NCBI GenBank assembly: GCA_001899315.1
Contig: MOYA01000001.1
Span: 931,105-995,104 of the forward strand
Length of the DNA: 64,000 nucleotides
From: Candidatus Obscuribacter phosphatis
Lineage (GTDB): Bacteria; Cyanobacteriota; Vampirovibrionia; Obscuribacterales; Obscuribacteraceae
Direction: 5' to 3'
Every line of letters starts with the position of its first letter. Position 1 is the stretch's first letter. Shown one piece after another: positions 1 to 64,000 of this stretch. A program made the translations under genes and the position numbers. The notes under the pieces are model-generated. The model was not told where the DNA came from, ran no database searches, and saw only the letters and a program-made list of their open reading frames with translations.

Positions 1-1463
1 GGCATACCGGTTTGCTTGAGAAAGCCTAATATCAATTTTGGATCTTCAACCTTTGAATTGGTTGCCCTCAATGAAGAGAGCAGATAGCGATAAGGTGATT
101 TGAACTTAGCACCGCGATATTTCTTTTCGTAGAACTCGCTTGAATGAAAGAGAGTATCAAGCGTAGCCGCTATATCTCCGTCGCTATCGAGAAAACGCTT
201 GGACATTTTTTCGACCAGGCTCTTGGGCGGGCTATCGGCTACAAAGTACTGCGCCAGTTTGTAGCTGATATGACGAGCTGTGGCTGGATGGCGGGCGAGC
301 AGGTCTAAGACCTTTTCTATCTCAGCTTCGCCTTCACCCTTAATTACTTGTCCCAGCAAAACCTTGTCGCCAAAGTCATGTCTGTTTTTGTCAAAGTAAT
401 AGCCCAATTCTCGGTTTCCCTTAATCTGGGGAGGTGGACCGTATTCACGCACGAGGCGCCGACGAGTCCTCTCCGGCTGAGCGGCGCCGCCAATCTCTGC
501 CAATCGGTCTCTTCCTGTCTTGGAGAGCATAGCCTGACCGGCCATGCCCATGGCTGTGATGTCGGCGCTGTTTTTGAGATTGCCGCCGCCCCCGGCTCCC
601 GGGGGCAAGCCCAATCCGGTCAATACTCTAGCCAGTTCTTGCACATCTTTTTGGGTATAGCCGCCATCCACCCCAAGGGTATGCAATTCCATCAGTTCTC
701 TGGCGTAGTTCTCGTTGATTCCAGAGAAACGACCTCGCTTCTTACCTTCAAGTTCGTTTGCCGGCGCAGAACTGCCTGGATCTTTGGTGTTTTGCCAGTT
801 ATCTAGATAAAAGAGCATGCCCGAGTGGTGTGCAGTGGCACCGAGCATGTCTCTAAACTTGCTGAGTACAAAGGGTCTGATCGCTCTTTCTTCGTAAGAG
901 CCTATCCAGACATGGTCCAAGCCCTTTTCTTGGGAGATGTTGAAATGATTGAACCAGAAATCGGTCATCACTTCTTTCAGCTCTTGAGGGCTTTCGGTGG
1001 CCCGTTTGATTCTGGTCAGTGCACTTTCTTCGTAGAGCTTGCGCTGGTATTCACCTATCACTTTCTTGACTGCTTCGTCTTCTTTGGGTGAGCCGTTTTG
1101 ATTGCCTTTGGCTAGCGCCATCAAAGCCGGTCTTCCATAGTTGAGAAAGAGATAGACTGGGTCTTTTGCTCTAGCTTCAACCTTGCCTAATTTTTCAATT
1201 TCTTCTGAAAGAGTTATTTTTTCGGGATGCAGTTGCCGGGTTAGATAGTTCTCCAGCCCTTCCTCTTCTACTTCCTCAATCTGTCCAGGTTTGGCGCCAA
1301 AAGTAAGCCGACTGAGGACATGGGCTACTTTGCCTTCTATGTCCACGTCGGTTTTCTCGTCTTTTGACTGTACTGCCGGGGCAAATGAGGTGATTAGAGC
1401 GCCGGCCAGGGCGGCCAGGCAAAGAGAGGCTATATGGCCGGGGCGAACTCTTTTCTCTGTCAT
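1..1463 (-). CDS. DUF1800 family protein, 3' end cut by window edge
   Basis: An open frame runs from an ATG at 1463 to the left edge without a stop, giving about 487 residues. The N-terminus has a basic start and a hydrophobic stretch (about residues 9-27), so it is probably exported. Recognisable DUF1800 blocks follow: HVLSRLTFG near residue 50, FWFNHFNIS near 165, NYARELMELHTLGV near 240, a segment HPATARHISYKLAQYF near 400, and SDGDIAATLDTLF shortly after. DUF1800 proteins are secreted, of unknown biochemical role, and usually sit beside a DUF1501 gene; the expected partner would lie to the left of the window. A GGAC about 8 nt before the ATG is a weak ribosome site. The C-terminal part of the family domain lies outside the window. 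The family call is firm; no function can be stated. Confidence 0.88.
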   Translation of the reverse strand, partial: MTEKRVRPGHIASLCLAALAGALITSFAPAVQSKDEKTDVDIEGKVAHVLSRLTFGAKPGQIEEVEEEGLENYLTRQLHPEKITLSEEIEKLGKVEARAKDPVYLFLNYGRPALMALAKGNQNGSPKEDEAVKKVIGEYQRKLYEESALTRIKRATESPQELKEVMTDFWFNHFNISQEKGLDHVWIGSYEERAIRPFVLSKFRDMLGATAHHSGMLFYLDNWQNTKDPGSSAPANELEGKKRGRFSGINENYARELMELHTLGVDGGYTQKDVQELARVLTGLGLPPGAGGGGNLKNSADITAMGMAGQAMLSKTGRDRLAEIGGAAQPERTRRRLVREYGPPPQIKGNRELGYYFDKNRHDFGDKVLLGQVIKGEGEAEIEKVLDLLARHPATARHISYKLAQYFVADSPPKSLVEKMSKRFLDSDGDIAATLDTLFHSSEFYEKKYRGAKFKSPYRYLLSSLRATNSKVEDPKLILGFLKQTGM

Positions 1464-1552
1464 AACTTTTGTCCAGTTTTGTAGGGCCGTAATTAGATAA
1501 CGTAATTTGGCTCCAAAAAGTTCAATTTTTCGGCACAATTTAATCTAAGAAA

Positions 1553-1810
1553 TTAAAGGTCGATATCGTGCCTGATTAAAAAGATGACTCCGCCGAAAAT
1601 AAAGCAGATGCTGCCGACAGCAATCAAGATGTAAAAGGCAATGGTGCCGATTGGATCGCTGCCTACGGCAGTTTCATGCAAATACCAAGCCAGACCAAGG
1701 AAGGCAATGGAGACTATAAGCACACCCAGTATAAATATGGTCTTTAGCTTGCTTGGTTCCATATAGAGTGCTCCACACAGCGTGCTGCCATAACTGTTGC
1801 TTGCTGTCAT
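1553..1810 (-). CDS. small two-helix membrane protein, unknown function
   Basis: A protein of at most 85 residues with two clear hydrophobic helices (about residues 24-44 and 58-79) separated by a short acidic loop, ending in a charged tail. I do not recognise the family. A second start at 1762 (protein beginning MEPSK, 69 residues) has a better ribosome site, GGAG 8 nt upstream, and removes a polar N-terminal stretch, so it may be the true start. It lies alone between glutaminase and the DUF1800 gene, all on the minus strand. Confidence 0.6.
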   Translation of the reverse strand: MTASNSYGSTLCGALYMEPSKLKTIFILGVLIVSIAFLGLAWYLHETAVGSDPIGTIAFYILIAVGSICFIFGGVIFLIRHDIDL

Positions 1811-1866
1811 CTTATTAGCTTCTTCCGAAACTAGTCCTATTCTAGCCCCAATCTCAGTAAGTGCTC

Positions 1867-3402
1867 CTATATATTTCGCGCACCGGCATTGATATAGTCC
1901 TGCAAAATAGAAATGATTTCGTCCTTACCAGAGCGGCGGGCATCATCTATTGGCTTGTTCCCAAAGCGGTCGGCGCGGTTTGGATCTACGCCAATACTAA
2001 TGAGAAAACGCAGTGTTTGCATGTGTCCGCCGGCGCAGGCAAGATGCAAGGGGGTGCGGCCGTCATAGTCGCATGCGTTGGCATCAAGTCCCCTTCCCAC
2101 TAGACGTCTAAGCTCGGTTAAGTCCCCTTCCGATGCCGCCAGGCAGAGTGCCATGGTTCCAGCCAGTCTAGATTCGTAGGCGCCTCTTCTTGGGTCTTTG
2201 CGGTCATCTTTGAGACCGAGGGTCGAGTCGAAAGTATGAAACTTGAAGCGTTCGGTCAGTTTTGTACAGAGTTCTACGCCTCTGACACTATTGCCTAGCT
2301 CGTCTAGACGCGGTGACCAGATTGCCATGCCTATTACATTTGGTACAACCAGCATGATGCCGCCTGACACGCCGCTTTTAGCTGGTATGCCGACCTTAAA
2401 GGCAAATTCGCCTGAAAAGTCATACATGCCGCACGATGACATTAGTGAAAGGCAGTTTTTGACATGATCGCTGCGAAAAACCTGCTCGCCTGTAAGCGGA
2501 CAAACCCCGCCGTTGGCAAGCGTGGCTGCTACCACAGCCATAGCCTTGGTATTTAGTTCGATAGAGCAGCACTGAAAATAGAATTCCAAAATATCGACCA
2601 AGTCAATGCCCTTTGGAAAAGATTTCTTTTCGCGCATGAAATAGGCAAGGGCATAGTTTCGATCGGCTGTTTGTTTCTCTGAGAGATAGACAGCATTGTC
2701 AAAGCCGATTCTCTCTGGCCCGGCGCACTCTTTCCACATTTTCATGACATAGTCGAAACGATTGGAGGCATCTTTGTGGACGGTGGAGATGAGCGCACCG
2801 CACATGATGGCACCGGCATTAATCATGGGATTATGTGGTTGACCCTTAGCATTAAGAGTCAGTTCGTTGAAGGTCTTACCGCTTGGTTCAGCACCTACAT
2901 ATTTATGAACTGCTTCACCGATTGCTTCCAGGGCCAGACAATAGGTTATCGGTTTAGAGCAACTTTGCACGCAGAAAAAATCGTCAAAGTCGCCTAGATC
3001 AAATCTCTGACCATCCACCGAGCAGATTGATACGGCAAATTTTTCAGGATCAACTTTGGCAAGTTGCGGAATATAGTCTGCCAATTTGCCGCTTCTGTTT
3101 TCTTTGACTATTTCATAAAGTCCGGACAAATCATGACAAAATTCATCAAAGCGTGGAATCGTCAATTGCCCTGTCAAAATTTGTTCCAGCAGGGCTGGTG
3201 ATAGTCCCTGTAATTTCTCGAAGTCGTCTTCGCTCAAGTTTACAGGCAGGGTCTTGAGTGTATTGAAAAAGGAAGCCAACCTTTTGTCGTCTTTTCTAAT
3301 GCCGCTCTTTTCCAGCACGTCAAAAATCAGTGCTTTTGGAATGAGCTTCTCATTCTTTTGGTTGTGTTCGGCAAAGGCCTTGAACAAAAAGGAAGCGGTC
3401 AT
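1867..3402 (-). CDS. glsA: glutaminase with N-terminal EF-hand-like and C-terminal ankyrin domains
   Basis: Hydrolyses L-glutamine to glutamate and ammonia. The layout is that of animal kidney-type glutaminase: an N-terminal EF-hand-like helical domain (about 1-95), a serine-dependent beta-lactamase-like glutaminase domain (about 105-395) and two to three ankyrin repeats (about 415-500, including DGRTPLHLACAGGH). The catalytic SxxK motif is SCSK with Ser147 and Lys150; NPMINAGAI and the later SGVSGGIM block are also family signatures. Most bacterial glutaminases are about 310 residues with only the catalytic domain, so 511 residues is the long form. The ATG overlaps the stop of the upstream gene (ATGA), so it is translated as the last gene of an ABC-F > unknown > glsA unit. 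Glutaminase identity is secure; regulation by the ankyrin part is inference. Confidence 0.93.
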   Translation of the reverse strand: MTASFLFKAFAEHNQKNEKLIPKALIFDVLEKSGIRKDDKRLASFFNTLKTLPVNLSEDDFEKLQGLSPALLEQILTGQLTIPRFDEFCHDLSGLYEIVKENRSGKLADYIPQLAKVDPEKFAVSICSVDGQRFDLGDFDDFFCVQSCSKPITYCLALEAIGEAVHKYVGAEPSGKTFNELTLNAKGQPHNPMINAGAIMCGALISTVHKDASNRFDYVMKMWKECAGPERIGFDNAVYLSEKQTADRNYALAYFMREKKSFPKGIDLVDILEFYFQCCSIELNTKAMAVVAATLANGGVCPLTGEQVFRSDHVKNCLSLMSSCGMYDFSGEFAFKVGIPAKSGVSGGIMLVVPNVIGMAIWSPRLDELGNSVRGVELCTKLTERFKFHTFDSTLGLKDDRKDPRRGAYESRLAGTMALCLAASEGDLTELRRLVGRGLDANACDYDGRTPLHLACAGGHMQTLRFLISIGVDPNRADRFGNKPIDDARRSGKDEIISILQDYINAGARNI

Positions 3403-4295
3403 AGAGCCTGATCCGTCACAAGTAAGAGTGCAATAGCGATACCTACATTGGCTTTGTAGACACGACAGGTGCCGCCGGGCGTGATTAGAGTCTCTTTCTC
3501 AGTCAGTCCTCTTTCTGCCAGGTCATGACCGGCTTTCTCTAAATCGGTCACTGCATAGACCGGTAAGAGTCTTGGCAAAGTATCACTTTCCACCAAAAGA
3601 ATTACCGGCTCTTGCGGTAGGCTGACAGCCCGGTAGCGTTTGCCGGCGGAATCAAGAGCCCAATCAATTTTACCGCCCATTGTGCGCGTATAAAGAAAAA
3701 GGTCGTTGTCGAAACTGGTGGTGGTATGTACCAGATAGATCAGCCGTTGAAATAAGCCGGAGTTGGTTGAATGCGAATGTCTGACCAGACGAGTGCTGGT
3801 GCTGTCGCCTGGGCGACGACTGGGCAGAGGTGCAGCTGCCGGCGCTGTCTGAAACGTATTAGGAGAGACGGGTGGCGAGCTGGCCGCCGTCTGAAAAGTA
3901 TTAGGCATTGCCCCGACGCTGCCAGAGTTGCTGCCAGAGTTACTGCCTGAGTTACTGCCAGAGTTACTGCCTGAAATACTGCGATTATTGCTTGGTGCTT
4001 GCGACTGCTTACGTCGTCTTTCCATAGATAGAACCAGCATCATTTCGGTGGTTCTTTGCTTGAACTCCATGGCTGCTTCAATCTGTCCCAGCGCTTCTAT
4101 CTCTTTTGAGAGCTTCTGCAACTCGCCCGCCACTTCTTTCTGATTTTCACCATGTCGAGCTTCCATTGCCATAACAATGGTCTTGAAGTTTTCGTGCGCT
4201 CTTTCACTGTTGGGATTTTCCAGTGCTTCCAGCGCCAATCTGAGGGCTTCAGTCCCTGTCAATATACCTGGGTTGTTGGATTCGCCTTCCATCAT
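3399..4295 (-). CDS. unknown protein with Ser-Gly-Ser-Asn repeat linker
   Basis: A 298-residue protein of two apparent domains. The first (about 1-105) is helical and charged with heptad-like spacing, resembling a TPR or coiled-coil segment. A low-complexity linker (about 106-180) contains five SGSN units encoded by 12-nt tandem repeats, then Pro/Ser-rich sequence with a repeated NTFQTA. The C-terminal part (about 180-298) is globular with no signature I recognise. It overlaps both neighbours by 4 bp (ATGA at each end), so it is cotranslated with the ABC-F ATPase and glutaminase. No signal peptide or membrane helix is evident, so it is probably cytoplasmic. Function unknown. Confidence 0.75.
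   Translation of the reverse strand: MMEGESNNPGILTGTEALRLALEALENPNSERAHENFKTIVMAMEARHGENQKEVAGELQKLSKEIEALGQIEAAMEFKQRTTEMMLVLSMERRRKQSQAPSNNRSISGSNSGSNSGSNSGSNSGSVGAMPNTFQTAASSPPVSPNTFQTAPAAAPLPSRRPGDSTSTRLVRHSHSTNSGLFQRLIYLVHTTTSFDNDLFLYTRTMGGKIDWALDSAGKRYRAVSLPQEPVILLVESDTLPRLLPVYAVTDLEKAGHDLAERGLTEKETLITPGGTCRVYKANVGIAIALLLVTDQAL
3921..3980. repeat. 12-nt tandem repeat, five units, in frame
   Basis: Five consecutive 12-nt units related to GCCAGAGTTACT (plus-strand reading), each encoding Ser-Gly-Ser-Asn on the minus strand inside the unknown gene at 3399-4295. Units differ by only one to three bases, so expansion is recent. Confidence 0.9.
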
Positions 4296-5896
4296 CTCGG
4301 CCTACGTGCCAGTTCTTTCTGGGGATAATCTTGCAAGTATTCTTCGTAGGTGCCGGCGAAATTAATCAGCCCATCGTCCTTGAAGGAAAGTATGCGTGTC
4401 GCCACATTCGATACCAGATCGCGGTCATGGGTTACTACAAAGACCGTGCCGGGAAACTGCGCGAGCCCTTCGCCCAGGGCTGAGACAGCCTCAAGATCGA
4501 GGTGGTTGGTCGGTTCATCGAAGATAAGCACCGGATTTTTTAGCATCATCATGCGCGACATAAGCAATCGTGCCGCCTCGCCGCCAGATAGAGCATCGGT
4601 GGCTTTAAGGCTTTCGTCTCCGGAAAAGAGCATGCGGCCAAGCACGCCTCTGACATACTGCTGACCTTCATCGACCATAAACTGCATCAGCCAATCAAGG
4701 ACTGTGCTGCCGGGCTTGATCTCTTCATGGTAGTCCTGGGGATAATAGCTCCAGCTGGCTGAATCAGTCCATTTTATAGAGCCTTCGTCCGGCTCTATTT
4801 CTCCTATTAGCGTGCGCAGCAATGTGGTCTTACCAACACCGTTGGCACCAATTATCGCCACTTTATCGCCGCGCATTACTTCCAGGTCTAGACCTTTGAA
4901 AAGCGGCTTGTCATCGAAACCTTTGCTCAGTCCTCTAACGATTAGCACTTCTTTGCCCGATGGTTTTTCCTGCTCAAAGCGAATGAAGGGGCGTTGAATG
5001 TTCGATTTTTTTAGTTCTTGCGGAGCCAGTCTGGCAATTTCTTTTTTGCGAGATTGCACCTGGGAAGAGCGCTGACCGGCGGCAAATCTAGCAACGAATT
5101 CCTGTAATTGAGCAATTTTCTTTGCCTTGTCTCTATTTGCCGATTCGATTGTCTGTCTGGCCTGCACTTTCTGTGCCACCATATCGTCATAATTGCCGGT
5201 ATAGATGATGATTGTGTCGTAGTCTATGTCGGCTATATGGGTGGTGACTGCGTTGAGAAAATGTCTATCGTGTGAAATTACCACCAAGGTTCCTTCATAG
5301 GAGCAAAGAAACTCTTCCAACCAGTGAATAGAATCAAGATCGAGGTGGTTGGTCGGTTCGTCTAAAAGCAGCGCTTGTGGTTCGCCAAACAGGGCTTGAG
5401 CCAGCAAGACTCTAAACTTGTAGTCGGTGGGCAGCGATTTCATCAGGTCTTCATGCTTTTCGTCGTCTAGCCCGATGCCGCGCAAGATCTCGGCTGCTTC
5501 AATTTCAGCGCTATAGCCGTTCTCGTCGGCAATGATCACTTCCAACTCACCCAGGCGATTCATTTCGTCTTCGCTGAGATTTTCTTTGGCGCAGAGACTG
5601 TCTCGTTCTTTGAAAGCTTGCCAAAGGATCTCATTGCCCATGACTACCGTGTCAATAATTCTTTCGTTGTCAAAGGCGAATTGGTCTTGCTTGAGAACTC
5701 CCACCTTGGTCGGTCTGACAACCGTGCCGGCATTGGACGGTTCTACTTCGCCGGTCAATATTTTCATAAAGGTAGACTTACCGGCTCCGTTTGGTCCGGT
5801 TAGACCATAGCGATTGCCGGGGGTGAATTTGACCGAGACGTTGTCAAATAAAGTGCGGGTTCCAAAACCCTTTGAAACTTGATTTACTATGATCAC
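4292..5896 (-). CDS. ybiT: ABC-F family ATPase, YbiT-like
   Basis: Two ABC ATPase domains on one 534-residue chain and no membrane segment, the mark of ABC-F translation factors that act at the ribosomal E site. Walker A motifs are GPNGAGKST (about 34-42) and GANGVGKTT (about 354-362); both Walker B motifs continue into DEPTNHLDL. The first signature is degenerate (SLPTDYKFRVLLAQ, no SGG), as in E. coli YbiT, and the second is LSGGEAARLLMSR. The opening NRYGL(T)GPNG context and the C-terminal FAGTYEEYL also match YbiT (530 residues) rather than Uup or EttA. It leads the three-gene unit ending in glutaminase. The ribosomal role is family knowledge. Confidence 0.9.
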   Translation of the reverse strand: MIIVNQVSKGFGTRTLFDNVSVKFTPGNRYGLTGPNGAGKSTFMKILTGEVEPSNAGTVVRPTKVGVLKQDQFAFDNERIIDTVVMGNEILWQAFKERDSLCAKENLSEDEMNRLGELEVIIADENGYSAEIEAAEILRGIGLDDEKHEDLMKSLPTDYKFRVLLAQALFGEPQALLLDEPTNHLDLDSIHWLEEFLCSYEGTLVVISHDRHFLNAVTTHIADIDYDTIIIYTGNYDDMVAQKVQARQTIESANRDKAKKIAQLQEFVARFAAGQRSSQVQSRKKEIARLAPQELKKSNIQRPFIRFEQEKPSGKEVLIVRGLSKGFDDKPLFKGLDLEVMRGDKVAIIGANGVGKTTLLRTLIGEIEPDEGSIKWTDSASWSYYPQDYHEEIKPGSTVLDWLMQFMVDEGQQYVRGVLGRMLFSGDESLKATDALSGGEAARLLMSRMMMLKNPVLIFDEPTNHLDLEAVSALGEGLAQFPGTVFVVTHDRDLVSNVATRILSFKDDGLINFAGTYEEYLQDYPQKELARRPR

Positions 5897-5924
5897 GCTA
5901 TTGATACCAAAGAAAGAATCTGGA

Positions 5925-7211
5925 TTATAACTCTACTTTTCGGTATTTCTTGTTATTGGAAAGAAAGATGAGATAAGCGATAGTCAATGTTGCCGACAGG
6001 GCGGTGATTGCCTGCATGGTCAAGCCAATCGAAGTGTGCGCCATTATTTGTCCGGCTAAACCAGGCATTATGATACCGCCGACGGCACCAGAGCTGATGG
6101 CATAAGAAGTATATTTCGAGACCAAGGGCGGTCGATTGTTAACGAGCGCGGCAGTCTGGGCGATGATTTGTGGAAAAATCGGACCAAAGCCAAAGCCGAT
6201 CATAAATGAGGTAAAGAGGCAAACAAATTCTATATTTACCGGCAGGCTCGGTTTTATAAGATTGAGCACCATGAAGGCGGCGAACATTATGCTCAAGGCT
6301 GCCAGTGTCACTTGTTCGTTCTTGAAAATTTTAGATGCCTTGATTGACAAAAGCCTGCCGCTGGTGAGACCGACAAATAGGCAGGTGACAGCAAGAGAAC
6401 AAGCCTGGGCCGCCAGCTTTTGATTGTCTTGCATATAAGTAAAGAGCCAGGTGGCGGTGGCAGTCTCAGTGCCCACATAGAGAAAGACTACCAGGCAAAC
6501 CAGCACCAATGGTAAGGTCACCACTCGACCTTCGCTCAAGGTCACTGGTAAAGGCAAGGTCTTGTCTGCTTCGCTTTCATCGTCTGGGCTTTCATCTTCT
6601 GGGCTTTCATCTTGAAGACCGCTAAGTTTCTTGAGTTTGACCGATGTGAGGGCAGCCAAAAAGGCAGAAACTAGAAAGACGAAAAGATAATTACCGCCTT
6701 TGTCGGCACCACTCAACTGCACTATCTGTGGTGCAAGCAAGGCACCGATGCCGTAATAAATATTGAGTTTACTGAGGGCGGAAGCGGCGTGCTCTTTGAA
6801 GTATCTGAGAATCGCCACATGCCCGGCAATGCTATTCAGTCCGGTGCCCAAGCCCACCAAAAGAGAGGAAATGAGAATGGCAGGCAGCCCTTTAGCCAGA
6901 CCAAGAAAGACCATTCCCGCAGCCAGAAGCAGACTGCCGACAATGAGAGCTTTCTTCCCGCCCAAGAGGCTCAATATTTTGGGTCCGCTCAGCTGAGAAA
7001 TAAAACAGCCGGCGCAAAGAAAACTGACCAGATAACCTACTTGAGAAAGGGGCAGATTTTGAAACTTGGCTATGGAAGGTATGAGCGGACCCAGCCAACC
7101 ACCGTTCAAGCCGGCTACAAAGGTGAGAAAGCCGGCGCTGGCGGCGAGCCCGGTTTTCAGGCTTTCATCTTTTTTGTCTAGGGTATTGGTTTGGGCTGTC
7201 AAAGTTTGCAC
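5925..7211 (-). CDS. MFS transporter, FucP/YfkF-like
   Basis: A 428-residue protein with about 12 hydrophobic helices and a charged central loop (about 200-225) typical of the major facilitator superfamily. The first periplasmic segment LNGGWLGPLIP and the GLGTGLNSIAGH motif in the fourth to fifth helix region suggest the sugar-permease-like branch (fucose permease or YfkF-type), but no substrate can be assigned. The central loop contains DESPE/DESPD repeats encoded by a 15-nt tandem duplication. It lies 28 bp upstream of the ybiT-like gene on the same strand and may share its transcript. Confidence 0.82.
   Translation of the reverse strand: MQTLTAQTNTLDKKDESLKTGLAASAGFLTFVAGLNGGWLGPLIPSIAKFQNLPLSQVGYLVSFLCAGCFISQLSGPKILSLLGGKKALIVGSLLLAAGMVFLGLAKGLPAILISSLLVGLGTGLNSIAGHVAILRYFKEHAASALSKLNIYYGIGALLAPQIVQLSGADKGGNYLFVFLVSAFLAALTSVKLKKLSGLQDESPEDESPDDESEADKTLPLPVTLSEGRVVTLPLVLVCLVVFLYVGTETATATWLFTYMQDNQKLAAQACSLAVTCLFVGLTSGRLLSIKASKIFKNEQVTLAALSIMFAAFMVLNLIKPSLPVNIEFVCLFTSFMIGFGFGPIFPQIIAQTAALVNNRPPLVSKYTSYAISSGAVGGIIMPGLAGQIMAHTSIGLTMQAITALSATLTIAYLIFLSNNKKYRKVEL
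6574..6613. repeat. 15-nt tandem repeat in MFS central loop
   Basis: Two full units and one partial unit of CTTTCATCNTCTGGG. On the minus strand they encode the acidic DESP(E/D) repeats of the cytoplasmic loop of the transporter. The reading frame is kept. Confidence 0.85.
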
Positions 7212-7375
7212 AGGGCTGCCGTGAACTGTTTAGAGCGAGGGTAGCAGCTTGCCAGGACAATGCATGGGCAGAAGCTGAATCTGAATATAACGCCTAATTC
7301 TTCCATGTTTGAGCAGCACGGTTAAGCCGCCATAGGCTTGCCGAGATTATTTGTTACCTCTTTTATGACTATCAA

Positions 7376-7421
7376 AGTCCCAAATCTATTAGAGTCCCAA
7401 ATCTATTAAAGTCCCAAATCT
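7376..7421. repeat. 17-nt tandem repeat spanning the stop codon of the DUF2252 gene
   Basis: Three copies (two full, one of 12 nt) of AGTCCCAAATCTATTAA. The rightmost copy holds the last codons of the DUF2252 gene; its stop TAA is at 7406-7408, and the two further copies lie downstream of that stop. Because 17 is not a multiple of three, the extra copies are not in frame, but each carries a stop-like TAA/TAG or TGA/TAG pair. The rest of the gap 7212-7375 shows no gene or clear hairpin. Confidence 0.9.
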
Positions 7422-8818
7422 TCGGCCACCGGCAGTCGTCCCGATTTGCAGGCTCTGGCAAAAAGTTCATAGTCTTCTTCTGCCTGATTGGCATAAGAAA
7501 CGGCGAAACTGCCCACTGCTTCATCGAAAGTACCTTCTTCCGAGAGATAGCCGCTGATTACGGCAGCGTCTCCCGACCGGGCATGGGCCCTTGCCAGCAC
7601 TGTTCCCATGATTTCGGCAATTTCGATCATGCGGGGACCATCCCAGAGGTCAGGTTCAAGTTTCACCTTACCGTCTCTCAGTTGTCTCAGATAGAAATGT
7701 CTGCCGTCTCCAAACTTGGTCCAACCAAGAAAGATATCGCTTGCAGATTGAATAATCCTTTGACCGGCCACTACTCGCTGCCCATGATTTTCAAATTCGC
7801 TCTTGCCGCAATATGGCTCTAGAACAGAGGCACGTGCTTCTTTTAATTGCAAGATCAAAGGTTCGGTATCGGGTGCCAGCATCAAAGCGACAGCGCAGCA
7901 GGTGCCGACCGAACCGACACCAACTACTTTGATGGCTACGTCAGAGAGCTTATAGCGGTCAAATAAGCGCTGTTTATCATCTTGCAGACTTTGTCTATAG
8001 ATGGCAAAGGCATCCAGCGTATCTTGTCTGAATTTTTCCGACTCTTCACCCTTGAGGTGATACAGGGCAGGCGGGCTATCTTTGAAGATATAGCGTCCGT
8101 CGTGCAGTTCAGACATCTTAGGGAAATAATGTCCCTGGATGGTTCTTTTGATCGCTTTTTCAGTTTTGGCTTTGATCTTCTTCTGCAATTCAGGATCTGA
8201 TGTTTTTTCGATCACTGCCTCCCAGTCGATGCGGTCATACCATATATCGAGGATGCTTTTCTTGGAATACTCGAGCATTTTCTTGCGATAAGCCCGCGCC
8301 ACTGCCTCTGCTGCGCCTTGCGCATATTTGTCCTTCAGTCCGTTATCGCGCACAGCTAGAACAAAGCTCACCGCTAGACGCTTTATGTCCCATTCCCAGG
8401 GGGCTGGCAAGGTTTCATCAAAGTCGTTCAGGTCGAAGATGATATTTCTCTCTGGCGTGGCGAAAGCGCCAAAATTGAGCATATGGCAGTCACCACAGGC
8501 CTGTACTCGCACACCGGTGGTCGGTGTATGCGAGAGGTCATAGGCCATAATCGCCGCTGTGCCCCTATAAAAGGTAAAGGGCGAGATGAGCATCCGCCCC
8601 CAGCGCAAAGGTGCCAGTTCTTGGATGCGTCCCTCGTGGGTCTTTTCGATTATGTCCACCGGGTCTGGTCGGTTCTCGGGCTTTGCCCATTTGGCATGGG
8701 ATGCATGCGGAATCGCCTCGTGCAAGATTCGTCCGCGGTCGCGGCGGTCATCTCTTGGTGAAATTGTATTGTCATGCAAAGATGCAAGACTGGCGCCTTT
8801 TTTCTCTTCCCCGTCCAC
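7406..8818 (-). CDS. DUF2252 family protein
   Basis: About 470 residues from a GTG at 8818. I chose this start because GGAAAGGGG lies 6 nt upstream and because the family begins near the GR(I/A)LHEAIPHASHAKW segment that follows. The frame is open to 9052, but the extra residues look uncoded and would run across the divergent kinase gene. The conserved core has RWGRMLISPFTFYRG, then CGDCHMLNFG and FDLNDFDET, which resemble the catalytic and metal-binding loops of aminoglycoside-phosphotransferase-like kinases, then WDIKRLAVSF. The C-terminal part has GVGSVGT and a block ending near LARAHARSGD. DUF2252 proteins have no established substrate; a kinase-like fold is a motif-level inference. Confidence 0.87.
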   Translation of the reverse strand: MDGEEKKGASLASLHDNTISPRDDRRDRGRILHEAIPHASHAKWAKPENRPDPVDIIEKTHEGRIQELAPLRWGRMLISPFTFYRGTAAIMAYDLSHTPTTGVRVQACGDCHMLNFGAFATPERNIIFDLNDFDETLPAPWEWDIKRLAVSFVLAVRDNGLKDKYAQGAAEAVARAYRKKMLEYSKKSILDIWYDRIDWEAVIEKTSDPELQKKIKAKTEKAIKRTIQGHYFPKMSELHDGRYIFKDSPPALYHLKGEESEKFRQDTLDAFAIYRQSLQDDKQRLFDRYKLSDVAIKVVGVGSVGTCCAVALMLAPDTEPLILQLKEARASVLEPYCGKSEFENHGQRVVAGQRIIQSASDIFLGWTKFGDGRHFYLRQLRDGKVKLEPDLWDGPRMIEIAEIMGTVLARAHARSGDAAVISGYLSEEGTFDEAVGSFAVSYANQAEEDYELFARACKSGRLPVAEDLGL

Positions 8819-8924
8819 AAATTGCCCCTTTCCAATAACCGCGCTTTCTACCGGTAAGCTACAATAAAAATCTTCCCAGTCTTGAGCCTTTATTACCCCT
8901 GACCGGCAAAAAACAAAAACCAGG

Positions 8925-11129
8925 ATGTCTTCTTCCAGTGTACAGAAAAAAGTCTGCCTGACTTGTAACCGTGAATACGAGTCGGATATAGCGGCTTGTC
9001 CGGAGGACGGCACGGTCCTAACGCCTCTTGATAGCGGCTCTCTTGTGGGCACTGTTTTGGGCGGGCGCTATGAGATTCTCGATGTCATCGGCGACGGGGC
9101 CATGGGTCGGGTCTATTTAGCCAAACATCAGCTTATGAAGCGCCAAGTGGCGGTGAAGATGATGCACCCCCAGCTTGTCTCGGGCAAGGCGGCTCTGAAG
9201 CGCTTTCAGAAGGAAGCTGAGCTGGCTTCTTCCTTGAATCATCCCAATATATTGACTGTATATGATTTTGGGGTGACCGAGGCTGGCAGCCCCTATTTGG
9301 TTATGGACTATCTGCAAGGGCGTGAACTGCTTCACATTCTTAAAGATGAAAAGACTCTTCCTGTAAAGCGCAGTCTGCATATTTTTAAACAGGTCTGTAC
9401 CGGTCTTGGTCATGCTCACGATAAGGGCGTCGTGCACCGCGACCTGAAGCCGAGCAATATTATGCTGGTGCGTCTCGATGAAGACGATAATTTCGTCAAG
9501 ATACTTGACTTTGGTATAGCTAAACAGCTCAACCCATCAGAAAGTTCGATCGATAACCTGACTCGTACCGGGGAAGTCTTTGGCACGCCGCACTATATGA
9601 GCCCTGAGCAATGTCGAGCCCAAGAGGTGGACGGACGTGCCGATATTTATGCCCTAGGCTGCGTCATGTACCAGACCCTTACTGGTGAACTGCCCATAAC
9701 CGGCGGCGACCTAATCGAATGTCTCTATAAGCATGTCAATGAAATGCCTAGACCTTTCAAATTTGTCGCACCCGATCTCGATCTTTCTCCCGAATTAGAA
9801 GCTCTGGTCTTTAAGGCTATGGCTAAAAATCCAGAAGACCGTTTTCAAACCATGCTCGAGTTTAAAGCGGCAATGGACATCCTCGAACCTGATAGCTATA
9901 CCGGAACTTTCTCAAGGGTGGACATTCCGGCTCTCAAAATAGAAAGCACCATCAGCGGTGCCACGGCCGCCTCCCAGGCTGAGACAGCCGGCGATAATCC
10001 CGTCGCAGCTAGTGTCGACAATACCGGCAAGGCCGAAGCGATTCAAGATAAGTCAGAGAAGCCGAAAGTAGAATTGCAGTCTGGTGAAGCGACTGCTCAA
10101 GCCTTGGGCGCAGCGATTTCTGATAAGGCGCAAGAGGTGACTACGGCTGAATCGGCAGTGCCATCGGGGGCAAGTTCCGCAAGCGCGGCCCGTCCCCAGT
10201 CGCAAACAGCAATAAGACGGGCCCTAGACCTAAAGGGCAAGACCCGACTTTTGCTGGCTTTGCCCCTTGCTCTGATTGTCTTATTGCTTGGTCTTTGGGC
10301 TTATAAAGCCTTTGTCGGCGATCAAACTTTCCGAGACCTCGATACCATACTTAGCAAAGCCAGGCGCGAGTATGAAGTAGGTAGTTATGCCCAGGCCAAG
10401 AAAACAGTAAGGCAAGCTATCAAGTTTGAAGACGATCACAAGATATTCAATGCCTACAAAAGTCGATATTTGCTTGGCCAGATACAATACGCCCAGGGTG
10501 ATTATGATGATGCCGAAGCCAATTTAGAGAGGGCTTACGATCGCATCAAGGCTGTCAATCCAGGCTCACTGGAACTAGCCATGGTGGCGGTACCGCTTGG
10601 TAGAGCGCGGGCGGCGCTGAAGGACTTTGCCTCGGCTGAAGGTCCTTTGAAGGAAGCTTACGACATAAGAACCAATAAGCTTAAAGCGGGAGACCTTCTC
10701 ATTGCCGACTCTCTATCGGGCTTAGCCGACCTCAATCTGCGCAGAGGTAAGTTGCAGGACGCGCTAGAGCAATTGAAAGAAGCCTTGCAAATCACAATTG
10801 ATAAAGACGGCGAGAACAGTCTAGCGGCGGCTCAGGCGCGCAATAATTTGGGTCAAGCTTTCCAGCTTTCGGGTGATTATCCGATGGCTGAGAAACTCTA
10901 CAAACAAGCGCTCGAGTCTAGACGCCATGCCGGGCAGGCTGCTGCGCCCCTAGTCACTGATAGTTTGCAGTGCTTGGGTACTCTCTATTCTGCCACCGGT
11001 AGACGCAAAGAAGCCCTGGCTTGCTATAAAGAAGGGCTGGAAATTGGGCGTACTATTTTTGATAAATCCGATCCGCGCTATGCCGCCTTGCAAGCCCGTT
11101 ACGGCGAGATGCTCAGCGGCTCTCGCTAA
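8925..11129 (+). CDS. Ser/Thr protein kinase with zinc-ribbon start, one TM helix and TPR domain
   Basis: A Hanks-type kinase of 734 residues. A short Cys motif (Cys11, Cys14, Cys25, CxxC then CPEDGT) opens the protein, as in many predicted bacterial signalling kinases. The kinase domain (about 49-320) has GDGAMG, catalytic Lys78, HRD at 171-173, DFG at 195-197 and the activation-segment GTPHYMSPEQC. A Pro/Ala/Ser-rich linker leads to one transmembrane helix (about 443-465), and the outer part holds four to five tetratricopeptide repeats (about 475-730), which likely bind a partner or ligand. It is divergent from the DUF2252 gene and convergent with the TPR-caspase gene 25 bp away. All catalytic residues are present, so it should be active. 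Confidence 0.93.
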   Translation: MSSSSVQKKVCLTCNREYESDIAACPEDGTVLTPLDSGSLVGTVLGGRYEILDVIGDGAMGRVYLAKHQLMKRQVAVKMMHPQLVSGKAALKRFQKEAELASSLNHPNILTVYDFGVTEAGSPYLVMDYLQGRELLHILKDEKTLPVKRSLHIFKQVCTGLGHAHDKGVVHRDLKPSNIMLVRLDEDDNFVKILDFGIAKQLNPSESSIDNLTRTGEVFGTPHYMSPEQCRAQEVDGRADIYALGCVMYQTLTGELPITGGDLIECLYKHVNEMPRPFKFVAPDLDLSPELEALVFKAMAKNPEDRFQTMLEFKAAMDILEPDSYTGTFSRVDIPALKIESTISGATAASQAETAGDNPVAASVDNTGKAEAIQDKSEKPKVELQSGEATAQALGAAISDKAQEVTTAESAVPSGASSASAARPQSQTAIRRALDLKGKTRLLLALPLALIVLLLGLWAYKAFVGDQTFRDLDTILSKARREYEVGSYAQAKKTVRQAIKFEDDHKIFNAYKSRYLLGQIQYAQGDYDDAEANLERAYDRIKAVNPGSLELAMVAVPLGRARAALKDFASAEGPLKEAYDIRTNKLKAGDLLIADSLSGLADLNLRRGKLQDALEQLKEALQITIDKDGENSLAAAQARNNLGQAFQLSGDYPMAEKLYKQALESRRHAGQAAAPLVTDSLQCLGTLYSATGRRKEALACYKEGLEIGRTIFDKSDPRYAALQARYGEMLSGSR

Positions 11130-11154
11130 GCTATATTTCCAACTTGTCTTTTGT

Positions 11155-13698
11155 TTAGCGATTTCTGGCATTACCAGCTTTTACACTACCGGCTTTTTTA
11201 ATACCGGGCTTTTGATTGCTAGAAGGGTTTGCTGTCCCAGCCCCAGCTCCAACGTTTACCGGCACTGCCAAAACAGGCGGTGGACCCTGCCAGGCACGGC
11301 TGAAATAGAGAGGAGTCTGTACTTTGTGTCTGTCTTGCATAACTTCAGCATAGACTTGCTCTTTAAGATAGTCGTAGGCAGTATCTAGATTGCTTCCCGG
11401 TCTCTTCAGTGCTTCAATTAGTTTTCTGGTGAAGACGCTGTTTTGATAGTTCTTAGATTCCCAAGAAACTTGCTCCGGCGCGCTCGAGCAGATAATTGCC
11501 TGTCCGGCTCCGACCGCTATTTTGTCGGTGTTGAATTTTTCGCGGCTTAGTCCTTTGGCGCCACTTGAGGCAGCGCCGCTGTGACAGACGTCCATAATCA
11601 ATATAACTCGGTCGCTGTGTACTTGCTCTTTGATAATTTGCGAAAGCCATTGCATTGGTATGCCGGTAGAGAGCAAAGCCTGAGGATTTGTGTCATGGGC
11701 AACCAAGAAGTTGACGCCGTCGGCGTTCTCCATACTGGTGCTGCCATGGCTTGATACGTAGATAACAACTAAGTCGTCCAAGCCGGCTTTGCGTCCCAAG
11801 AAACCATCGCCGAGTTCCCTTATGATATTGTCTCTGGTGGCATTCTTGTCGGTCATTAGTTTGACATTGGTGGGGCTAAATCCGGCGTCATTGACTAGAT
11901 AGTTGGAAAAGTCGATGGCGTCCTTGGCGGCAAAGCGCAAGTTTATGTCTGACTCTTTGAAGTTGCTTATGCCGATTACCAGAGCCCATTTGTTTTTAAC
12001 CGGTCTTTGCTTGACTGACTGTGAATTTTCTTGCCTTTCAAATTTACGTATACTGACTGCATCTTTCATCTGAGGACTGGCTTCAACGATGCTTTTGATT
12101 TCAGCACTTAGATTCTGATATTCATTACTTTTGCCCAAGCGCATCTTGATGTCGGCTGCCTTACGCAAATCGACCACCAATCGGGCTTGGTCTGAAGCGT
12201 CGCTAGCCAGCATCTGACGCTTTAACTTGAGCGCCTTGTCGGCATAGAGCTCGGCATCTTGCTCACGACCTTGGCTTAGATAAAAGTCTGCCAGTGCCGT
12301 CGTACATTTATAGAGCGGTAATCTGGTCTCATCGCCGCTGCCATCGAGCATGGCGACGGCATTCTTGATTGACTGTTCGGCTTCCTTCTTTTGACCTTTT
12401 CTAATTTGTACTTCGCCAAGAGTAAGGTCATTTAAAGCCTTATCGACGATACTGCCGCTTGATGCTGCTTTAGACAAAAGCTCGATGGCTTGATTAAGCT
12501 TCTCTGGCTGTTTTGTGCCGCTTTCTGCAATTATTTGGGCAAGATCTCGCCTTGCCTGGTTTGTTCCTTCATTATCGCTACCCAAAAGCTTTTCATAAAT
12601 TGAAAGCGATTTTTGTGCGTACTCTTCCGCTTCGCCATAGCGACCCTGATTCTTCATCAAAGTCGAAAGCCGCATCAGGTCGCGGGCTGTAAATGTATGG
12701 TCCTCGCCTAATAATTTGCGGTGAGTCTGCAAAGCTTTGGACAAGAGTTCTTCTGCTTCATCGTATTGGTCTTGCTCGATGGCTACTTTAGCCAAGGTGC
12801 TATAGCAAGTGGCCATTTGGTTGCTGCCTTCACCGTGTGATTTGCTTATCGTTTCGAGGCTCTCTTTTAAGAGTTTGCGCGCTTCTTCGTATTTGCCAAG
12901 GGCGCCATAGACTAAAGATAAGTTGGCTTTTGTATAGGCTTCCGAAGTGGCGCTCTTTTCTTCCCTGGCAAATTCGAGAGCCTTTTTCAGGGTCTCTTCC
13001 GCTTCGCTAAGGCGGTCTTGCAAATAATATGAGCGTCCCAAAGCATCATAAATACCGTTTTCAGACAGATACTTTTTCTGTGCTGTTTTCTCTCTTGTGC
13101 TCAAGGCCGCCTTTAGTATCGTCTCTGCTTCTTTGGGCTTTTGCATCTCTAAATAGAGCGTACCCAGGGCATAGAGCACTGTTGCTTGGCAAAGCAAATT
13201 GAGACTGTTATTACCCTGAAAAACGTTGAGCGATTCTTTGTAGAGTCTTTCCGAGTCGGCAAAGCGGTCCATATTGCGATAGACCGTACCAAGCATGCAG
13301 ACCGGCTCATATAGCGCCAGTTGTGCTTCCAAGGTTTGCTTCTTGCCCGGCACCACTTTTGACTTTCTATACTGCACGACTTTCTCTAGGTATTCTCTCG
13401 ATTTTTCAAATTTACCTGTATAACAATAGGCGGCACCCAGTTCGCAATAGAGCTTCATGCGCCCTTCTGCCGTCTCGCCTAAATGTTCGCTATTGGCAAG
13501 AGCCATCTCCAGCTGCTTTTCAGCTTGGTCGTAATGGCAGGCTTTGATTTCTTTCTGTCCCGATTCAAGAAAGGTGGAAAAGAGCGGTTCCGCTGCCCAT
13601 ATCGCCGAGTTGGTATTACTGAGAAGGAGCAAGAGCGTGGAAAATAAAGCCGGTCTAGTTCTAGGTCTAGTTCTAGGTCTAGTTTTAGTTTTGTCCAT
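11155..13698 (-). CDS. secreted TPR protein with C-terminal caspase-like (peptidase C14) domain
   Basis: About 847 residues. I start it at the ATG at 13698 because GAGGAGG lies 9 nt upstream, rather than at the further upstream ATG at 13740. The N-terminus is basic, with an RTRP repeat, then a hydrophobic signal-like helix ending near SAIWAAEP. About ten TPR units fill residues 50-520. The C-terminal domain (about 590-800) begins WALVIGISNF and has the catalytic pair of caspases/metacaspases: His near 650 in SSHGS and Cys near 704 in DVCHSGAA. A basic, Ala/Gly-rich tail follows. The catalytic dyad is intact, so a cysteine protease cutting after basic or acidic residues is expected from the family. 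The start lies inside the end of the upstream oxidoreductase (14-bp overlap), so the two are cotranscribed. Confidence 0.92.
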   Translation of the reverse strand: MDKTKTRPRTRPRTRPALFSTLLLLLSNTNSAIWAAEPLFSTFLESGQKEIKACHYDQAEKQLEMALANSEHLGETAEGRMKLYCELGAAYCYTGKFEKSREYLEKVVQYRKSKVVPGKKQTLEAQLALYEPVCMLGTVYRNMDRFADSERLYKESLNVFQGNNSLNLLCQATVLYALGTLYLEMQKPKEAETILKAALSTREKTAQKKYLSENGIYDALGRSYYLQDRLSEAEETLKKALEFAREEKSATSEAYTKANLSLVYGALGKYEEARKLLKESLETISKSHGEGSNQMATCYSTLAKVAIEQDQYDEAEELLSKALQTHRKLLGEDHTFTARDLMRLSTLMKNQGRYGEAEEYAQKSLSIYEKLLGSDNEGTNQARRDLAQIIAESGTKQPEKLNQAIELLSKAASSGSIVDKALNDLTLGEVQIRKGQKKEAEQSIKNAVAMLDGSGDETRLPLYKCTTALADFYLSQGREQDAELYADKALKLKRQMLASDASDQARLVVDLRKAADIKMRLGKSNEYQNLSAEIKSIVEASPQMKDAVSIRKFERQENSQSVKQRPVKNKWALVIGISNFKESDINLRFAAKDAIDFSNYLVNDAGFSPTNVKLMTDKNATRDNIIRELGDGFLGRKAGLDDLVVIYVSSHGSTSMENADGVNFLVAHDTNPQALLSTGIPMQWLSQIIKEQVHSDRVILIMDVCHSGAASSGAKGLSREKFNTDKIAVGAGQAIICSSAPEQVSWESKNYQNSVFTRKLIEALKRPGSNLDTAYDYLKEQVYAEVMQDRHKVQTPLYFSRAWQGPPPVLAVPVNVGAGAGTANPSSNQKPGIKKAGSVKAGNARNR
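13652..13687. repeat. 12-nt tandem repeat in signal region of caspase gene
   Basis: Two exact copies of GGTCTAGTTCTA and a third near copy, encoding Arg-Thr-Arg-Pro on the minus strand just before the signal-like helix. The array reaches the stop codon of the overlapping oxidoreductase gene (13685-13687). Confidence 0.9.
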
Positions 13699-14752
13699 GC
13701 TGCAAAGCCTCCTCGATGATGGAAAGACCGATAAGAGCATCCTCTACCGGTACCGGTGGTGGTGCGCTTTTCGGGGCTTCCAGATGTGCCGCCAATTGCT
13801 TGTAATAGTTTTGCCAGTTACCTGCTGCTACTGTCTCATAGGGCTTTCGTGCTTCTATTTCAGACCCCTCTGCAGGTCTTATATAGCCCCAGTCTTCAGG
13901 CTTTTCTAGACCATAGTGGGTGTGGTTTGGGTCCATGCCGGCTCTCAACATGTCCTCTTGGGGGCAGCCCTTTTCTTTGATATATAAGGCATCGCCAATG
14001 ATTTCGAAGCGGGGTCCCGGGTTTGGGCAGACCATGGAAGCTTTGATGTTATAGTCAAGCCCATCATAGACCAGGGTAAGGCTGACATCGTCGTCGGTGC
14101 CGAGACCTCTAATTTGCTTGACCGAGGCCCTCACCGCCTGTGGTGCGCCATACAAGGCGATTGCTTGATCGATAAGGTGACTGCCTAGGTCATAGAGCGT
14201 GCCGCCGCCCTCCTGCTGTTTGGTGGTTTCGCGCCAGCCGCCCGGCTTTGGCTTCTCTCGATATCTTTCTATTCTAGAAGTGATCGATTTTATCTTGCCT
14301 AGCTTTTCTCTATCTTCTTCAAGCAACTTCTTTACTGTGAGAAAATCGCTGTCATAGCGGCGATTATGGTAAGGCAAGACGACTAGTTCGTTTGATTTCG
14401 CTATGTCTATAACCGATTCGGCTTGCTTGCGGCTTAGGGCAAAAGGCTTGTCGACCACCACATGCAGACCGGCTTGCAGGCAACGAATGGCGTTTTCAGC
14501 GTGGGCGCTGTTAACAGTTGAAATAACGGCTAAGTCTATGCCCAGTCGCGGCAAAGCTTGCAAAAGGCTATCAAGATTGGCAAAAATCTCGCTCTCGGGA
14601 TAAAGACTTGCCGCCAGTGCTTTTCTATCTGTATTTGAAGTGACTATGGCAGTGAGGTCGTAGCTATCTAAAGAGGCAAGCAAGGGGGCATGATAAATCG
14701 CTCCGCCACTGCCGAAACCCACCAAGGCTACTTTTATTTTCTCTTTTGGCAC
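13685..14752 (-). CDS. Gfo/Idh/MocA family NAD(P)-dependent oxidoreductase
   Basis: A 355-residue dehydrogenase of the glucose-fructose/inositol dehydrogenase family. The N-terminal Rossmann fold starts VALVGFGSGGAIYHAP with a glycine-rich dinucleotide site. The family motif DKPFALS contains the catalytic-site Lys (about residue 99), and the C-terminal half has GGGTLYDLGSHLIDQA, the conserved Gly-Thr-Asp-His-Asp-type block. It resembles YdgJ/scyllo-inositol-dehydrogenase-like members; the substrate is not predictable. It starts with GTG, whose first base is the last base of the EVE gene stop (TAGTG), and it overlaps the caspase gene downstream, so it is the middle gene of a three-gene unit. 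Confidence 0.9.
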   Translation of the reverse strand: MPKEKIKVALVGFGSGGAIYHAPLLASLDSYDLTAIVTSNTDRKALAASLYPESEIFANLDSLLQALPRLGIDLAVISTVNSAHAENAIRCLQAGLHVVVDKPFALSRKQAESVIDIAKSNELVVLPYHNRRYDSDFLTVKKLLEEDREKLGKIKSITSRIERYREKPKPGGWRETTKQQEGGGTLYDLGSHLIDQAIALYGAPQAVRASVKQIRGLGTDDDVSLTLVYDGLDYNIKASMVCPNPGPRFEIIGDALYIKEKGCPQEDMLRAGMDPNHTHYGLEKPEDWGYIRPAEGSEIEARKPYETVAAGNWQNYYKQLAAHLEAPKSAPPPVPVEDALIGLSIIEEALQHGQN

Positions 14753-15288
14753 TACTTTCTCTTTTGGCTGAGCTTCAATATGGCTTCGAATTCTTCCTCA
14801 GTCACAGGCTGTACTGAAAGTCTGCTGCCCTTTTGCAAAAGCACCATATTCTTGAGGCTTGGCACCTCTTTGAGCATTGAAAGCGGCAGGGGCTCGGCAA
14901 AAGTTTCGACATGTTTGATATCGACCATATACCAAGTTGGTTCGTCTTTTTTGCTTTTGGGATCATAGTGGTCGTCGTTTTCATCAAAAGCAGTATGATC
15001 CGGATAGCCTTCCCTGACCACTTCGGCCACGCCCACTATGGCTGAGGGTTCGCTATTGCTGTGATAGTAGAGCACTTTATCTTTGAGCTTGATTTCGTCT
15101 CTAAGAAAATTGCGAGCTTGATAATTGCGCACACCGTCCCAATGGGTGGTTTTGTTCTTCGCCTTTTCCAAATCAAATATAGAAAACACATCCGGCTCAG
15201 ACTTCATCAGCCAATAACGGCATTTTTGCGACTTTTCTGTTTTTTCTATCTTCTTACTTGGTGCTTCGCTTTTCTTCTTGACAGCCAT
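14752..15288 (-). CDS. EVE domain protein (thymocyte-nuclear-protein-1-like)
   Basis: A 178-residue protein with a Lys/Ser-rich start (1-22) and an EVE domain (about 24-165). The domain opens YWLMKSEPDVFS and has the family blocks THWDGVRNYQARNFLR, DKVLYYHS and GVAEVVREGYPD. EVE domains are PUA-like and in studied cases bind modified bases in DNA or RNA. It is the first gene of a unit with the oxidoreductase and caspase genes and diverges from the MIP channel gene. The modified-base role is family knowledge; no restriction partner is present here. Confidence 0.93.
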   Translation of the reverse strand: MAVKKKSEAPSKKIEKTEKSQKCRYWLMKSEPDVFSIFDLEKAKNKTTHWDGVRNYQARNFLRDEIKLKDKVLYYHSNSEPSAIVGVAEVVREGYPDHTAFDENDDHYDPKSKKDEPTWYMVDIKHVETFAEPLPLSMLKEVPSLKNMVLLQKGSRLSVQPVTEEEFEAILKLSQKRK

Positions 15289-15368
15289 AATGGTTCTTTC
15301 CGCTAACTTTTCTACTGCTTCAAAGTTTATATGGGTTGAGGGCTTTCGGTGTTTAAGGTGCTTTCAGG

Positions 15369-15388
15369 TTGAATTTTGTAAAATTCAA
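15369..15388. promoter_or_regulatory. perfect 9-2-9 palindrome upstream of the MIP channel gene
   Basis: TTGAATTTT, two bases, AAAATTCAA, an exact inverted repeat ending 38 bp before the preferred start of the channel gene and within the 126-bp divergent intergenic region. Its symmetry and position suggest an operator for a dimeric regulator. The regulator is unknown. Confidence 0.6.
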
Positions 15389-15426
15389 AGTCTTATCCAG
15401 AAACGGCAAAGCAAATGAGGACAGAC

Positions 15427-16182
15427 ATGCAAAAAAGAGCCAGAGCCTTGGTGTGTGAGTTCTTGGGCACCGCCTTTTTGCTTGCCGTTGTTGTCGGCTC
15501 GGGCATCCTTGCTCATAAGCTCGATATGGGCAATGTTGCCCTTTCTGTGCTTTGTGTTGCGATTTCTACCGGGGCGGTTCTCTTTGCCCTAATCAATACA
15601 TTCTCTTCTATATCGGCTCACTTCAACCCCCTGGTGACCACAGCTTTAGCCCTGCGCGGCGAGTTCGCCTGGAAAGAACTGCCGCTTTATGTTTTGAGCC
15701 AGATTTTGGGCGGTATTTGCGGCGTTTTGGTGACTAATTTGATGTTCGATCTGCCGGCTTTGACTGTTTCACAGACAGTGCGCAGCGGTCTGCCCCTTTT
15801 GCTTGGCGAGGTAGTTGCCAGTGCCGGTCTGCTTATGGTTATTTTCGGCTCGGGCAAGAGCAGACCTGAAAGTCAGCCGGCCGCAATTAGCGCTTATGTG
15901 CTTGGTGCCATTTATTTCACTTCTTCTACATGTTTTGCTAATCCGGCTGTGACCATCGCCCGCATCTTTACCGATACTTTGACCGGTATTGCCCCGGCTT
16001 CGGTTTTACCTTTTGTTGGGGCGCAGATATTTGGTCTTGCTCTAGCCCTGCCTCTTTGCGGCTGGCTGTTTCAGACCGATGCCGATGAGAAAAAGGCACG
16101 CCTTAAGGCTGAAATCGATGAGGCTTATATGCGTGACAAGCTAGAGAACGACTATAGGAGAGATAGTCTCGAATCTCTATAG
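15427..16182 (+). CDS. MIP (aquaporin/glycerol facilitator) family channel with altered first NPA box
   Basis: Six hydrophobic helices and two re-entrant loops, about 251 residues. The second pore motif is intact (FANPAVTIAR, with the selectivity-filter Arg), but the first is NPL (HFNPLVT) rather than NPA. A C-terminal charged tail is rich in Lys, Asp and Arg. I start at the ATG at 15427 because GAGGA lies 5 nt upstream; an in-frame ATG at 15415 lacks a ribosome site. Replacement of the Ala in the first box is seen in some plant SIP-type and other divergent MIPs and changes pore properties, so water, glycerol or another small solute cannot be chosen. Confidence 0.85.
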   Translation: MQKRARALVCEFLGTAFLLAVVVGSGILAHKLDMGNVALSVLCVAISTGAVLFALINTFSSISAHFNPLVTTALALRGEFAWKELPLYVLSQILGGICGVLVTNLMFDLPALTVSQTVRSGLPLLLGEVVASAGLLMVIFGSGKSRPESQPAAISAYVLGAIYFTSSTCFANPAVTIARIFTDTLTGIAPASVLPFVGAQIFGLALALPLCGWLFQTDADEKKARLKAEIDEAYMRDKLENDYRRDSLESL

Positions 16183-16203
16183 ATTAAGGACTGATTCTAT
16201 TAG

Positions 16204-16235
16204 TAATAATGGCTAAATCTAATAGTGGCTAGATC
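16204..16235. repeat. 16-nt tandem repeat between two convergent genes
   Basis: Two copies of TAATARTGGCTARATC immediately downstream of the stop of the TonB-C/TPR gene (16238) and 22 bp after the stop of the channel gene. Stop triplets occur in several frames on both strands. No terminator hairpin is visible. Confidence 0.8.
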
Positions 16236-16237
16236 TA

Positions 16238-17107
16238 TTATTTATTAGTTTTGGCTCTTAGCTCTTTGATGCGAGCATATAAGGGATCAGCATCTTTTGC
16301 TTTACCGTCTTTGTAGAGCAGCTTGGCTTGGTTTTCCAAGGCGCTCGCCAGGGCTTCCTTGCCTGGCTCTTTCATTTCGGTCACTTCTTTGAAGAGCGCC
16401 TCTGCCTTTTCTCGATTCTCTCGATTTTGTGTATCGCCTTTGTCTAAGTACATTTCGCCCAGAGCGACAAGCACTTTTGCTTTTTGTGCTTCCGTGGCTG
16501 TTTTGGCTTTGCTCACTATATTGAGGGCTCGATTGTAGGCTTCTTCGCTTTTGCTGTAGTCTTTGAGCTTTTTATACTCGCCGCCCAAAAAAAAGAAACT
16601 CTCAAAGAGACGAATGTCGTCTTTGCCCATGACCTTTTCAGCTTTGCTTATTCTGTCGAGGACAATGCTAATGGCGTTCTGATGATATTTCTTTTGGATG
16701 GCGATTTTTTTGTCGGCCTTAGATGAACCGCGTCCTTTGCCGGGCATGCCGCAGGTGACTCGATCTCTTTTGGTATCGAAAGTGGCGATAACAAGAAAGG
16801 GGCTGTCGGAAAAGCGCCGGAAAGGAACGGCGCTGTCGACTGCGTTAATTGCTTGTTGGTCGACCGACTTGTTGCCGCAAGAACCGACCACGGCAGCACC
16901 GCTGTAGCCGCCGTCGGGCAAAAGCATAAATTGCACCGAAACTGAGAGACTTTGAGGATACTGCAGGCGTGCCCAGGTGGAGGAAAGCTTGTCTTCGGCG
17001 GCTGTGAGAACTTCATCTATTTCTGCTTCGCTTAAAGCCCAGCCTGGCGCTCCGAGCCAAAAAACAAGATTGAGAAGAAGAAGTAAACTCTTTGGTTTTG
17101 TAGACAT
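16238..17107 (-). CDS. secreted protein with TonB-C-like and TPR domains
   Basis: A 289-residue protein. A signal peptide (about 1-24, Lys-rich then Leu-rich, ending at GWALS) precedes a domain (about 30-115) with the energy-transducer TonB C-terminal pattern: variable strand, SVQFMLLPDGGYSGAAVVGSCG, then DQQAINAVDSAVPFRRF. Two Cys residues may form a disulfide. Three TPR units follow (about 165-285). TonB-C-like domains of this kind, without an inner-membrane anchor or Pro-rich spacer, are common in predicted periplasmic proteins and need not drive TonB-dependent transport. It lies 1 bp downstream of the bestrophin gene, so the two are cotranscribed. Confidence 0.75.
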   Translation of the reverse strand: MSTKPKSLLLLLNLVFWLGAPGWALSEAEIDEVLTAAEDKLSSTWARLQYPQSLSVSVQFMLLPDGGYSGAAVVGSCGNKSVDQQAINAVDSAVPFRRFSDSPFLVIATFDTKRDRVTCGMPGKGRGSSKADKKIAIQKKYHQNAISIVLDRISKAEKVMGKDDIRLFESFFFLGGEYKKLKDYSKSEEAYNRALNIVSKAKTATEAQKAKVLVALGEMYLDKGDTQNRENREKAEALFKEVTEMKEPGKEALASALENQAKLLYKDGKAKDADPLYARIKELRAKTNK

Positions 17108-17108
17108 A

Positions 17109-18167
17109 TCAGGGACTTTCTTTGAGAGGGTCTACGCGGAGGGCCTTGAGACTGGTTGTGTATTCTAGAGAATCTTTCAAGGGCAAGATATCTGAGACTG
17201 TGTTTTGAATGGTGTTACATATAGTATCAAGCGGAAGATCGTCGCCGTCTTTGCCGAAAGGTTCTTCGATGTCTTCAGCAATCAGTTCAAGACCGATCAA
17301 GAAATAGGCGCCAATCAAGATGAGCGGCAAACTCCAGAGCAACTCGAATTCGGGCAAGACATACCAGGGCAAGGCAATTAAGTTTATGGCAATACCCTGA
17401 CGCATAAAGGCTCGATAAGAAAGGGCCAGCGGACTATTCTTGATTCTTTCGCAGGCGCCCAGTATGTCCATAAAGGCGCGCATATGATAATCAAGCTGCA
17501 GACGGGCAAAGCCGTCGATTTTTTCTTTGTTTTGCCATTCGTAGACTATGTCAAACATTTTATTGGCCACAAAAACAGGGATGTTGACGTTTTTGTCTGT
17601 CGGTAGATCTTGCAGCCCAGGCAGTCTGCGGCTTGGTTTGGTATTGCGCAGATGGTGCTTGAGCGAATAGGCGAAGGTGATGACCAGTTCGCCCAGTCTT
17701 ACTTTCTCGATTGTGGGCAGCCCGTGTAAGTGATAAATTTTCAGACAGAGGTTGCGCGAATCGTTGACCAATTGTCCCCAGAGCTTGCGACCTTCCCACC
17801 AGCGGTCATAAGCTGTATTGGTGCGAAAAACCAGAAGTAGACCAAGCACGGCACTGCTAAAAGCCGCTGCCCCAGCTTCTTTCATTACTCTAGAATTGAA
17901 GTTTCTGCCGGCTACCCATTCGACCAAGACACAATAAACAGTCATCACTGCTAGATAAACCCAGACGCGACTGGCCACCGGAATTTGGTGAAAGCGCGTG
18001 AAAGGATGCAGCCAAATGCCCATGGCATGCTTGAAAGTATGCTTGTGTTTGGTGGCTTCCAGGGCATTCACCGCCGCCGTATTGTTCATAGAGTGCAACG
18101 AGTCGAGTCCGGTGAAGGTGGATTCGGTTTCTCTTTGCTTGTCGGCGTTGCGATCGGCGGGCGGCAT
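17109..18167 (-). CDS. bestrophin family ion channel
   Basis: About 352 residues with four main hydrophobic helices. The signature LLLVFRTNTAYDRWWEGRKLWG (about 110-131, with the Arg-Trp-Trp-Glu core) and the following VNDSRNL identify the bacterial bestrophin/UPF0187 family, and LIGAYFLIGLELIAEDIEEPFG near 275-295 is the second family block. Bacterial members form pentameric channels, some cation-selective. I start at the ATG at 18167, with AGG 8 nt upstream; a GTG three codons further up has no spacing for its ribosome site. It is followed at once by the TonB-C/TPR gene. Confidence 0.92.
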   Translation of the reverse strand: MPPADRNADKQRETESTFTGLDSLHSMNNTAAVNALEATKHKHTFKHAMGIWLHPFTRFHQIPVASRVWVYLAVMTVYCVLVEWVAGRNFNSRVMKEAGAAAFSSAVLGLLLVFRTNTAYDRWWEGRKLWGQLVNDSRNLCLKIYHLHGLPTIEKVRLGELVITFAYSLKHHLRNTKPSRRLPGLQDLPTDKNVNIPVFVANKMFDIVYEWQNKEKIDGFARLQLDYHMRAFMDILGACERIKNSPLALSYRAFMRQGIAINLIALPWYVLPEFELLWSLPLILIGAYFLIGLELIAEDIEEPFGKDGDDLPLDTICNTIQNTVSDILPLKDSLEYTTSLKALRVDPLKESP

Positions 18168-18270
18168 GATTGGCACCTGTTTGATATCTGATTTTGAAGG
18201 TCTTCAGTGCTCTGAAAACTATAGCTATAAGGTAAAACCTCTATTTTGCAGGATCTGCCCAAATTTAGAA

Positions 18271-20061
18271 TTAGCGCGGGTTAAATATCTTTTTCAACTC
18301 GCCTGAAAGACCGGCATAAGTTGAACGTCCGATTACTGTCGCCGAAAGGCTGCCGTCTCTATTGAGAAAGACAAAAGACGGAATCGGACCCAGTTTATAA
18401 AACCTTATCAGGCTTTTGTTTTGAGGCTCGTCCACATTGATTGAAAGAATATTGAGATCCGGATAAGCCTTCTTAATTCCTTCTGAAACAGCTTCTATGC
18501 CTGTGCACTCGACACACCAGGGCGCCTGGAAAATTAGTACGGTGGGCTTACCTGCGGTAAGGGTCTGGGGGTCGGTCGTCATCGCTCCATTATCGGGGCT
18601 TAACTGACCGGTCTCGGCGTTGCTAGTCAAATAATTGCCCCGCGCCGAAGTCGCCTTATTGCCCGGATTTAGCTTGCGCAAAGACATGGCTAGATTGCGT
18701 TCTTCTATGGCTTTTTTGTTTTCACCAAGGGCGGCGAGCGCAGCCGATAGCCAATAATGCGCATCTGAATTGAGCGGTTCGGTGGCGGTGATTCCTTTGA
18801 GAAGCTCTTTGGCTTGATTAAAGTTTTGCTTGCGCAGTTCGGCTATGGCTAGAGCCATTTCTTTATCGAGTGGGTCGACGCTGCTTTCTTTCAAGACTTC
18901 TTCTATTTTGATTGGATTTTCTGTTTCTTTTACAGCGGTCTCTTTTATAGCGGTCTCTTTTACAGCGGTTTCTTTTTGTGTTTCGTTCGGCTGACTGTTT
19001 ACTTGAGAGGGCAGGGGAGCTGCCTCTTTCTTCTCAATTTCAGCCAGCGCCGCCTCAGGCTCTTTTGTCTGCGGTCTTGCGGCTTGTGTGAGAGCATTTA
19101 TCCAGCCTGTGACTAGATAGTTCACTCCTTCGGTAAATGTATCGCTCTTGGTTTGTTGCTCTTCCAAAATCAAGTGCTCACTTGGTAGAGAGATAAAAAT
19201 CTTTCTCTCGCATTTGATGCGATTAAACAGATCGTAAGAACCCTGCGGCTTCACCAGTTTGTCTTTAGAGCCCTGCAGCATAAGCACAGGCACTGTGATG
19301 TTTTTGGCCGCTTCATGATTCTCGTTCATAAAGCGTTGAAATTGCAAAAGTTCATGGGGCGATAGGTCGAAGCGGCTGAGGGGATCGCACTTCCACATTG
19401 TTTTGAGATTTTCGTCGGTGGAAGCCTGGTTGATAATTGAAGCTGAAACAGAGGAGGGGCGATTGGGACCTTTGAGAAAATCGAGCGCTGCTTTGAGGTC
19501 GGTTCGCTTTTCTTGAAAGCGTTCGGCCGCCGGCACCGAGCTTATCACTGCCGTCATCAGTTCGGGGTAAAGACTGGCAGCTCTAAGGGCAATGGCGCCG
19601 CCCATCGATTCACCCACCACAATTAGGGGCAGGTCTTTGTTGTTGCTGCTTTCTCTTATTGAACGCAAGGTGATTTCGATATCTTTCAGGCAGGCATCAA
19701 AGTCCACCTGCTCGTGTCCCGCTGCTCTTGCCCAAGAGCCAAAGCCCCGCACATCGATGGCATAACAGTTGATGCCTTGACCGGCCATCTCTCTAGCGAA
19801 GGCACCATAAGAAGTGGCATCTAAACCCAGACCATGAATAAGCAGAAAGACTGCTTTTGGCTTTCCTTGTGCCGGCCAAGAAAGGCATGGGGCGTAATTG
19901 GTTTCTTCTTTTGTCTTCGACTTGGCGGCCAGAGCCGGCTGTGAGCTTGAAAAAGATCCTGAGAAAAATACTAGAGAGACTAGAGCGATTAGAGCGGTCA
20001 ATAGTGAGGCCGACCGCTTTCTTTTCACTTGCTTGAGATAATCATGGTTATTTCTTTGCAT
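18271..20061 (-). CDS. alpha/beta hydrolase-TPR-thioredoxin fusion, exported
   Basis: A 596-residue three-part protein. A basic start and hydrophobic helix (about 10-45, ending QPALAAKS) point to export. The alpha/beta hydrolase domain (about 55-325) is monoacylglycerol-lipase-like, with FLLIHGLG (oxyanion region), the nucleophile elbow GESMGG (Ser near 152), and the charge-relay region LMLQGSKDKLV and EHLILEEQ. A linker carrying 15-nt-encoded VKETA repeats leads to TPR-like helices (about 405-465). The C-terminal domain (about 495-596) is a thioredoxin fold with the redox motif WCVEC and the cis-Pro segment GPIPSFVFL. The first base of its ATG overlaps the upstream gluconokinase stop (TAATG). 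The combination is unusual; each domain is individually clear. Confidence 0.88.
   Translation of the reverse strand: MQRNNHDYLKQVKRKRSASLLTALIALVSLVFFSGSFSSSQPALAAKSKTKEETNYAPCLSWPAQGKPKAVFLLIHGLGLDATSYGAFAREMAGQGINCYAIDVRGFGSWARAAGHEQVDFDACLKDIEITLRSIRESSNNKDLPLIVVGESMGGAIALRAASLYPELMTAVISSVPAAERFQEKRTDLKAALDFLKGPNRPSSVSASIINQASTDENLKTMWKCDPLSRFDLSPHELLQFQRFMNENHEAAKNITVPVLMLQGSKDKLVKPQGSYDLFNRIKCERKIFISLPSEHLILEEQQTKSDTFTEGVNYLVTGWINALTQAARPQTKEPEAALAEIEKKEAAPLPSQVNSQPNETQKETAVKETAIKETAVKETENPIKIEEVLKESSVDPLDKEMALAIAELRKQNFNQAKELLKGITATEPLNSDAHYWLSAALAALGENKKAIEERNLAMSLRKLNPGNKATSARGNYLTSNAETGQLSPDNGAMTTDPQTLTAGKPTVLIFQAPWCVECTGIEAVSEGIKKAYPDLNILSINVDEPQNKSLIRFYKLGPIPSFVFLNRDGSLSATVIGRSTYAGLSGELKKIFNPR
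18923..18977. repeat. 15-nt tandem repeat in linker of hydrolase fusion
   Basis: Three units near GTCTCTTTTACAGCG plus a partial fourth, encoding Val-Lys-Glu-Thr-Ala/Ile on the minus strand in the linker between hydrolase and TPR parts. The frame is preserved. Confidence 0.88.
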
Positions 20062-20651
20062 TATCCAAATTGGTGGCTCCTAGCCAATATTTTTGTGGCA
20101 GCCAGTGCGATTTTTGCCTCTAGGTTTAGAGCGGAGGGGATATTGATGAGATTGATATTTTCATTCTCTTCAGGCTCTGGTACCTCAAGTGTTTGAAACT
20201 GGCTTTCGATTAGACTACTTGGAAAAAAATGGTCTTTTCGACTAGCTAGTCTTTGCATTATTTCTTCCTTTTCGCTCTCAAGATAGATGAGATTAATCAA
20301 AGCCTGTTTGCTCTCAGCCCTTTCTCTTATTTGTTCGACTGCTTCGCCTGCTTTCTTTATTCCCTCAGGCTTGGCTTTGAATAGCTGGGTCCGATAATTC
20401 TTCTTTAGGCAGGACGCTGCCAGAACCAGGCCCCGGCCCTGGGCTTGATTGTCTTGCAAGAGCTTGGCTAAGGCATCCAGCCAGCTAGATCTATCGGCGT
20501 CGGTTAGGGCTATGCCCTTTACCATCTTTGCCTTGTTGGCCTCACTATGAAAGTCGTCGGCATCGAAAAAGGGCAGGTCGAGGCGGCCAGCTAGAGCTTT
20601 GCCCACCGTGGTCTTGCCGCTTCCGGCTACGCCCATGACCACCACTTGCAT
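20061..20651 (-). CDS. gntK: gluconokinase
   Basis: Phosphorylates D-gluconate to 6-phosphogluconate. The protein begins MQVVVMGVAGSGKTT (P-loop), followed by DADDFHS and the ALTDADRSSWLDALAK block, all specific to GntK-type gluconokinases, and later RLASRKDHFFPSSLIESQFQTLE, the lid and substrate segment. The usual length is about 165-175; this one has about 196 because of a charged insertion before LINLIYLE. I start at the ATG at 20651 to match the family; in-frame starts at 20666 and 20732 exist and none has a strong ribosome site. It is divergent from glgB, with only about 90 bp between them. Confidence 0.88.
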   Translation of the reverse strand: MQVVVMGVAGSGKTTVGKALAGRLDLPFFDADDFHSEANKAKMVKGIALTDADRSSWLDALAKLLQDNQAQGRGLVLAASCLKKNYRTQLFKAKPEGIKKAGEAVEQIRERAESKQALINLIYLESEKEEIMQRLASRKDHFFPSSLIESQFQTLEVPEPEENENINLINIPSALNLEAKIALAATKILARSHQFG

Positions 20652-20743
20652 TGCAAAAGTTATCATTGTCACCAATACATGACCCCAATAAATGTACGAT
20701 TCTGATAAAGTTGTTCTGATAATTTTAACCACGGGTCGAGCAC

Positions 20744-22645
20744 GTGACTACAAGCACAAGAGCTTTCTTCTCAGATTTTGATGCCCATCTTTTTTGCGAG
20801 GGCTCGCATTATCGCATTTATGAAAAGATGGGGGCGCATCCCCTCACTGTAGACGGTAAAAAAGGAGTGCACTTCGCTGTTTGGGCTCCCAATGCCGAGT
20901 CGGTTTCTGTAATCGGTGATTTTAACGACTGGGACGCCTCTAAAGGGCAGATGCAGAAAGCGGGAGAAACAGGAGTATGGACTACTTTTGTCTCTGGTAT
21001 TACTGATGGTGCAATATATAAGTACTTTGTTGCCGGTAAAAATGGCTACCGGGCAGAGAAGACAGATCCGGTAGGCTTTGCCGCTGAAATGCGTCCGCGC
21101 ACTGCCTCGGTGGTGGCCAAGCTTGATAAGCATAAGTGGAACGACGAGAAATGGATGAAGAAGCGCGATGCCGCAAGCCATCTTGCTAGTCCAGTGTCAA
21201 TCTATGAATTGCATTTGGGATCATGGAGACGCGGCGGAAACGGCGAAGCCTTTCTCTCTTACCGTGAACTGGCTGAACAGATAGTCGAATATGTTAAGAA
21301 AATGGGCTTCACCCATGTGGAGCTGATGCCTGTTTCAGAGCATCCATTGGATGGTAGTTGGGGCTATCAAACCACAGGCTACTTTGCTGCCACTTCCAGA
21401 TTTGGCACGCCGGAAGACCTGATGTTCCTGATTGATAGCCTGCACCAGGCTGATATAGGCGTGATCATCGACTGGGTACCGGCGCATTTTCCTCGGGACG
21501 GACATGCCCTCGGTCTTTTTGACGGCACCCATCTTTATGAACATGCCGACCCCCGTCAGGGCGAGCATCGCGAATGGGGCACCTATGTCTTTAATTATGG
21601 ACGCTACGAAGTAAGCAATTTTCTTTTGAGCAATGCCATGTTTTGGTTCGACAAATATCACATCGACGGTCTTAGGGTCGATGCTGTGGCATCTATGCTC
21701 TATCTCGATTATGCGCGCAAAGACGGCGAGTGGTTGCCCAATAACTATGGCGGGCGTGAAAATATAGAAGCAATTGAATTTATGCGCCGTCTCAATGAGA
21801 AAGTCTATCTTGAGTATCCTTCGGTGATGATGATTGCCGAAGAGTCGACGGCTTGGCCCCAAGTGACCAGACCGACATATTTAGGCGGTCTTGGTTTTGG
21901 TTTGAAATGGGACATGGGTTGGATGAATGATACGCTCAAGTATTTTTCGCTGGATCCCATTTATCGCAAGTTCAATCACGACAAGCTGACTTTCAGAGCC
22001 ATGTATGCTACTTCCGAGAACTTTGTTCTGCCTCTTTCGCATGATGAAGTGGTGCATGGTAAATGTTCGCTTCTCAACAAGATGCCCGGCGATACCTGGC
22101 AAAAGTTCGCCAATTTGAGATTGCTGCTCGGCTATCAATACACCACACCCGGTAAGAAACTGCTCTTTATGGGCGGTGAGTTTGGGCAGTGGATTGAATG
22201 GAATGAAGCGCAGAGTCTTGACTGGCACTTATTGGAATTTGGTACTCATGCCGGTCTTTCGCGCTTCACCGCCGATCTCAATCACTTATATAGAAATGAA
22301 CCGGCTCTCTATGAGATGGACTGCCATCCCAATGGGTTTGAGTGGATTGATTGCCATGACGGCGAGCAGAGTGTGCTCTCTTTCATGCGCAAAGATAAGC
22401 ACGGTACGCCGGTTGTAGTCGTTCTCAACTTTACGCCATTGCCGCGCTTCAACTACCGCGTCGGTGTTCCCGAAAGCGGTTTCTATAAAGAGCTAATTAA
22501 TTCAGATGCAGCCGAGTACGGCGGCAGCGGACTAGGCAATTGCGGCGGCTTTGATACCGATCCGGTTTGGAAACACGGTCGCGAGCAGTCGCTCAATTTG
22601 ACCTTGCCGCCTCTGGGCATGGTGGTCTTGAAGAAGGTAAATTAA
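20744..22645 (+). CDS. glgB: 1,4-alpha-glucan branching enzyme
   Basis: Makes alpha-1,6 branches in glycogen. 633 residues from a GTG start: an N-terminal CBM48 domain (about 25-120, with [22 protein letters not shown]), then a GH13 barrel. The nucleophile lies in [15 protein letters not shown] (Asp in the RVDAV motif, about residue 309), the acid Glu in [10 protein letters not shown] (about 365), and the transition-state Asp in [13 protein letters not shown]-terminal beta domain ends near VVLKK. The single N-terminal domain is typical of the shorter branching enzymes. The gene ends 4 bp inside glgX on the opposite strand, so the two converge tail to tail. Confidence 0.97.
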
Positions 22646-24822
22646 GTTCTCTCTTTATCTGTCAGTTCAAAGAGGGCTAGACTGCGTCCTTCCAGTCTGA
22701 AAGAACTTTGCAGCGGCCAGCAACTGGGGCTCAGTTTTCCTGAGGTCTCGAAATGGAGCTTCCAGGTCTTGTCTGTGCGTTGGGGCGCAAACATGCGCCA
22801 ATAGTTCGAGACAAGGTTGGGCGGTAAGGTGAATTGGATGTCGTCCCAATAGCTATTGCAAATCAAAAGCAAGGTCGAGCCTACGATCGGGCGCCCGTCT
22901 TCATCGGTGTCGTCGATACTGGAACCTTCGAACATGACGCCGAAATAGAGACGTTTGGGATCCCAGTCTTTATCTCCCATTTCGGTGCCGTCCGGATTGA
23001 GCCAGACTATGTCTTTGACCTGGCCATGCCCGTCGGCAATGGCTTCATGCACCTGACCCTTAAAGAACTTACGACGATTCAAAACCGGTTGGCTATGCCT
23101 AATTGCCGCTAGTTTCTGGACAAAGTGCAAAAATTCTTCGTCTTCTTCACTGAGGTTCCAGTGGGTCCAGCTAATCTCATTGTCTTGGCAATAGGCATTG
23201 TTATTACCTTTTTGGGTTCGGCCTATCTCATCGCCGCCCGAGATCATCGGCACACCAAGAGAGAGCATCAACAAAGCCATTAGATTCTTTCTTTGCTTTT
23301 GTCTTATCGCCTTCACTTTCACATTGTCGGTTTCACCTTCGGCACCGCAGTTCCAGCTGTGATTATTGTTTTCACCGTCGCGGTTGTTTTCTAAGTTGGC
23401 CAGATTGTGCTTTTGGTTATAGCTGACCAAATCTTTAAGAGTAAAGCCGTCATGGCAGGTGACAAAGTTGATGCTGGCATGAGGACTGCGGCCGCTGTGG
23501 GCATACAAATCAGATGAACCGGCTAGACGAGTGGCCACTTGACCAAGCAAGCCCTGGTCACCCTTAACGAAAGATCTGACTGTATCTCTATATTGTCCGT
23601 TCCATTCGGTCCAGAGTACTGGGAAGTTGCCGACTTGATAGCCGCCTTCACCAAGATCCCAGGGTTCGGCAATGAGCTTGACCTGCGAGATAACTGGATC
23701 TTGCTGAATAATGTCAAAGAAAGATGAAAGTTTATCGACTTCATAAAGTTCGCGCGCCAGAGCCGATGCCAGGTCAAAGCGGAAGCCGTCCACATGCATC
23801 TCTTGCACCCAGTAGCGCAAGCTATCCATAATCAACTGCAAGACCCTGGGGTGGGTCATATTGAGAGTGTTGCCGCAGCCGGTTGTATCGATGTAAAAGC
23901 GTTTGGTCTTTTCGCCGCCGACACGGTAGTAAGAGGCATTATCCACACCTCTGAAAGAAAGAGTGGGACCCAGATGATTGCCTTCTGCCGTATGGTTGTA
24001 CACCACATCTAGTATCACTTCGATACCGGCGGCATGCAAAGCCCTCACCATCATTTTAAATTCACGCACTTCTTCGGTGGCGCCTTTATAGTGTGAATAT
24101 CTCAAATCTGGTGCAAAATAGCCGAGGGTGTTGTAGCCCCAATAGTTATTCAGTCCAGCTTCCACTAGATTTTGGTTGTCGCTTCTAGAATGAATAGGCA
24201 TAATCTCTAGAGCCGTGACGCCTAGTTTTTTCAGATGGCGGATGATCGGCTCGGAGGCCATGGCAGCATAGGTGCCGCGCAGTTCGGGGTCGATATCAGG
24301 ATGCAGGGCGGTCATGCCTTTTACATGGGCTTCATAGATTATGGTGTTGTGCCAGGGGGTGTTGGGCGGGGTGTCGTTGCCCCAGGTGAAAGACTGGTCG
24401 ACCACGGCACAAAGTGGAGCATAAGGGGCACTGTCGCGCCCGTCGAAAGAAAGGTCGGCGGTTTTGGCGCCCACTTCATAGCCAAAAAGACTGTCGTCCC
24501 AAGTGCCTGTGCGCACGATAGATTTAGCATAGGGGTCAACCAATATCTTATTGGGGTTGAAGCGCATGCCGGTTTCTGGGTCGTAGGGACCGTAGACGCG
24601 ATAACCATAGACTTGGTTCGGGCGAATATCTTTTAAATAGACATGGTAAATCTGGTTGTTGTATTCGGTCAGTTCGATACGAGTACTTTCGTGCTTGCTT
24701 TCGGGCGAATCAAAGAGGCAGAGTTCGACCTTGGAAGCATGTTCTGAAAAAATGGCAAAATTCACACCCATGCCGTCCCAGGTCGCTCCAAGCGGATAGG
24801 GTTTGCCGGGCAGAATTCGCAT
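22642..24822 (-). CDS. glgX: glycogen debranching enzyme
   Basis: Hydrolyses alpha-1,6 links of limit dextrins. 726 residues, the GlgX/TreX-type length: N-terminal CBM48 ([21 protein letters not shown]), then a GH13_11 barrel. The nucleophile is in [10 protein letters not shown] (Asp), the acid Glu in LIAEPWDLG, and the third acid in [22 protein letters not shown] is the first conserved barrel region. GAGGAAAAC directly before the ATG is a good ribosome site. Convergent with glgB; no phosphorylase or synthase gene is in the window. Confidence 0.97.
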
Positions 24823-24924
24823 GTTTTCCTCGCAGATTTTAACGAAAGGCTACAGTCTTGGTTCCAGACCTTTATGGCACGCTCCAAGTAGCAGATAATT
24901 TTACTTTATTTAACGGATATTTCA

Positions 24925-25359
24925 ATGAACGCCAAGCGCGCCACCGCCTGTGATACTGAAAGAGGGGCTTATCGGTTTTTTACACCGGTCACTCTACGCT
25001 ATGGCGATACAGATCGCCAGGGCCATGTCAATAATGCCGTCTATTGCACCCTTTACGAATCAGGGCGGGTGGACTTCCTTTTTACCGGCGAGGGTGAGAG
25101 TCTAGCCGGCGGCGATACTGCCTTTGTCATTGCTGCTATTTCCTTAGATTATCTGCAAGAACTCAACTTTCCAGGCACAGTGGAAGTGGCATCCAAGATT
25201 CTTTCGCTCGGTAAATCATCTTTTGAGGTCGGTCAGGCAATCTTTATTGGTGAAACCTGCTTTTCGTCAGCCCGCTCGGTGATCGTGGTCATCGATGAGC
25301 AAAGCAAAAAGCCAAGCCCAATGCAGCCTCAATTTCGCAAGCATCTGGAGTCACTCTAA
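24925..25359 (+). CDS. acyl-CoA thioesterase, 4HBT hotdog fold
   Basis: A 144-residue single-hotdog protein of the YbgC/FcbC type. The segment RYGDTDRQGHVNNAVYCTLYESGRVDF (about 25-51; quoted in part by its key residues Asp28, Asp30, His34, Asn36 and Asn37) is the family signature, with the catalytic Asp in the DTD motif. The preferred acyl chain cannot be read from sequence. Its stop overlaps the start of the uup-like gene (TAATG), so they are translationally coupled. Confidence 0.85.
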   Translation: MNAKRATACDTERGAYRFFTPVTLRYGDTDRQGHVNNAVYCTLYESGRVDFLFTGEGESLAGGDTAFVIAAISLDYLQELNFPGTVEVASKILSLGKSSFEVGQAIFIGETCFSSARSVIVVIDEQSKKPSPMQPQFRKHLESL

Positions 25360-27206
25360 TGGCTGCTCCTTTGCTCACCTTGACCGGGGTTGGAAAAGCC
25401 TTTAGCGGGCGGGTACTCTTCGACGATATCAATATGACCATCGAAGAAGACGATTGTATGGCTCTTATTGGTCCAAACGGTTCAGGCAAGTCGACCTTAT
25501 TGAAGATAATGGCTGGGCTATACGAACCAGATAACGGTTCGGTGGTAACCAGGCGAGACTTGGAAGTGGCTTACTTGCCTCAGTACCAGACTTTTGACGA
25601 AAGCCAGAGTTTGCTTGAAATTGTCATGGGTGAGCTTACCAAAACTAAAGACCTCGAGCATCAGCAGTTTGAATGGAAGGCTTACGGCGAGGCCACACTC
25701 TCTCGTTTAGGCTTCAATGACCCCCAAGCCAAGGCCCAGGGCTTGTCAGGCGGACAGATGAAGCGCTTGTCTTTGGCTATACAGCTGGCTCGCAAACCTG
25801 ATCTGTTATTGCTTGATGAGCCGACAAACCATCTTGATCTTGAAGGTGTGCTCTTTCTAGAGGAAGTTTTGAAAGGGCTCTCTTGTCCTTTCATTTTAGT
25901 CAGTCACGATCGCTCTTTTGTGGAAAATCTTGCCAACCGAGTGGTGGAGTTGTCATCTTTCTATAAGGAAGGCTATCTTTCGGTGCGCGGCAGCTATAGC
26001 GATTTTGTCGAAGGCAAAGAACAATATCAGAGCTATCAGGCCAATGAAGAGAAAGCCCTGGCATCGAAAGTGCGGCGTGAACTGGCTTGGTTGGCCCGTG
26101 GTGCTCGGGCCAGGCAGACCAAGTCTCAGCATCGCATCAAAGAAGCAGGCAAACTGGTCGACGATCTCTCTGATGTAAAGCTGCGCAACAATCAGAAGCT
26201 AAGCGCGGCTCTCGATTTTAGTGCCTCTGGCAGGCAGAGCCGTGAACTCTTTCTGGGGCGCGGCTTAAGCAAGAGCTATGGTGACAAGGTTTTATTTAAA
26301 GACCTAGATTTGATTTTGAGCCCGGGCATGAAACTGGGTTTGGCTGGTACCAATGGTAGTGGCAAGAGCACCTTGCTGAAAATCATTGCCGGTGTTTTAG
26401 AACCAGATAAGGGGACTGTGAAAAGGGCAGAAAATCTCAAAGTGGTTTGGTTCGACCAAATGCGAGAAGGGCTCGACCAAAGTTTGACTTTGAAAGAGGC
26501 ACTTTCGCCCCTTGGTGATCAGGTGGAATTTCGCGGACGCAGCATGCATGTGGCAAGCTGGGCTAGGCGCTTTCTCTTTAGACCAGAGCAGTTGCCGCTT
26601 ACCCTCAACTATCTTTCGGGCGGCGAGCAGGCGCGAATCTTCATCGCCAATCTGATGCGACAGCCCGCCGACTTGCTTATCTTAGACGAGCCGACAAATG
26701 ATCTAGACATTCCCACCCTCGAGGTTTTGGAAGAGAGCCTTGCCGATTTTCCCGGCGCTGTGGTGCTTGTCACCCACGATCGTTATATGCTCGATTCTAT
26801 TTCTACTCATCTGCTTGTCTTGGGTGGTGAAAAGCCCGAGTATTTCGCCGATTATTTGCAATGGCAAGATCTGGCTGCGGCAAGGGAGAAAGAGCGCCGC
26901 GAGAAGGTCGAACCGGCTTTAGCTGTAAGAAAGAGCGAGGGCGGCAAAGAGAAAGAGTCTGAAAAGGATCGAAGCGGCAAGCCTCTCTCCAACAATGAGA
27001 AGAAAGAATTGGCTGGGCTGGAGGGGCGTATTGCCGAAGCCGAGGCAGTTTTGGCTTTGATCAATGAAAAGATGTCGGCCCCTGAGATTGCTGTAAATCA
27101 TGTCAAGCTCAATGAAATGATGAAAGAAGCTGAAGCTGCCAAGGGAAAAATAGACGCCCTTTATGAGCGTTACACATTTTTGTCCGACCGCGCCGAGCTT
27201 AACTGA
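25359..27206 (+). CDS. uup: ABC-F family ATPase, Uup-like
   Basis: 615 residues with two ABC domains (Walker A GPNGSGKST near 36 and GTNGSGKST near 330; signatures LSGGQMKRL and LSGGEQARI; Walker B followed by DEPTNHLDL and DEPTNDLDI) and a charged C-terminal coiled coil (about 510-610, with NNEKKELAGLEGRIAEAEAV), which is the Uup-type DNA/ribosome-binding tail. Family members act on ribosomes and influence precise excision of transposons. GGAG 8 nt upstream supports the ATG that overlaps the thioesterase stop. Confidence 0.9.
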   Translation: MAAPLLTLTGVGKAFSGRVLFDDINMTIEEDDCMALIGPNGSGKSTLLKIMAGLYEPDNGSVVTRRDLEVAYLPQYQTFDESQSLLEIVMGELTKTKDLEHQQFEWKAYGEATLSRLGFNDPQAKAQGLSGGQMKRLSLAIQLARKPDLLLLDEPTNHLDLEGVLFLEEVLKGLSCPFILVSHDRSFVENLANRVVELSSFYKEGYLSVRGSYSDFVEGKEQYQSYQANEEKALASKVRRELAWLARGARARQTKSQHRIKEAGKLVDDLSDVKLRNNQKLSAALDFSASGRQSRELFLGRGLSKSYGDKVLFKDLDLILSPGMKLGLAGTNGSGKSTLLKIIAGVLEPDKGTVKRAENLKVVWFDQMREGLDQSLTLKEALSPLGDQVEFRGRSMHVASWARRFLFRPEQLPLTLNYLSGGEQARIFIANLMRQPADLLILDEPTNDLDIPTLEVLEESLADFPGAVVLVTHDRYMLDSISTHLLVLGGEKPEYFADYLQWQDLAAAREKERREKVEPALAVRKSEGGKEKESEKDRSGKPLSNNEKKELAGLEGRIAEAEAVLALINEKMSAPEIAVNHVKLNEMMKEAEAAKGKIDALYERYTFLSDRAELN

Positions 27207-27317
27207 TGCGCCTTTTTGTCGTTCTAAAGAGCTGCTAAAATTCGCCCTGCGGCAAATCTAGAGCTTCTCAGCCATGCTTGCTATTAACTACTGCCCCTTT
27301 CAAAAGATGGAATCACT

Positions 27318-29039
27318 TTGCTCAGGCTTGAAAACGTAACTAAAATCTATCCTACCGGCGAGGTTCTCAAAGACGTCTCCTGGGAAGTCAAGCCCGGCAT
27401 GAGGGTTGGCTTGGTGGGCCCCAATGGCAGCGGCAAAACTACCCAATTCAAGATTATTTGCGGTAAGGAAGATCCGACCTCGGGTCAGGTGGTGCGAAAC
27501 CAGGGTCTGAAGATTGGCTATCTTTGTCAAGAGTTTGATCTCTTGCCTGATAATACAGTGCAAGAAGAGTTCCACCGCGCATTTGTGGATTTGAACGAGA
27601 TTCAGCTTGAACTCGATGATGTGCACAAGCGCATGGAGACTGCGCAAGGCTCTGAACTGAACAAACTAATTCATCGCATGGATGATTTGCACCGTCTTTA
27701 TGAAACAAAGGGCGGTTATCTAATCGACGGCAAGATTGAGAAGATGCTTGTAACAATGGGTTTTGATCCTAATGTGCAAAGCAAGGTGCGAGAGTTTAGC
27801 GGCGGCTGGCAGATGCGCATCAATTTCGGCAAAGTCTTGCTCACCGAACCCGATCTGCTTTTGCTCGACGAACCCACAAACCATATAGATTTAGAAACTA
27901 TTGAATGGCTTGAGAAGTTCTTGCTGGAAAGAGATCTACCCTTGGTGATGGTCAGCCACGATAGACATTTCTTAGATAGACTCTGCACCACGATCATTGA
28001 AATGGAAAAGGGTGTAGCCACTCAGTATCTAGGCAATTACAGTCAGTATATCGAGGCTCGCGCCGCCAATCGCGAAGCTCAGCAAGCTGCTTTTGAAAGA
28101 CAAAGTCGAGAGATGGAGAAGCAGCAGGCATTTGTGGATCGTTTCCGGGCCTCGGCGACTCGCTCAACCCAGGCTAAGAGCCGAGAAAAGCAACTGGAGA
28201 AAATTGAACTTATTGAAGCGCCCGAGGGCGAAGAGCGTACCCTGGAATTTCGCTTCCCCGAGGCTGTGCGTAGCGGCGTAGAAGTGGCTGTGGTCAAAGG
28301 CTTGACCCATGCCTATGATGACAAAGTGATTTTCTTAGATGCTTCACTGCATATTAGTCGCGGTGATCGTATTGCTATTTTGGGTCCTAATGGTTCGGGT
28401 AAGTCGACCCTGTTAAAGCTTTTGACCGGCAGCGAACCGCCGATGGACGGCTTGATCAAATTAGGCGAACACAATGTCAAAATGGCTTACTTTGAGCAAA
28501 ATCAGGCAGAAGCGCTTGATTTAAATAAGACAGTCCTTGACACCATATATGATGAAGTGCCCGGCTGGAAAACCGATGAAGTGAGAGGCTTACTCGGGCG
28601 CTTTCTATTTTCAGGCGATGCTGTTTTTAAAAATGTCGGCGCCTTGAGTGGCGGCGAGAAGGCTCGTTTGGCTCTGGCAAAGATGCTTTTGAGTGCCAAC
28701 AATTTTCTCATTCTCGATGAGCCGACAAACCACCTAGATATACCGGCTAAAGAAACACTGGAAGCCGCCCTTAAAAAGTTTGACGGCACCGTGGTTGTTG
28801 TGTCGCACGACCGGTACTTTATTTCGCAGGTGGCCAACAAAGTTGTCGAAATTAAAGATGGACAGTTGGTTCTCTATCACGGCGGTTACGAGTATTACTT
28901 AGAGGTGAAAGAAAAGGAGCGCTTGCAGATGGAAGCGCTCAGGGAAGAAGAGGAGCGTCAACGCAAAGCTTCCGAGAAAAAGGCGCAACGTATCGCCAAA
29001 GATAAGGCGCGTCAAGAGAAACAAAAGCCTAAGGAGTAA
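27318..29039 (+). CDS. ABC-F family ATPase, YdiF-like
   Basis: 573 residues from a TTG start, MLRLENVTKIYPTGEVL. Two ABC domains (Walker A GPNGSGKTT near 35 and GPNGSGKST near 355; signatures FSGGWQMR and LSGGEKARL) joined by a charged linker with QAFVDRFRASATRSTQAKSR, the ABC-F interdomain hallmark. The SGGWQMR signature and the Glu/Lys-rich C-terminal tail resemble the YdiF/GCN20-like group found in cyanobacteria and plastids. It lies 111 bp downstream of the uup-like gene on the same strand and 4 bp upstream of the metalloprotease gene. Confidence 0.9.
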   Translation: MLRLENVTKIYPTGEVLKDVSWEVKPGMRVGLVGPNGSGKTTQFKIICGKEDPTSGQVVRNQGLKIGYLCQEFDLLPDNTVQEEFHRAFVDLNEIQLELDDVHKRMETAQGSELNKLIHRMDDLHRLYETKGGYLIDGKIEKMLVTMGFDPNVQSKVREFSGGWQMRINFGKVLLTEPDLLLLDEPTNHIDLETIEWLEKFLLERDLPLVMVSHDRHFLDRLCTTIIEMEKGVATQYLGNYSQYIEARAANREAQQAAFERQSREMEKQQAFVDRFRASATRSTQAKSREKQLEKIELIEAPEGEERTLEFRFPEAVRSGVEVAVVKGLTHAYDDKVIFLDASLHISRGDRIAILGPNGSGKSTLLKLLTGSEPPMDGLIKLGEHNVKMAYFEQNQAEALDLNKTVLDTIYDEVPGWKTDEVRGLLGRFLFSGDAVFKNVGALSGGEKARLALAKMLLSANNFLILDEPTNHLDIPAKETLEAALKKFDGTVVVVSHDRYFISQVANKVVEIKDGQLVLYHGGYEYYLEVKEKERLQMEALREEEERQRKASEKKAQRIAKDKARQEKQKPKE

Positions 29040-29043
29040 GATA

Positions 29044-30162
29044 TTGCTTAGCCCTGCCCGCCATCTTTCTATCTCTTGGCTGTCCTGGCTCTTGGCTTTT
29101 ACCTGTTTTGGCGTCATTTCTTTTGGCTGTGCTCCTGTCTCTTCAGCAGATTTAGAAGAAAATCGCGAAGCAGAAACTAATAGCAAGCCAGAAACTAATA
29201 CCAAAACAGAGCCAGATAAGAAATCGGAGCTCGATGGCAAAACTTATTTATCTTCCCTGTCAGGCACTGTGCGTATTCCTGCTTCTCGTCTGCCCATCAA
29301 GGTCTATCTGGCGCCAATGCCTAAGGGTGTCAATTTTAAAGACAGCTATCAGGTCATGCTCAAAGATGCCTTTGCTCACTTTCAAGATAGTCTTGCTGCT
29401 GGTTCTTTCTTGCCTGCTCTAAGCTTTGTCTATACCGATAAGGCTGAAGAAGCAACGATAACCTGTCGCTTCACCGATAATGAGAAAGAGATGCATTTTG
29501 CCCAGGAAGGCGGAGTGACCGAACTTGTTATGGACAGTGACGGCATTATGAAAGCCAAGATCACTATACTAGTGCCTCGCCGTGACTGTTATATAAAGAA
29601 AGTAGCTTTGCATGAGATCGGTCATGCTCTAGGCCTCGCCGGTCATAGTCCTGACCAAAGAGATGTTATGTACTTTAGTGTGCAGCCTGATCTCAATGTC
29701 GATCCTAAAGAGGTCAAGCTCTCGGCCAGAGATATCGATACCCTCAAAGCAATCTATAGTCAGTCTGAAAAACCGTCGCCGATAGTGAAGGTGGAAGGTA
29801 TGGAACGGTCGGCTGCCGGGCGGGCCATGATCATCAGTAATGAAGGTAGTGCCGCTTATAAAGCCGGTAACTTTGACCTGGCTCTGAAGAAATACCAAGA
29901 AGCTTATCAGGCTGATCCTACTAATGCAGTTATAGCCAGAAATTTGGGTGGACTTTATGTCAATCTCGGTTCAATTAATTTGATGGCTCGCAATGTTAAG
30001 GTGGCTGAGACTTTCTTCAAAAACGGCATCGATGTGCTCAGTAAGCACCCCGATAACAAGCCCTTTTGTCGGCAGGCTTGTACAGCATACGGTAGCCTTC
30101 TGATGATGACCGGCAGGGCGGCCGAAGCCAAAATATTTATAGAGAAAGGACAAGGTAAGTAA
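29044..30162 (+). CDS. secreted or lipid-anchored matrixin-like zinc metalloprotease with TPR tail
   Basis: 372 residues from a TTG start with AAGGAG 7 nt upstream. A hydrophobic signal (about 8-30) ends SFGCAP, a plausible lipobox with Cys near residue 29. A Glu/Lys/Thr-rich spacer (about 38-65) carries an 18-nt duplication. The catalytic motif HEIGHALGLAGH (about 190-201) is the full HExxHxxGxxH zinc site of metzincins, and DVMYF a few residues later provides the Met-turn. C-terminal TPR helices follow (about 265-370). It is the first of a pair with the GH15-like secreted protein, whose ATG directly abuts its stop. Confidence 0.88.
   Translation: MLSPARHLSISWLSWLLAFTCFGVISFGCAPVSSADLEENREAETNSKPETNTKTEPDKKSELDGKTYLSSLSGTVRIPASRLPIKVYLAPMPKGVNFKDSYQVMLKDAFAHFQDSLAAGSFLPALSFVYTDKAEEATITCRFTDNEKEMHFAQEGGVTELVMDSDGIMKAKITILVPRRDCYIKKVALHEIGHALGLAGHSPDQRDVMYFSVQPDLNVDPKEVKLSARDIDTLKAIYSQSEKPSPIVKVEGMERSAAGRAMIISNEGSAAYKAGNFDLALKKYQEAYQADPTNAVIARNLGGLYVNLGSINLMARNVKVAETFFKNGIDVLSKHPDNKPFCRQACTAYGSLLMMTGRAAEAKIFIEKGQGK
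29171..29206. repeat. 18-nt in-frame duplication in spacer of metalloprotease
   Basis: CAGAAACTAATAGCAAGC followed by CAGAAACTAATACCAAAA, two imperfect 18-nt units encoding the Glu-Thr-Asn-x-Lys spacer just after the lipobox. Confidence 0.75.
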
Positions 30163-31674
30163 ATGAATAACCGTCTCAAGACAAGTTTATTGCTCGGTCT
30201 CTCTTTTATCACTGTCTTTTCTTCTTTTTCTTCTTCTGGTTTTGCCCAGGTCAGCTTCCATAACCCTCATTTGGAGAAACTCTGCGGCGGTGCCTCCGGT
30301 TTTTCTTCACTAGAGAAAATCGAGAAACTAGAAAAGACCCTGAAACAGGAAGGCACTCTCACCTTGAAGCGCTTTCAGAGCGGCGGCGGATCGGCTGTTA
30401 CTGTTTTGCCCGGTAAAGAAAATACTTATGAGTCGGCTGTGGGCGGGCTTTTGATTATGCAATGGGACCGCGATAATGCCATTCAATGTCTAGCCGAACG
30501 TTTGCAATCACAAGACTGTTTTAACCAGGGTTTGCAATCTTCGCTCAAGCATCATTTCATTTATCGTAAGCGCTTCCTCGACTATATCGACAAGAAAGTA
30601 AGCCCGGGCGATAGCCAGATGAACCGTCCCCATATCCGCTACAATCCAGTCAGCCTGGAAGAATTGCGTGAACCTTGGGGGCATGCCCAGAATGACGCCT
30701 TGTCTCTGATTGGTTTTGATTTGTTCTATGATGCAAACGAGAACAAGCGTAAATTAAGAGATGCTTTCGAATTGTCTTATGCAGTACTCTTGCCGCATTA
30801 TTTTAAAGCCATCGGTGTCGAAAACGATCTCGATACAGGCGCCTGGGAAGACAAAAGAGCCGTGCATGCTTCTTCGCTTGCTCTTGTTCTTTTATATTTG
30901 CGCGAGAGCTATGAATATGTCACCAGGTTTGGCGCAATCAAATATAAGATCGATGGACGTTCTTTTGTGGTAGACGAAGCTCTATTGCGCGAGCTTATTG
31001 GCAAGGTTTCGCAGTCTCTCTATCAGATCTTGCCCGATGAATATGCCGTATGCGATCAGTCTGATACCAGGTCCGATACCAGCAAGAATCGCAAGTATGA
31101 CAGTGCCTTGGTCAATGCCTTGTTTGTGCAGACTCTCTGTCCCCGTCCCTATCTCATTGGCCTTAGAGACGATAAAGCCTCGCCTGCAGTCAAGCAAGAC
31201 AAAGAGATGAAGCATCTGCGCATTTTTACTGCAGCAGAAGTGGCGGCACTGGCCTCGCGTCTTGAATCTAATTTGATGGGAGCCAATGGCTTTGCCCGCT
31301 ACCCTGGCGATATTTGGGATGGTCGAGAAGATCGCAAAGACATAAAAGGGAAAGAAGCACAGTGGTGTCATGTCTCACCCTTATTGGCTTGCGTCTATGG
31401 CGATCTCTATCGTCGTACCGGTGATAAGGCCTATTTCGATAGGCAGGTCTTTCACTTCAATCGAGGTATTGCCCATATCGACAGTGATTTTCTTTTGCCT
31501 GAGGCTTATATAGTCGACAAGCAGAGCGGCAAGTGGGTGGCTGATGCCAATAAGCCTCTTGCTTGGGGACAATCAGCCTTGCTTTTGTCAATCGACTCTT
31601 TGAAGCAGAGCCTCAGTCTAAGCAAAGATAAAGCAAAAAATAAAGAGGACAAGCAAGCACATGGCGGTGGTTGA
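30163..31674 (+). CDS. secreted GH15/phosphorylase-kinase-alpha-like (six-hairpin) protein
   Basis: 503 residues with a signal peptide (about 1-28, ending SGFAQ). Blocks shared with the GH15 glucoamylase/phosphorylase-kinase regulatory family are WGHAQNDALSLIGFDL (about 174), DTGAWEDKRAVHASS (about 225; the Glu matches the glucoamylase catalytic acid position), RYPGDIWDG (about 383), QWCHVSPLLACVYGD and LPEAYIVD with NKPLAWGQSALL near the end. In glucoamylases the late Glu is the catalytic base. It could cleave or bind an alpha-glucan outside the cell; enzymatic activity is inferred from these two Glu positions only. It follows the metalloprotease gene without a gap and its end overlaps ppc by 14 bp. 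Confidence 0.65.
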   Translation: MNNRLKTSLLLGLSFITVFSSFSSSGFAQVSFHNPHLEKLCGGASGFSSLEKIEKLEKTLKQEGTLTLKRFQSGGGSAVTVLPGKENTYESAVGGLLIMQWDRDNAIQCLAERLQSQDCFNQGLQSSLKHHFIYRKRFLDYIDKKVSPGDSQMNRPHIRYNPVSLEELREPWGHAQNDALSLIGFDLFYDANENKRKLRDAFELSYAVLLPHYFKAIGVENDLDTGAWEDKRAVHASSLALVLLYLRESYEYVTRFGAIKYKIDGRSFVVDEALLRELIGKVSQSLYQILPDEYAVCDQSDTRSDTSKNRKYDSALVNALFVQTLCPRPYLIGLRDDKASPAVKQDKEMKHLRIFTAAEVAALASRLESNLMGANGFARYPGDIWDGREDRKDIKGKEAQWCHVSPLLACVYGDLYRRTGDKAYFDRQVFHFNRGIAHIDSDFLLPEAYIVDKQSGKWVADANKPLAWGQSALLLSIDSLKQSLSLSKDKAKNKEDKQAHGGG

Positions 31675-34501
31675 AAGTGATTTGATGCAGAGGCTTCGCC
31701 CTCTGCGTGATGATGTGCGTCGCCTTGGTGTTATCTTGGGCGAGACCATCAAGCGCTTTGAGGGAGAGTCTGTCTATGAGGCGGTGGAGACTCTGCGCGC
31801 CCTCTTTAAAAAGATACATCGGCTTAGATTGTCGGGACAAGCCGAGAGCGAAGAAATGCTCGCTTTGAAAGAAGAATTGCGCAACCATATCGAAAGTCTT
31901 TCTTTGAAAGACAGTGCTGCTGTAATCAAGGCTTTTCTCACCTATTTCGACATTATTAATATCGCTGAGCAGAATCATCGCCTGAGACGTCGTACTCAAG
32001 CCGATGAAGATCGCCTAAGTTCATCCGAGCAGGGTCGGGGCAGATTCGAGTCGGAAAGTCTGGAAGAGTTGTTTGAGCGTTTGCAGAACCAACCCAGAGA
32101 AAAGCTCTCGGCTCTTTTGCAAAAGCTCAACATTGAAGTGGTTTTCACCGCCCATCCCACCGAGATAACCAGACGGACAGTCCTCTTGAAGCAGCTTGAA
32201 CTAGCTTCTTTCTTGTATAAGCAAGACCATCCGCCTCTTTCTGCCGGAGAAAGAAGGGAGCTTAACCAGGGGCTCAAGGCCGTGGTTGAGTCACTTTGGC
32301 TCACCGAGCATGTAATGCACTTCAAGCCCGAAGTGATGGATGAAGTACGCTATGGCATTTATCATTTCGACAATGTGGTCTTTGACGCTGTGCTCGATGT
32401 GCACGAGTCATTGATGCTTAAGCTGGCTGACCTTAGCGGTGGTGACCGGTCTGATCATCCTGCTTCTTTTATTACTTTTGGCTCTTGGATCGGTGGCGAC
32501 CGCGACGGCAACCCTTTTGTCACGCCTGATGTCACTCGCAGAACCCTTGCTTATCAGAGGCAGGTTATTATTGGGCGTTATCTAAAAGAACTGGAATTCT
32601 TGTTTAATGCCCTCAGCCATTCCACCAAATGGTTGCAAGACGGACCGGCACTGCGCGGGCTGCTTGAAAGTCTCGCTTTAGATGGTGAAGAGTATGGAGC
32701 GGTGCAGGCTCGCTATTTTGAGAGATACAAACTTGAGCCCTTCAGGCTCAAGTTGCTCTTTATACAAGCCAGACTAAAAGACCTGAAAGACTCTAAAGTC
32801 TCAGATGTCTCTGGGTGTCAGCAAGGTTATGAGAGCACCGCTCAATTTAGAAAAGATATAGAACTAATTTACTGCGCCCTAGAGGAGGCGGGTTGCCAGG
32901 CGAGCTGTGGTGGTCTGAGACGCTTACTTTATGCTCTCGATATATTTGGTTTTCATCTTGCCAAATTAGATATAAGGCAGCATAGCAAACGGCATCGTCT
33001 AGCCCTTGCCGAGGTGCTAAAAGTAGTAGATTTACAAGGCGACTTCGAAGCTCTGACTGAAGAAGAAAGGGTGCAGTTCCTTGAGAAGGAGTTTTCGGTC
33101 AAGCGACCATTACTTTCTGAGCGTCTGCGCTTTACTGCAGAGACCCAAGAAACGATCGAGGTTTTTGCCACAGTTAGAGATTTGCGAAAGCTCTATGGCA
33201 GCGAAAGTATCGACACCTATATTGTTTCAATGACTGAAAGACCTTCGGATCTTTTGACAATATTGCTCTTTGCCCGCGAGTTTGACTTGTTTGATGGAGA
33301 CAGCGCCCTATCTGTGGTGCCGCTTTTTGAGACCATAGAAGACTTGCGTGGCGCGCCGCGCTTATTTGAGCGTCTCCTGCAATTGCCCTTTTACCGCGAC
33401 TATCTGCGGCGGCGTGGCGATTTGCAAGAGATTATGATTGGTTATTCCGACAGCGGCAAGAACGGCGGCTTTACCACCGCCAATTGGGAACTTTATAAAG
33501 CACAGAGAGCCTTGGTAGAGTCAGCGCAAAGTTATGGCATCAAGTTGAGACTCTTCCACGGCCGAGGCGGTACGATTGGCCGCGGCGGCGGTCCTACCCA
33601 CAAAGCAATTTTGGCTCAGCCTTCCGGCACAGTCGATGGTCGCATCAAAATAACCGAGCAAGGCGAAGTAATCTCTTCTAAATATGCTATGCACGGCATT
33701 GCTGTGCGCAATTTTGATCGCTTGGCGGCAGCGGTTATCGAGGCTAGCCTTGAAGATGGCGATCAGCACCAGCATCTGGAAAGTTATTATGCTTTGATGG
33801 AAAGAATTTCACAGCTGGCTTTCAAGTCTTTTCGCAGTCTTGTTTATGAGAGTGATGGCTTTGTGGCATTCTTCTCTGCTACTACTCCTATTGGTGAAAT
33901 AGCCGAGCTCAAGTTGGGTTCGCGCCCCACGCGCCGCACCGCCGGTAGTTCGACGATTGAAGACTTGAGAGCCATTCCTTGGGTCTTCGCTTGGACCCAG
34001 AGTCGTTATATGCTGCCGGCTTGGTACGGCTTTGGTGCTGCCTGTCTGGAAATTTTCAAGGAAGAAGATGGTTTGGATATGTGTCGACGCATGTATAGAG
34101 ACTGGCCTTTCTTTAGAGGCTTGGTTGGTAAAGTAGAGACTGCACTGGCTGTGGCCGATCTAGATATAGCCGCTTATTATGCCGAGAATCTCGTTGCCGA
34201 AGCGCAAAGAAATATATTTTTCAGCCGCATCAAAGATGAGTTTGAGGCTTGCAAGAAGGCTGTTCTAGCGATATCGCAAACCGATAGATTGCTGGCAGGG
34301 GTGCCTTATTTGGCTCATTCCATCAATCTACGCAATCCTTATGTAGATCCGCTTAGCTATTTGCAGGTGAGGCTGATTAAAGAATTGCGCTCCGGCACTG
34401 CCGGTGGTGAAGCTTATCAATCAGACCAAAAACGCAGCTTGCTCGAGACTGTACTGATGACAATAAACGGCGTTGCCGAAGGTTTGCAGAATACCGGCTG
34501 A
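31661..34501 (+). CDS. ppc: phosphoenolpyruvate carboxylase
   Basis: Carboxylates phosphoenolpyruvate to oxaloacetate, the main anaplerotic step. 946 residues, normal for the bacterial family. Signatures are FTAHPTEITRRTVL with the catalytic His (about 166), the WIGGDRDGNPFVT loop (about 277), GYSDSGKNGGFTTANW (about 594) and FHGRGGTIGRGGGP (about 634). The start overlaps the end of the GH15-like gene, with AGAGGA 11 nt upstream. The next genes, proB and proA, follow closely on the same strand. Confidence 0.97.
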   Translation: MAVVESDLMQRLRPLRDDVRRLGVILGETIKRFEGESVYEAVETLRALFKKIHRLRLSGQAESEEMLALKEELRNHIESLSLKDSAAVIKAFLTYFDIINIAEQNHRLRRRTQADEDRLSSSEQGRGRFESESLEELFERLQNQPREKLSALLQKLNIEVVFTAHPTEITRRTVLLKQLELASFLYKQDHPPLSAGERRELNQGLKAVVESLWLTEHVMHFKPEVMDEVRYGIYHFDNVVFDAVLDVHESLMLKLADLSGGDRSDHPASFITFGSWIGGDRDGNPFVTPDVTRRTLAYQRQVIIGRYLKELEFLFNALSHSTKWLQDGPALRGLLESLALDGEEYGAVQARYFERYKLEPFRLKLLFIQARLKDLKDSKVSDVSGCQQGYESTAQFRKDIELIYCALEEAGCQASCGGLRRLLYALDIFGFHLAKLDIRQHSKRHRLALAEVLKVVDLQGDFEALTEEERVQFLEKEFSVKRPLLSERLRFTAETQETIEVFATVRDLRKLYGSESIDTYIVSMTERPSDLLTILLFAREFDLFDGDSALSVVPLFETIEDLRGAPRLFERLLQLPFYRDYLRRRGDLQEIMIGYSDSGKNGGFTTANWELYKAQRALVESAQSYGIKLRLFHGRGGTIGRGGGPTHKAILAQPSGTVDGRIKITEQGEVISSKYAMHGIAVRNFDRLAAAVIEASLEDGDQHQHLESYYALMERISQLAFKSFRSLVYESDGFVAFFSATTPIGEIAELKLGSRPTRRTAGSSTIEDLRAIPWVFAWTQSRYMLPAWYGFGAACLEIFKEEDGLDMCRRMYRDWPFFRGLVGKVETALAVADLDIAAYYAENLVAEAQRNIFFSRIKDEFEACKKAVLAISQTDRLLAGVPYLAHSINLRNPYVDPLSYLQVRLIKELRSGTAGGEAYQSDQKRSLLETVLMTINGVAEGLQNTG

Positions 34502-34532
34502 TTTCAATTCAAATAAAGGGAGCGAAAGACAA

Positions 34533-35708
34533 GTGAGTGAAGTTAGGGCGATAGTCGGCCGCGCCGAGAGAGTGGTGATAAAACTCGGCACTGCTGTCTT
34601 GATGCGTGACGAAGGCGGTATCGCTTTGAGCCGCTTCTATAACTTTGTCGAAGGCATAGCCAAGCTCATGTCCTCAGGCAAAGAAGTCTTACTGGTGACA
34701 TCGGGAGCCGTGGGCTTGGGGGTGCGCACTCTGAAGTTGCCCAGCAAGCCGCGTGACCTGCCGCTCAAGCAGGCTTGTGCTGCCGTTGGCCAGGGACGAC
34801 TAATGAGTCTTTACAGCGATGCCTTTGAGAAAATGGATATTGTCACAGCCCAGGTCTTATTGACCGAAGAAGACTTCTCTAATCGCAAGCGTTATCTCAA
34901 TTTGCGCAGTACTATTTCGGCTTTGCTGGCTCAGAAAGTCTTGCCGATAATCAACGAGAATGACACAGTCTCGACAGCCGAACTGGAAGTCTTGAAAGAG
35001 GTTGGTGTCAAGGTCAATTTTGGCGACAATGACAAGCTGTCGGCTTTGGTGGCAAGCAAAATGGATGCCGATGTGCTTTTGATCTTGACCGATGTGGATG
35101 GTCTTTACACGGCTGACCCGCGCCTGCCCGAGGCCAAGCTCATTAGTTTGGTGGAAAGCTTTAGCCCTGAAATAGATAAACTGGGAGAGGAGCCGCCCAA
35201 GCCGGTGGTCAAAGGGAAGGCGCCTGAAAAGCCGGGGAGAGGCGGTATCAAGACTAAGATTGAAGCCGCTCGAGTGGCGACGCAAAGCGGCTGTGCTGCT
35301 CTCATAGCCGGTGGTAAGGTCGAACGAGTTATCGAAAGACTCTTCAACGGCGAAGAACTGGGCACCTTGTTTCTGCCCGGTAAAGGGCTTTCTGGTAAAC
35401 AGCGTTGGATTGCCTTTGCCACCACGGTGAAAGCTTCACTGATAGTAAATGAAGGCGCAAGCCAGGCTCTTAGAGCCGGAAAAGCCAGTTTGCTGCCTGC
35501 CGGTGTTGTTTCTGTGAAAGGCGATTTCGAACGTGGCGATGTCATCTCTATAGAAGACGAGGAGGGTAAGGAAATCGCCAGAGGCATAGTCAACTATGCC
35601 TCGCATGAGGCTCGTAAAGTTGTCGGTCATAGCTCTGATGCCTTAGATGCCATCAGCGGACGCAATTATGATGCCTTGATCACTCGCGACAATCTAGCAC
35701 TGCTCTAA
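34533..35708 (+). CDS. proB: glutamate 5-kinase with C-terminal PUA domain
   Basis: First step of proline synthesis, ATP-dependent phosphorylation of glutamate. About 391 residues. I start at the GTG at 34533, with GGGAG 10 nt upstream and the family-typical opening VRAIVGRAERVVIKLGTAVL; an upstream in-frame TTG at 34473 lies inside ppc. The amino-acid kinase domain (about 10-265) has VTSGAVGLG and INENDTVS; a PUA domain (about 285-370) completes the long form. An unusual Lys/Pro/Gly-rich insertion (about 215-235) lies before the GGIKTKIEAA block. It is 17 bp upstream of proA. Confidence 0.96.
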   Translation: MSEVRAIVGRAERVVIKLGTAVLMRDEGGIALSRFYNFVEGIAKLMSSGKEVLLVTSGAVGLGVRTLKLPSKPRDLPLKQACAAVGQGRLMSLYSDAFEKMDIVTAQVLLTEEDFSNRKRYLNLRSTISALLAQKVLPIINENDTVSTAELEVLKEVGVKVNFGDNDKLSALVASKMDADVLLILTDVDGLYTADPRLPEAKLISLVESFSPEIDKLGEEPPKPVVKGKAPEKPGRGGIKTKIEAARVATQSGCAALIAGGKVERVIERLFNGEELGTLFLPGKGLSGKQRWIAFATTVKASLIVNEGASQALRAGKASLLPAGVVSVKGDFERGDVISIEDEEGKEIARGIVNYASHEARKVVGHSSDALDAISGRNYDALITRDNLALL

Positions 35709-35725
35709 AGAGGTCGATAAATAAA

Positions 35726-37027
35726 GTGTCTTCACCGTTGTCTGAGCCAGTAGATAAAGCCGCTGCCGAGGCTAGAGCTTGCGGTCGATTATTGCAAAAG
35801 GCGCCCCGCAGCGAGATTTTGCGCCGTTATGCTTCTTTGCTGAATGAGCAGGCAGGTAATATTTTTGCTGCCAATCAGTTAGATTTAGAAAGAGAAGAGG
35901 ATACCAATCTCAAGAAAAGACTGAAGTTTGATCAGTCAAAGTTGGATAGTGTTTTGTCTGGTATTGAGACTCTGGCTGCCATGCCCGAGGTGCTCGGCAC
36001 TGTAGAGCTTGCCACCAAATTAGATACCGGACTGGTTCTGGAGCGTGTACGTACACCCATAGGAGTCTTGGCGATTATTTTTGAAGCTAGACCCGATGCC
36101 TTGCCCCAGATCGCCGCCTTGGCTATAAAAAGCGGCAATGCTGCCTTACTCAAGGGTGGTAAGGAAGCAGGGCAGACCAATGCTCTGCTCTTTGCTTTGC
36201 TTAGAGAGGCGCTCGGTGCTTATGCTCCTGCCTTTCATCTCTTTGAAGGCAGAGAAGCCGTGGAAGCTATGCTCAAGAGCAAAGATATAGATTTAATCAT
36301 TCCCCGAGGCTCGAAAGAGCTGGTTACTTATATTCAGAAGAATACTCAGATTCCGGTTTTGGGTCATGCCGACGGTATCTGTCACATCTATATAGATGAC
36401 ACCTACGAGAACGCAAGCGAAGAGGCGTTAGCCCTCGTGCTTGACGCTAAGCTTACTTATCCGGCTGCTTGCAACAGTCTTGAGTGTCTTTTATTAGATA
36501 AAAAATTGAGCGCCGCCTTCAAGCTAAAGTTATGCCAAGAGCTTGTCTCCAATCAGGTTGAACTGCGTTTGACTCCATCTCTTTATCAACTTCTTGAGAG
36601 TCAGTCGTTCTTCCAGCCAAGTCTTTGCAAGCGGGCACTTGCCTCTGATTTTGGTTATGAATTCGGTGCTGCCATTCTGGCGGTTGAGGAAGTGGATGGC
36701 TTAGATGCCGCCATCACCCATATCAATACTTTTGGTTCGGGTCATACCGATGCTCTTTTGAGCGAAAGCCCGGCTAGTTTTGAGCGTTTCTTTCAGGGGG
36801 TCGATTCGGCTTCGGTTTATCACAACTGTTCCACTCGCTTTGCCGATGGCTTTAGGTATGGCTTTGGCGCCGAAGTGGGTATCAGTACAGGACGTATGCC
36901 GCCGCGCGGACCAGTAGGTGTGGAGGGTCTGCTCACGTACAAATATAGACTGAGGGGGGCTGGGCATATCACCGCACCCTACGGTAAGTCTAAGCAGTTC
37001 ATGCATGAGTCTATATCTATAAATTAG
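35726..37027 (+). CDS. proA: gamma-glutamyl phosphate reductase
   Basis: Second step of proline synthesis, NADPH-dependent reduction of glutamyl phosphate. 433 residues from a GTG start (AGAGG 12 nt upstream). Aldehyde-dehydrogenase fold with the ProA signature VRTPIGVLAIIFEARPD (about 110-126), GKEAGQTN, the active-site Cys in TYPAACNSLE (about residue 252), and the C-terminal GFGAEVGISTGRMPPRGPVG block. Forms one unit with proB and probably ppc. Confidence 0.97.
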   Translation: MSSPLSEPVDKAAAEARACGRLLQKAPRSEILRRYASLLNEQAGNIFAANQLDLEREEDTNLKKRLKFDQSKLDSVLSGIETLAAMPEVLGTVELATKLDTGLVLERVRTPIGVLAIIFEARPDALPQIAALAIKSGNAALLKGGKEAGQTNALLFALLREALGAYAPAFHLFEGREAVEAMLKSKDIDLIIPRGSKELVTYIQKNTQIPVLGHADGICHIYIDDTYENASEEALALVLDAKLTYPAACNSLECLLLDKKLSAAFKLKLCQELVSNQVELRLTPSLYQLLESQSFFQPSLCKRALASDFGYEFGAAILAVEEVDGLDAAITHINTFGSGHTDALLSESPASFERFFQGVDSASVYHNCSTRFADGFRYGFGAEVGISTGRMPPRGPVGVEGLLTYKYRLRGAGHITAPYGKSKQFMHESISIN

Positions 37028-37054
37028 TTCTGAGGCGCTATATTCGCCTAGAGA

Positions 37055-37094
37055 TCTCAAAAGTTGAGAGCAGCCATATTTCAGAAAATATAGT
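37055..37094 (+). promoter_or_regulatory. possible fhs promoter overlapped by a 6-3-6 inverted repeat
   Basis: TTGAGA (37064-37069) and TATAGT (37089-37094) are separated by 19 bp, a long but tolerable spacing for a sigma-70-type promoter. TCTCAA and TTGAGA flank three bases at 37055-37069, so the -35 box lies inside an inverted repeat. There is no T-run, so it is not a terminator for proA. Confidence 0.35.
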
Positions 37095-37137
37095 AAATTT
37101 ATCAGTCTGCTCATTTCTATAGCAATAAGGGAAGCAT

Positions 37138-38871
37138 ATGTCCGTGGAACTAAAGGGTCTGCCCTCAGACGTTGAACTGGCTAGACAAACCGTGCTTAGA
37201 CCCATAACCGCGGTGGCCTCTGATCTAGGCTTGAGCCCCGATGATCTTGAGCTTTATGGCAAATTTAAGGCCAAAGTAACTTATGAGAAAGTGACAGCTG
37301 CGGCTGCAGCTAAAAACTTAGGCAAGCTTATTTTGGTCACCGCCATCACTCCGACCAAGAGTGGTGAAGGCAAGACCACTGTTTCGGTAGGCTTGGCCCA
37401 GGCTTTGCGGGCGCAGGGCTGTAAGGCGGCAGCGGCTTTACGCGAACCATCCATGGGACCAGTCTTTGGCCAGAAAGGCGGAGGTACAGGTGGTGGTTAT
37501 TGCCAGCTACTGCCCATGGACGAGATTAATTTGAATTTCACCGGTGATCTGCATGCCATCACCAGTGCCAATAACTTGCTGGCCGCAATCATCGACAATC
37601 ATATCTTCTTTGGCAATAAACTAGATATCGACCCCGCTTCGATTACTTTCAGGCGCTGTCTTGATGTCAATGACCGCAGTCTGCGCAGCCTTGTGCAGGG
37701 TGTCGGCGGCAAGAGCGCCGGTGTTTTGCGTGAGTCTGGTTTTGATATAACGGCTGCCTCCGAAGTTATGGCATTGCTTTGTTTGTCTGATAGTTTCGTC
37801 GACCTAAAGAAAAGACTGGGCAATATAGTCGTGGCTCAGACCCGCAGTGGTGAGCCTGTCTTTGCCAGTCAGCTCGATGCGGTTGAGCCGCTCTCGGTGA
37901 TTTTGAAAGATGCCATCAAACCTAATCTCGTGCAGACATCAGATGGCACGCCGGCTTTCGTGCATGGCGGACCTTTTGCCAATATCGCCCATGGGACATC
38001 TACCGTCATATCATCTCGCCTGGCTCTTTCTCTCTGTGATTATGTCGTCACCGAGTCAGGCTTTGGGGCCGACCTGGGTTTTGAAAAGTTCTGCGATATA
38101 GTAGCCGCCGCAAGACCGGAGCTTGTACCCGCATGTGTGGTACTGGTGGTCACTGTCAAGGCTCTGAAATTACATGGAGAAGTAAACGAGAAGGCTCTTG
38201 CACGGGGAGCCGAGCCCCTGCCTTTGAAAGAGTCTCTGGCCGCCATTGAGAAGGGCTTTGCTAATGCTTTTAAGCATGCCCAGGTGATTCAATCATTTGG
38301 TTTGCCCGTGGTTTTGGCAGTCAATAAATTTGACTTTGATCAAGATGAAGAAGTCGAGAAAGTGCTTGAACTGGCTGAGCAGCATGGCTTGAAGGCGCGG
38401 GTCTCTGAAATGTATAGGCGCGGCGCCGAAGGCGGGCAGGACCTGGCCAAGACTGTTATTGCTATGACTGAGGCTGACGGCGATCTATCGCCAGGCGGCT
38501 TCAAGCCTGTCTATGCCGAAAGCGATACAATTGTTGAAAAGTTAGAGAAAATAGCTCGCACTGTATATGGTGCTTATCGGGTAATTCTGACCGATAGTTC
38601 TCTCAAGAAATTAAAATGGCTTGAGAAGAACGGCTTTGATAAATTGCCTGTCTGTGTCGCTAAAACCCAGTATTCATTTTCAGATGATCCAGGCAAATTG
38701 GGGGCGCCGACGGGCTTCAATATTACAGTCAGGGAGTTGCGTTTGTCGAACGGGGCCGGCTTTGTTGTCGCCCTTACGGGAGAGATTATGACCATGCCGG
38801 GTTTGCCCAAAGTGCCGGCAGGAGCTGTTATGAAAACCAATGACCAAGGTCAAATAGAGAAGTTTTATTGA
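37138..38871 (+). CDS. fhs: formate-tetrahydrofolate ligase
   Basis: ATP-dependent synthesis of 10-formyl-tetrahydrofolate from formate. 577 residues, close to the usual 555-560. Signatures are TAITPTKSGEGKTTVSVGLAQ (P-loop-like, about 63-83), LREPSMGPVFGQKGGGTGGG (about 103-122), and the late TGEIMTMPGLPKVPA. AAGGGA upstream of the ATG is a good ribosome site. The stop overlaps the ATG of the next gene (TGATG). Confidence 0.97.
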   Translation: MSVELKGLPSDVELARQTVLRPITAVASDLGLSPDDLELYGKFKAKVTYEKVTAAAAAKNLGKLILVTAITPTKSGEGKTTVSVGLAQALRAQGCKAAAALREPSMGPVFGQKGGGTGGGYCQLLPMDEINLNFTGDLHAITSANNLLAAIIDNHIFFGNKLDIDPASITFRRCLDVNDRSLRSLVQGVGGKSAGVLRESGFDITAASEVMALLCLSDSFVDLKKRLGNIVVAQTRSGEPVFASQLDAVEPLSVILKDAIKPNLVQTSDGTPAFVHGGPFANIAHGTSTVISSRLALSLCDYVVTESGFGADLGFEKFCDIVAAARPELVPACVVLVVTVKALKLHGEVNEKALARGAEPLPLKESLAAIEKGFANAFKHAQVIQSFGLPVVLAVNKFDFDQDEEVEKVLELAEQHGLKARVSEMYRRGAEGGQDLAKTVIAMTEADGDLSPGGFKPVYAESDTIVEKLEKIARTVYGAYRVILTDSSLKKLKWLEKNGFDKLPVCVAKTQYSFSDDPGKLGAPTGFNITVRELRLSNGAGFVVALTGEIMTMPGLPKVPAGAVMKTNDQGQIEKFY

Positions 38872-39851
38872 TGTTTCAACTTTGCAAGTGTTTAAATTCT
38901 GCACAACCGGCGGGGAAGTTTACTCTAGTTAGCCTCTGGCTTCCAGTGTATTTATTTGTATTTTGGACGAGCCCAGCGCTCGCTATCGACAGACCTTCCG
39001 ACTACACCTTGCCCTTGCCCATCGATTTTCTCCGGGCTCCCAAGGTTAGTTCCTACGCTGATCTTTCCAAAAGTGCTTTAGACCTGGCAGTCTCTTTGGG
39101 AATTGACGATGAACTGAGACGTCTAGAAGCCCTCTCGAAAGAACCGCCAGCCAGTCGTGATCGGCTGGAGATGCTTGTGCTTAAGCAAGCCCTGAGCGAG
39201 CAGATTATGTCTCAAGGCTTTGAGGTTCGTTCGGTCATTTCTAAAATTGATACTGAGATTGCCGATTCAGACGACTTGCAAGCTTTGCTTGAGGAGCGCC
39301 GAGATCGCGCTGTGCGCCTTAACTCTATAGCCAACTTTGTCAGCGGCGGTGTAACAGGTATATTGGGAAGTTCCTTCAATTTGGGCGGTATCGACAAAAG
39401 GGTTGATGATAGTATAGATCTTAGCGATGGTGTCGTGCAAAGTGGACTAGCCTTGCTTGCACTCAAGCAGCAGCGCGGCGAAAAGCGCATTGCCAGTGGT
39501 TTACCTAATATGCTTTCAAGAGTCCTGGGTTCTAAACCGGCTGTCGAATATCCTGAAACAGTATGGAATTTTCTCAATGCCGTGCCTAATGCAGGCAGTG
39601 AGACTCGCACTCGCCGGCAAATCATGATGGAGCATTGGCGTCGCTTGGGTCTGATTGATAGAAATAGAAGGGATAAGACGGCTGAGGATGAGAGGTTAAA
39701 GACTATCGTCGGTACTAAGCCACAGAGCAAGGTTTCGATAGATTTGCTCGATGCACGTTCAGCCATGCTGCATGACCTTAGGGCGATGGTCTCTGAGATG
39801 GACAATTATCTTCTTGAGTTGACTCTCTTTCTCAAGACCATAAAAATTTAG
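38871..39851 (+). CDS. secreted helical protein, unknown
   Basis: About 326 residues from the ATG that overlaps the fhs stop. A signal peptide (about 1-39, hydrophobic stretch LVSLWLPVYLFVFW, cleavage near SPALAI) is followed by a mostly helical, charged protein with coiled-coil-like stretches (about 75-145), a short Gly-rich segment with a hydrophobic face (about 150-170), and a C-terminal helix. I recognise no family. Translational coupling to fhs may be incidental. Confidence 0.7.
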   Translation: MFQLCKCLNSAQPAGKFTLVSLWLPVYLFVFWTSPALAIDRPSDYTLPLPIDFLRAPKVSSYADLSKSALDLAVSLGIDDELRRLEALSKEPPASRDRLEMLVLKQALSEQIMSQGFEVRSVISKIDTEIADSDDLQALLEERRDRAVRLNSIANFVSGGVTGILGSSFNLGGIDKRVDDSIDLSDGVVQSGLALLALKQQRGEKRIASGLPNMLSRVLGSKPAVEYPETVWNFLNAVPNAGSETRTRRQIMMEHWRRLGLIDRNRRDKTAEDERLKTIVGTKPQSKVSIDLLDARSAMLHDLRAMVSEMDNYLLELTLFLKTIKI

Positions 39852-39859
39852 GGGGGTCA

Positions 39860-40099
39860 TTGGCACAAGTCGAGCATAATTTTTACTGTATCACCACAGA
39901 TGATGCCAATTCTCTGGCGAAAGAATTAGAGCTGCTCGGACACAAAGTGGTCGCACTTGAGAAAGACGGTCCAGGCTTTAGTCTGGTCACAGAAGAGTCG
40001 GTCGAATTAGCCCAAGCCACTATTAATGCTGCCAATCTGCAAGCCCTGGCCGAAGAGTTTGATGCTGTCTATGATGGCTTCAATACAGCCATAGAGTAA
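39860..40099 (+). CDS. short RraB-like (ribonuclease E inhibitor fold) protein
   Basis: 79 residues from a TTG start, 8 bp after the upstream stop, with AGGGGGG close before it. The pattern YCITTDDANSLAKELELLGHKV, then GPGFSLVTEESVEL and the ending ALAEEFDAVYDGFNTA matches the RraB/DUF1260 domain, whose hallmark is a terminal YDGW-like motif; here it is YDGF. RraB in E. coli (about 140 residues) binds RNase E. This copy is about the size of one domain, without the acidic N-terminal part. The fold call is moderate; a role in RNA turnover is inference. Confidence 0.55.
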   Translation: MAQVEHNFYCITTDDANSLAKELELLGHKVVALEKDGPGFSLVTEESVELAQATINAANLQALAEEFDAVYDGFNTAIE

Positions 40100-40147
40100 G
40101 CTTAAGCAAAAGTAATTCATCAGTCCCTAAATCGCCTGACAATCTTA

Positions 40148-40217
40148 GCTCTAATGCAGAGCACTCAAGGTAGAATTGCCGGTTGGCGTCTCTATTTTTT
40201 CTTACGCACCGGTAATT
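40148..40217 (+). promoter_or_regulatory. two-hairpin leader before the ATP/ADP-translocase-like gene
   Basis: A small hairpin (GCTCT, 5-nt loop, AGAGC; 40148-40162) is followed by a long one at 40174-40217. In the latter AATTGCCGGT pairs with ACCGGTAATT (one G-U), then a 2-nt bulge, then GCGT pairs with ACGC around a 14-nt pyrimidine-rich loop holding a run of six T. The stem ends 7 nt before the ATG at 40225 and covers the ribosome-binding region, so it could limit translation until opened. No T-run follows the stem, so it is not an intrinsic terminator. Confidence 0.6.
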
Positions 40218-40224
40218 GAATTTA

Positions 40225-41580
40225 ATGGCAAAGAATCTGGGAGCAAAAGAACTCCTGCAGGGTCTCTTTAGTGTGCCGAAAGAAGAGCGTCTGCGCGCCT
40301 CACTTTTGTTCGGTTGGCTTTTTCTATTTATCACCACCTATTATGTGCTTAGACCGGTGCGGCGCGGTATAGTTCTTGATGGCCTAGGCAATGACAATAT
40401 GTGCTTTGTTTATATGGGCACAGCTTTGGTCACCGGTCTGACTGTCTATATTTACTCTCGCTTTGCCCATTTGCCTAGACGGGTCTTGATCGGCACTATA
40501 TATAGTGTCTTCTTTCTCAACTTGCTTGGTTTTTATTTTGCCTTACCCGGCGGCGGCAGTCTCATGGCCGGAGTTTTCTGGGTTTGGCTTGATGTTTTTT
40601 CAATTATGGGCGTCACTTTGTTCTGGATGTACGCCAATGATGTTTACGACAGCGCCACCGCCCGCACACTCTTTGGCATTATCTCGGCCGGGGGTGGTTT
40701 GGGGGCTGTTACCGGTAGTTCAATAACAGTCTCATTGGTGAAAGCCTTGGGCACATACAATATGCTCTTGGTGGCGGCCGCTCTTATTCTTTCTGCCTTG
40801 GCACTTTTCTTGACTCTAGAGAAAACCTCTCGGGCAACTCATATGAGAAGACCGACCATGGAGGTGAAGAAAGCAGATCTATCAAGATGGGACGAAGTCT
40901 TTAAAGCCATACTTGCCAGTCGTTTTCTGCTTTTTCTTTCTTTGCTTGTCTGTTTTGAGCGGATTACACCCGACTTCATTCAGTATCTCTATAACGATGT
41001 GCTGCATAATATGGCCAGCGGCGTTGATGCCATTACTCAACTTGATGCAGGGCTTGAGCGCACAAGGGGCTTAGTTGAATTTGTCGTCGAGCTCTTCTTG
41101 GTCTCTCTTATTCTCAAGAAAGCCGGCACCAGATTTTGTCTTTCTTCTTCGGCTGCGACGATACTGTCGGCGGTGGTCTTATTCGCCTTGGTCGGCAATC
41201 CCCTCTTTATAGTCTGCGCTTTTCATTTAGATGAGGGTATGCGTCATGCTTGGTTTAAGTCGGCGAAGGAGCTGACCTATACTGTCACTAGCCGCGATGT
41301 TCTCTATAACATCAAGCCTGTAATTGAGATGTTCTTTTATCGATTTGCCCGAGGTTTTGCCGGCTTAGCCATATACTTCACCCAAGTTCTGCATTTTGGC
41401 GTGAAAGGGGTTATGGCACTGACTGCTCTTTCTTCTTTCGTATGGCTTTTTGCCGCCTTTGGTTTGACTAGAGAGTTCGAGCGTCTAGAATTCGAGCGTC
41501 TAGAAAAGGATAAGAACTCGGACTCAGTATCGGAGTCGTCAAAAGAGAAAAGTAAATCTACTGTTGAAACGGCAGTCTAA
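40225..41580 (+). CDS. ATP/ADP-translocase-like membrane carrier
   Basis: About 451 residues with 11-12 hydrophobic helices. TTYYVLRPVRRGIVLD in the first helix and the DVYDSATARTLFGIISAGGGLGAVTG block (about 145-170) resemble the nucleotide-exchanger (TLC, Npt-type) family of plastids and intracellular bacteria, and the related group in free-living bacteria. Substrate is unknown; distant members need not carry nucleotides. The C-terminal tail is cytoplasmic, charged, and contains an exact 15-nt duplication. The ATG has no clear ribosome site and sits behind a strong hairpin. Its 3' end overlaps the convergent hemerythrin gene by 23 bp. Confidence 0.7.
   Translation: MAKNLGAKELLQGLFSVPKEERLRASLLFGWLFLFITTYYVLRPVRRGIVLDGLGNDNMCFVYMGTALVTGLTVYIYSRFAHLPRRVLIGTIYSVFFLNLLGFYFALPGGGSLMAGVFWVWLDVFSIMGVTLFWMYANDVYDSATARTLFGIISAGGGLGAVTGSSITVSLVKALGTYNMLLVAAALILSALALFLTLEKTSRATHMRRPTMEVKKADLSRWDEVFKAILASRFLLFLSLLVCFERITPDFIQYLYNDVLHNMASGVDAITQLDAGLERTRGLVEFVVELFLVSLILKKAGTRFCLSSSAATILSAVVLFALVGNPLFIVCAFHLDEGMRHAWFKSAKELTYTVTSRDVLYNIKPVIEMFFYRFARGFAGLAIYFTQVLHFGVKGVMALTALSSFVWLFAAFGLTREFERLEFERLEKDKNSDSVSESSKEKSKSTVETAV
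41476..41505. repeat. exact 15-nt tandem duplication in C-terminal tail
   Basis: TTCGAGCGTCTAGAA occurs twice without a mismatch, encoding Phe-Glu-Arg-Leu-Glu twice in the cytoplasmic tail of the carrier. Absence of any difference indicates very recent duplication. Confidence 0.93.
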
Positions 41581-42259
41581 GCCGCGCCAGCGGAATCACT
41601 TCTAGACCGAGCATTTGCAAGAGCTCTGGGTAGAGGTCCACTTCTTTTTCCAGGTGACCGATCATATTTTCTTTCAGGTCGGCTATGTGTAAGTAGAGTT
41701 CTTCCAGCTCTTGTTTCTTGTGTTTTTCTTTCAAGAGCGCCGACCCTTTGCAAAGCTGAGCAAGCATCCGCCAAATAGTCTCGTTTTCAATGCGATGGGC
41801 TTCGACTATGTCTTCGATGAAGTTTTTAGCAGTGTCGTCCTTACGACCGTTCGCCACCTCTAATAGCATAGGGAAGATGCTGTCGTCTTCTTCTCTAGCA
41901 TGGGAACCTAACCTATGACAAAGCATTTCCACTGTGTCGGCTAGTTCTTCGAAAGACTTGTCCTTGATTTGGGGACGCAGACTTTTGACTAGGTCCTTTA
42001 GCACAGGAATATTGGCTTCAAGGTAGCTATGGTGCAGTTCTTGCACTAGCTTGATCTTTCTTTCAGTCTCGCTCACTTTGCTCAAAAGAGACGAATCGCC
42101 GGTTATTTCCCGACTGGCTTCGCTTTGCTTGTCTGCTTGATCTGGATCTATTGCCGACCTGTTTGACGAACTGTTTGACGAATAAATTTGAATTGAACTG
42201 ACCGAATTAGGGGTGATGTTATGGATTCCGCGGCATACCTGACATGGTGTTTTGTCCAT
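41558..42259 (-). CDS. hemerythrin HHE domain protein
   Basis: About 233 residues starting at MDKTPCQVCRG, with AGGAA 5 nt upstream; the frame is open further up but without a ribosome site. After a Ser/Asn-rich segment (about 15-55) comes a four-helix hemerythrin-like domain (about 65-215) with putative di-iron ligands in ELHHSYLEA, SHAREEDDSIFP, EAHRIENE and MIGHLEKEVDLYPELL. Such proteins bind oxygen or handle iron, oxygen or nitric-oxide stress. The CxxC at residues 6-9 may be redox- or metal-active. Convergent overlap of 23 bp with the carrier gene. Confidence 0.85.
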   Translation of the reverse strand: MDKTPCQVCRGIHNITPNSVSSIQIYSSNSSSNRSAIDPDQADKQSEASREITGDSSLLSKVSETERKIKLVQELHHSYLEANIPVLKDLVKSLRPQIKDKSFEELADTVEMLCHRLGSHAREEDDSIFPMLLEVANGRKDDTAKNFIEDIVEAHRIENETIWRMLAQLCKGSALLKEKHKKQELEELYLHIADLKENMIGHLEKEVDLYPELLQMLGLEVIPLARLRLPFQQ

Positions 42260-42384
42260 GACATTTCCTCGCTGCGATTTCTCTAATTGTACAGTCTTTA
42301 ATTTGCATATGAAAACACTAAGGTATGTGGGCGGCTCAAACCTATACAATTGGGTTGTTAAGTGGTGGAGATGGTCTCTTTTCA

Positions 42385-43242
42385 ATGGCTAAGTCGCGCG
42401 AAGTTAAGTATGTGCCCAGGCAGCCCCAAGCTAAGGCTGAAATGCCCAAGCTGCCCGAAATGATTGATTCTCAGAACAAGACCTGCGACCAGGTCTTCTG
42501 GGGTGTCCTAATCGGGGGTGAAGCCCTTGCTTTGGTCATGATTTATTTCGGGGGCAAGAATCTAGCTGAGGCTCTCTCTGCTGAGCCTAACTGGGGGGTC
42601 ATAACCATGGCCGCTCTCCTCATCATTTTTGGTCTGATTACAGCCATCGGTACATTCAGAGCCAGTTTGGTCATGGCTGTTATGACTGCCGCCCGGACAA
42701 TGTCTTTTGAGGCTTGCCGTCAGTATTGTATGAAGGCAGTGAAAGCAAGAGCCTTCATTCCCGGTGGAGTAGCCTGGGCGATTCAGACCTTGCTTGAGTT
42801 TATGGTGCAAAAGGGCGAATTCGACCAAGTCATTGAAGTGGGTGAGCGCGAATATAATGCCGCTCTAGCCAAAAATCCTAAAGAATACGGCTTTGGCAGT
42901 GTCTGTGCTTGTGTTGGCACGGCTTATTCGATGAAACAAGACTTTCATAAGGCTGTGGACTGGTTAGAGAAGGCTGGCGGTCAGTACAAAGACATGTTTG
43001 CCAGTCTGGAAAAGGGCAATAAAACGGCAAAAATACCTGGCGGCGCCGACAATGTTTATTTGCGCTATGCTGAAACGATGCTTGCTCTCAGCGGTTCCTA
43101 TTTGCGTTTGAATGATAAGCGCAATGCCAAAGAGAAAGTGTCCATGGTCTATGAGCTGACCAAGAAAGTGAAAGATGGACCAGAGAAAGAGACTATCTTG
43201 AAGCGTGCCCAAGAGATAGGCAAATATCTCAAACACTGGTAG
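42385..43242 (+). CDS. membrane protein with two helices and TPR-like domain, unknown
   Basis: About 285 residues from ATG at 42385; an upstream in-frame ATG at 42325 is possible and would add 20 residues. A basic, Pro-rich N-terminal tail (about 1-35) leads to two transmembrane helices (about 38-58 and 66-90), then a helical C-terminal half with TPR-like pairs (about 135-270, including CVGTAYSMKQDFHKAVDWLEKA). It is likely anchored with the TPR part in the cytoplasm. 10 bp upstream of the following secreted-protein gene. Confidence 0.7.
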   Translation: MAKSREVKYVPRQPQAKAEMPKLPEMIDSQNKTCDQVFWGVLIGGEALALVMIYFGGKNLAEALSAEPNWGVITMAALLIIFGLITAIGTFRASLVMAVMTAARTMSFEACRQYCMKAVKARAFIPGGVAWAIQTLLEFMVQKGEFDQVIEVGEREYNAALAKNPKEYGFGSVCACVGTAYSMKQDFHKAVDWLEKAGGQYKDMFASLEKGNKTAKIPGGADNVYLRYAETMLALSGSYLRLNDKRNAKEKVSMVYELTKKVKDGPEKETILKRAQEIGKYLKHW

Positions 43243-43252
43243 GAATTGGTGA

Positions 43253-44113
43253 ATGAGTCTTTCCCTAGCCATCAAGTCAAGTTTTTGTCTTTTGGTTCTC
43301 TTTCTTTCTTTGCTCTGGTCTATGCCTGGGCGGGCTGAAACTATTCAAGGCGGCATCAGTCATGCCGAGTATATGCCGCCTCTTTCTTCTCAACAGAACT
43401 TTGGTCAACAGAGTTCGGGTCAACAGAGTTCGGGTCAACAGAGTCCTTATCAACAAAGTCCTTATCCGGGGCAACTTCTCAGTTCTTCGGCGACACGTTA
43501 CGGTCAGCAGTACTACCAGCCCAAACTGCAAAAGTATGTGGAATGGTTCCAGATACCTAATTGGATGGCCGGCACTTGGTCTAAGCAGGGTGACATGACC
43601 CTCTCTGCTACAGACTTGAATACCGGCTATAGATCTAATCAGCAAAGCTGGGTTGATAATCGTATGGTGGTCACTTTTGGTCACCAGGTAGATAAGCAAG
43701 GTGGCATCTGGCAGGCCAATGTCTTGCCCGCTGAGACTGATTCGATGTCGGGCTCGAAGATGGTTCGCTTCATGGCTGTTTCAAGGCGTCTGGAAGCCGC
43801 AGACCAGTCTGGATTAGTCACCCGCACTCATTATGTGATCACCGAAACTTCGGCAGGCACAGGGCAGATAGCCGATCAGTTTCAGCAAGAGTCGCTCAAC
43901 CACTATGGCATTTTGCAAGATGGTGAACTAGTCAATCGCAGCTCCAATCGGGTTTTTAGCTATGCCGGACGACCTATGCGTGACGGCAATTTAGAAAGTC
44001 GCTTTAATAGAGTGTCAGCCTTTAGCCCACGCACAGAACTCGATGGTTTTGACCTGGTTGCCAGTTTCAAGCAATATCTCAACTCAATTGGCCGAGGCGA
44101 TTTGGCTCCTTAG
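43253..44113 (+). CDS. secreted protein with Gln/Ser repeats, unknown
   Basis: 286 residues with AGGA 8 nt before the ATG. A signal peptide (about 1-28, ending PGRAETI) precedes a Gln/Ser/Pro-rich segment (about 47-75) made of five 15-nt-encoded pentapeptides, then a globular domain (about 90-285) with WFQIPNWMAGTWSKQGDMTL at its start. The latter resembles a lipocalin-like opening (a GxW near the N-terminus), but I cannot assign a family. Probably cotranscribed with the membrane TPR gene. Confidence 0.7.
   Translation: MSLSLAIKSSFCLLVLFLSLLWSMPGRAETIQGGISHAEYMPPLSSQQNFGQQSSGQQSSGQQSPYQQSPYPGQLLSSSATRYGQQYYQPKLQKYVEWFQIPNWMAGTWSKQGDMTLSATDLNTGYRSNQQSWVDNRMVVTFGHQVDKQGGIWQANVLPAETDSMSGSKMVRFMAVSRRLEAADQSGLVTRTHYVITETSAGTGQIADQFQQESLNHYGILQDGELVNRSSNRVFSYAGRPMRDGNLESRFNRVSAFSPRTELDGFDLVASFKQYLNSIGRGDLAP
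43391..43465. repeat. 15-nt tandem repeat, five units, in frame
   Basis: Five 15-nt units beginning CAACA(G/A)A; the second and third are identical (CAACAGAGTTCGGGT), the fourth and fifth nearly so. They encode Gln-Gln-Ser-Ser-Gly or Gln-Gln-Ser-Pro-Tyr. Confidence 0.92.
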
Positions 44114-44279
44114 GCTAGCTAAATTTTCTACCTCGATCGGCTGATAAGTTTTGGAGCCAAGAAAAAATTAGCTCCTCTTGGGTTCCTGTCGGTTCAGGCA
44201 AAATAGCAGGGGTTAATTCCGCTTGGCAAGGTGCTATTTTCGATAAATCTTCTTCTGGTATTTGCTAATATTTTTCTCA

Positions 44280-44416
44280 GAGGGGGGTCCTGACACCATC
44301 CATTACTCAGTCTTAAAAACCAAGACTTTCCAGGGCTGGCCCCTCACCAATTAACTAACAAGTGCTCAATATGCTCGACTATAGCAATGACAGTGAAATT
44401 GAGTTTTTATTCTTTT
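44280..44416 (+). ncRNA. candidate structured small RNA or leader with its own promoter and terminator
   Basis: In the 332-bp gap 44114-44445, the only gap over 300 bp, the stretch from 44280 folds strongly: GAGGGG (44280-44285) pairs with CCCCTC (44340-44345), GTCCTG (44287-44292) with CAGGGC (44331-44336), and AGTCTT (44309-44314) with AAGACT (44322-44327). An extended -10-like TGCTAATAT (44263-44271) would place transcription start within a few bases of 44280. A second weak stem CTCAAT/ATTGAG (44365-44370 with 44398-44403) is followed by TTTTTATTCTTTT, like a terminator. The transcript would be about 130 nt. It does not match SRP, tmRNA or RNase P RNA motifs I know. The part 44114-44279 shows only short competing hairpins. 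It could also be the leader of the gene at 44446. Confidence 0.5.
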
Positions 44417-44445
44417 CTGCTGGCGACTAAATTAAGATTGTCGAG

Positions 44446-45036
44446 ATGAATGAACTAGATGTCCGTCACCTTCTCTATCAAACTGAAATAAGGCGTGTTC
44501 TAGCCGGTAACCCTGGTCATAGGGTGGTCGATGAGCTTGAACTGGCTCGCGGTGAAGTGCGGGTCGACGTGGCGGTGATAGGCGATATTTTGCATGGCTA
44601 TGAAATCAAAAGCGCCCGCGATAATTTAGTGCGCTTGCCCAGGCAGCGAGACTTTTACGGCAAAGTCTTTGAAAAAATGACTCTGGTTGCCGATGAAAGA
44701 CATGTGGAAGAGGCTGTAAAGATTGTCCCGGCCAAATGGGGGCTGATTTCGGTAGGGCTGCGCGACGGCAAGCCTTATGCCGATGAAATTTGGCCCGCCA
44801 GGCTCAATAACGAAGCACTCGATGCTTTGGCCATTGCCCAGTTACTCTGGAGAGAAGAAGCAATCGAACTGATGGAGTATTTTGATCTTGACCGGGGCTT
44901 GCGCAATAAGCCTCGCAAGATTCTCTGGCAGACTCTGGCTAGTAAACTAACTATCAAAGAGCTGAAAACCTTCGTTTGCTATAAGCTTCGCACTCGCAAA
45001 GACTGGAAACTACCGAAAAGAGTCTTTGGTCACTGA
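44446..45036 (+). CDS. sce7726 family protein, PD-(D/E)xK nuclease-like
   Basis: 196 residues. The N-terminal half has RRVLAG, then RVDVAVI and GYEIKSARDNLVRLPRQRDFYGKVF: an Asp followed by Glu-x-Lys is the nuclease-like core of the sce7726 family, and the following LVADERHVEEAVKIVPAKWGLISV block is also typical. The C-terminal third (about 125-196) is helical and basic. Family members are found in accessory and phage-related loci and have no proven role. No ribosome site is evident before the ATG; the 166-nt stretch upstream holds the candidate structured RNA. Confidence 0.78.
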   Translation: MNELDVRHLLYQTEIRRVLAGNPGHRVVDELELARGEVRVDVAVIGDILHGYEIKSARDNLVRLPRQRDFYGKVFEKMTLVADERHVEEAVKIVPAKWGLISVGLRDGKPYADEIWPARLNNEALDALAIAQLLWREEAIELMEYFDLDRGLRNKPRKILWQTLASKLTIKELKTFVCYKLRTRKDWKLPKRVFGH

Positions 45037-45071
45037 AATCAGAGACTTGGCTTTCTAAGAGCAAATTCTGA

Positions 45072-45749
45072 TTATTTTGAGCGCAGTCTGTAGCCGATTC
45101 TAGGGATATTCTCGATTACCGAGTTGTTCTCATCACCTTCATCAAGAGCTTTACGCAGTCTTTTGATGGCAGTGCGCAGAGCATCGGTTCCGGTTTCGGC
45201 ATCGCTGTTCCAAACTCGCATCATCAGCGCTTCGGTGCTGTAGACCTTGTCCGGATTTTTCATGAAGAACTCTAAGAGTGAGAAGTCTTTCGGCAATAGA
45301 TGCAGCTCTTGCCCACCTTTGGTAATTGTATGCTTTATGGGATCCAACTCGATATCTCTTACTTTTATGGTTGATGAAGCCATCATTGAGGGGCGTCTCA
45401 TCAGAGCTCGCAGTCTTGCCGAGAGTTCTTTCATACTAAAGGGCTTGGTCAGATAATCATCAGCACCGGCTTCAAACCCTTCTTCTTTGCTGTCTATAGT
45501 GCCTTTGCCGGTGAGCATCAAGACCGGCGTCATACCTTTCATATTGCGGTAGCGTCGCAATATTTCCACTCCATCCATGCCCGGCAACTGCCAGTCTAGA
45601 ATGATCAGGTCATATTCACCTTGTCTGAGATATTCCCAGCCAAGAGCGCCGTCATGGACTATCTCAAGGCTGAAATTCTCAGCCTGAAGCCATTCTCTCA
45701 CCATCGAACTGAGATCTTTATCGTCTTCAACGTATAGTATTTTGGGCAT
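45072..45749 (-). CDS. OmpR-family response regulator
   Basis: About 225 residues from MPKILYVEDD; the frame is open 13 codons further up, but the family start is here. Receiver domain: acidic pair at residues 8-10, phospho-acceptor Asp52 (LIILDWQLPGMDG), Thr80 and Lys102. DNA-binding winged helix (about 130-222) with LLPKDFSLLEFFMKNP and the AIKRLRKAL recognition region. It is divergent from the histidine kinase at 45851, 101 bp away, the likely partner. Confidence 0.95.
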   Translation of the reverse strand: MPKILYVEDDKDLSSMVREWLQAENFSLEIVHDGALGWEYLRQGEYDLIILDWQLPGMDGVEILRRYRNMKGMTPVLMLTGKGTIDSKEEGFEAGADDYLTKPFSMKELSARLRALMRRPSMMASSTIKVRDIELDPIKHTITKGGQELHLLPKDFSLLEFFMKNPDKVYSTEALMMRVWNSDAETGTDALRTAIKRLRKALDEGDENNSVIENIPRIGYRLRSK

Positions 45750-45850
45750 AGAAAATTTGGGGCATCTTTCCGTCTGATTATCCAGCAATACCCATCAATA
45801 TAAATCATAGGCGCTAAACTATACAGGTGCCTTGCAAAGGGAAATTTAAA

Positions 45851-47713
45851 TTGAGACTGTCTCTGACGGCAAAAGCTCTCATTCTAATTTCAGTGCCGCT
45901 GCTCTTTGAAGTTGGTTCCGCCTGGCTCTTGCTCGATTTGCAGAAACAAGCCGAAGAAGAGGCTGAACGAGCAAATCGCTCCCGCGCGGTTTCAGATCAG
46001 ATCAATCAGATATCACGCAATATATACGAAGTCTGGAATACAGTTTCTTCCGCTTCTCGCGGGACTTGGCTCAGTAGTTCCTTCCTGAGCCAGAGCTATA
46101 AAAAGACTTTCAATGGACTGAGAGAGCAGTACACCTATTTGATTAACCTCTCGGGAAAGAATGAGAAGTTGGTCAAATGTGCCAAAGAAGCGATGGCTGC
46201 CATTGATGAAGCCGAGGCTCTGCTTGATAAGAACTGCCTAGATTTGCGTGCCGGCAAAGTAGAAGAAGTTTTTGCCAATCACAAAGACAAAGAGAAGCAA
46301 CTGAAGCAACTATATAAGCAGATGCTCTCACAGGAATTTTTCCTGGTTGAACATGAAGAAGAGGAATTTCTCAAGAATTCGCCGGTGCGCTTGCGTGAGT
46401 ACCGGCAGCGCACAATTAGTATATTTGTGGTGGCAATGGCTGCTCATGTCATTTTCAGCGTCATACTGGTTGTCTTTTTGGTGGGGCGGGTGACCAGTCG
46501 ATTGGGCTATCTCGGACGCGAGGTCTCTAAACTTGGTACGGGTAGGCCGCTTCTTCCTCTGAGCGGCGGTGATGAAATAGCTTCACTATCGAGAGCCCTT
46601 TCTACAATGGCCACCGAACTCAATGCACTTTTGCGTAAGCAGGGGGCGATTGTCAATAATGCCCGTGATACCATTTGCGCCATCGATGATAAGGGTTGCT
46701 TCCTTTCTATTAATCCAGCCGGTGAAGAACTCTTTGGACTCTATAGTGATGAACTTATCGCTTCACGATTTATTGAGTACCTGCATCCGGCTGATAAAGA
46801 AATTGCCCTTGCCTGGTATCAGGGGCTCAAGAGTAAAAGTGAGAAAAGTAGGGGCACCGAAGGTAATACCGTTGAACTGAGGCTCTATCGCCGCACCGGC
46901 AATAAAGCCGGCAATAAAGCTGGCAAAGATTCGGCTGAACCGCTCACTACACTTTGGAGTGGTCAGTGGTCGGAGGCTGATCGCTCTTTGTTTTGTGTTA
47001 TTCACGATATCAGTGAGCGTAAAGAGCTGGAGAAAGCCAAGCAAGAGTTTACTGCCATGCTCACCCACGATCTACGTTCACCTCTAGCCACCATCAGAGG
47101 TTTGCTTGAGCTTTTGCAAGCCGGTCGCTTGGGGGCGCTGAGCGATCGTGGTTGCGAACTGGTGGAAATGGCTGATCGCAATAGCACACGCATGATGAAT
47201 CTTATTAACGACTTACTCGATATCGAGAAAATCAATTCCGGCACCATGCCTCTAGAGATAGAAGAGGTAGCCGTCGGTGAGCTTTTCCAAGAGGTGGAAT
47301 TGAGTCTGGGTCAGTGGATGAAAGAAAGTCGCATCGCTTTGAAGATCAATCAGACTAGTTATAAGGTTTTTGCCGATCGAGATAAACTGAGTCGGGTTCT
47401 TTTCAATCTTGTCTCCAATGCCGTCAAGTTTTCTGAGCCAGGCTGCCGCGTTACGCTCAGCGCCATGCCTGAAGGTGAATATATAAAGATTAGCGTCACC
47501 GATCAGGGACCCGGTATTCCTGCCGATAAGCTTGATTCGATTTTTGAACGATTTGCCCAAGCCAGTTCTGCCGACCATAAAGAAAAAGGGGGCTCGGGCC
47601 TGGGCCTGGCGATTTGCCGGGCTATCGTTAATCTACATGGCGGTAGAATCTGGGCGCAAAGTACGGCTGGTCTTGGTTCTACCTTCAATTTCACTGTTTT
47701 AGCTGCTATATAG
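45851..47713 (+). CDS. membrane sensor histidine kinase with HAMP and PAS domains
   Basis: About 620 residues from TTG at 45851, with AAAGGG 8-9 nt upstream; a GTG at 45827 is possible but lacks a site. TM helix (about 4-25), an extracytoplasmic helical sensor region of CHASE3-like character (about 26-190), second TM (about 190-212), HAMP (about 212-262, ending SRALSTMATEL), PAS (about 272-385, carrying a 12-nt tandem repeat), HisKA with the phospho-acceptor in LTHDLRSP (about 405) and a HATPase domain (NLVSNAVKF, GPGIP, GSGLGLAI). Catalytic motifs are complete. Divergent from the OmpR-type regulator. Confidence 0.93.
   Translation: MRLSLTAKALILISVPLLFEVGSAWLLLDLQKQAEEEAERANRSRAVSDQINQISRNIYEVWNTVSSASRGTWLSSSFLSQSYKKTFNGLREQYTYLINLSGKNEKLVKCAKEAMAAIDEAEALLDKNCLDLRAGKVEEVFANHKDKEKQLKQLYKQMLSQEFFLVEHEEEEFLKNSPVRLREYRQRTISIFVVAMAAHVIFSVILVVFLVGRVTSRLGYLGREVSKLGTGRPLLPLSGGDEIASLSRALSTMATELNALLRKQGAIVNNARDTICAIDDKGCFLSINPAGEELFGLYSDELIASRFIEYLHPADKEIALAWYQGLKSKSEKSRGTEGNTVELRLYRRTGNKAGNKAGKDSAEPLTTLWSGQWSEADRSLFCVIHDISERKELEKAKQEFTAMLTHDLRSPLATIRGLLELLQAGRLGALSDRGCELVEMADRNSTRMMNLINDLLDIEKINSGTMPLEIEEVAVGELFQEVELSLGQWMKESRIALKINQTSYKVFADRDKLSRVLFNLVSNAVKFSEPGCRVTLSAMPEGEYIKISVTDQGPGIPADKLDSIFERFAQASSADHKEKGGSGLGLAICRAIVNLHGGRIWAQSTAGLGSTFNFTVLAAI
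46898..46928. repeat. 12-nt tandem repeat in PAS region of histidine kinase
   Basis: GGCAATAAAGCC, GGCAATAAAGCT and a partial GGCAAAG, encoding Gly-Asn-Lys-Ala repeats in a surface insertion of the PAS domain. The frame is kept. Confidence 0.85.
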
Positions 47714-47742
47714 ACTTTATATAAAATCGGCAAAGAAAAAGG

Positions 47743-47771
47743 TTGACTACCATACGGCTGTATGGTTTAAT
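47743..47771 (+). promoter_or_regulatory. imu promoter with LexA-like operator filling its spacer
   Basis: TTGACT (47743-47748) and TTTAAT (47766-47771) are separated by exactly 17 bp, a strong sigma-70-type promoter. The whole spacer and first base of the -10 box form an inverted repeat, ACCATAC-GGCT-GTATGGT (47749-47766), with perfect 7-bp arms. The core TAC-N4-GTA has the same spacing as the cyanobacterial LexA box (GTAC-N4-GTWC type). A dimeric repressor bound here would block the polymerase. It drives imuA, imuB and dnaE2. LexA is not in the window, so the regulator is inferred from the operon content. Confidence 0.78.
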
Positions 47772-47829
47772 TTCTTCATCGGGGAAATGCAGTTTTTAAC
47801 TAGATAGAAAGGAGGCTATAGCGCCAGCT

Positions 47830-48651
47830 ATGGTCCAGGTCGGTGTCGCTAATTTAAGAAAAGAACTGGAACAGTTGTTCCCAGGAAAGTGGCTTTCTCC
47901 CGGAGAGAGTGTGAGGGCTCTCAAAACCGGGTTGAGCTTTCTGGATGTTCTCAGTCCTGCTCTTGTTAGAAGACATTTGACCGAATGGTTTGGTTCGTCA
48001 TCTTCAGGAAAAACATCGGTCTTAAGAACCCTTTGCTCTAGATGGTGTGCGTCCGGTCTGAATATCGTTTATATCGACACTTTTGACAGGCTGCTCGCAT
48101 CCGACTGGTGTGATGTTGGTAACAAGAATGAAGGAAGATTCTGGGTCTTGAGAGGTGGGGTAACCATACTGGAGAGAGAGGCTGGATTAGATTATACGAA
48201 GAATGCACTCTGGGCCTGTGAGCAATTGATTCGCTCTCAAGCTTTTGATGTGGTCATTCTCGATCTGGCGGAAAGGGGAGTCATCACAAGCAGTGTTCAT
48301 GCAAGACTTAAGAGGTCCTTGGAGAGATCCAACACTTCTTTGATTGTGCTTCGGGATGATGACTCCCTTTCATCCGATTCAGAGATGGGCAAGTTTTCAT
48401 CGCCTGTTTCGTCTGCAGCAGGCAGAGTTGATTTTGGTTTCGTAGAGCCGGTGCGTATTGAGTATGGTGTCGACGGTCCGATATCTATTACTCCCACTAT
48501 TCGCAGTACTATCGCGCGGGCGATTCTTCGAGCTGGAATGGGAGTTAGTGGTGGGGGTAAGAGTCTGGAGGTGAGTGTCTCTCCTTATGTCTCGAATCGC
48601 TTGTTTACGCATCCCCCGGTTCCCGATCGTCGTACATCAAAAAAGAGATGA
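47830..48651 (+). CDS. imuA: ImuA-like RecA-fold protein of the mutasome
   Basis: 273 residues, a RecA-like ATPase-fold protein with a Walker-A-like SSSSGKTS (about 57-64), then VVILDLAERG near the Walker B position. First gene of imuA-imuB-dnaE2, the damage-inducible translesion cassette; ImuA is thought to help assemble ImuB and DnaE2 at stalled forks. AAAGGAGG lies 14 nt before the ATG, a longer spacing than usual. Sequence similarity is weak as is normal for ImuA, and the operon position is the strongest support. The last 65 bp overlap imuB. Confidence 0.85.
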   Translation: MVQVGVANLRKELEQLFPGKWLSPGESVRALKTGLSFLDVLSPALVRRHLTEWFGSSSSGKTSVLRTLCSRWCASGLNIVYIDTFDRLLASDWCDVGNKNEGRFWVLRGGVTILEREAGLDYTKNALWACEQLIRSQAFDVVILDLAERGVITSSVHARLKRSLERSNTSLIVLRDDDSLSSDSEMGKFSSPVSSAAGRVDFGFVEPVRIEYGVDGPISITPTIRSTIARAILRAGMGVSGGGKSLEVSVSPYVSNRLFTHPPVPDRRTSKKR

Positions 48652-50236
48652 ATTGAAAGATCGTCCTTTTGTTCTTCTTTCTTCATCGCAAGAAAATTTA
48701 AATATTGGTCGCTGTAAGGTCTTGCTTTGCTCCGCTTCGGCTAGCAAAGCCGGTGTTGAGCCGTCTATGACTTTTACCGAGGCTAGGGCTGTTTGTTCGC
48801 AATTGATCTGGAGGGCTTATGATGACAAGTTATACAAGAGTGCGCAGAAGAAATTGGCGGGAGAACTCATTGCACTATCACCAAGGATCGGTTGCGCTGA
48901 GCCTGGTATCTTCTTCCTCGATGCTCAGGGACTTGATCACTTGGGCGGCGAAGGCAAGCTTTGCCGAGATTTACTTAAGTTGGCTAGTCGTAATGGTTTT
49001 GTTGACGGGCGTGTCGGCATCGCTGGTTGCGCTTTTACTGCAAGGATAGCCAGCAGTTCGCTTAAGAAGCGATGGACAATTGTTCCGGCTGGTCAAGACT
49101 GCGACTTTATGGCGCCTTTGCCGATTAGTCTTTTGCCTCTCTCTCCCGAGTCCCTGGCTAATCTTGAGGCTCTGGGTATTAAAACAATTGCTCAGATGCT
49201 TGCTCTTCCCAAGGTTTCTTACGAAGGACGATTTTCTTCTGATGTTATCTCGGCTTACGAGTTAGCTGGTGCGTCAGACCCTTTCTCTCCATCTTTACCT
49301 TTTGTCGAGAAAAGTTTTGATGTTTTTTTCGATATCGGCTCTGCTCTAGATTCGCTCAAAGAAACTCTCTTCATCTTAAAAAGCATGCTCGATAAGCTTT
49401 CTGCCGAGCTTCTCAAAGAAGGACTGTCTGCCGATGAACTTACTTTGCGATTTTATAATGACAATGATCTGTTTGACGAGAGAGCGATCAAGCTGCTTCG
49501 ACCATCAGTAAATAGTCGATTTCTTCTTGATGTTGTGCGCTTATCGCTTGAGTCAAAACCTCTCAAACGCGAGTTTACAGCAATCAGGCTGATTGTTTCA
49601 CGCTTTAGTCGTGAGGCTTTTGAGCAGATTCACACTAAATTGGGTTCGTCTCGAAATAATGAAAAGGAGGTCAATGATAATTCTGTTTTACTTCTGATGC
49701 AAAGATTATCCTCTCGCCTTGGCGAGACCGCTCTGGTTAGGCCTCTGGCTTCAGATGGTCATTTGATTGAAAATTCAGGCTTCTGGCAGCCGGTCTTGAG
49801 CCGATCCCTGCCGTCTGAATTCCTACCGGTTGATAGTGCGTATGTCGATAAGTGTCTTGGTACACCTGGAAAGGATAACTTGATGCCTGGTCTTGTGCTT
49901 AAGCGTCATGTGCCGGCTATGCCGGTTTTTGTCAGTAGTGTCAAAGGAGATAGTGATTCGTCTCTTTCGGCTTCTCATAGTGTTCCTACTGCCGTTACGT
50001 ATAAGGGGCAGTGGTATCAAATTAGTCGAGTCACTATGCCTGAGCGTATTTCGGGCTTATGGTGGGAAGTGCCGGTGCGTAAGTCTTATTATGTAGCTTT
50101 GCTTGATAAGCTTTCTAGAAGAAAGCCTAGCCGATCTACACCAGATAAGAAGTCGGACTTACCTGCTTTTATGACTGTTCTTTTGGTCTTTGATCACCAA
50201 GAACAGTCCTGGTATGTGGAGGGTGTTTTCGATTGA
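48587..50236 (+). CDS. imuB: ImuB, catalytically inactive Y-family polymerase homologue
   Basis: About 550 residues. The Y-family fold is visible (ACLRIPRFPIVV start, GIFFLDAQGLDHLGG, VGIAGCAFTARIASS, LEALGIKTIAQMLALP), but the metal-binding acids of active Y polymerases are missing: the first strand has no Asp-x-Asp and the usual Asp-Glu pair is replaced by DA. ImuB is known to be an inactive bridge between the sliding clamp, ImuA and DnaE2. Start is the ATG at 48587; a GTG at 48575 has GGAGG only 3 nt before it. The stop at 50236 is followed one base later by the dnaE2 ATG. Confidence 0.92.
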   Translation: MSRIACLRIPRFPIVVHQKRDELKDRPFVLLSSSQENLNIGRCKVLLCSASASKAGVEPSMTFTEARAVCSQLIWRAYDDKLYKSAQKKLAGELIALSPRIGCAEPGIFFLDAQGLDHLGGEGKLCRDLLKLASRNGFVDGRVGIAGCAFTARIASSSLKKRWTIVPAGQDCDFMAPLPISLLPLSPESLANLEALGIKTIAQMLALPKVSYEGRFSSDVISAYELAGASDPFSPSLPFVEKSFDVFFDIGSALDSLKETLFILKSMLDKLSAELLKEGLSADELTLRFYNDNDLFDERAIKLLRPSVNSRFLLDVVRLSLESKPLKREFTAIRLIVSRFSREAFEQIHTKLGSSRNNEKEVNDNSVLLLMQRLSSRLGETALVRPLASDGHLIENSGFWQPVLSRSLPSEFLPVDSAYVDKCLGTPGKDNLMPGLVLKRHVPAMPVFVSSVKGDSDSSLSASHSVPTAVTYKGQWYQISRVTMPERISGLWWEVPVRKSYYVALLDKLSRRKPSRSTPDKKSDLPAFMTVLLVFDHQEQSWYVEGVFD

Positions 50237-50237
50237 T

Positions 50238-53200
50238 ATGGCTTCTCTCGACTATGCTGAACTTCACTGTCATTCAGCTTTTTCTTTTCTCTCGGGGGCA
50301 AATCAACCTGAAACCCTGGTGGAAAGAGCGAGAGAAGTTGGTCTTTATGCCCTGGCTTTAACCGATACTTTAGATCTTGGTGGTATTCCTCGTTTTGGAC
50401 AGTCCGCCCGTGAAGCCGGTATTGCCGGTATTATCGGGGCTGAACTGATTATGGAGGACGAGTTTCAGCTGGTTTTGTTGGCTTGCGATTTGACTGGCTA
50501 TAGCAATATCTCTTCTCTAATCAGTAAGTCACGTATGAATAACGAGCGCGGTGAAGCGAGGGTCAAATATGATGATTTATTTGCAAACTCGGATGGCTTG
50601 ATAGTTCTTTCCGGCGACGAGAATGGCGCTATTGCCAGTGCCTTGTATAGAGGTGAAGAGACTCGTGCTGTCAAGTATCTGCGTAGACTGAAGGAGGTAT
50701 TTGCCAGTCGCTTTTATATTGAGGTCTGTAACCACCATTTAGCCCAGGAAAGTCGAGTGGCCAGGCGCTTGATAGAGATGGCTGTTTCTAGTGGGGTGAA
50801 TTGGGTTGTTGCTAATTCCGCCTTCTATGCAAGACCGGCTGATCGCATTATTCATGATGCTCTTGTTTGTTTGAAACATAGAGTCACTCTTGATAAAGCC
50901 GGTAGACGCTTGCGCCCTAACGGCAGTTGGTATATAAGATCCCCAGAAGAGATGCTGGCTATATGGCGGGATGATCTGACCGGTATCAAGAATTCACTGT
51001 TTATCGCCGATCAATGTCGGTTTAGATTAGGCTGGCTTGATCCGCCTTTGCCTGATTATCATATGTCTGAGCAGATTGCCTCTAGCATTACCGATGCCCC
51101 GCCTTCGCTTAAATCGTTGAATTATAGCGAGCTTTTGCGTTATCTGGTCTTTCGTGGTGCCGCAGAGCGCTACGGTGAGCTGACCTCTTCTTCTGTGCAC
51201 CTCAAGCAACTTGAGCATGAGTTGGCTTTGATCAACAGTCTCAAGTTGGCACCCTACTTTCTCATTATGTGGGATATCGTGCGTTTTGCTCAGTTGCGCG
51301 GTATTGCCGTACAAGGACGTGGTTCGGCTGCTAATTCCGCTGTTTGTTATTGTTTGAAGATTACAGCTGTAGATCCTATTGCTATGGATTTGCTCTTTGA
51401 GCGATTTTTGTCGGAGGGGCGCAGTGAACCTCCTGATATTGATTTGGATATTGCCCACCATGAACGAGAGCAGGTTCTGCAATATGTTTATAACAAGTAT
51501 GGTCGTGCCCATGCCGCCATGGTCTGTGAAGTGATTACCTATAGAGGGCGGTCGGCGGTAAGAGATGCTGCCTTTGTTTTGGGTTTCTCGCAGGAGCAGG
51601 CAGATATGCTGGCTTCTCTAGCCGGTCATAGTGAAGCCCGCGGTGCCGCTGCCCGTTTAGCCGGCAGTGAAGGTGATCTCCTTTCGCCTCTTGGTTTCGC
51701 TCCTGACGATAGACGTATACAACTGCTTATCAAGATTGTTTCTGGTTTACATCAACTGCCCAGGCACCGTTCCATTCATGTGGGCGGTTTTGTCCTTTCC
51801 GCCCGCCCGGTATCAGAAGTGGTGCCGATTGAACCGGCTTCGATGGCTGATCGCACCGTTATTCAGTGGGATAAGGACGACCTCGATCTGGTTGGCTTGA
51901 TCAAGATAGACCTGCTTGGTTTGGGCATGCTCACTATGATTCAAGAAGCCTTGAAGCTTTTGCAGAGTCACCGTGGTATCACTCTTGATATCGGCAAGCT
52001 CGATATGAAAGATGCTTCAATCTATGCCATGCTTCAGAAAGCTGATACAGTCGGGGTATTTCAAGTTGAGTCGCGGGCTCAAATGAATATTTTGCCCAAG
52101 CTTAAGCCGGTTTGTTTTTACGACATCATTGTTTCTATTGCCATCGTCCGACCCGGTCCCATACAGGGCAATATTATTCATCCTTATTTGCGGCGCCGTC
52201 AGGGACTTGAACCGGTTCGCTATTTACACCCCAGTCTCGAACCGATCTTGAAGCGTACCCTGGGGGTACCGCTTTTTCAGGAACAGGGTATGAAATTGGC
52301 GGTAATTGCTGCTGGTTTTACCGCCTCTCAAGCTGATCAGTTGCGGAAAGTGATGAGTCATAAACGCTCGGTTGAGAAGATGGCCAAGCTTTGTCATGCT
52401 CTAGCCGAAGGTATGGCTGGACGAGGCTTTAGCCAGGAGGCTATCGAAACGGTTACACATCAGTTACGAGCTTTTGCCAGTTATGGCTTTCCCGAGAGTC
52501 ATGCCGCTTCTTTTTCTTTGCTTGTCTATGCCTCGGCTTATCTGAAGCGTTATTTCCCCGCCGAATTTTATTGTGCTATGTTGAATGCACAGCCGATGGG
52601 CTTCTATAGTCCATCTTCTTTGATAGGCGATGCCAGGCGGCATGGTGTTGTGGTCTTACCGGCTGATCTGGCTTTTAGCAGTTGGAATTCTACCCTTGAA
52701 CCAATTCTCAGTGCCTCTCCCGATAGAAAAGAGTTTGAACAAATCTCTGAACAAATTTCTGTACAAATCTCTGAACAGACATTGAGGCAAGAAACTGCAG
52801 CCGCTGACTTCTTGCCTCGATCAGTTTCAGCAGAGCCCGCAGCCACAGTCTTTGCCTTAAGGCTGGGTTTGAGATTTATAGACGGACTGGGTAGTCGTTC
52901 AGCTGTGCTTTTGGAAGCAGCCCTAAAGCAGGGACCTTTTAGAAGTCTAGCCGATGTCGTTGAGAGAAGCGGCTTTTCCGCCGCCGAATTAAAAATTTTA
53001 GCCCGAGCCGGTGCCTTTGAGACTTTCGTAAAAGGAAGGCGACAGGCGCTCTGGCAAGTACTTTCTCTCTTGAGTCCGCGTCCGGCTACTCCTTTACTCG
53101 ATTATTTGACTGGTTGCGCCAATAGTACCGATAGCGAAGTAGAGCTGCCTGATATGACCGAGATTGAGAATGTTATAGCCGACTATAGTACTGCTGGATT

Positions 53201-53660
53201 GACCACTGGCGCGCATCCTATGACTTTCTATCGCGCCTGGTGTCGAAAGCGTTCGATAGTAAGTTGTCTTGGTTTACGAAACGGTATAGACGGAGACGAA
53301 GTGGAAGTAGCCGGTGGTGTGATTTGCAGACAGCGGCCGGAAACAGCTAAAGGCTTTGTTTTTCTTACTTTGGAAGATGAGAGCGGTATGGCTAATGTGG
53401 TGGTCAACCCTAAGGTTTTTGAGGTCTATCGCCGCCTTATCCTTGATAATCCTTATTTGAGAGTGCGTGGGCGGCTGCAATTAGAGCAGGGGGTCTGCAA
53501 TGTTATTGCTAAACATTTTGATGTATTGCCTGCCCTTAAGGATTCTGGCGTAGCTTCGACTGAATGCGCAACTTCTGACGAGGCGGCAGCACATAGCCGA
53601 GATCGCTCTCAATCCGCCTCTCAAAATGCCGTAGAGTTGACTTCTCGGAATTTTCGATAG
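50238..53660 (+). CDS. dnaE2: error-prone DNA polymerase III alpha subunit (ImuC/DnaE2)
   Basis: About 1,140 residues. An N-terminal PHP domain (YAELHCHSAFSFLSGANQPE) and the polymerase core with PDIDLDIAHHERE, the metal-binding Asp triad, SDQLRKVMS and ASYGFPESHA. TTGAHPM and a C-terminal OB domain (about 1020-1100) match DnaE2. It carries out translesion synthesis after DNA damage with ImuB. A short repeat of Glu-Gln-Ile-Ser, 12-nt units, lies in a linker near 840. The last 40 codons (Ser/Ala/Asp-rich) overlap the end of the opposite-strand kinase gene by 125 bp and look like a non-conserved tail. Confidence 0.95.
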   Translation: MASLDYAELHCHSAFSFLSGANQPETLVERAREVGLYALALTDTLDLGGIPRFGQSAREAGIAGIIGAELIMEDEFQLVLLACDLTGYSNISSLISKSRMNNERGEARVKYDDLFANSDGLIVLSGDENGAIASALYRGEETRAVKYLRRLKEVFASRFYIEVCNHHLAQESRVARRLIEMAVSSGVNWVVANSAFYARPADRIIHDALVCLKHRVTLDKAGRRLRPNGSWYIRSPEEMLAIWRDDLTGIKNSLFIADQCRFRLGWLDPPLPDYHMSEQIASSITDAPPSLKSLNYSELLRYLVFRGAAERYGELTSSSVHLKQLEHELALINSLKLAPYFLIMWDIVRFAQLRGIAVQGRGSAANSAVCYCLKITAVDPIAMDLLFERFLSEGRSEPPDIDLDIAHHEREQVLQYVYNKYGRAHAAMVCEVITYRGRSAVRDAAFVLGFSQEQADMLASLAGHSEARGAAARLAGSEGDLLSPLGFAPDDRRIQLLIKIVSGLHQLPRHRSIHVGGFVLSARPVSEVVPIEPASMADRTVIQWDKDDLDLVGLIKIDLLGLGMLTMIQEALKLLQSHRGITLDIGKLDMKDASIYAMLQKADTVGVFQVESRAQMNILPKLKPVCFYDIIVSIAIVRPGPIQGNIIHPYLRRRQGLEPVRYLHPSLEPILKRTLGVPLFQEQGMKLAVIAAGFTASQADQLRKVMSHKRSVEKMAKLCHALAEGMAGRGFSQEAIETVTHQLRAFASYGFPESHAASFSLLVYASAYLKRYFPAEFYCAMLNAQPMGFYSPSSLIGDARRHGVVVLPADLAFSSWNSTLEPILSASPDRKEFEQISEQISVQISEQTLRQETAAADFLPRSVSAEPAATVFALRLGLRFIDGLGSRSAVLLEAALKQGPFRSLADVVERSGFSAAELKILARAGAFETFVKGRRQALWQVLSLLSPRPATPLLDYLTGCANSTDSEVELPDMTEIENVIADYSTAGLTTGAHPMTFYRAWCRKRSIVSCLGLRNGIDGDEVEVAGGVICRQRPETAKGFVFLTLEDESGMANVVVNPKVFEVYRRLILDNPYLRVRGRLQLEQGVCNVIAKHFDVLPALKDSGVASTECATSDEAAAHSRDRSQSASQNAVELTSRNFR
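52740..52775. repeat. 12-nt tandem repeat in linker of dnaE2
   Basis: Three units near CAAATCTCTGAA encoding Gln-Ile-Ser-Glu, Gln-Ile-Ser-Val, Gln-Ile-Ser-Glu in an interdomain linker. Confidence 0.85.
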
Positions 53661-55545
53661 AAAAATAATAAAGACCGGAAAGAATAACAGGCAAAGCAAA
53701 GAGCATATACCAGGTGAAGCTCTTCGGTCTTGGACTATTGACCAGAAGTTTGCAGCCAAGCAAGTGCCAGAGTACGAAATAGACCGGCAATGTTATGCAG
53801 AAAGGCTTCATCATCTCAGAGGCGGTCAAACCCATAAAGCCCCCTCTTTGGGCAAAACTTGTAAATTGAAAAAGATTCTCCGACACAAGAAAGTGTAAGA
53901 ACAATACTATTAGATAGGGCGACAAAAGATAGAAAGCTATGCTAGCTGGTAAAGACGATTTACTCTGGGTGACTTTTTCTGAGGCAATTAACTTTGAATT
54001 GGAGAGATAGTCTTGACTGCAAATGCCTTTGCGCGATGGAATGAAGAGATCGAGCAAACCTATGGCGGCAGTAGCATAGCGCAAAAGAACTGTATAGAAA
54101 GAGATCTTCTTATTTTCTAGGTAGTCATCTTCTTGCAATCTTTTCCGCTCAAAATTTTCTTCCACCAGTTTGAGATTGCTGACAAGCATGCCGGGTGTGG
54201 CTCTCAGCTTACTTCTTAGAAAGATCAAGTCATACATGAAATTGCCTAGCGATATTAAGGCGCAGGAAAGCAACAAGGCTAATTCACTGGAGAAGTGAAC
54301 ATAGACTGAGGAAGCGAGCCTACCCTGATTAAGAGTGAGAAAGTTTTGGAAGCGCATGACCTCGTTTAGATCGATCATGCTGAAGGCAAGCAATACCAAA
54401 AGAAGCGGCAAAGTGAAAAAGACGCAGGAATCTAAATAGATAATACCGAACAAGAAAAGCAGAAAGGTGGCGGGAACGCTGAGTAGGTGTCCAAGATTGG
54501 TCTGATAGAAATGGAAGGCAAAGTAGTCGTGGACGAATTCACCACTGGCAAAAACAGTTAAGTAAAGCATAGGTGCCAAGAGCGTTGCCTTGATGAGAGC
54601 GTCGATTGTGCTTGCCTTTACTCTTTGGCTGAGCGGGGCTGGCGGCAGCTCGGACTTTTCCGGCTTGTCTTTTCCGAGGCTGGCGAAATCGGAATTTACT
54701 TCATCGATTGACTGATAACGCGATTCAATATCTTTAGCGAGCAGCTTACTGAAAAAATAGTTGAGATCCTCCAATAAATTTTCTGGAACTTCACCCTTGA
54801 GCATGCCTGCTGAGATTTCAGGCACAGGCGCTTCGAGATGATCAACTAAAACTTTGATGCCGTTTTTACTATTATAAGGCGGTGCTCCTGTCAAGCATTC
54901 AAACAATAGGCAACCCAGTGAATAGATATCGCTGCGGCGGTCAGTTTTTTCGCCGCGACATTGTTCGGGGCTCATATAAAGCGGACTGCCGAAGAAGTCA
55001 CCGGTGCTGGTCAGTTTTTGCGAAACACCGGCGGCGGCACCATCGATACCGGCAATGCCAAAGTCGACTATCTTGACAGTATTGCTCTCTCTTTCAATGA
55101 GAATATTTGAGGGTTTCAAATCTCTATGAATGATGCCTTGGCTATGAATAAAACTTAGGACATCAACTAGACCATCAAAGATTGGCTTTAGCTCGGTCAA
55201 ACTGAGCTTACCTTCGCGATTGAGCTTGTAAGACAGCGAGCGTCCCTCAACAAAGTCCATCACTATATATGGTGATGCTTCTTCATTGGCTTCGTTGCCA
55301 AATTCGCGTACATTAACAAGACCGGCATGTAAATGAGACAGATTCATGAGAGTGGCTTCTCTGTTGAATCTTTCGCCGGCAGAGGCACTACCCCAAAGAC
55401 TTTCTTTCATTATTTTCAGTGCCACTCTTTCACCGCTTTGGCTATCTGTGGCTTCATAGACGGTGCCCATACCACCCTGGCCAATCAGTCTGGTCGGGAC
55501 ATATCTATTGGCTTTTAGTTTGATAGACTCTAGCTGTAAGTTCAT
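53536..55545 (-). CDS. Ser/Thr protein kinase with C-terminal RDD membrane domain
   Basis: 669 residues. Cytoplasmic kinase domain (about 15-285): IGQGGMGTVY, Lys44, HRD at 140-142, DFG at 161-163, GSPLYMSPEQC. The C-terminal half is an RDD-type membrane domain with several hydrophobic helices (about 315-650): RVKASTIDALIKATLLAP opens it with the family Arg and Asp, and LRATPGMLVSNLKLV is the second RDD block. RDD domains are small membrane bundles of debated transport function. Two RDD-type kinases stand in tandem here, this one downstream. It ends 125 bp inside dnaE2 on the other strand. Start ATG at 55545, with AGGA in the duplicated leader. Confidence 0.9.
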   Translation of the reverse strand: MNLQLESIKLKANRYVPTRLIGQGGMGTVYEATDSQSGERVALKIMKESLWGSASAGERFNREATLMNLSHLHAGLVNVREFGNEANEEASPYIVMDFVEGRSLSYKLNREGKLSLTELKPIFDGLVDVLSFIHSQGIIHRDLKPSNILIERESNTVKIVDFGIAGIDGAAAGVSQKLTSTGDFFGSPLYMSPEQCRGEKTDRRSDIYSLGCLLFECLTGAPPYNSKNGIKVLVDHLEAPVPEISAGMLKGEVPENLLEDLNYFFSKLLAKDIESRYQSIDEVNSDFASLGKDKPEKSELPPAPLSQRVKASTIDALIKATLLAPMLYLTVFASGEFVHDYFAFHFYQTNLGHLLSVPATFLLFLFGIIYLDSCVFFTLPLLLVLLAFSMIDLNEVMRFQNFLTLNQGRLASSVYVHFSSELALLLSCALISLGNFMYDLIFLRSKLRATPGMLVSNLKLVEENFERKRLQEDDYLENKKISFYTVLLRYATAAIGLLDLFIPSRKGICSQDYLSNSKLIASEKVTQSKSSLPASIAFYLLSPYLIVLFLHFLVSENLFQFTSFAQRGGFMGLTASEMMKPFCITLPVYFVLWHLLGCKLLVNSPRPKSFTWYMLFALPVILSGLYYFSIENSEKSTLRHFERRIESDLGYVLPPRQKLRIQSKLRQNP

Positions 55546-55547
55546 AC

Positions 55548-55581
55548 TTTATTTTCCTGCTAGATTTATTTTCCTGTTAGA
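55548..55581. repeat. 17-nt tandem duplication holding a stop codon and a ribosome site
   Basis: Two copies of TTTATTTTCCTGYTAGA. On the minus strand the upstream copy holds the last codons and stop (55566-55568) of the first kinase; the downstream copy repeats the AGGA-AAATAAA sequence just before the ATG of the second kinase, supplying its ribosome site. Confidence 0.92.
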
Positions 55582-57407
55582 GGAATGATTAAGTTGAAGA
55601 AGATCAATATGGGGATTAGTCCATAAAAGAGAAACTTGAAAATGACCGAGCTGATGCCGTTTCGGTCTTTGCTGCGTAAGGAAGAAATTGTGTCCATGCA
55701 GGCGAGCATTTGCCAGCCTATCAGGAGCTGCAAAATTAAAATCGAACCGGGCACCTTGAGCAGATGTACCACTCTTTGCCGGTCGATGAGAAATTCAATA
55801 AAGAGAAAGAGGTAGGGCATTATGAACATTGCCAAAAGACTTAAGGTAAAGGGCAAGGGAGCCTTGCCTTTATCAAAGACTACCCGGTTGTCTGTCAGTC
55901 TTTCGGTCATTGCCGCCCAGTCGAAAGCTGAGTTGCCCTGCAGGGGCGGATGAGAAAAGAAGACTCGAAAAGAATCGCGCGCTCTTTGAAAATGTCTGGC
56001 TGTGGCTTCGAGAAAGTCCATGGTCTTGCCTTCTTTGTCGAGGGTCTTGAGACCAAGAAAGGCTTTACCGATGGTGCATTGCATGGCGCTTGACTCTAAA
56101 ACAGCGTCATAGAGCCAGCTATAAACGGCAATAAAGCTAAGACCCCAGATAACCGTGTAGGGGAAGTTGAGAGTGGCATGCAAGAGACAATTGAAGAAGA
56201 CAAAGAAAATTAGAATCGGCACTAGAGCCGCTGTCAGAGATTCGAGCAGACAAATGAGCGAGAGCGCCAAGATAATTGATATTTGTGGATAATGTTCAGC
56301 AAAATGATTGAGGTCGGTTGCCGGCAGGGCTACAAAGATAAGCGGTACCACCACCAAGACCTTGAACAAACCGTCGAGCAGTTGGGCTCTGACTCTTGCT
56401 TGACGCAGTCTTTCTGTTTCACAAACGGTATGTTCCGGCAATTTGCCGGCTTCTATGCTTTCTAGGTCTTCTTTGAACTGGGCGGCGGTTTGAAAGCGTT
56501 CAGCTGGATTTTTGCTCAAAGCTTTCAAGACAACACTATTGATAAAGCCTGTCAGTTCCGGTCGAGACTTGATTTCTTTAATCAAGGGCGGATTTTCTTT
56601 GAGCTGACTGAGAATTATTTTGACGCCAATTTTGCCGTCAAAAGGTGGCTTACCCGAGAGCATTTCATAGAGAATAATGCCGAGCGAGTAAATATCACTA
56701 AGGGCATCGGCTTTCTCTCCTTGGCACATTTCAGGGCTCATATAATGAGGGCTGCCAAAAAACTCACCGGTGGCTGTGAATGTACAGGTCTCCTTTTCCG
56801 GGTCGAGCAGAACAGCTGCTATACCAAAGTCGACAACTTTCACTTCATAGTTTTGGTCAGAGTTTCGCATAACAAGCAGATTGGCCGGCTTGAGATCTCT
56901 GTGCACCACTTGTGCTCGATGGGCATATTCAATGGCAGACAAAATCTGTTTGAAAACTTTGGCACTAAGCTCAAAGTCTAACGCTCCTTCTCTTTCTATC
57001 AGGTCGGCGAGACTTTCACCTTCGACAAATTCCATCAAAATATGGGGATAGAGTGTTTCTTCTCCCTCAAAAAGAAAGCTTTTGTCATAGGTTCTGACAA
57101 TATTTGGGTGCTCTAGTTTTATCGAACTTGCTTCTTCCTTTAGAAAGCGCGCCAAGGCTTCTTCACTGTTCAGCAGTTTATCGTTGAGCAATTTAACGGC
57201 ATAGATTTGGCCATCATGCAGAGCCTTCACTTTATACACAGTGCCCATGCCGCCGACGGCAATGCGTTTTAGGGGCTCATAATGCTTCAATAAATCTTGG
57301 GGGAAATTTGTCTCGCCATGACTGGACCCGCTTGCTAGAACAAGGCTGGGTGATTTAAAGCCGGAAGAACCGGTGTCGAGCATTGGTGACCGCTGGGAAT
57401 AGACCAC
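55566..57407 (-). CDS. Ser/Thr protein kinase with C-terminal RDD membrane domain
   Basis: 613 residues from a GTG with GCAGG 8 nt upstream; an ATG eight codons on is possible. Kinase domain (about 40-315): the glycine loop is AVGGMG (first Gly replaced by Ala), Lys72, HRD at 169-171, DFG at 193-195, FGSPHYMSPEMC. The rest is an RDD membrane domain (about 335-600): RVRAQLLDGLFKVLVVVPLIF has the RDD Arg and Asp, and CTIGKAFLGLKTLDKEG is the second signature. The second kinase gene follows 20 bp later, so the two probably form one operon from the promoter at 57453-57480. Confidence 0.9.
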   Translation of the reverse strand: MVYSQRSPMLDTGSSGFKSPSLVLASGSSHGETNFPQDLLKHYEPLKRIAVGGMGTVYKVKALHDGQIYAVKLLNDKLLNSEEALARFLKEEASSIKLEHPNIVRTYDKSFLFEGEETLYPHILMEFVEGESLADLIEREGALDFELSAKVFKQILSAIEYAHRAQVVHRDLKPANLLVMRNSDQNYEVKVVDFGIAAVLLDPEKETCTFTATGEFFGSPHYMSPEMCQGEKADALSDIYSLGIILYEMLSGKPPFDGKIGVKIILSQLKENPPLIKEIKSRPELTGFINSVVLKALSKNPAERFQTAAQFKEDLESIEAGKLPEHTVCETERLRQARVRAQLLDGLFKVLVVVPLIFVALPATDLNHFAEHYPQISIILALSLICLLESLTAALVPILIFFVFFNCLLHATLNFPYTVIWGLSFIAVYSWLYDAVLESSAMQCTIGKAFLGLKTLDKEGKTMDFLEATARHFQRARDSFRVFFSHPPLQGNSAFDWAAMTERLTDNRVVFDKGKAPLPFTLSLLAMFIMPYLFLFIEFLIDRQRVVHLLKVPGSILILQLLIGWQMLACMDTISSLRSKDRNGISSVIFKFLFYGLIPILIFFNLIIPLTGK

Positions 57408-57452
57408 GCAGTTAACCTGCCTTTTAGAAAACCGATAGATGGCTGTGGCATA

Positions 57453-57480
57453 ACTATAGGCTTAACATGTCGCTTGGCAA
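57453..57480 (-). promoter_or_regulatory. promoter for the two RDD kinases
   Basis: Reading the minus strand: TTGCCA (57480-57475), 16-bp spacer, TATAGT (57458-57453), about 46 bp before the GTG. Both boxes match the sigma-70-type consensus at five of six bases. No terminator-like hairpin was seen in 57408-57541 between kinase and xpt genes. Confidence 0.6.
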
Positions 57481-57541
57481 CCGGCAAGTAGGAAAAACCC
57501 TAGGATTGACCAAGTGAAGTGAAATCTTTACTTTCTCTGCG

Positions 57542-58138
57542 CTATGTTTCTTTGAAGACAATCTGATTGTCTTCGAATTTTTCTATCACCGCCAGCGAAT
57601 GAATGCGGGTCAAGGGTAAATTCAACTCATCGGTTAGTTCGATCAGGGCTTGGCGTCCCCCTTCAAATGACTTTTCAATTACTGCACCGATACCGACCAG
57701 GTTGGCACCGCTAGTTTTCACCAGTTTGACCAAGGCTTTGATAGTCCGGGCGCTGGCTAGAAAGTCGTCGATGATCAAAACAGAGTCATCAGGACTCAGA
57801 TATTCGGGCGAAACAATAAGCTCTACCACTTTACCGTGGGTATGGGACGGGGCTGATTCTTTATAGGGGTTTTCGGCCATGGTCACAGGTTTATTCTTTC
57901 TGGCAAAAACCAAGGGCACTTCCAGCGCCAGGGCTGCCGATAGCGCAGGCGCTATACCGGAAGTTTCGGCGGTGAGAATTCTGGTTGTGCCAAGCCCGGC
58001 AAAATGTCGGGCAAACTCTTCGCCTATTTCTTTCATGAGCTTGGGGTCAATTTGATGATTCATGAAAGAATCAACTTTCAATATACCTTTGCCTAGGTAT
58101 TTACCTTCTCTTTTGATTTTGTCTTTGAGGGCCTGCAC
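57542..58138 (-). CDS. xpt: xanthine phosphoribosyltransferase
   Basis: Salvages xanthine to XMP. 198 residues, matching the Bacillus-type Xpt over its length: LKVDSFMNHQIDPKLMKEIGEEF (about 21-43), TAETSGIAPALSAALAL, VFARKNKPVT and the PRPP-binding VLIIDDFLASART (about 119-131). GTG start with AAGGA 7 nt upstream, 14 bp after the rhomboid gene stop, so probably one operon. No purine riboswitch precedes it, since the upstream gene is too close. Confidence 0.95.
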   Translation of the reverse strand: MQALKDKIKREGKYLGKGILKVDSFMNHQIDPKLMKEIGEEFARHFAGLGTTRILTAETSGIAPALSAALALEVPLVFARKNKPVTMAENPYKESAPSHTHGKVVELIVSPEYLSPDDSVLIIDDFLASARTIKALVKLVKTSGANLVGIGAVIEKSFEGGRQALIELTDELNLPLTRIHSLAVIEKFEDNQIVFKET

Positions 58139-58152
58139 CTTATTTTCCTTAT

Positions 58153-59589
58153 CTAGTTGCCTATATAAAAGCCCGGCAATTTTTCCTTGAGAAATTCAAT
58201 CTCAAATTTTTCCGGTTTGTATTCTTTTGTCTGACTGTCGGCCATTTTCTCCTGGGCGGCGGCTTCCTTGCCTTCCAGCTTGTCTATGATGGCTAGATGA
58301 AATAGAGCCGCTGAACGTGCCTGTTTGTCGCCGAGACATTTTTCCAGATCAGCGCGGGCTTTCGCGTAATTGCCGGTGATTATATTGTAAGTACCCCTGG
58401 TATCGTAGGCGGTGAGCAGACCGCCATCAATTTTCAACGACTTGCCGATGGCTTTGTCGGCTCTATCCAAAGATTGTGGATCTTTGAAAAAGTTCAAAGA
58501 GTACCAGGCTAAGTTATTGAGCGCCATAGCGTCTCTAGGAGCAAGTTTTAAAAGTCTTTCTTGCACTTCAATGGCTCTTTTAAAGTTGTTCATGCGGGCT
58601 TGCAATAGAGAATAAAGCTTTAGACATTCTTGATTGTTCGGTTCTTTGCTTAAAACATAAGAGAGATCTTTGTCGGCTTTTTCAAAGCGCTCCAATTCAA
58701 CCAGGGCTTGTCCTCTGGCTGAAAGCAGGCTGAGGTCATTAGGGAATTTCTGCAAGCCGTCCTCGACCTTGGTTAGACCGTGGAGAAATTTCTTCTCTCT
58801 CAATAGTTGTGAAGCTTCTTTTCTGATCAAGAATTTTTCTACTTGCTCATTGTTTTCGAGCCGTTTGCCGGCTAGCTCGGTGAGCAGGGGGCACAAGGAA
58901 ATAAGGGCGGCCGCCGCTGCCAAAGTAAAGCGCCAGTTCTTGGAACCTTGGCGGCTGGCTTTGTCACCGGCGGTAAGTAAGAGAGCCGCTAATATGCCGG
59001 TGAAGAAACCAGCGAGATGGGCGGCATTATCCATAAATTCGCTTGTCAGACCAAGCAAAAAGCCGTAAAAGAGAAAAATAAGAAGCAGAACTATCTGGGC
59101 TTTGGATATTCTCTGCGAAAGAATGGCTTTCTCTCTTTTGAGCCATGAAACAGTTATATAAGCGCCAAGTACTCCGGCTATGGCAGCCGATGCACCCACT
59201 GAAGTTCTCAGTGGGTCAAAGAGAATACTGGTCAAGCCTCCTAGGATGCTTGCCAAAATATAGATAAAAATATAGCGATTCTTGCCAAGCGCTGCCTCTG
59301 CCAGCGGACCGAACTCATAAAGAAAATAAGCATTGCAGAGAAGGTGAAGAATGCTTGCATGCAAAAAAGAATAGGTCAAGAGCCGGTAATATTCCTTTTC
59401 ACTGATTGTCAGTGGACCAAAGTTGGCGCCGGCTTTGATAAGCAGGTCGCCGTTCATGGCGAAGAAATTTAGGTCACCGAGATTGAGTAAGACGATATAA
59501 AGGACAATAAGAATAAGCGCCATCGAAAAGGAGAAGCTTTTGGCTCGACTTCTAGTCAATTCGGCTTGCATTTCTTTGGTGCTGTTCAT
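58153..59589 (-). CDS. rhomboid family intramembrane protease with C-terminal TPR domain
   Basis: 478 residues. About six to seven membrane helices (about 20-240) with the rhomboid catalytic dyad: Ser134 in GASAAIAG and His191 in NAAHLAGF, plus HLLCNAYFLYEFG. A single TPR array follows (about 255-450), so the protease carries a protein-binding tail; orientation of the tail is not clear. Gene is upstream of xpt and divergent from the universal stress protein genes (its ATG lies at 59589). Confidence 0.93.
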   Translation of the reverse strand: MNSTKEMQAELTRSRAKSFSFSMALILIVLYIVLLNLGDLNFFAMNGDLLIKAGANFGPLTISEKEYYRLLTYSFLHASILHLLCNAYFLYEFGPLAEAALGKNRYIFIYILASILGGLTSILFDPLRTSVGASAAIAGVLGAYITVSWLKREKAILSQRISKAQIVLLLIFLFYGFLLGLTSEFMDNAAHLAGFFTGILAALLLTAGDKASRQGSKNWRFTLAAAAALISLCPLLTELAGKRLENNEQVEKFLIRKEASQLLREKKFLHGLTKVEDGLQKFPNDLSLLSARGQALVELERFEKADKDLSYVLSKEPNNQECLKLYSLLQARMNNFKRAIEVQERLLKLAPRDAMALNNLAWYSLNFFKDPQSLDRADKAIGKSLKIDGGLLTAYDTRGTYNIITGNYAKARADLEKCLGDKQARSAALFHLAIIDKLEGKEAAAQEKMADSQTKEYKPEKFEIEFLKEKLPGFYIGN

Positions 59590-59660
59590 TGAAGGACTAT
59601 TCTACTCTGGTTGATCCTGTAGAATTTGGAAAATTTGGTTGGAGAACCGGGGAAGTCAAT

Positions 59661-60092
59661 ATGAATATCCTTGTTGCATTGGATGCTTCTGAAAGTTCGG
59701 ATAGAGCGATTGAATTTATTCAACAGCGGCCCTGGTTGGATAAAGACCATTTCTTGATAATCAGCGTGGTCGAGGCAGACAAAGCTGATGTCAGTATGGC
59801 TTCTGCTTTGACAAAGACCAGCGAAGCCTTTTTTGGTGACTGTGAGAAAATTTTGACTAAGGCCAGAGACTCAGTGAGAGCGGCTCTGCCTCGCAATAAG
59901 GTCGAAACGCGCATACTGACCGGACCGGTCAAAGATACTATAATCGATTGTGCTCGCGACTTTGCTGCCGACTTGATTGTGATGGGCTCGCAGGGGCGGC
60001 GCGGTATCAATCGGTTTATCATCGGTAGCGTGGCTGAAGCGGTTTTGCGTGGCGCACCGTGTTCGGTGCAAATTATCCGCAAAAAAGAATAA
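59661..60092 (+). CDS. universal stress protein, UspA family
   Basis: About 143 residues from MNILVALDASESS, with GGGGA 7 nt upstream; the frame is open upstream but would run into the rhomboid start. Contains the nucleotide-binding pattern DLIVMGSQGRRGINRFIIGSVAEAVLRGAPCSV at the C-terminus (Gly-x2-Gly-x9-Gly-Ser motif). ATP-binding Usp type by this motif. First of two tandem usp genes. Confidence 0.92.
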   Translation: MNILVALDASESSDRAIEFIQQRPWLDKDHFLIISVVEADKADVSMASALTKTSEAFFGDCEKILTKARDSVRAALPRNKVETRILTGPVKDTIIDCARDFAADLIVMGSQGRRGINRFIIGSVAEAVLRGAPCSVQIIRKKE

Positions 60093-60110
60093 ACAAGAGA
60101 GAATAAACAA
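60087..60110. repeat. 14-nt tandem duplication at the stop codon of the first usp gene
   Basis: GAATAAACAAGAGA followed by GAATAAACAA. The first unit contains the TAA stop (60090-60092); the second repeats it 14 nt downstream. The unit is not a multiple of three. Confidence 0.85.
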
Positions 60111-60137
60111 AAATATCTCAATACGAGGATCTGACCA

Positions 60138-60575
60138 GTGAGAGTAATGCTTGCCATCGATGGTTCTGAATGTTCCAAGAATGCTCTGGACCATGTGGCT
60201 AAGCGCCCTTGGCGCAAGGAAGATTGTTTTTTGATAGCGCATGTTGTCGAACCTATGCCGGTTGATATAGGAATAGCTTATGTGCCTAATGCCTATAGTC
60301 AAACTGACGGAGCTGTTGCCGAAGCTGCTAATGCTCTAGTGTCAGCGGCTCTCAAGGAGCTAAGAGAGGCTTTGCCCGAGGCTACTCTTGAGAGCAGGGT
60401 TGCTTTTGGTATGGTCAAAGCCGAACTGGTTGGCATAGCTAAGGAATGGCATGCCGACTTGATGGTGATGGGTAGTCATGGACGCAAAGGCTTCAATCGT
60501 CTGCTCTTGGGCTCGGTGGCCGAAGAAGTGATGAAAGCGGCGCCTTGCTCAGTCGAGATAGTCAAACAGCACTGA
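60138..60575 (+). CDS. universal stress protein, UspA family
   Basis: 145 residues from a GTG, with GAGGA 8 nt upstream. The same C-terminal nucleotide-binding pattern (ADLMVMGSHGRKGFNRLLLGSVAEEVMKAAPCSV region, Gly-x2-Gly-x9-Gly-Ser) as the neighbour; the two genes are diverged tandem duplicates, with about half the residues shared in the C-terminal third. Confidence 0.92.
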   Translation: MRVMLAIDGSECSKNALDHVAKRPWRKEDCFLIAHVVEPMPVDIGIAYVPNAYSQTDGAVAEAANALVSAALKELREALPEATLESRVAFGMVKAELVGIAKEWHADLMVMGSHGRKGFNRLLLGSVAEEVMKAAPCSVEIVKQH

Positions 60576-60601
60576 GGCTGCGCGAGTTATAGCATCAAAA
60601 T

Positions 60602-60638
60602 AAGACGAGAGAGTCATAGACAATGACTCTCTCGTCTT
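60602..60638. terminator. bidirectional intrinsic terminator
   Basis: A perfect 15-bp stem (60602-60616 with 60624-60638) around a 7-nt loop, followed by TTTT on the plus strand and preceded by AAAA (60597-60600) on the other side. It ends the two usp genes and, on the minus strand, the HxlR gene at 60659. Confidence 0.92.
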
Positions 60639-60658
60639 TTCTGTATTTGTTCGCAACT

Positions 60659-61105
60659 TTATTGCATCGTATAGGCAGCCATTCCCGAGCTCATTTCGGG
60701 GGTCAATTCAGAAGGGACTGAGTCCATCTGTTCAAATTCCAGTTCAGCCTCTTCTTGAGTAGGTCCAAGGCGTTTCTTGGTTTTGCAGTTTTTGTAGAGT
60801 TCTGCACCCAGTTTCTTTAGGTCATAGAGAATGCCGGTCAGCTCTTTGCCGCTATCTGTCAGAGAATATTCGACACGGGGAGGCACTTCGGCAAAAGTAG
60901 CGCGAGATACCAGACCTAGCTCGGTGAGCTTACGCAGTCTTTGACAGAGTGTTTTGGCACTGACACCTTTTAGATCTTTGAGTAGCTGTGTAGTACGTTT
61001 GGGACCGGTTGCGAGATCAATGAGAATTTCAGAAGTCCAGCGCGGGCTCAAAACCGAAAGACCGAAATCAATTAGTCTGGCATCGTCTTTTCCTAAATTG
61101 TTCAT
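60659..61105 (-). CDS. HxlR family winged-helix transcriptional regulator
   Basis: 148 residues. The HxlR domain (about 15-105) has RWTSEILIDLATGPKRTTQLLKDLKGVSAKTLCQRLRKLTELGLVSR (quoted by its key features: Trp23, Leu-rich helix, LRKLTELGLV wing), and EVPPRVEYSLTDSGKEL. HxlR proteins lack the Cys sensor here, so the ligand is unknown. The C-terminal tail is acidic. AGGAG 5 nt before the ATG. Confidence 0.9.
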   Translation of the reverse strand: MNNLGKDDARLIDFGLSVLSPRWTSEILIDLATGPKRTTQLLKDLKGVSAKTLCQRLRKLTELGLVSRATFAEVPPRVEYSLTDSGKELTGILYDLKKLGAELYKNCKTKKRLGPTQEEAELEFEQMDSVPSELTPEMSSGMAAYTMQ

Positions 61106-61354
61106 ATATTCTCCTGAACTCCTATTTCAAAACAGCTGCACCGTTCACGTTTTAATGTTCGCTTGAATTGACAGTATTGCCATCGTTCCTAGTGCTGAAT
61201 CAGCTTAACTCAAACTGATGGGCCACCTTTTTCTTCTCATCCTCTTGGTTTAAGTGCTAAGTCGCCTATAAGAGGTCGTGAGACTTCTTGAGCGTCGCGA
61301 ACAATTGCTATATATATGGTTGAATTTGCTTGGACAGCCTAGATAAAGCAAGAC

Positions 61355-61618
61355 TTACTCATTTAAGTCTTGTTTGGCCGCCACTTCGTCGGCGATTTCG
61401 CCTGTGCTGTAGCGATTACCGCTGGTTCTTCCGTGTAAGGTCTCGAGGTTCGACAAGAAAGCGTCACGAAGCATCTCTTGTTCACTGAGATGCTGTTCTA
61501 GTTTCTTCAGACCACTCTTCAAGATTTTTTCAGCCTGACTATAGTCGCCTTGCTCAATGAGCCTGGCGCCAGCTTGCAGGTAAAGGTCAAATTCGCTATC
61601 TCGTTTTTTGTCTAACAT
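61355..61618 (-). CDS. small TPR-like protein, unknown
   Basis: 87 residues with one TPR-like helix pair (about 10-42, YLQAGARLIEQGDYSQAEKILKSGL) and a second partial helix pair. No ribosome site is clear. It may be a partner of the globin-coupled kinase upstream (same strand, 190 bp away), but this is position only. Confidence 0.55.
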   Translation of the reverse strand: MLDKKRDSEFDLYLQAGARLIEQGDYSQAEKILKSGLKKLEQHLSEQEMLRDAFLSNLETLHGRTSGNRYSTGEIADEVAAKQDLNE

Positions 61619-61733
61619 CGGTCTAATCAGGATAATGACACGCTAGACCCATCATCCAATAAAGACTGCCTGCTTACATCACTCCAAATAGCTACTTACT
61701 GATCAAGAAGCTGTCAAATTTTCATCTGGATGG

Positions 61734-61788
61734 AATATTTACCCAAATCTGACTCATGCTTACGGTTGATTACCAGGAAGTAAATATT
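61734..61788. other. inverted repeat in intergenic region
   Basis: AATATTTAC (61734-61742) and GTAAATATT (61780-61788) are perfect inverted copies 37 nt apart, in the 190-bp gap between the globin-coupled kinase and the small TPR gene. It may form a hairpin or an operator pair. No T-run follows. The rest of the gap shows no gene. Confidence 0.4.
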
Positions 61789-61808
61789 GGATGCATATGT
61801 CATGAAAA

Positions 61809-63500
61809 TCAATCAATGATCATTATCGGTAGGGCGAAACTAAAGGTTGAACCTTTGCCCTGTTCGCTCTCGCACCATATACGACCGCCATGCGAGTCGA
61901 TGATTCTCTTACAAAGATACAAACCAAGACCAGTGGAAGCATAGTAGCGTTTTCCAGAAGCCGCCTGCCAAAAGCGCTGAAACAACTTAGGTTTGTCTTC
62001 TTCGCTAATACCTTTGCCGTTATCCTCAACAGTAAGAATTGCTTCTCCGTCTTTGTAAGAGATACTGGTGTTGACCAGGGCTCCAGCTTGTGAATACTTG
62101 AGCGAATTATCGATGAGATTTTGTATAACTCTTCTTATCTCTTCCGGATCTAATAAGACAAGCTTGACTTCATGCGGCTTTTTGAAAGTCAGCTGAATTG
62201 CCTTGCTATCGGCAAGTGGTGCCAGCTCTTGGGTGACCCGTTCGGTTACCTCGGCCAGGTCGAAGGGTCCGAGTGATAGATGCTTGGCTCCAGAATCATA
62301 TTTATATACATCAAGCAAAGTGAGAACGAGGTTGTATAGGGCATCATTGCTTTGATGGATTGAGTTGAGAATCTGTTTTTGATCTTCAGTGACGTTTCCA
62401 AAGTCGCCTTCCATCAATAATTTGAGGGCGCGGTTGGCGGCAAGGATAGGTGTTTTTAGATCGTGGGTGAGTGTAGCGACAAAATCTTCTCGCTGCTGGG
62501 CAAGTTTTACCCTATCGGTAATATTGTCGAACATCGCTACCAAGCCTGGTTCGCCGGCTAGTTCAGAATTGACCGGCCAGACCGACCAATCAAAAAATCT
62601 CTTATCTTCTTTGCCGAAAACACCCGCCTCTGCTTGCACTTGATAGGTCTGTCCCATCTCTATTGCCGGGCTGAAGCGCTCGGGTGAAAGACCTGGACAA
62701 ATTTGCAGAAATGATTTGCCGATAAGTTCACTTCGATCTTTTCTCTTCGACAGCTCTAAAAAGGCATCATTTACTTCTTCAACAAGCAGGCTGCTGCTTA
62801 AACGAACAATACCTACCGGTGCAGATTCCAATATATTCTTTGTCACTTTCTTTTCGGTTTCAAGAATTTTGATCGAGAGCTGCTTTTCTCGTAAGGCTTT
62901 TTCTTTAGCCAAAATATAAGTATCTATGGCATAAGACATGTCCATGAAAATCAGCTTGGTTAGAGCCGCAATAGTACGTCCATAGGTCTCTTTATCGAGA
63001 ACATCAACCAACACGCCTTTCATATAAATGAGCGCGTCGCAGTAGGCACCCAGATACCATTTGGGGTCTAGATTGATGCGATGGTGCGTGCTGCCGATAC
63101 TCCATCTTTCGCGCACATATTCTTCGCCGTAGTTACCCTTGGTAAGACGGCTGAAATATTGATGTTGAGCTGCTTTCGCCCGCTCTAAAACTTGATGATT
63201 GGGAAAAAAAGCCGAAGTTTCGGGGTTGGATAAAAAGTGTGCATAAAGGTGATCCATCATCGGTGCCAGATGAGGCTCTAGAATCTTATCGACATTTCTT
63301 ATCAGGGCTTCGTCTTCTGGGCTGAAGCGAAGAAAGTCTTTGCGCTTGACGACTTCTTCTTGGGCGGGCATCTCACAGCTCTGGCTCTCTGCCGAACCGG
63401 CTTCGCTTGTCTGCCTATTTAGATTTTGGTCAGTTTCTGAAAGCTTCTTGGCTGCATTTGTTTCCATCTCTGGGCTCTCTTTCTTCCTTTCCGCTTGCAT
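61809..63500 (-). CDS. globin-coupled sensor histidine kinase
   Basis: 563 residues, no membrane segment. A globin-coupled sensor domain (about 58-205): LAPMMDHLYAHFLSNPETSAFFP, then RWSIGSTHHRINLDPKWYLGAY with the proximal heme His139. Then PAS (about 225-330, APVGIVRLS), HisKA with His in LTHDLKTP (about 345) and HATPase (NLIDNSLKYS, GKGIS, TGLGLYLC). Family globin sensors bind heme and read oxygen, nitric oxide or redox state. The next gene, divergent 69 bp away, is a NarL-type response regulator, its likely partner. Start may be this ATG or the one 11 codons in (63467). Confidence 0.92.
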   Translation of the reverse strand: MQAERKKESPEMETNAAKKLSETDQNLNRQTSEAGSAESQSCEMPAQEEVVKRKDFLRFSPEDEALIRNVDKILEPHLAPMMDHLYAHFLSNPETSAFFPNHQVLERAKAAQHQYFSRLTKGNYGEEYVRERWSIGSTHHRINLDPKWYLGAYCDALIYMKGVLVDVLDKETYGRTIAALTKLIFMDMSYAIDTYILAKEKALREKQLSIKILETEKKVTKNILESAPVGIVRLSSSLLVEEVNDAFLELSKRKDRSELIGKSFLQICPGLSPERFSPAIEMGQTYQVQAEAGVFGKEDKRFFDWSVWPVNSELAGEPGLVAMFDNITDRVKLAQQREDFVATLTHDLKTPILAANRALKLLMEGDFGNVTEDQKQILNSIHQSNDALYNLVLTLLDVYKYDSGAKHLSLGPFDLAEVTERVTQELAPLADSKAIQLTFKKPHEVKLVLLDPEEIRRVIQNLIDNSLKYSQAGALVNTSISYKDGEAILTVEDNGKGISEEDKPKLFQRFWQAASGKRYYASTGLGLYLCKRIIDSHGGRIWCESEQGKGSTFSFALPIMIID

Positions 63501-63511
63501 AGTGTACTATG
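63498..63511. promoter_or_regulatory. perfect 6-2-6 palindrome at the divergent kinase/regulator promoter
   Basis: CATAGT-GT-ACTATG, an exact inverted repeat overlapping the kinase ATG and lying in the 69-bp divergent region. A second one, GCTCCA-G-TGGAGC, lies at 63540-63552, 17 bp before the regulator GTG. Either could be a regulator-binding site. Unproven. Confidence 0.45.
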
Positions 63512-63569
63512 TTAGCGGTATTGCCAATGTTCAAGAAAAGCTCCAGTGGAGCAAAAGCGGAGTAAAGGC

Positions 63570-64000
63570 GTGAGCGAGCAGGAAAAGATCAAGGTGCTTC
63601 TGGCCGAAGACCATGCTCTGACAAGAATTGGTTTGAAAACAGTCTTGTCAAGAACTTCTGACATAGTCGTAATCGGTGAGGCTGAGAACGGGCAGGATGC
63701 CATCGACAAAGTGCAGTTACTCTCTCCCGACGTTGTCCTCATGGATGTTGGTATGCCTGTCATGGACGGCATTGAAGCGGCCGGCAAGTTGAAGGTCAGC
63801 CATCCCCACGTCAATATCATTATGCTTACATCTCATGACAATGACAGCGATATTTTCGCTTCCTTGTCTGCCGGTGCCGGCGGCTATTGCTTGAAAGATG
63901 TGCTGCCTGAGCGTCTTTATACAGCTATTCGTTCGGTCAATGCCGGCGACATTTGGCTCGATTCATCAATTGCCAGTCGGGTTGTGCGCCTCTATAGCGG
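63570..64000 (+). CDS. NarL/FixJ-type response regulator, 3' end cut by window edge
   Basis: At least 143 residues from a GTG, with GGAG 7 nt upstream. Receiver domain: Glu13-Asp14, phospho-acceptor Asp59 (VVLMDVGMPVMDG), MLTSHDND and the conserved Lys in YCLKDVLPE, then GDIWLDSSIASRVVRLY at the start of the linker, as in NarL-type regulators. The helix-turn-helix lies beyond the edge. Divergent from the globin-coupled kinase, the probable cognate kinase. Confidence 0.93.
   Translation, partial: MSEQEKIKVLLAEDHALTRIGLKTVLSRTSDIVVIGEAENGQDAIDKVQLLSPDVVLMDVGMPVMDGIEAAGKLKVSHPHVNIIMLTSHDNDSDIFASLSAGAGGYCLKDVLPERLYTAIRSVNAGDIWLDSSIASRVVRLYS

Follow-up and report, generated by a model that had tools for sequence, protein, structure and literature searches.

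The imuA-imuB-dnaE2 operon and its promoter

The 64-kb stretch of DNA analysed here (the window) contains an operon of three genes, imuA, imuB and dnaE2, preceded by a promoter and a ribosome-binding site (Table 1). As in other mutasome operons, a Y-family-like ImuB is followed by DnaE2, whose translation more likely begins at an ATG near 50238. The imuA product gave weak RadB, ImuA and RecA matches only, all of them below the cut-off. The organism is a member of Obscuribacterales (Melainabacteria): its close relatives are assigned to Candidatus Obscuribacterales or Candidatus Melainabacteria, and the nearest named relative has an ImuB that is 97% identical. A match to imuB was found in 44 of 50 genomes of the family.

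Table 1. Coordinates of the imu promoter elements and genes in the window
Feature	Position	Strand	Basis
-35 element TTGACT	47743..47748	+	Sequence; TTGAC[AT] adjoins the box on its 5′ side at most related imuA loci
Predicted LexA operator ACCATAC-GGCT-GTATGGT	47749..47766	no strand	Arms 47749-47755 and 47760-47766; three lines of evidence (see text)
-10 element TTTAAT	47766..47771	+	Sequence; TTTAAT or similar 3′ of the box in most related loci
Ribosome-binding site AGGAGG	47810..47815	+	Sequence
imuA, RecA-like accessory protein	47830..48651	+	ORF; name from position before imuB
imuB, Y-family polymerase-like	48575..50236	+	Pfam IMS, 53.7 bits
dnaE2, error-prone DNA polymerase	50190..53660	+	NF004225, 1182 bits versus cut-off of 939

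The preliminary description had placed a strong promoter at 47743-47771, with an 18-bp inverted repeat in its 17-bp spacer. Re-reading of the sequence gave the same coordinates and confirmed the perfect 7-bp arms. The repeat, ACCATACGGCTGTATGGT, has a 7-4-7 structure; it fills the spacer (47749-47765) and its last base falls inside the -10 element, a placement suited to blocking RNA polymerase and kept in most relatives. The palindrome alone proves nothing, because the window holds six perfect 7-4-7 palindromes and 3.65 were found in shuffled sequences, an expectation that would suit a chance palindrome in a constitutive promoter. Three further lines of evidence bear on the site, namely that it is the only exact copy in the genome, that it is conserved at imuA and that the lexA and splB promoters share it. 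The exact arms ACCATAC/GTATGGT occur once in the 5.49-Mb genome, where about 0.02 copies would be expected at equal base frequencies.

To follow the box in relatives, 30 imuA loci were collected with an ImuB profile, and a site was scored when it had at most three mismatches to the box. Such a site was present upstream of imuA in 27 of them and was perfect in 10. Among the closest genera, the arms were identical at all 14 positions while the centre varied (GGCT, GGCC, GAGC, AAGC, GGGT), and in most related loci the box was immediately flanked by TTGAC[AT] on its 5′ side and by a TTTAAT-like -10 element on its 3′ side. Constant arms, a variable centre and the same position in the promoter spacer therefore indicate operator-like behaviour. 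At one locus the site lay directly 5′ of imuB. A single genus contributed two imuA loci (L127 and L130) at which no clear site was found, and we counted these against a LexA operator. The conservation of the arms around a variable centre across many genera, together with the shared gene set described below, makes a chance palindrome extremely improbable.

The box at lexA, splB and other repair genes

The genome encodes a single LexA, which passed the lexA equivalog model TIGR00498 (162.8 bits). Both PF01726 and PF00717 scored above the cut-off, the DNA-binding and self-cleaving S24 domains were complete, and the protein aligned with E. coli LexA across the cleavage site and the catalytic region. 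Its own promoter contains ACTATACTTACGTATGTG, overlapping the -10 element TATACT, and the splB promoter contains TACATACAAAAGTATGTA. Five YATAC-N4-GTATG sites were found in the genome, three of them at lexA, imuA and splB, although this looser pattern showed no genome-wide enrichment (4/3 matches versus 4/3 for the control). Four other matches, three inside genes and one between convergent genes, were taken as chance. Near-matches to the box precede a DEAD_2 helicase (L270, 1-1494; site at C1:1696628) and a PD-(D/E)XK open reading frame adjoining xseA. The regulon of this genome was compiled by pattern searches, and the list may be incomplete.

The preliminary description had proposed looking for the box upstream of both lexA and recA. 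The search succeeded for lexA, in the genome itself and in 37 of the 38 scored lexA promoters of the family, which contain the ACTATACTTAYGTATG element; the remaining promoter (L262) has a weaker form, ACTTACATATGTAT. The order's other family carries YTATACTTATGTATGGT-like sites at lexA. At recA, none of 28 upstream regions had the box, the best match showing at least five mismatches, and recA was rejected as a member of the regulon; we counted this absence, too, against a LexA operator. A LexA site at recA is common and not universal. The centre of the box in lexA promoters (for example, L016 1450-1467) is nearly invariant, TTAC or TTAT, in contrast to imuA, which suggests that it doubles as a part of the core promoter.

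At splB, all 30 scored loci had a site; 23 of these had at most three mismatches, and seven were the symmetric variant NACATAC-N4-GTATGTA. These splB-like genes were recognized by Pfam Radical_SAM and named from their likeness to COG1533. At one of them (L152), the best-scoring match is probably not the real site, since a better-placed ACCATATATATGTATGAC is visible. A count over the 50 family genomes gave 105 sites differing from the box at no more than one base, versus 27 for a reversed-pattern control (both summed by hand). The box was also found upstream of separately transcribed dnaE2 at six loci, of UmuD-like S24 proteins at three, of a Rad3/DinG-like DEAD_2 helicase at five loci in relatives, of Ku at one (L200) and of further genes besides. 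The DEAD_2 helicase behind the box is likely an SOS gene; in L270 its N-terminal part is weakly Cas4-like.

The presence of the box at lexA and at other SOS genes, in a genome whose LexA has both of its domains, argues strongly that the imu palindrome is an operator of the organism's LexA, that is, an SOS box with the consensus ACCATAC-N4-GTATGGT. We consider this reading of the sequence data very probable. The earlier proposal of a lineage-divergent LexA box controlling imuA-imuB-dnaE2 is thus supported, because lexA, imuA and splB share the box both in this genome and in the family.

The sequence of the box cannot by itself name its reader, because in some relatives a TetR-family gene lies behind a similar palindrome. 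At four loci, ACCATACTCTAGTATGTT-like palindromes are located 24 bp upstream of such a gene, as in autoregulation. The imu promoter might then be under the control of a different dimeric repressor that reads a comparable palindrome, such as a TetR-family protein, and the resemblance between this promoter and that of lexA would be incidental. However, the imu-type box is common to lexA, splB, dnaE2, umuD-like and helicase genes across the family, a typical SOS set, and in the loci read the TetR gene was near none of them. We therefore regard control by such a repressor as very unlikely. The LexA-box look-alikes themselves (at 1501 in L206, L246 and L258, and at 442 in L248) are probably operators of that TetR-family gene.

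From the observed sites and their conservation, from the genes that share them and from a LexA whose domains are complete, we infer the following scheme of binding, repression, cleavage and damage induction. A LexA dimer on both arms would cover the spacer between the -35 and -10 elements and exclude RNA polymerase from the imuA-imuB-dnaE2 promoter. Upon DNA damage, RecA filaments would stimulate self-cleavage of LexA, which would free the imu promoter and allow synthesis of the ImuA-ImuB-DnaE2 translesion mutasome. LexA would also repress its own gene through the copy of the box that overlaps the lexA -10 element.

Recognition helices and boxes across the phylum

In Obscuribacterales, a LexA with the recognition helix (K/R)NRMT(V/I) accompanies the box ATAC-N4-GTAT. 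Two other families in this class, f3 and f9, have the helix STSTIH and, as judged by eye, GAA-N6-TTC-like boxes in most lexA promoters. In the photosynthetic families the helix is SPAPIQSR and the box is RGTAC-N3-TGTTC, in agreement with the published one. Outside the class, two genomes (G155 and G173) have the helix KA(P/V)GTI(T/Q)DH and ACCATAC-N4-GTATGG boxes. A one-to-one match of helix and box within the class is thus too simple, because LexAs from outside it also go with the ACCATAC-type box, and the link between the two rests on few independent changes.

Two further families of the class were also inspected. In f7, where the helix is KYHNSVQHY, a TTGTAC-N3-TGTACAA-like palindrome lies just upstream of lexA and is perhaps a further type of LexA box. 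In f4 the helix is TKGTLQYH, and CATAC-N4-ATATG-like sites (CATACATCCATATG) upstream of lexA may represent a variant ATAC box.

These data bear on whether the imu site is an ordinary cyanobacterial box with tolerated mismatches, read by a LexA of the cyanobacterial type. The organism lies within the cyanobacterial phylum, and the spacing of the TAC-N4-GTA core is identical, as the preliminary description had pointed out. This part of its comparison stands; a slightly changed cyanobacterial box does not, given that nearly all lexA, imuA and splB sites have ATAC/GTAT in place of GTAC/GTWC, and that the LexAs of photosynthetic families, with their own helix and box, form a separate clade in the tree (support 100/100). 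A cyanobacterial-type reader is accordingly highly improbable, and the organism's own divergent LexA is the preferred candidate.

On the LexA tree, two changes are required to account for the ATAC group, although a single clade was not rejected (AU p = 0.43). Some circularity is possible in this tree because the recognition-helix columns were included. G173 contains two complete LexAs, one with an STST helix and a GAAC-type box and the other with the helix KAVGTIQDH and a perfect ACCATACGTTTGTATGGT box. Because this genome carries both proteins, each with its own box, an intermediate of duplication, divergence and replacement would still be visible, and the two-LexA state is a possible snapshot of motif change. 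LexA motifs have been proposed to change through gene duplication and replacement (PMC8565304). Tentatively, and with somewhat more doubt than confidence, the LexA of Obscuribacterales may descend from an ATAC-reading paralogue that took over the whole SOS regulon when the canonical GAAC-reading copy was lost.

Comparison with known LexA boxes

If the LexA reading is correct, an uncultured, non-photosynthetic lineage beside the cyanobacteria would gain a defined SOS box and its first SOS regulon. Within one class, a change of the LexA box would be tied to a change of the recognition helix, and G173, with its pair of LexAs and their separate boxes, would be a direct test case for the duplication-replacement model (PMC8565304). 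In the literature searched, no LexA study of Melainabacteria was found, with relevance judged from titles, and no earlier report of an ACCATAC-type box with LexA was found in a comparison that covered fewer than the 17 motifs published by 2021.

The LexA box of photosynthetic cyanobacteria is RGTACNNNDGTWCB, or AGTACWNWTGTACT (PMC3091678). The two systems share the phylum, a pseudo-palindrome with a TAC-N4-GTA-like core, a position in SOS promoters and LexA as the known or proposed reader. In contrast, the Obscuribacterales box is ATAC-N4-GTAT with CC/GG flanks, and CATACGGCTGTATG does not match the cyanobacterial consensus, with three mismatches at the R, G and C positions. The recognition helix of the organism's own LexA is KNRMTVHQH rather than SPAPIQSR. 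The Bacillus subtilis LexA (DinR) box, CGAACN4GTTCG (PMC9578287, Table 1), is likewise a palindrome with an N4 centre, but its arms are GAAC rather than ATAC and the helix residues are unlike. It finds a counterpart in the GAA-N6-TTC boxes that go with the STSTIH helix in other families of the class. In Bacteroidetes, a non-canonical LexA reads GGA-N5-TCC or CTAA-N5-TTAG and controls an overlapping set of genes (imuA-imuB-dnaE2, splB and umuD) through a motif of the lineage's own (PMC8565304), whereas the LexA of Obscuribacterales is canonical. LexA boxes are thus already known to differ by lineage (PMC8565304), and ACCATAC-N4-GTATGGT would add a further one.
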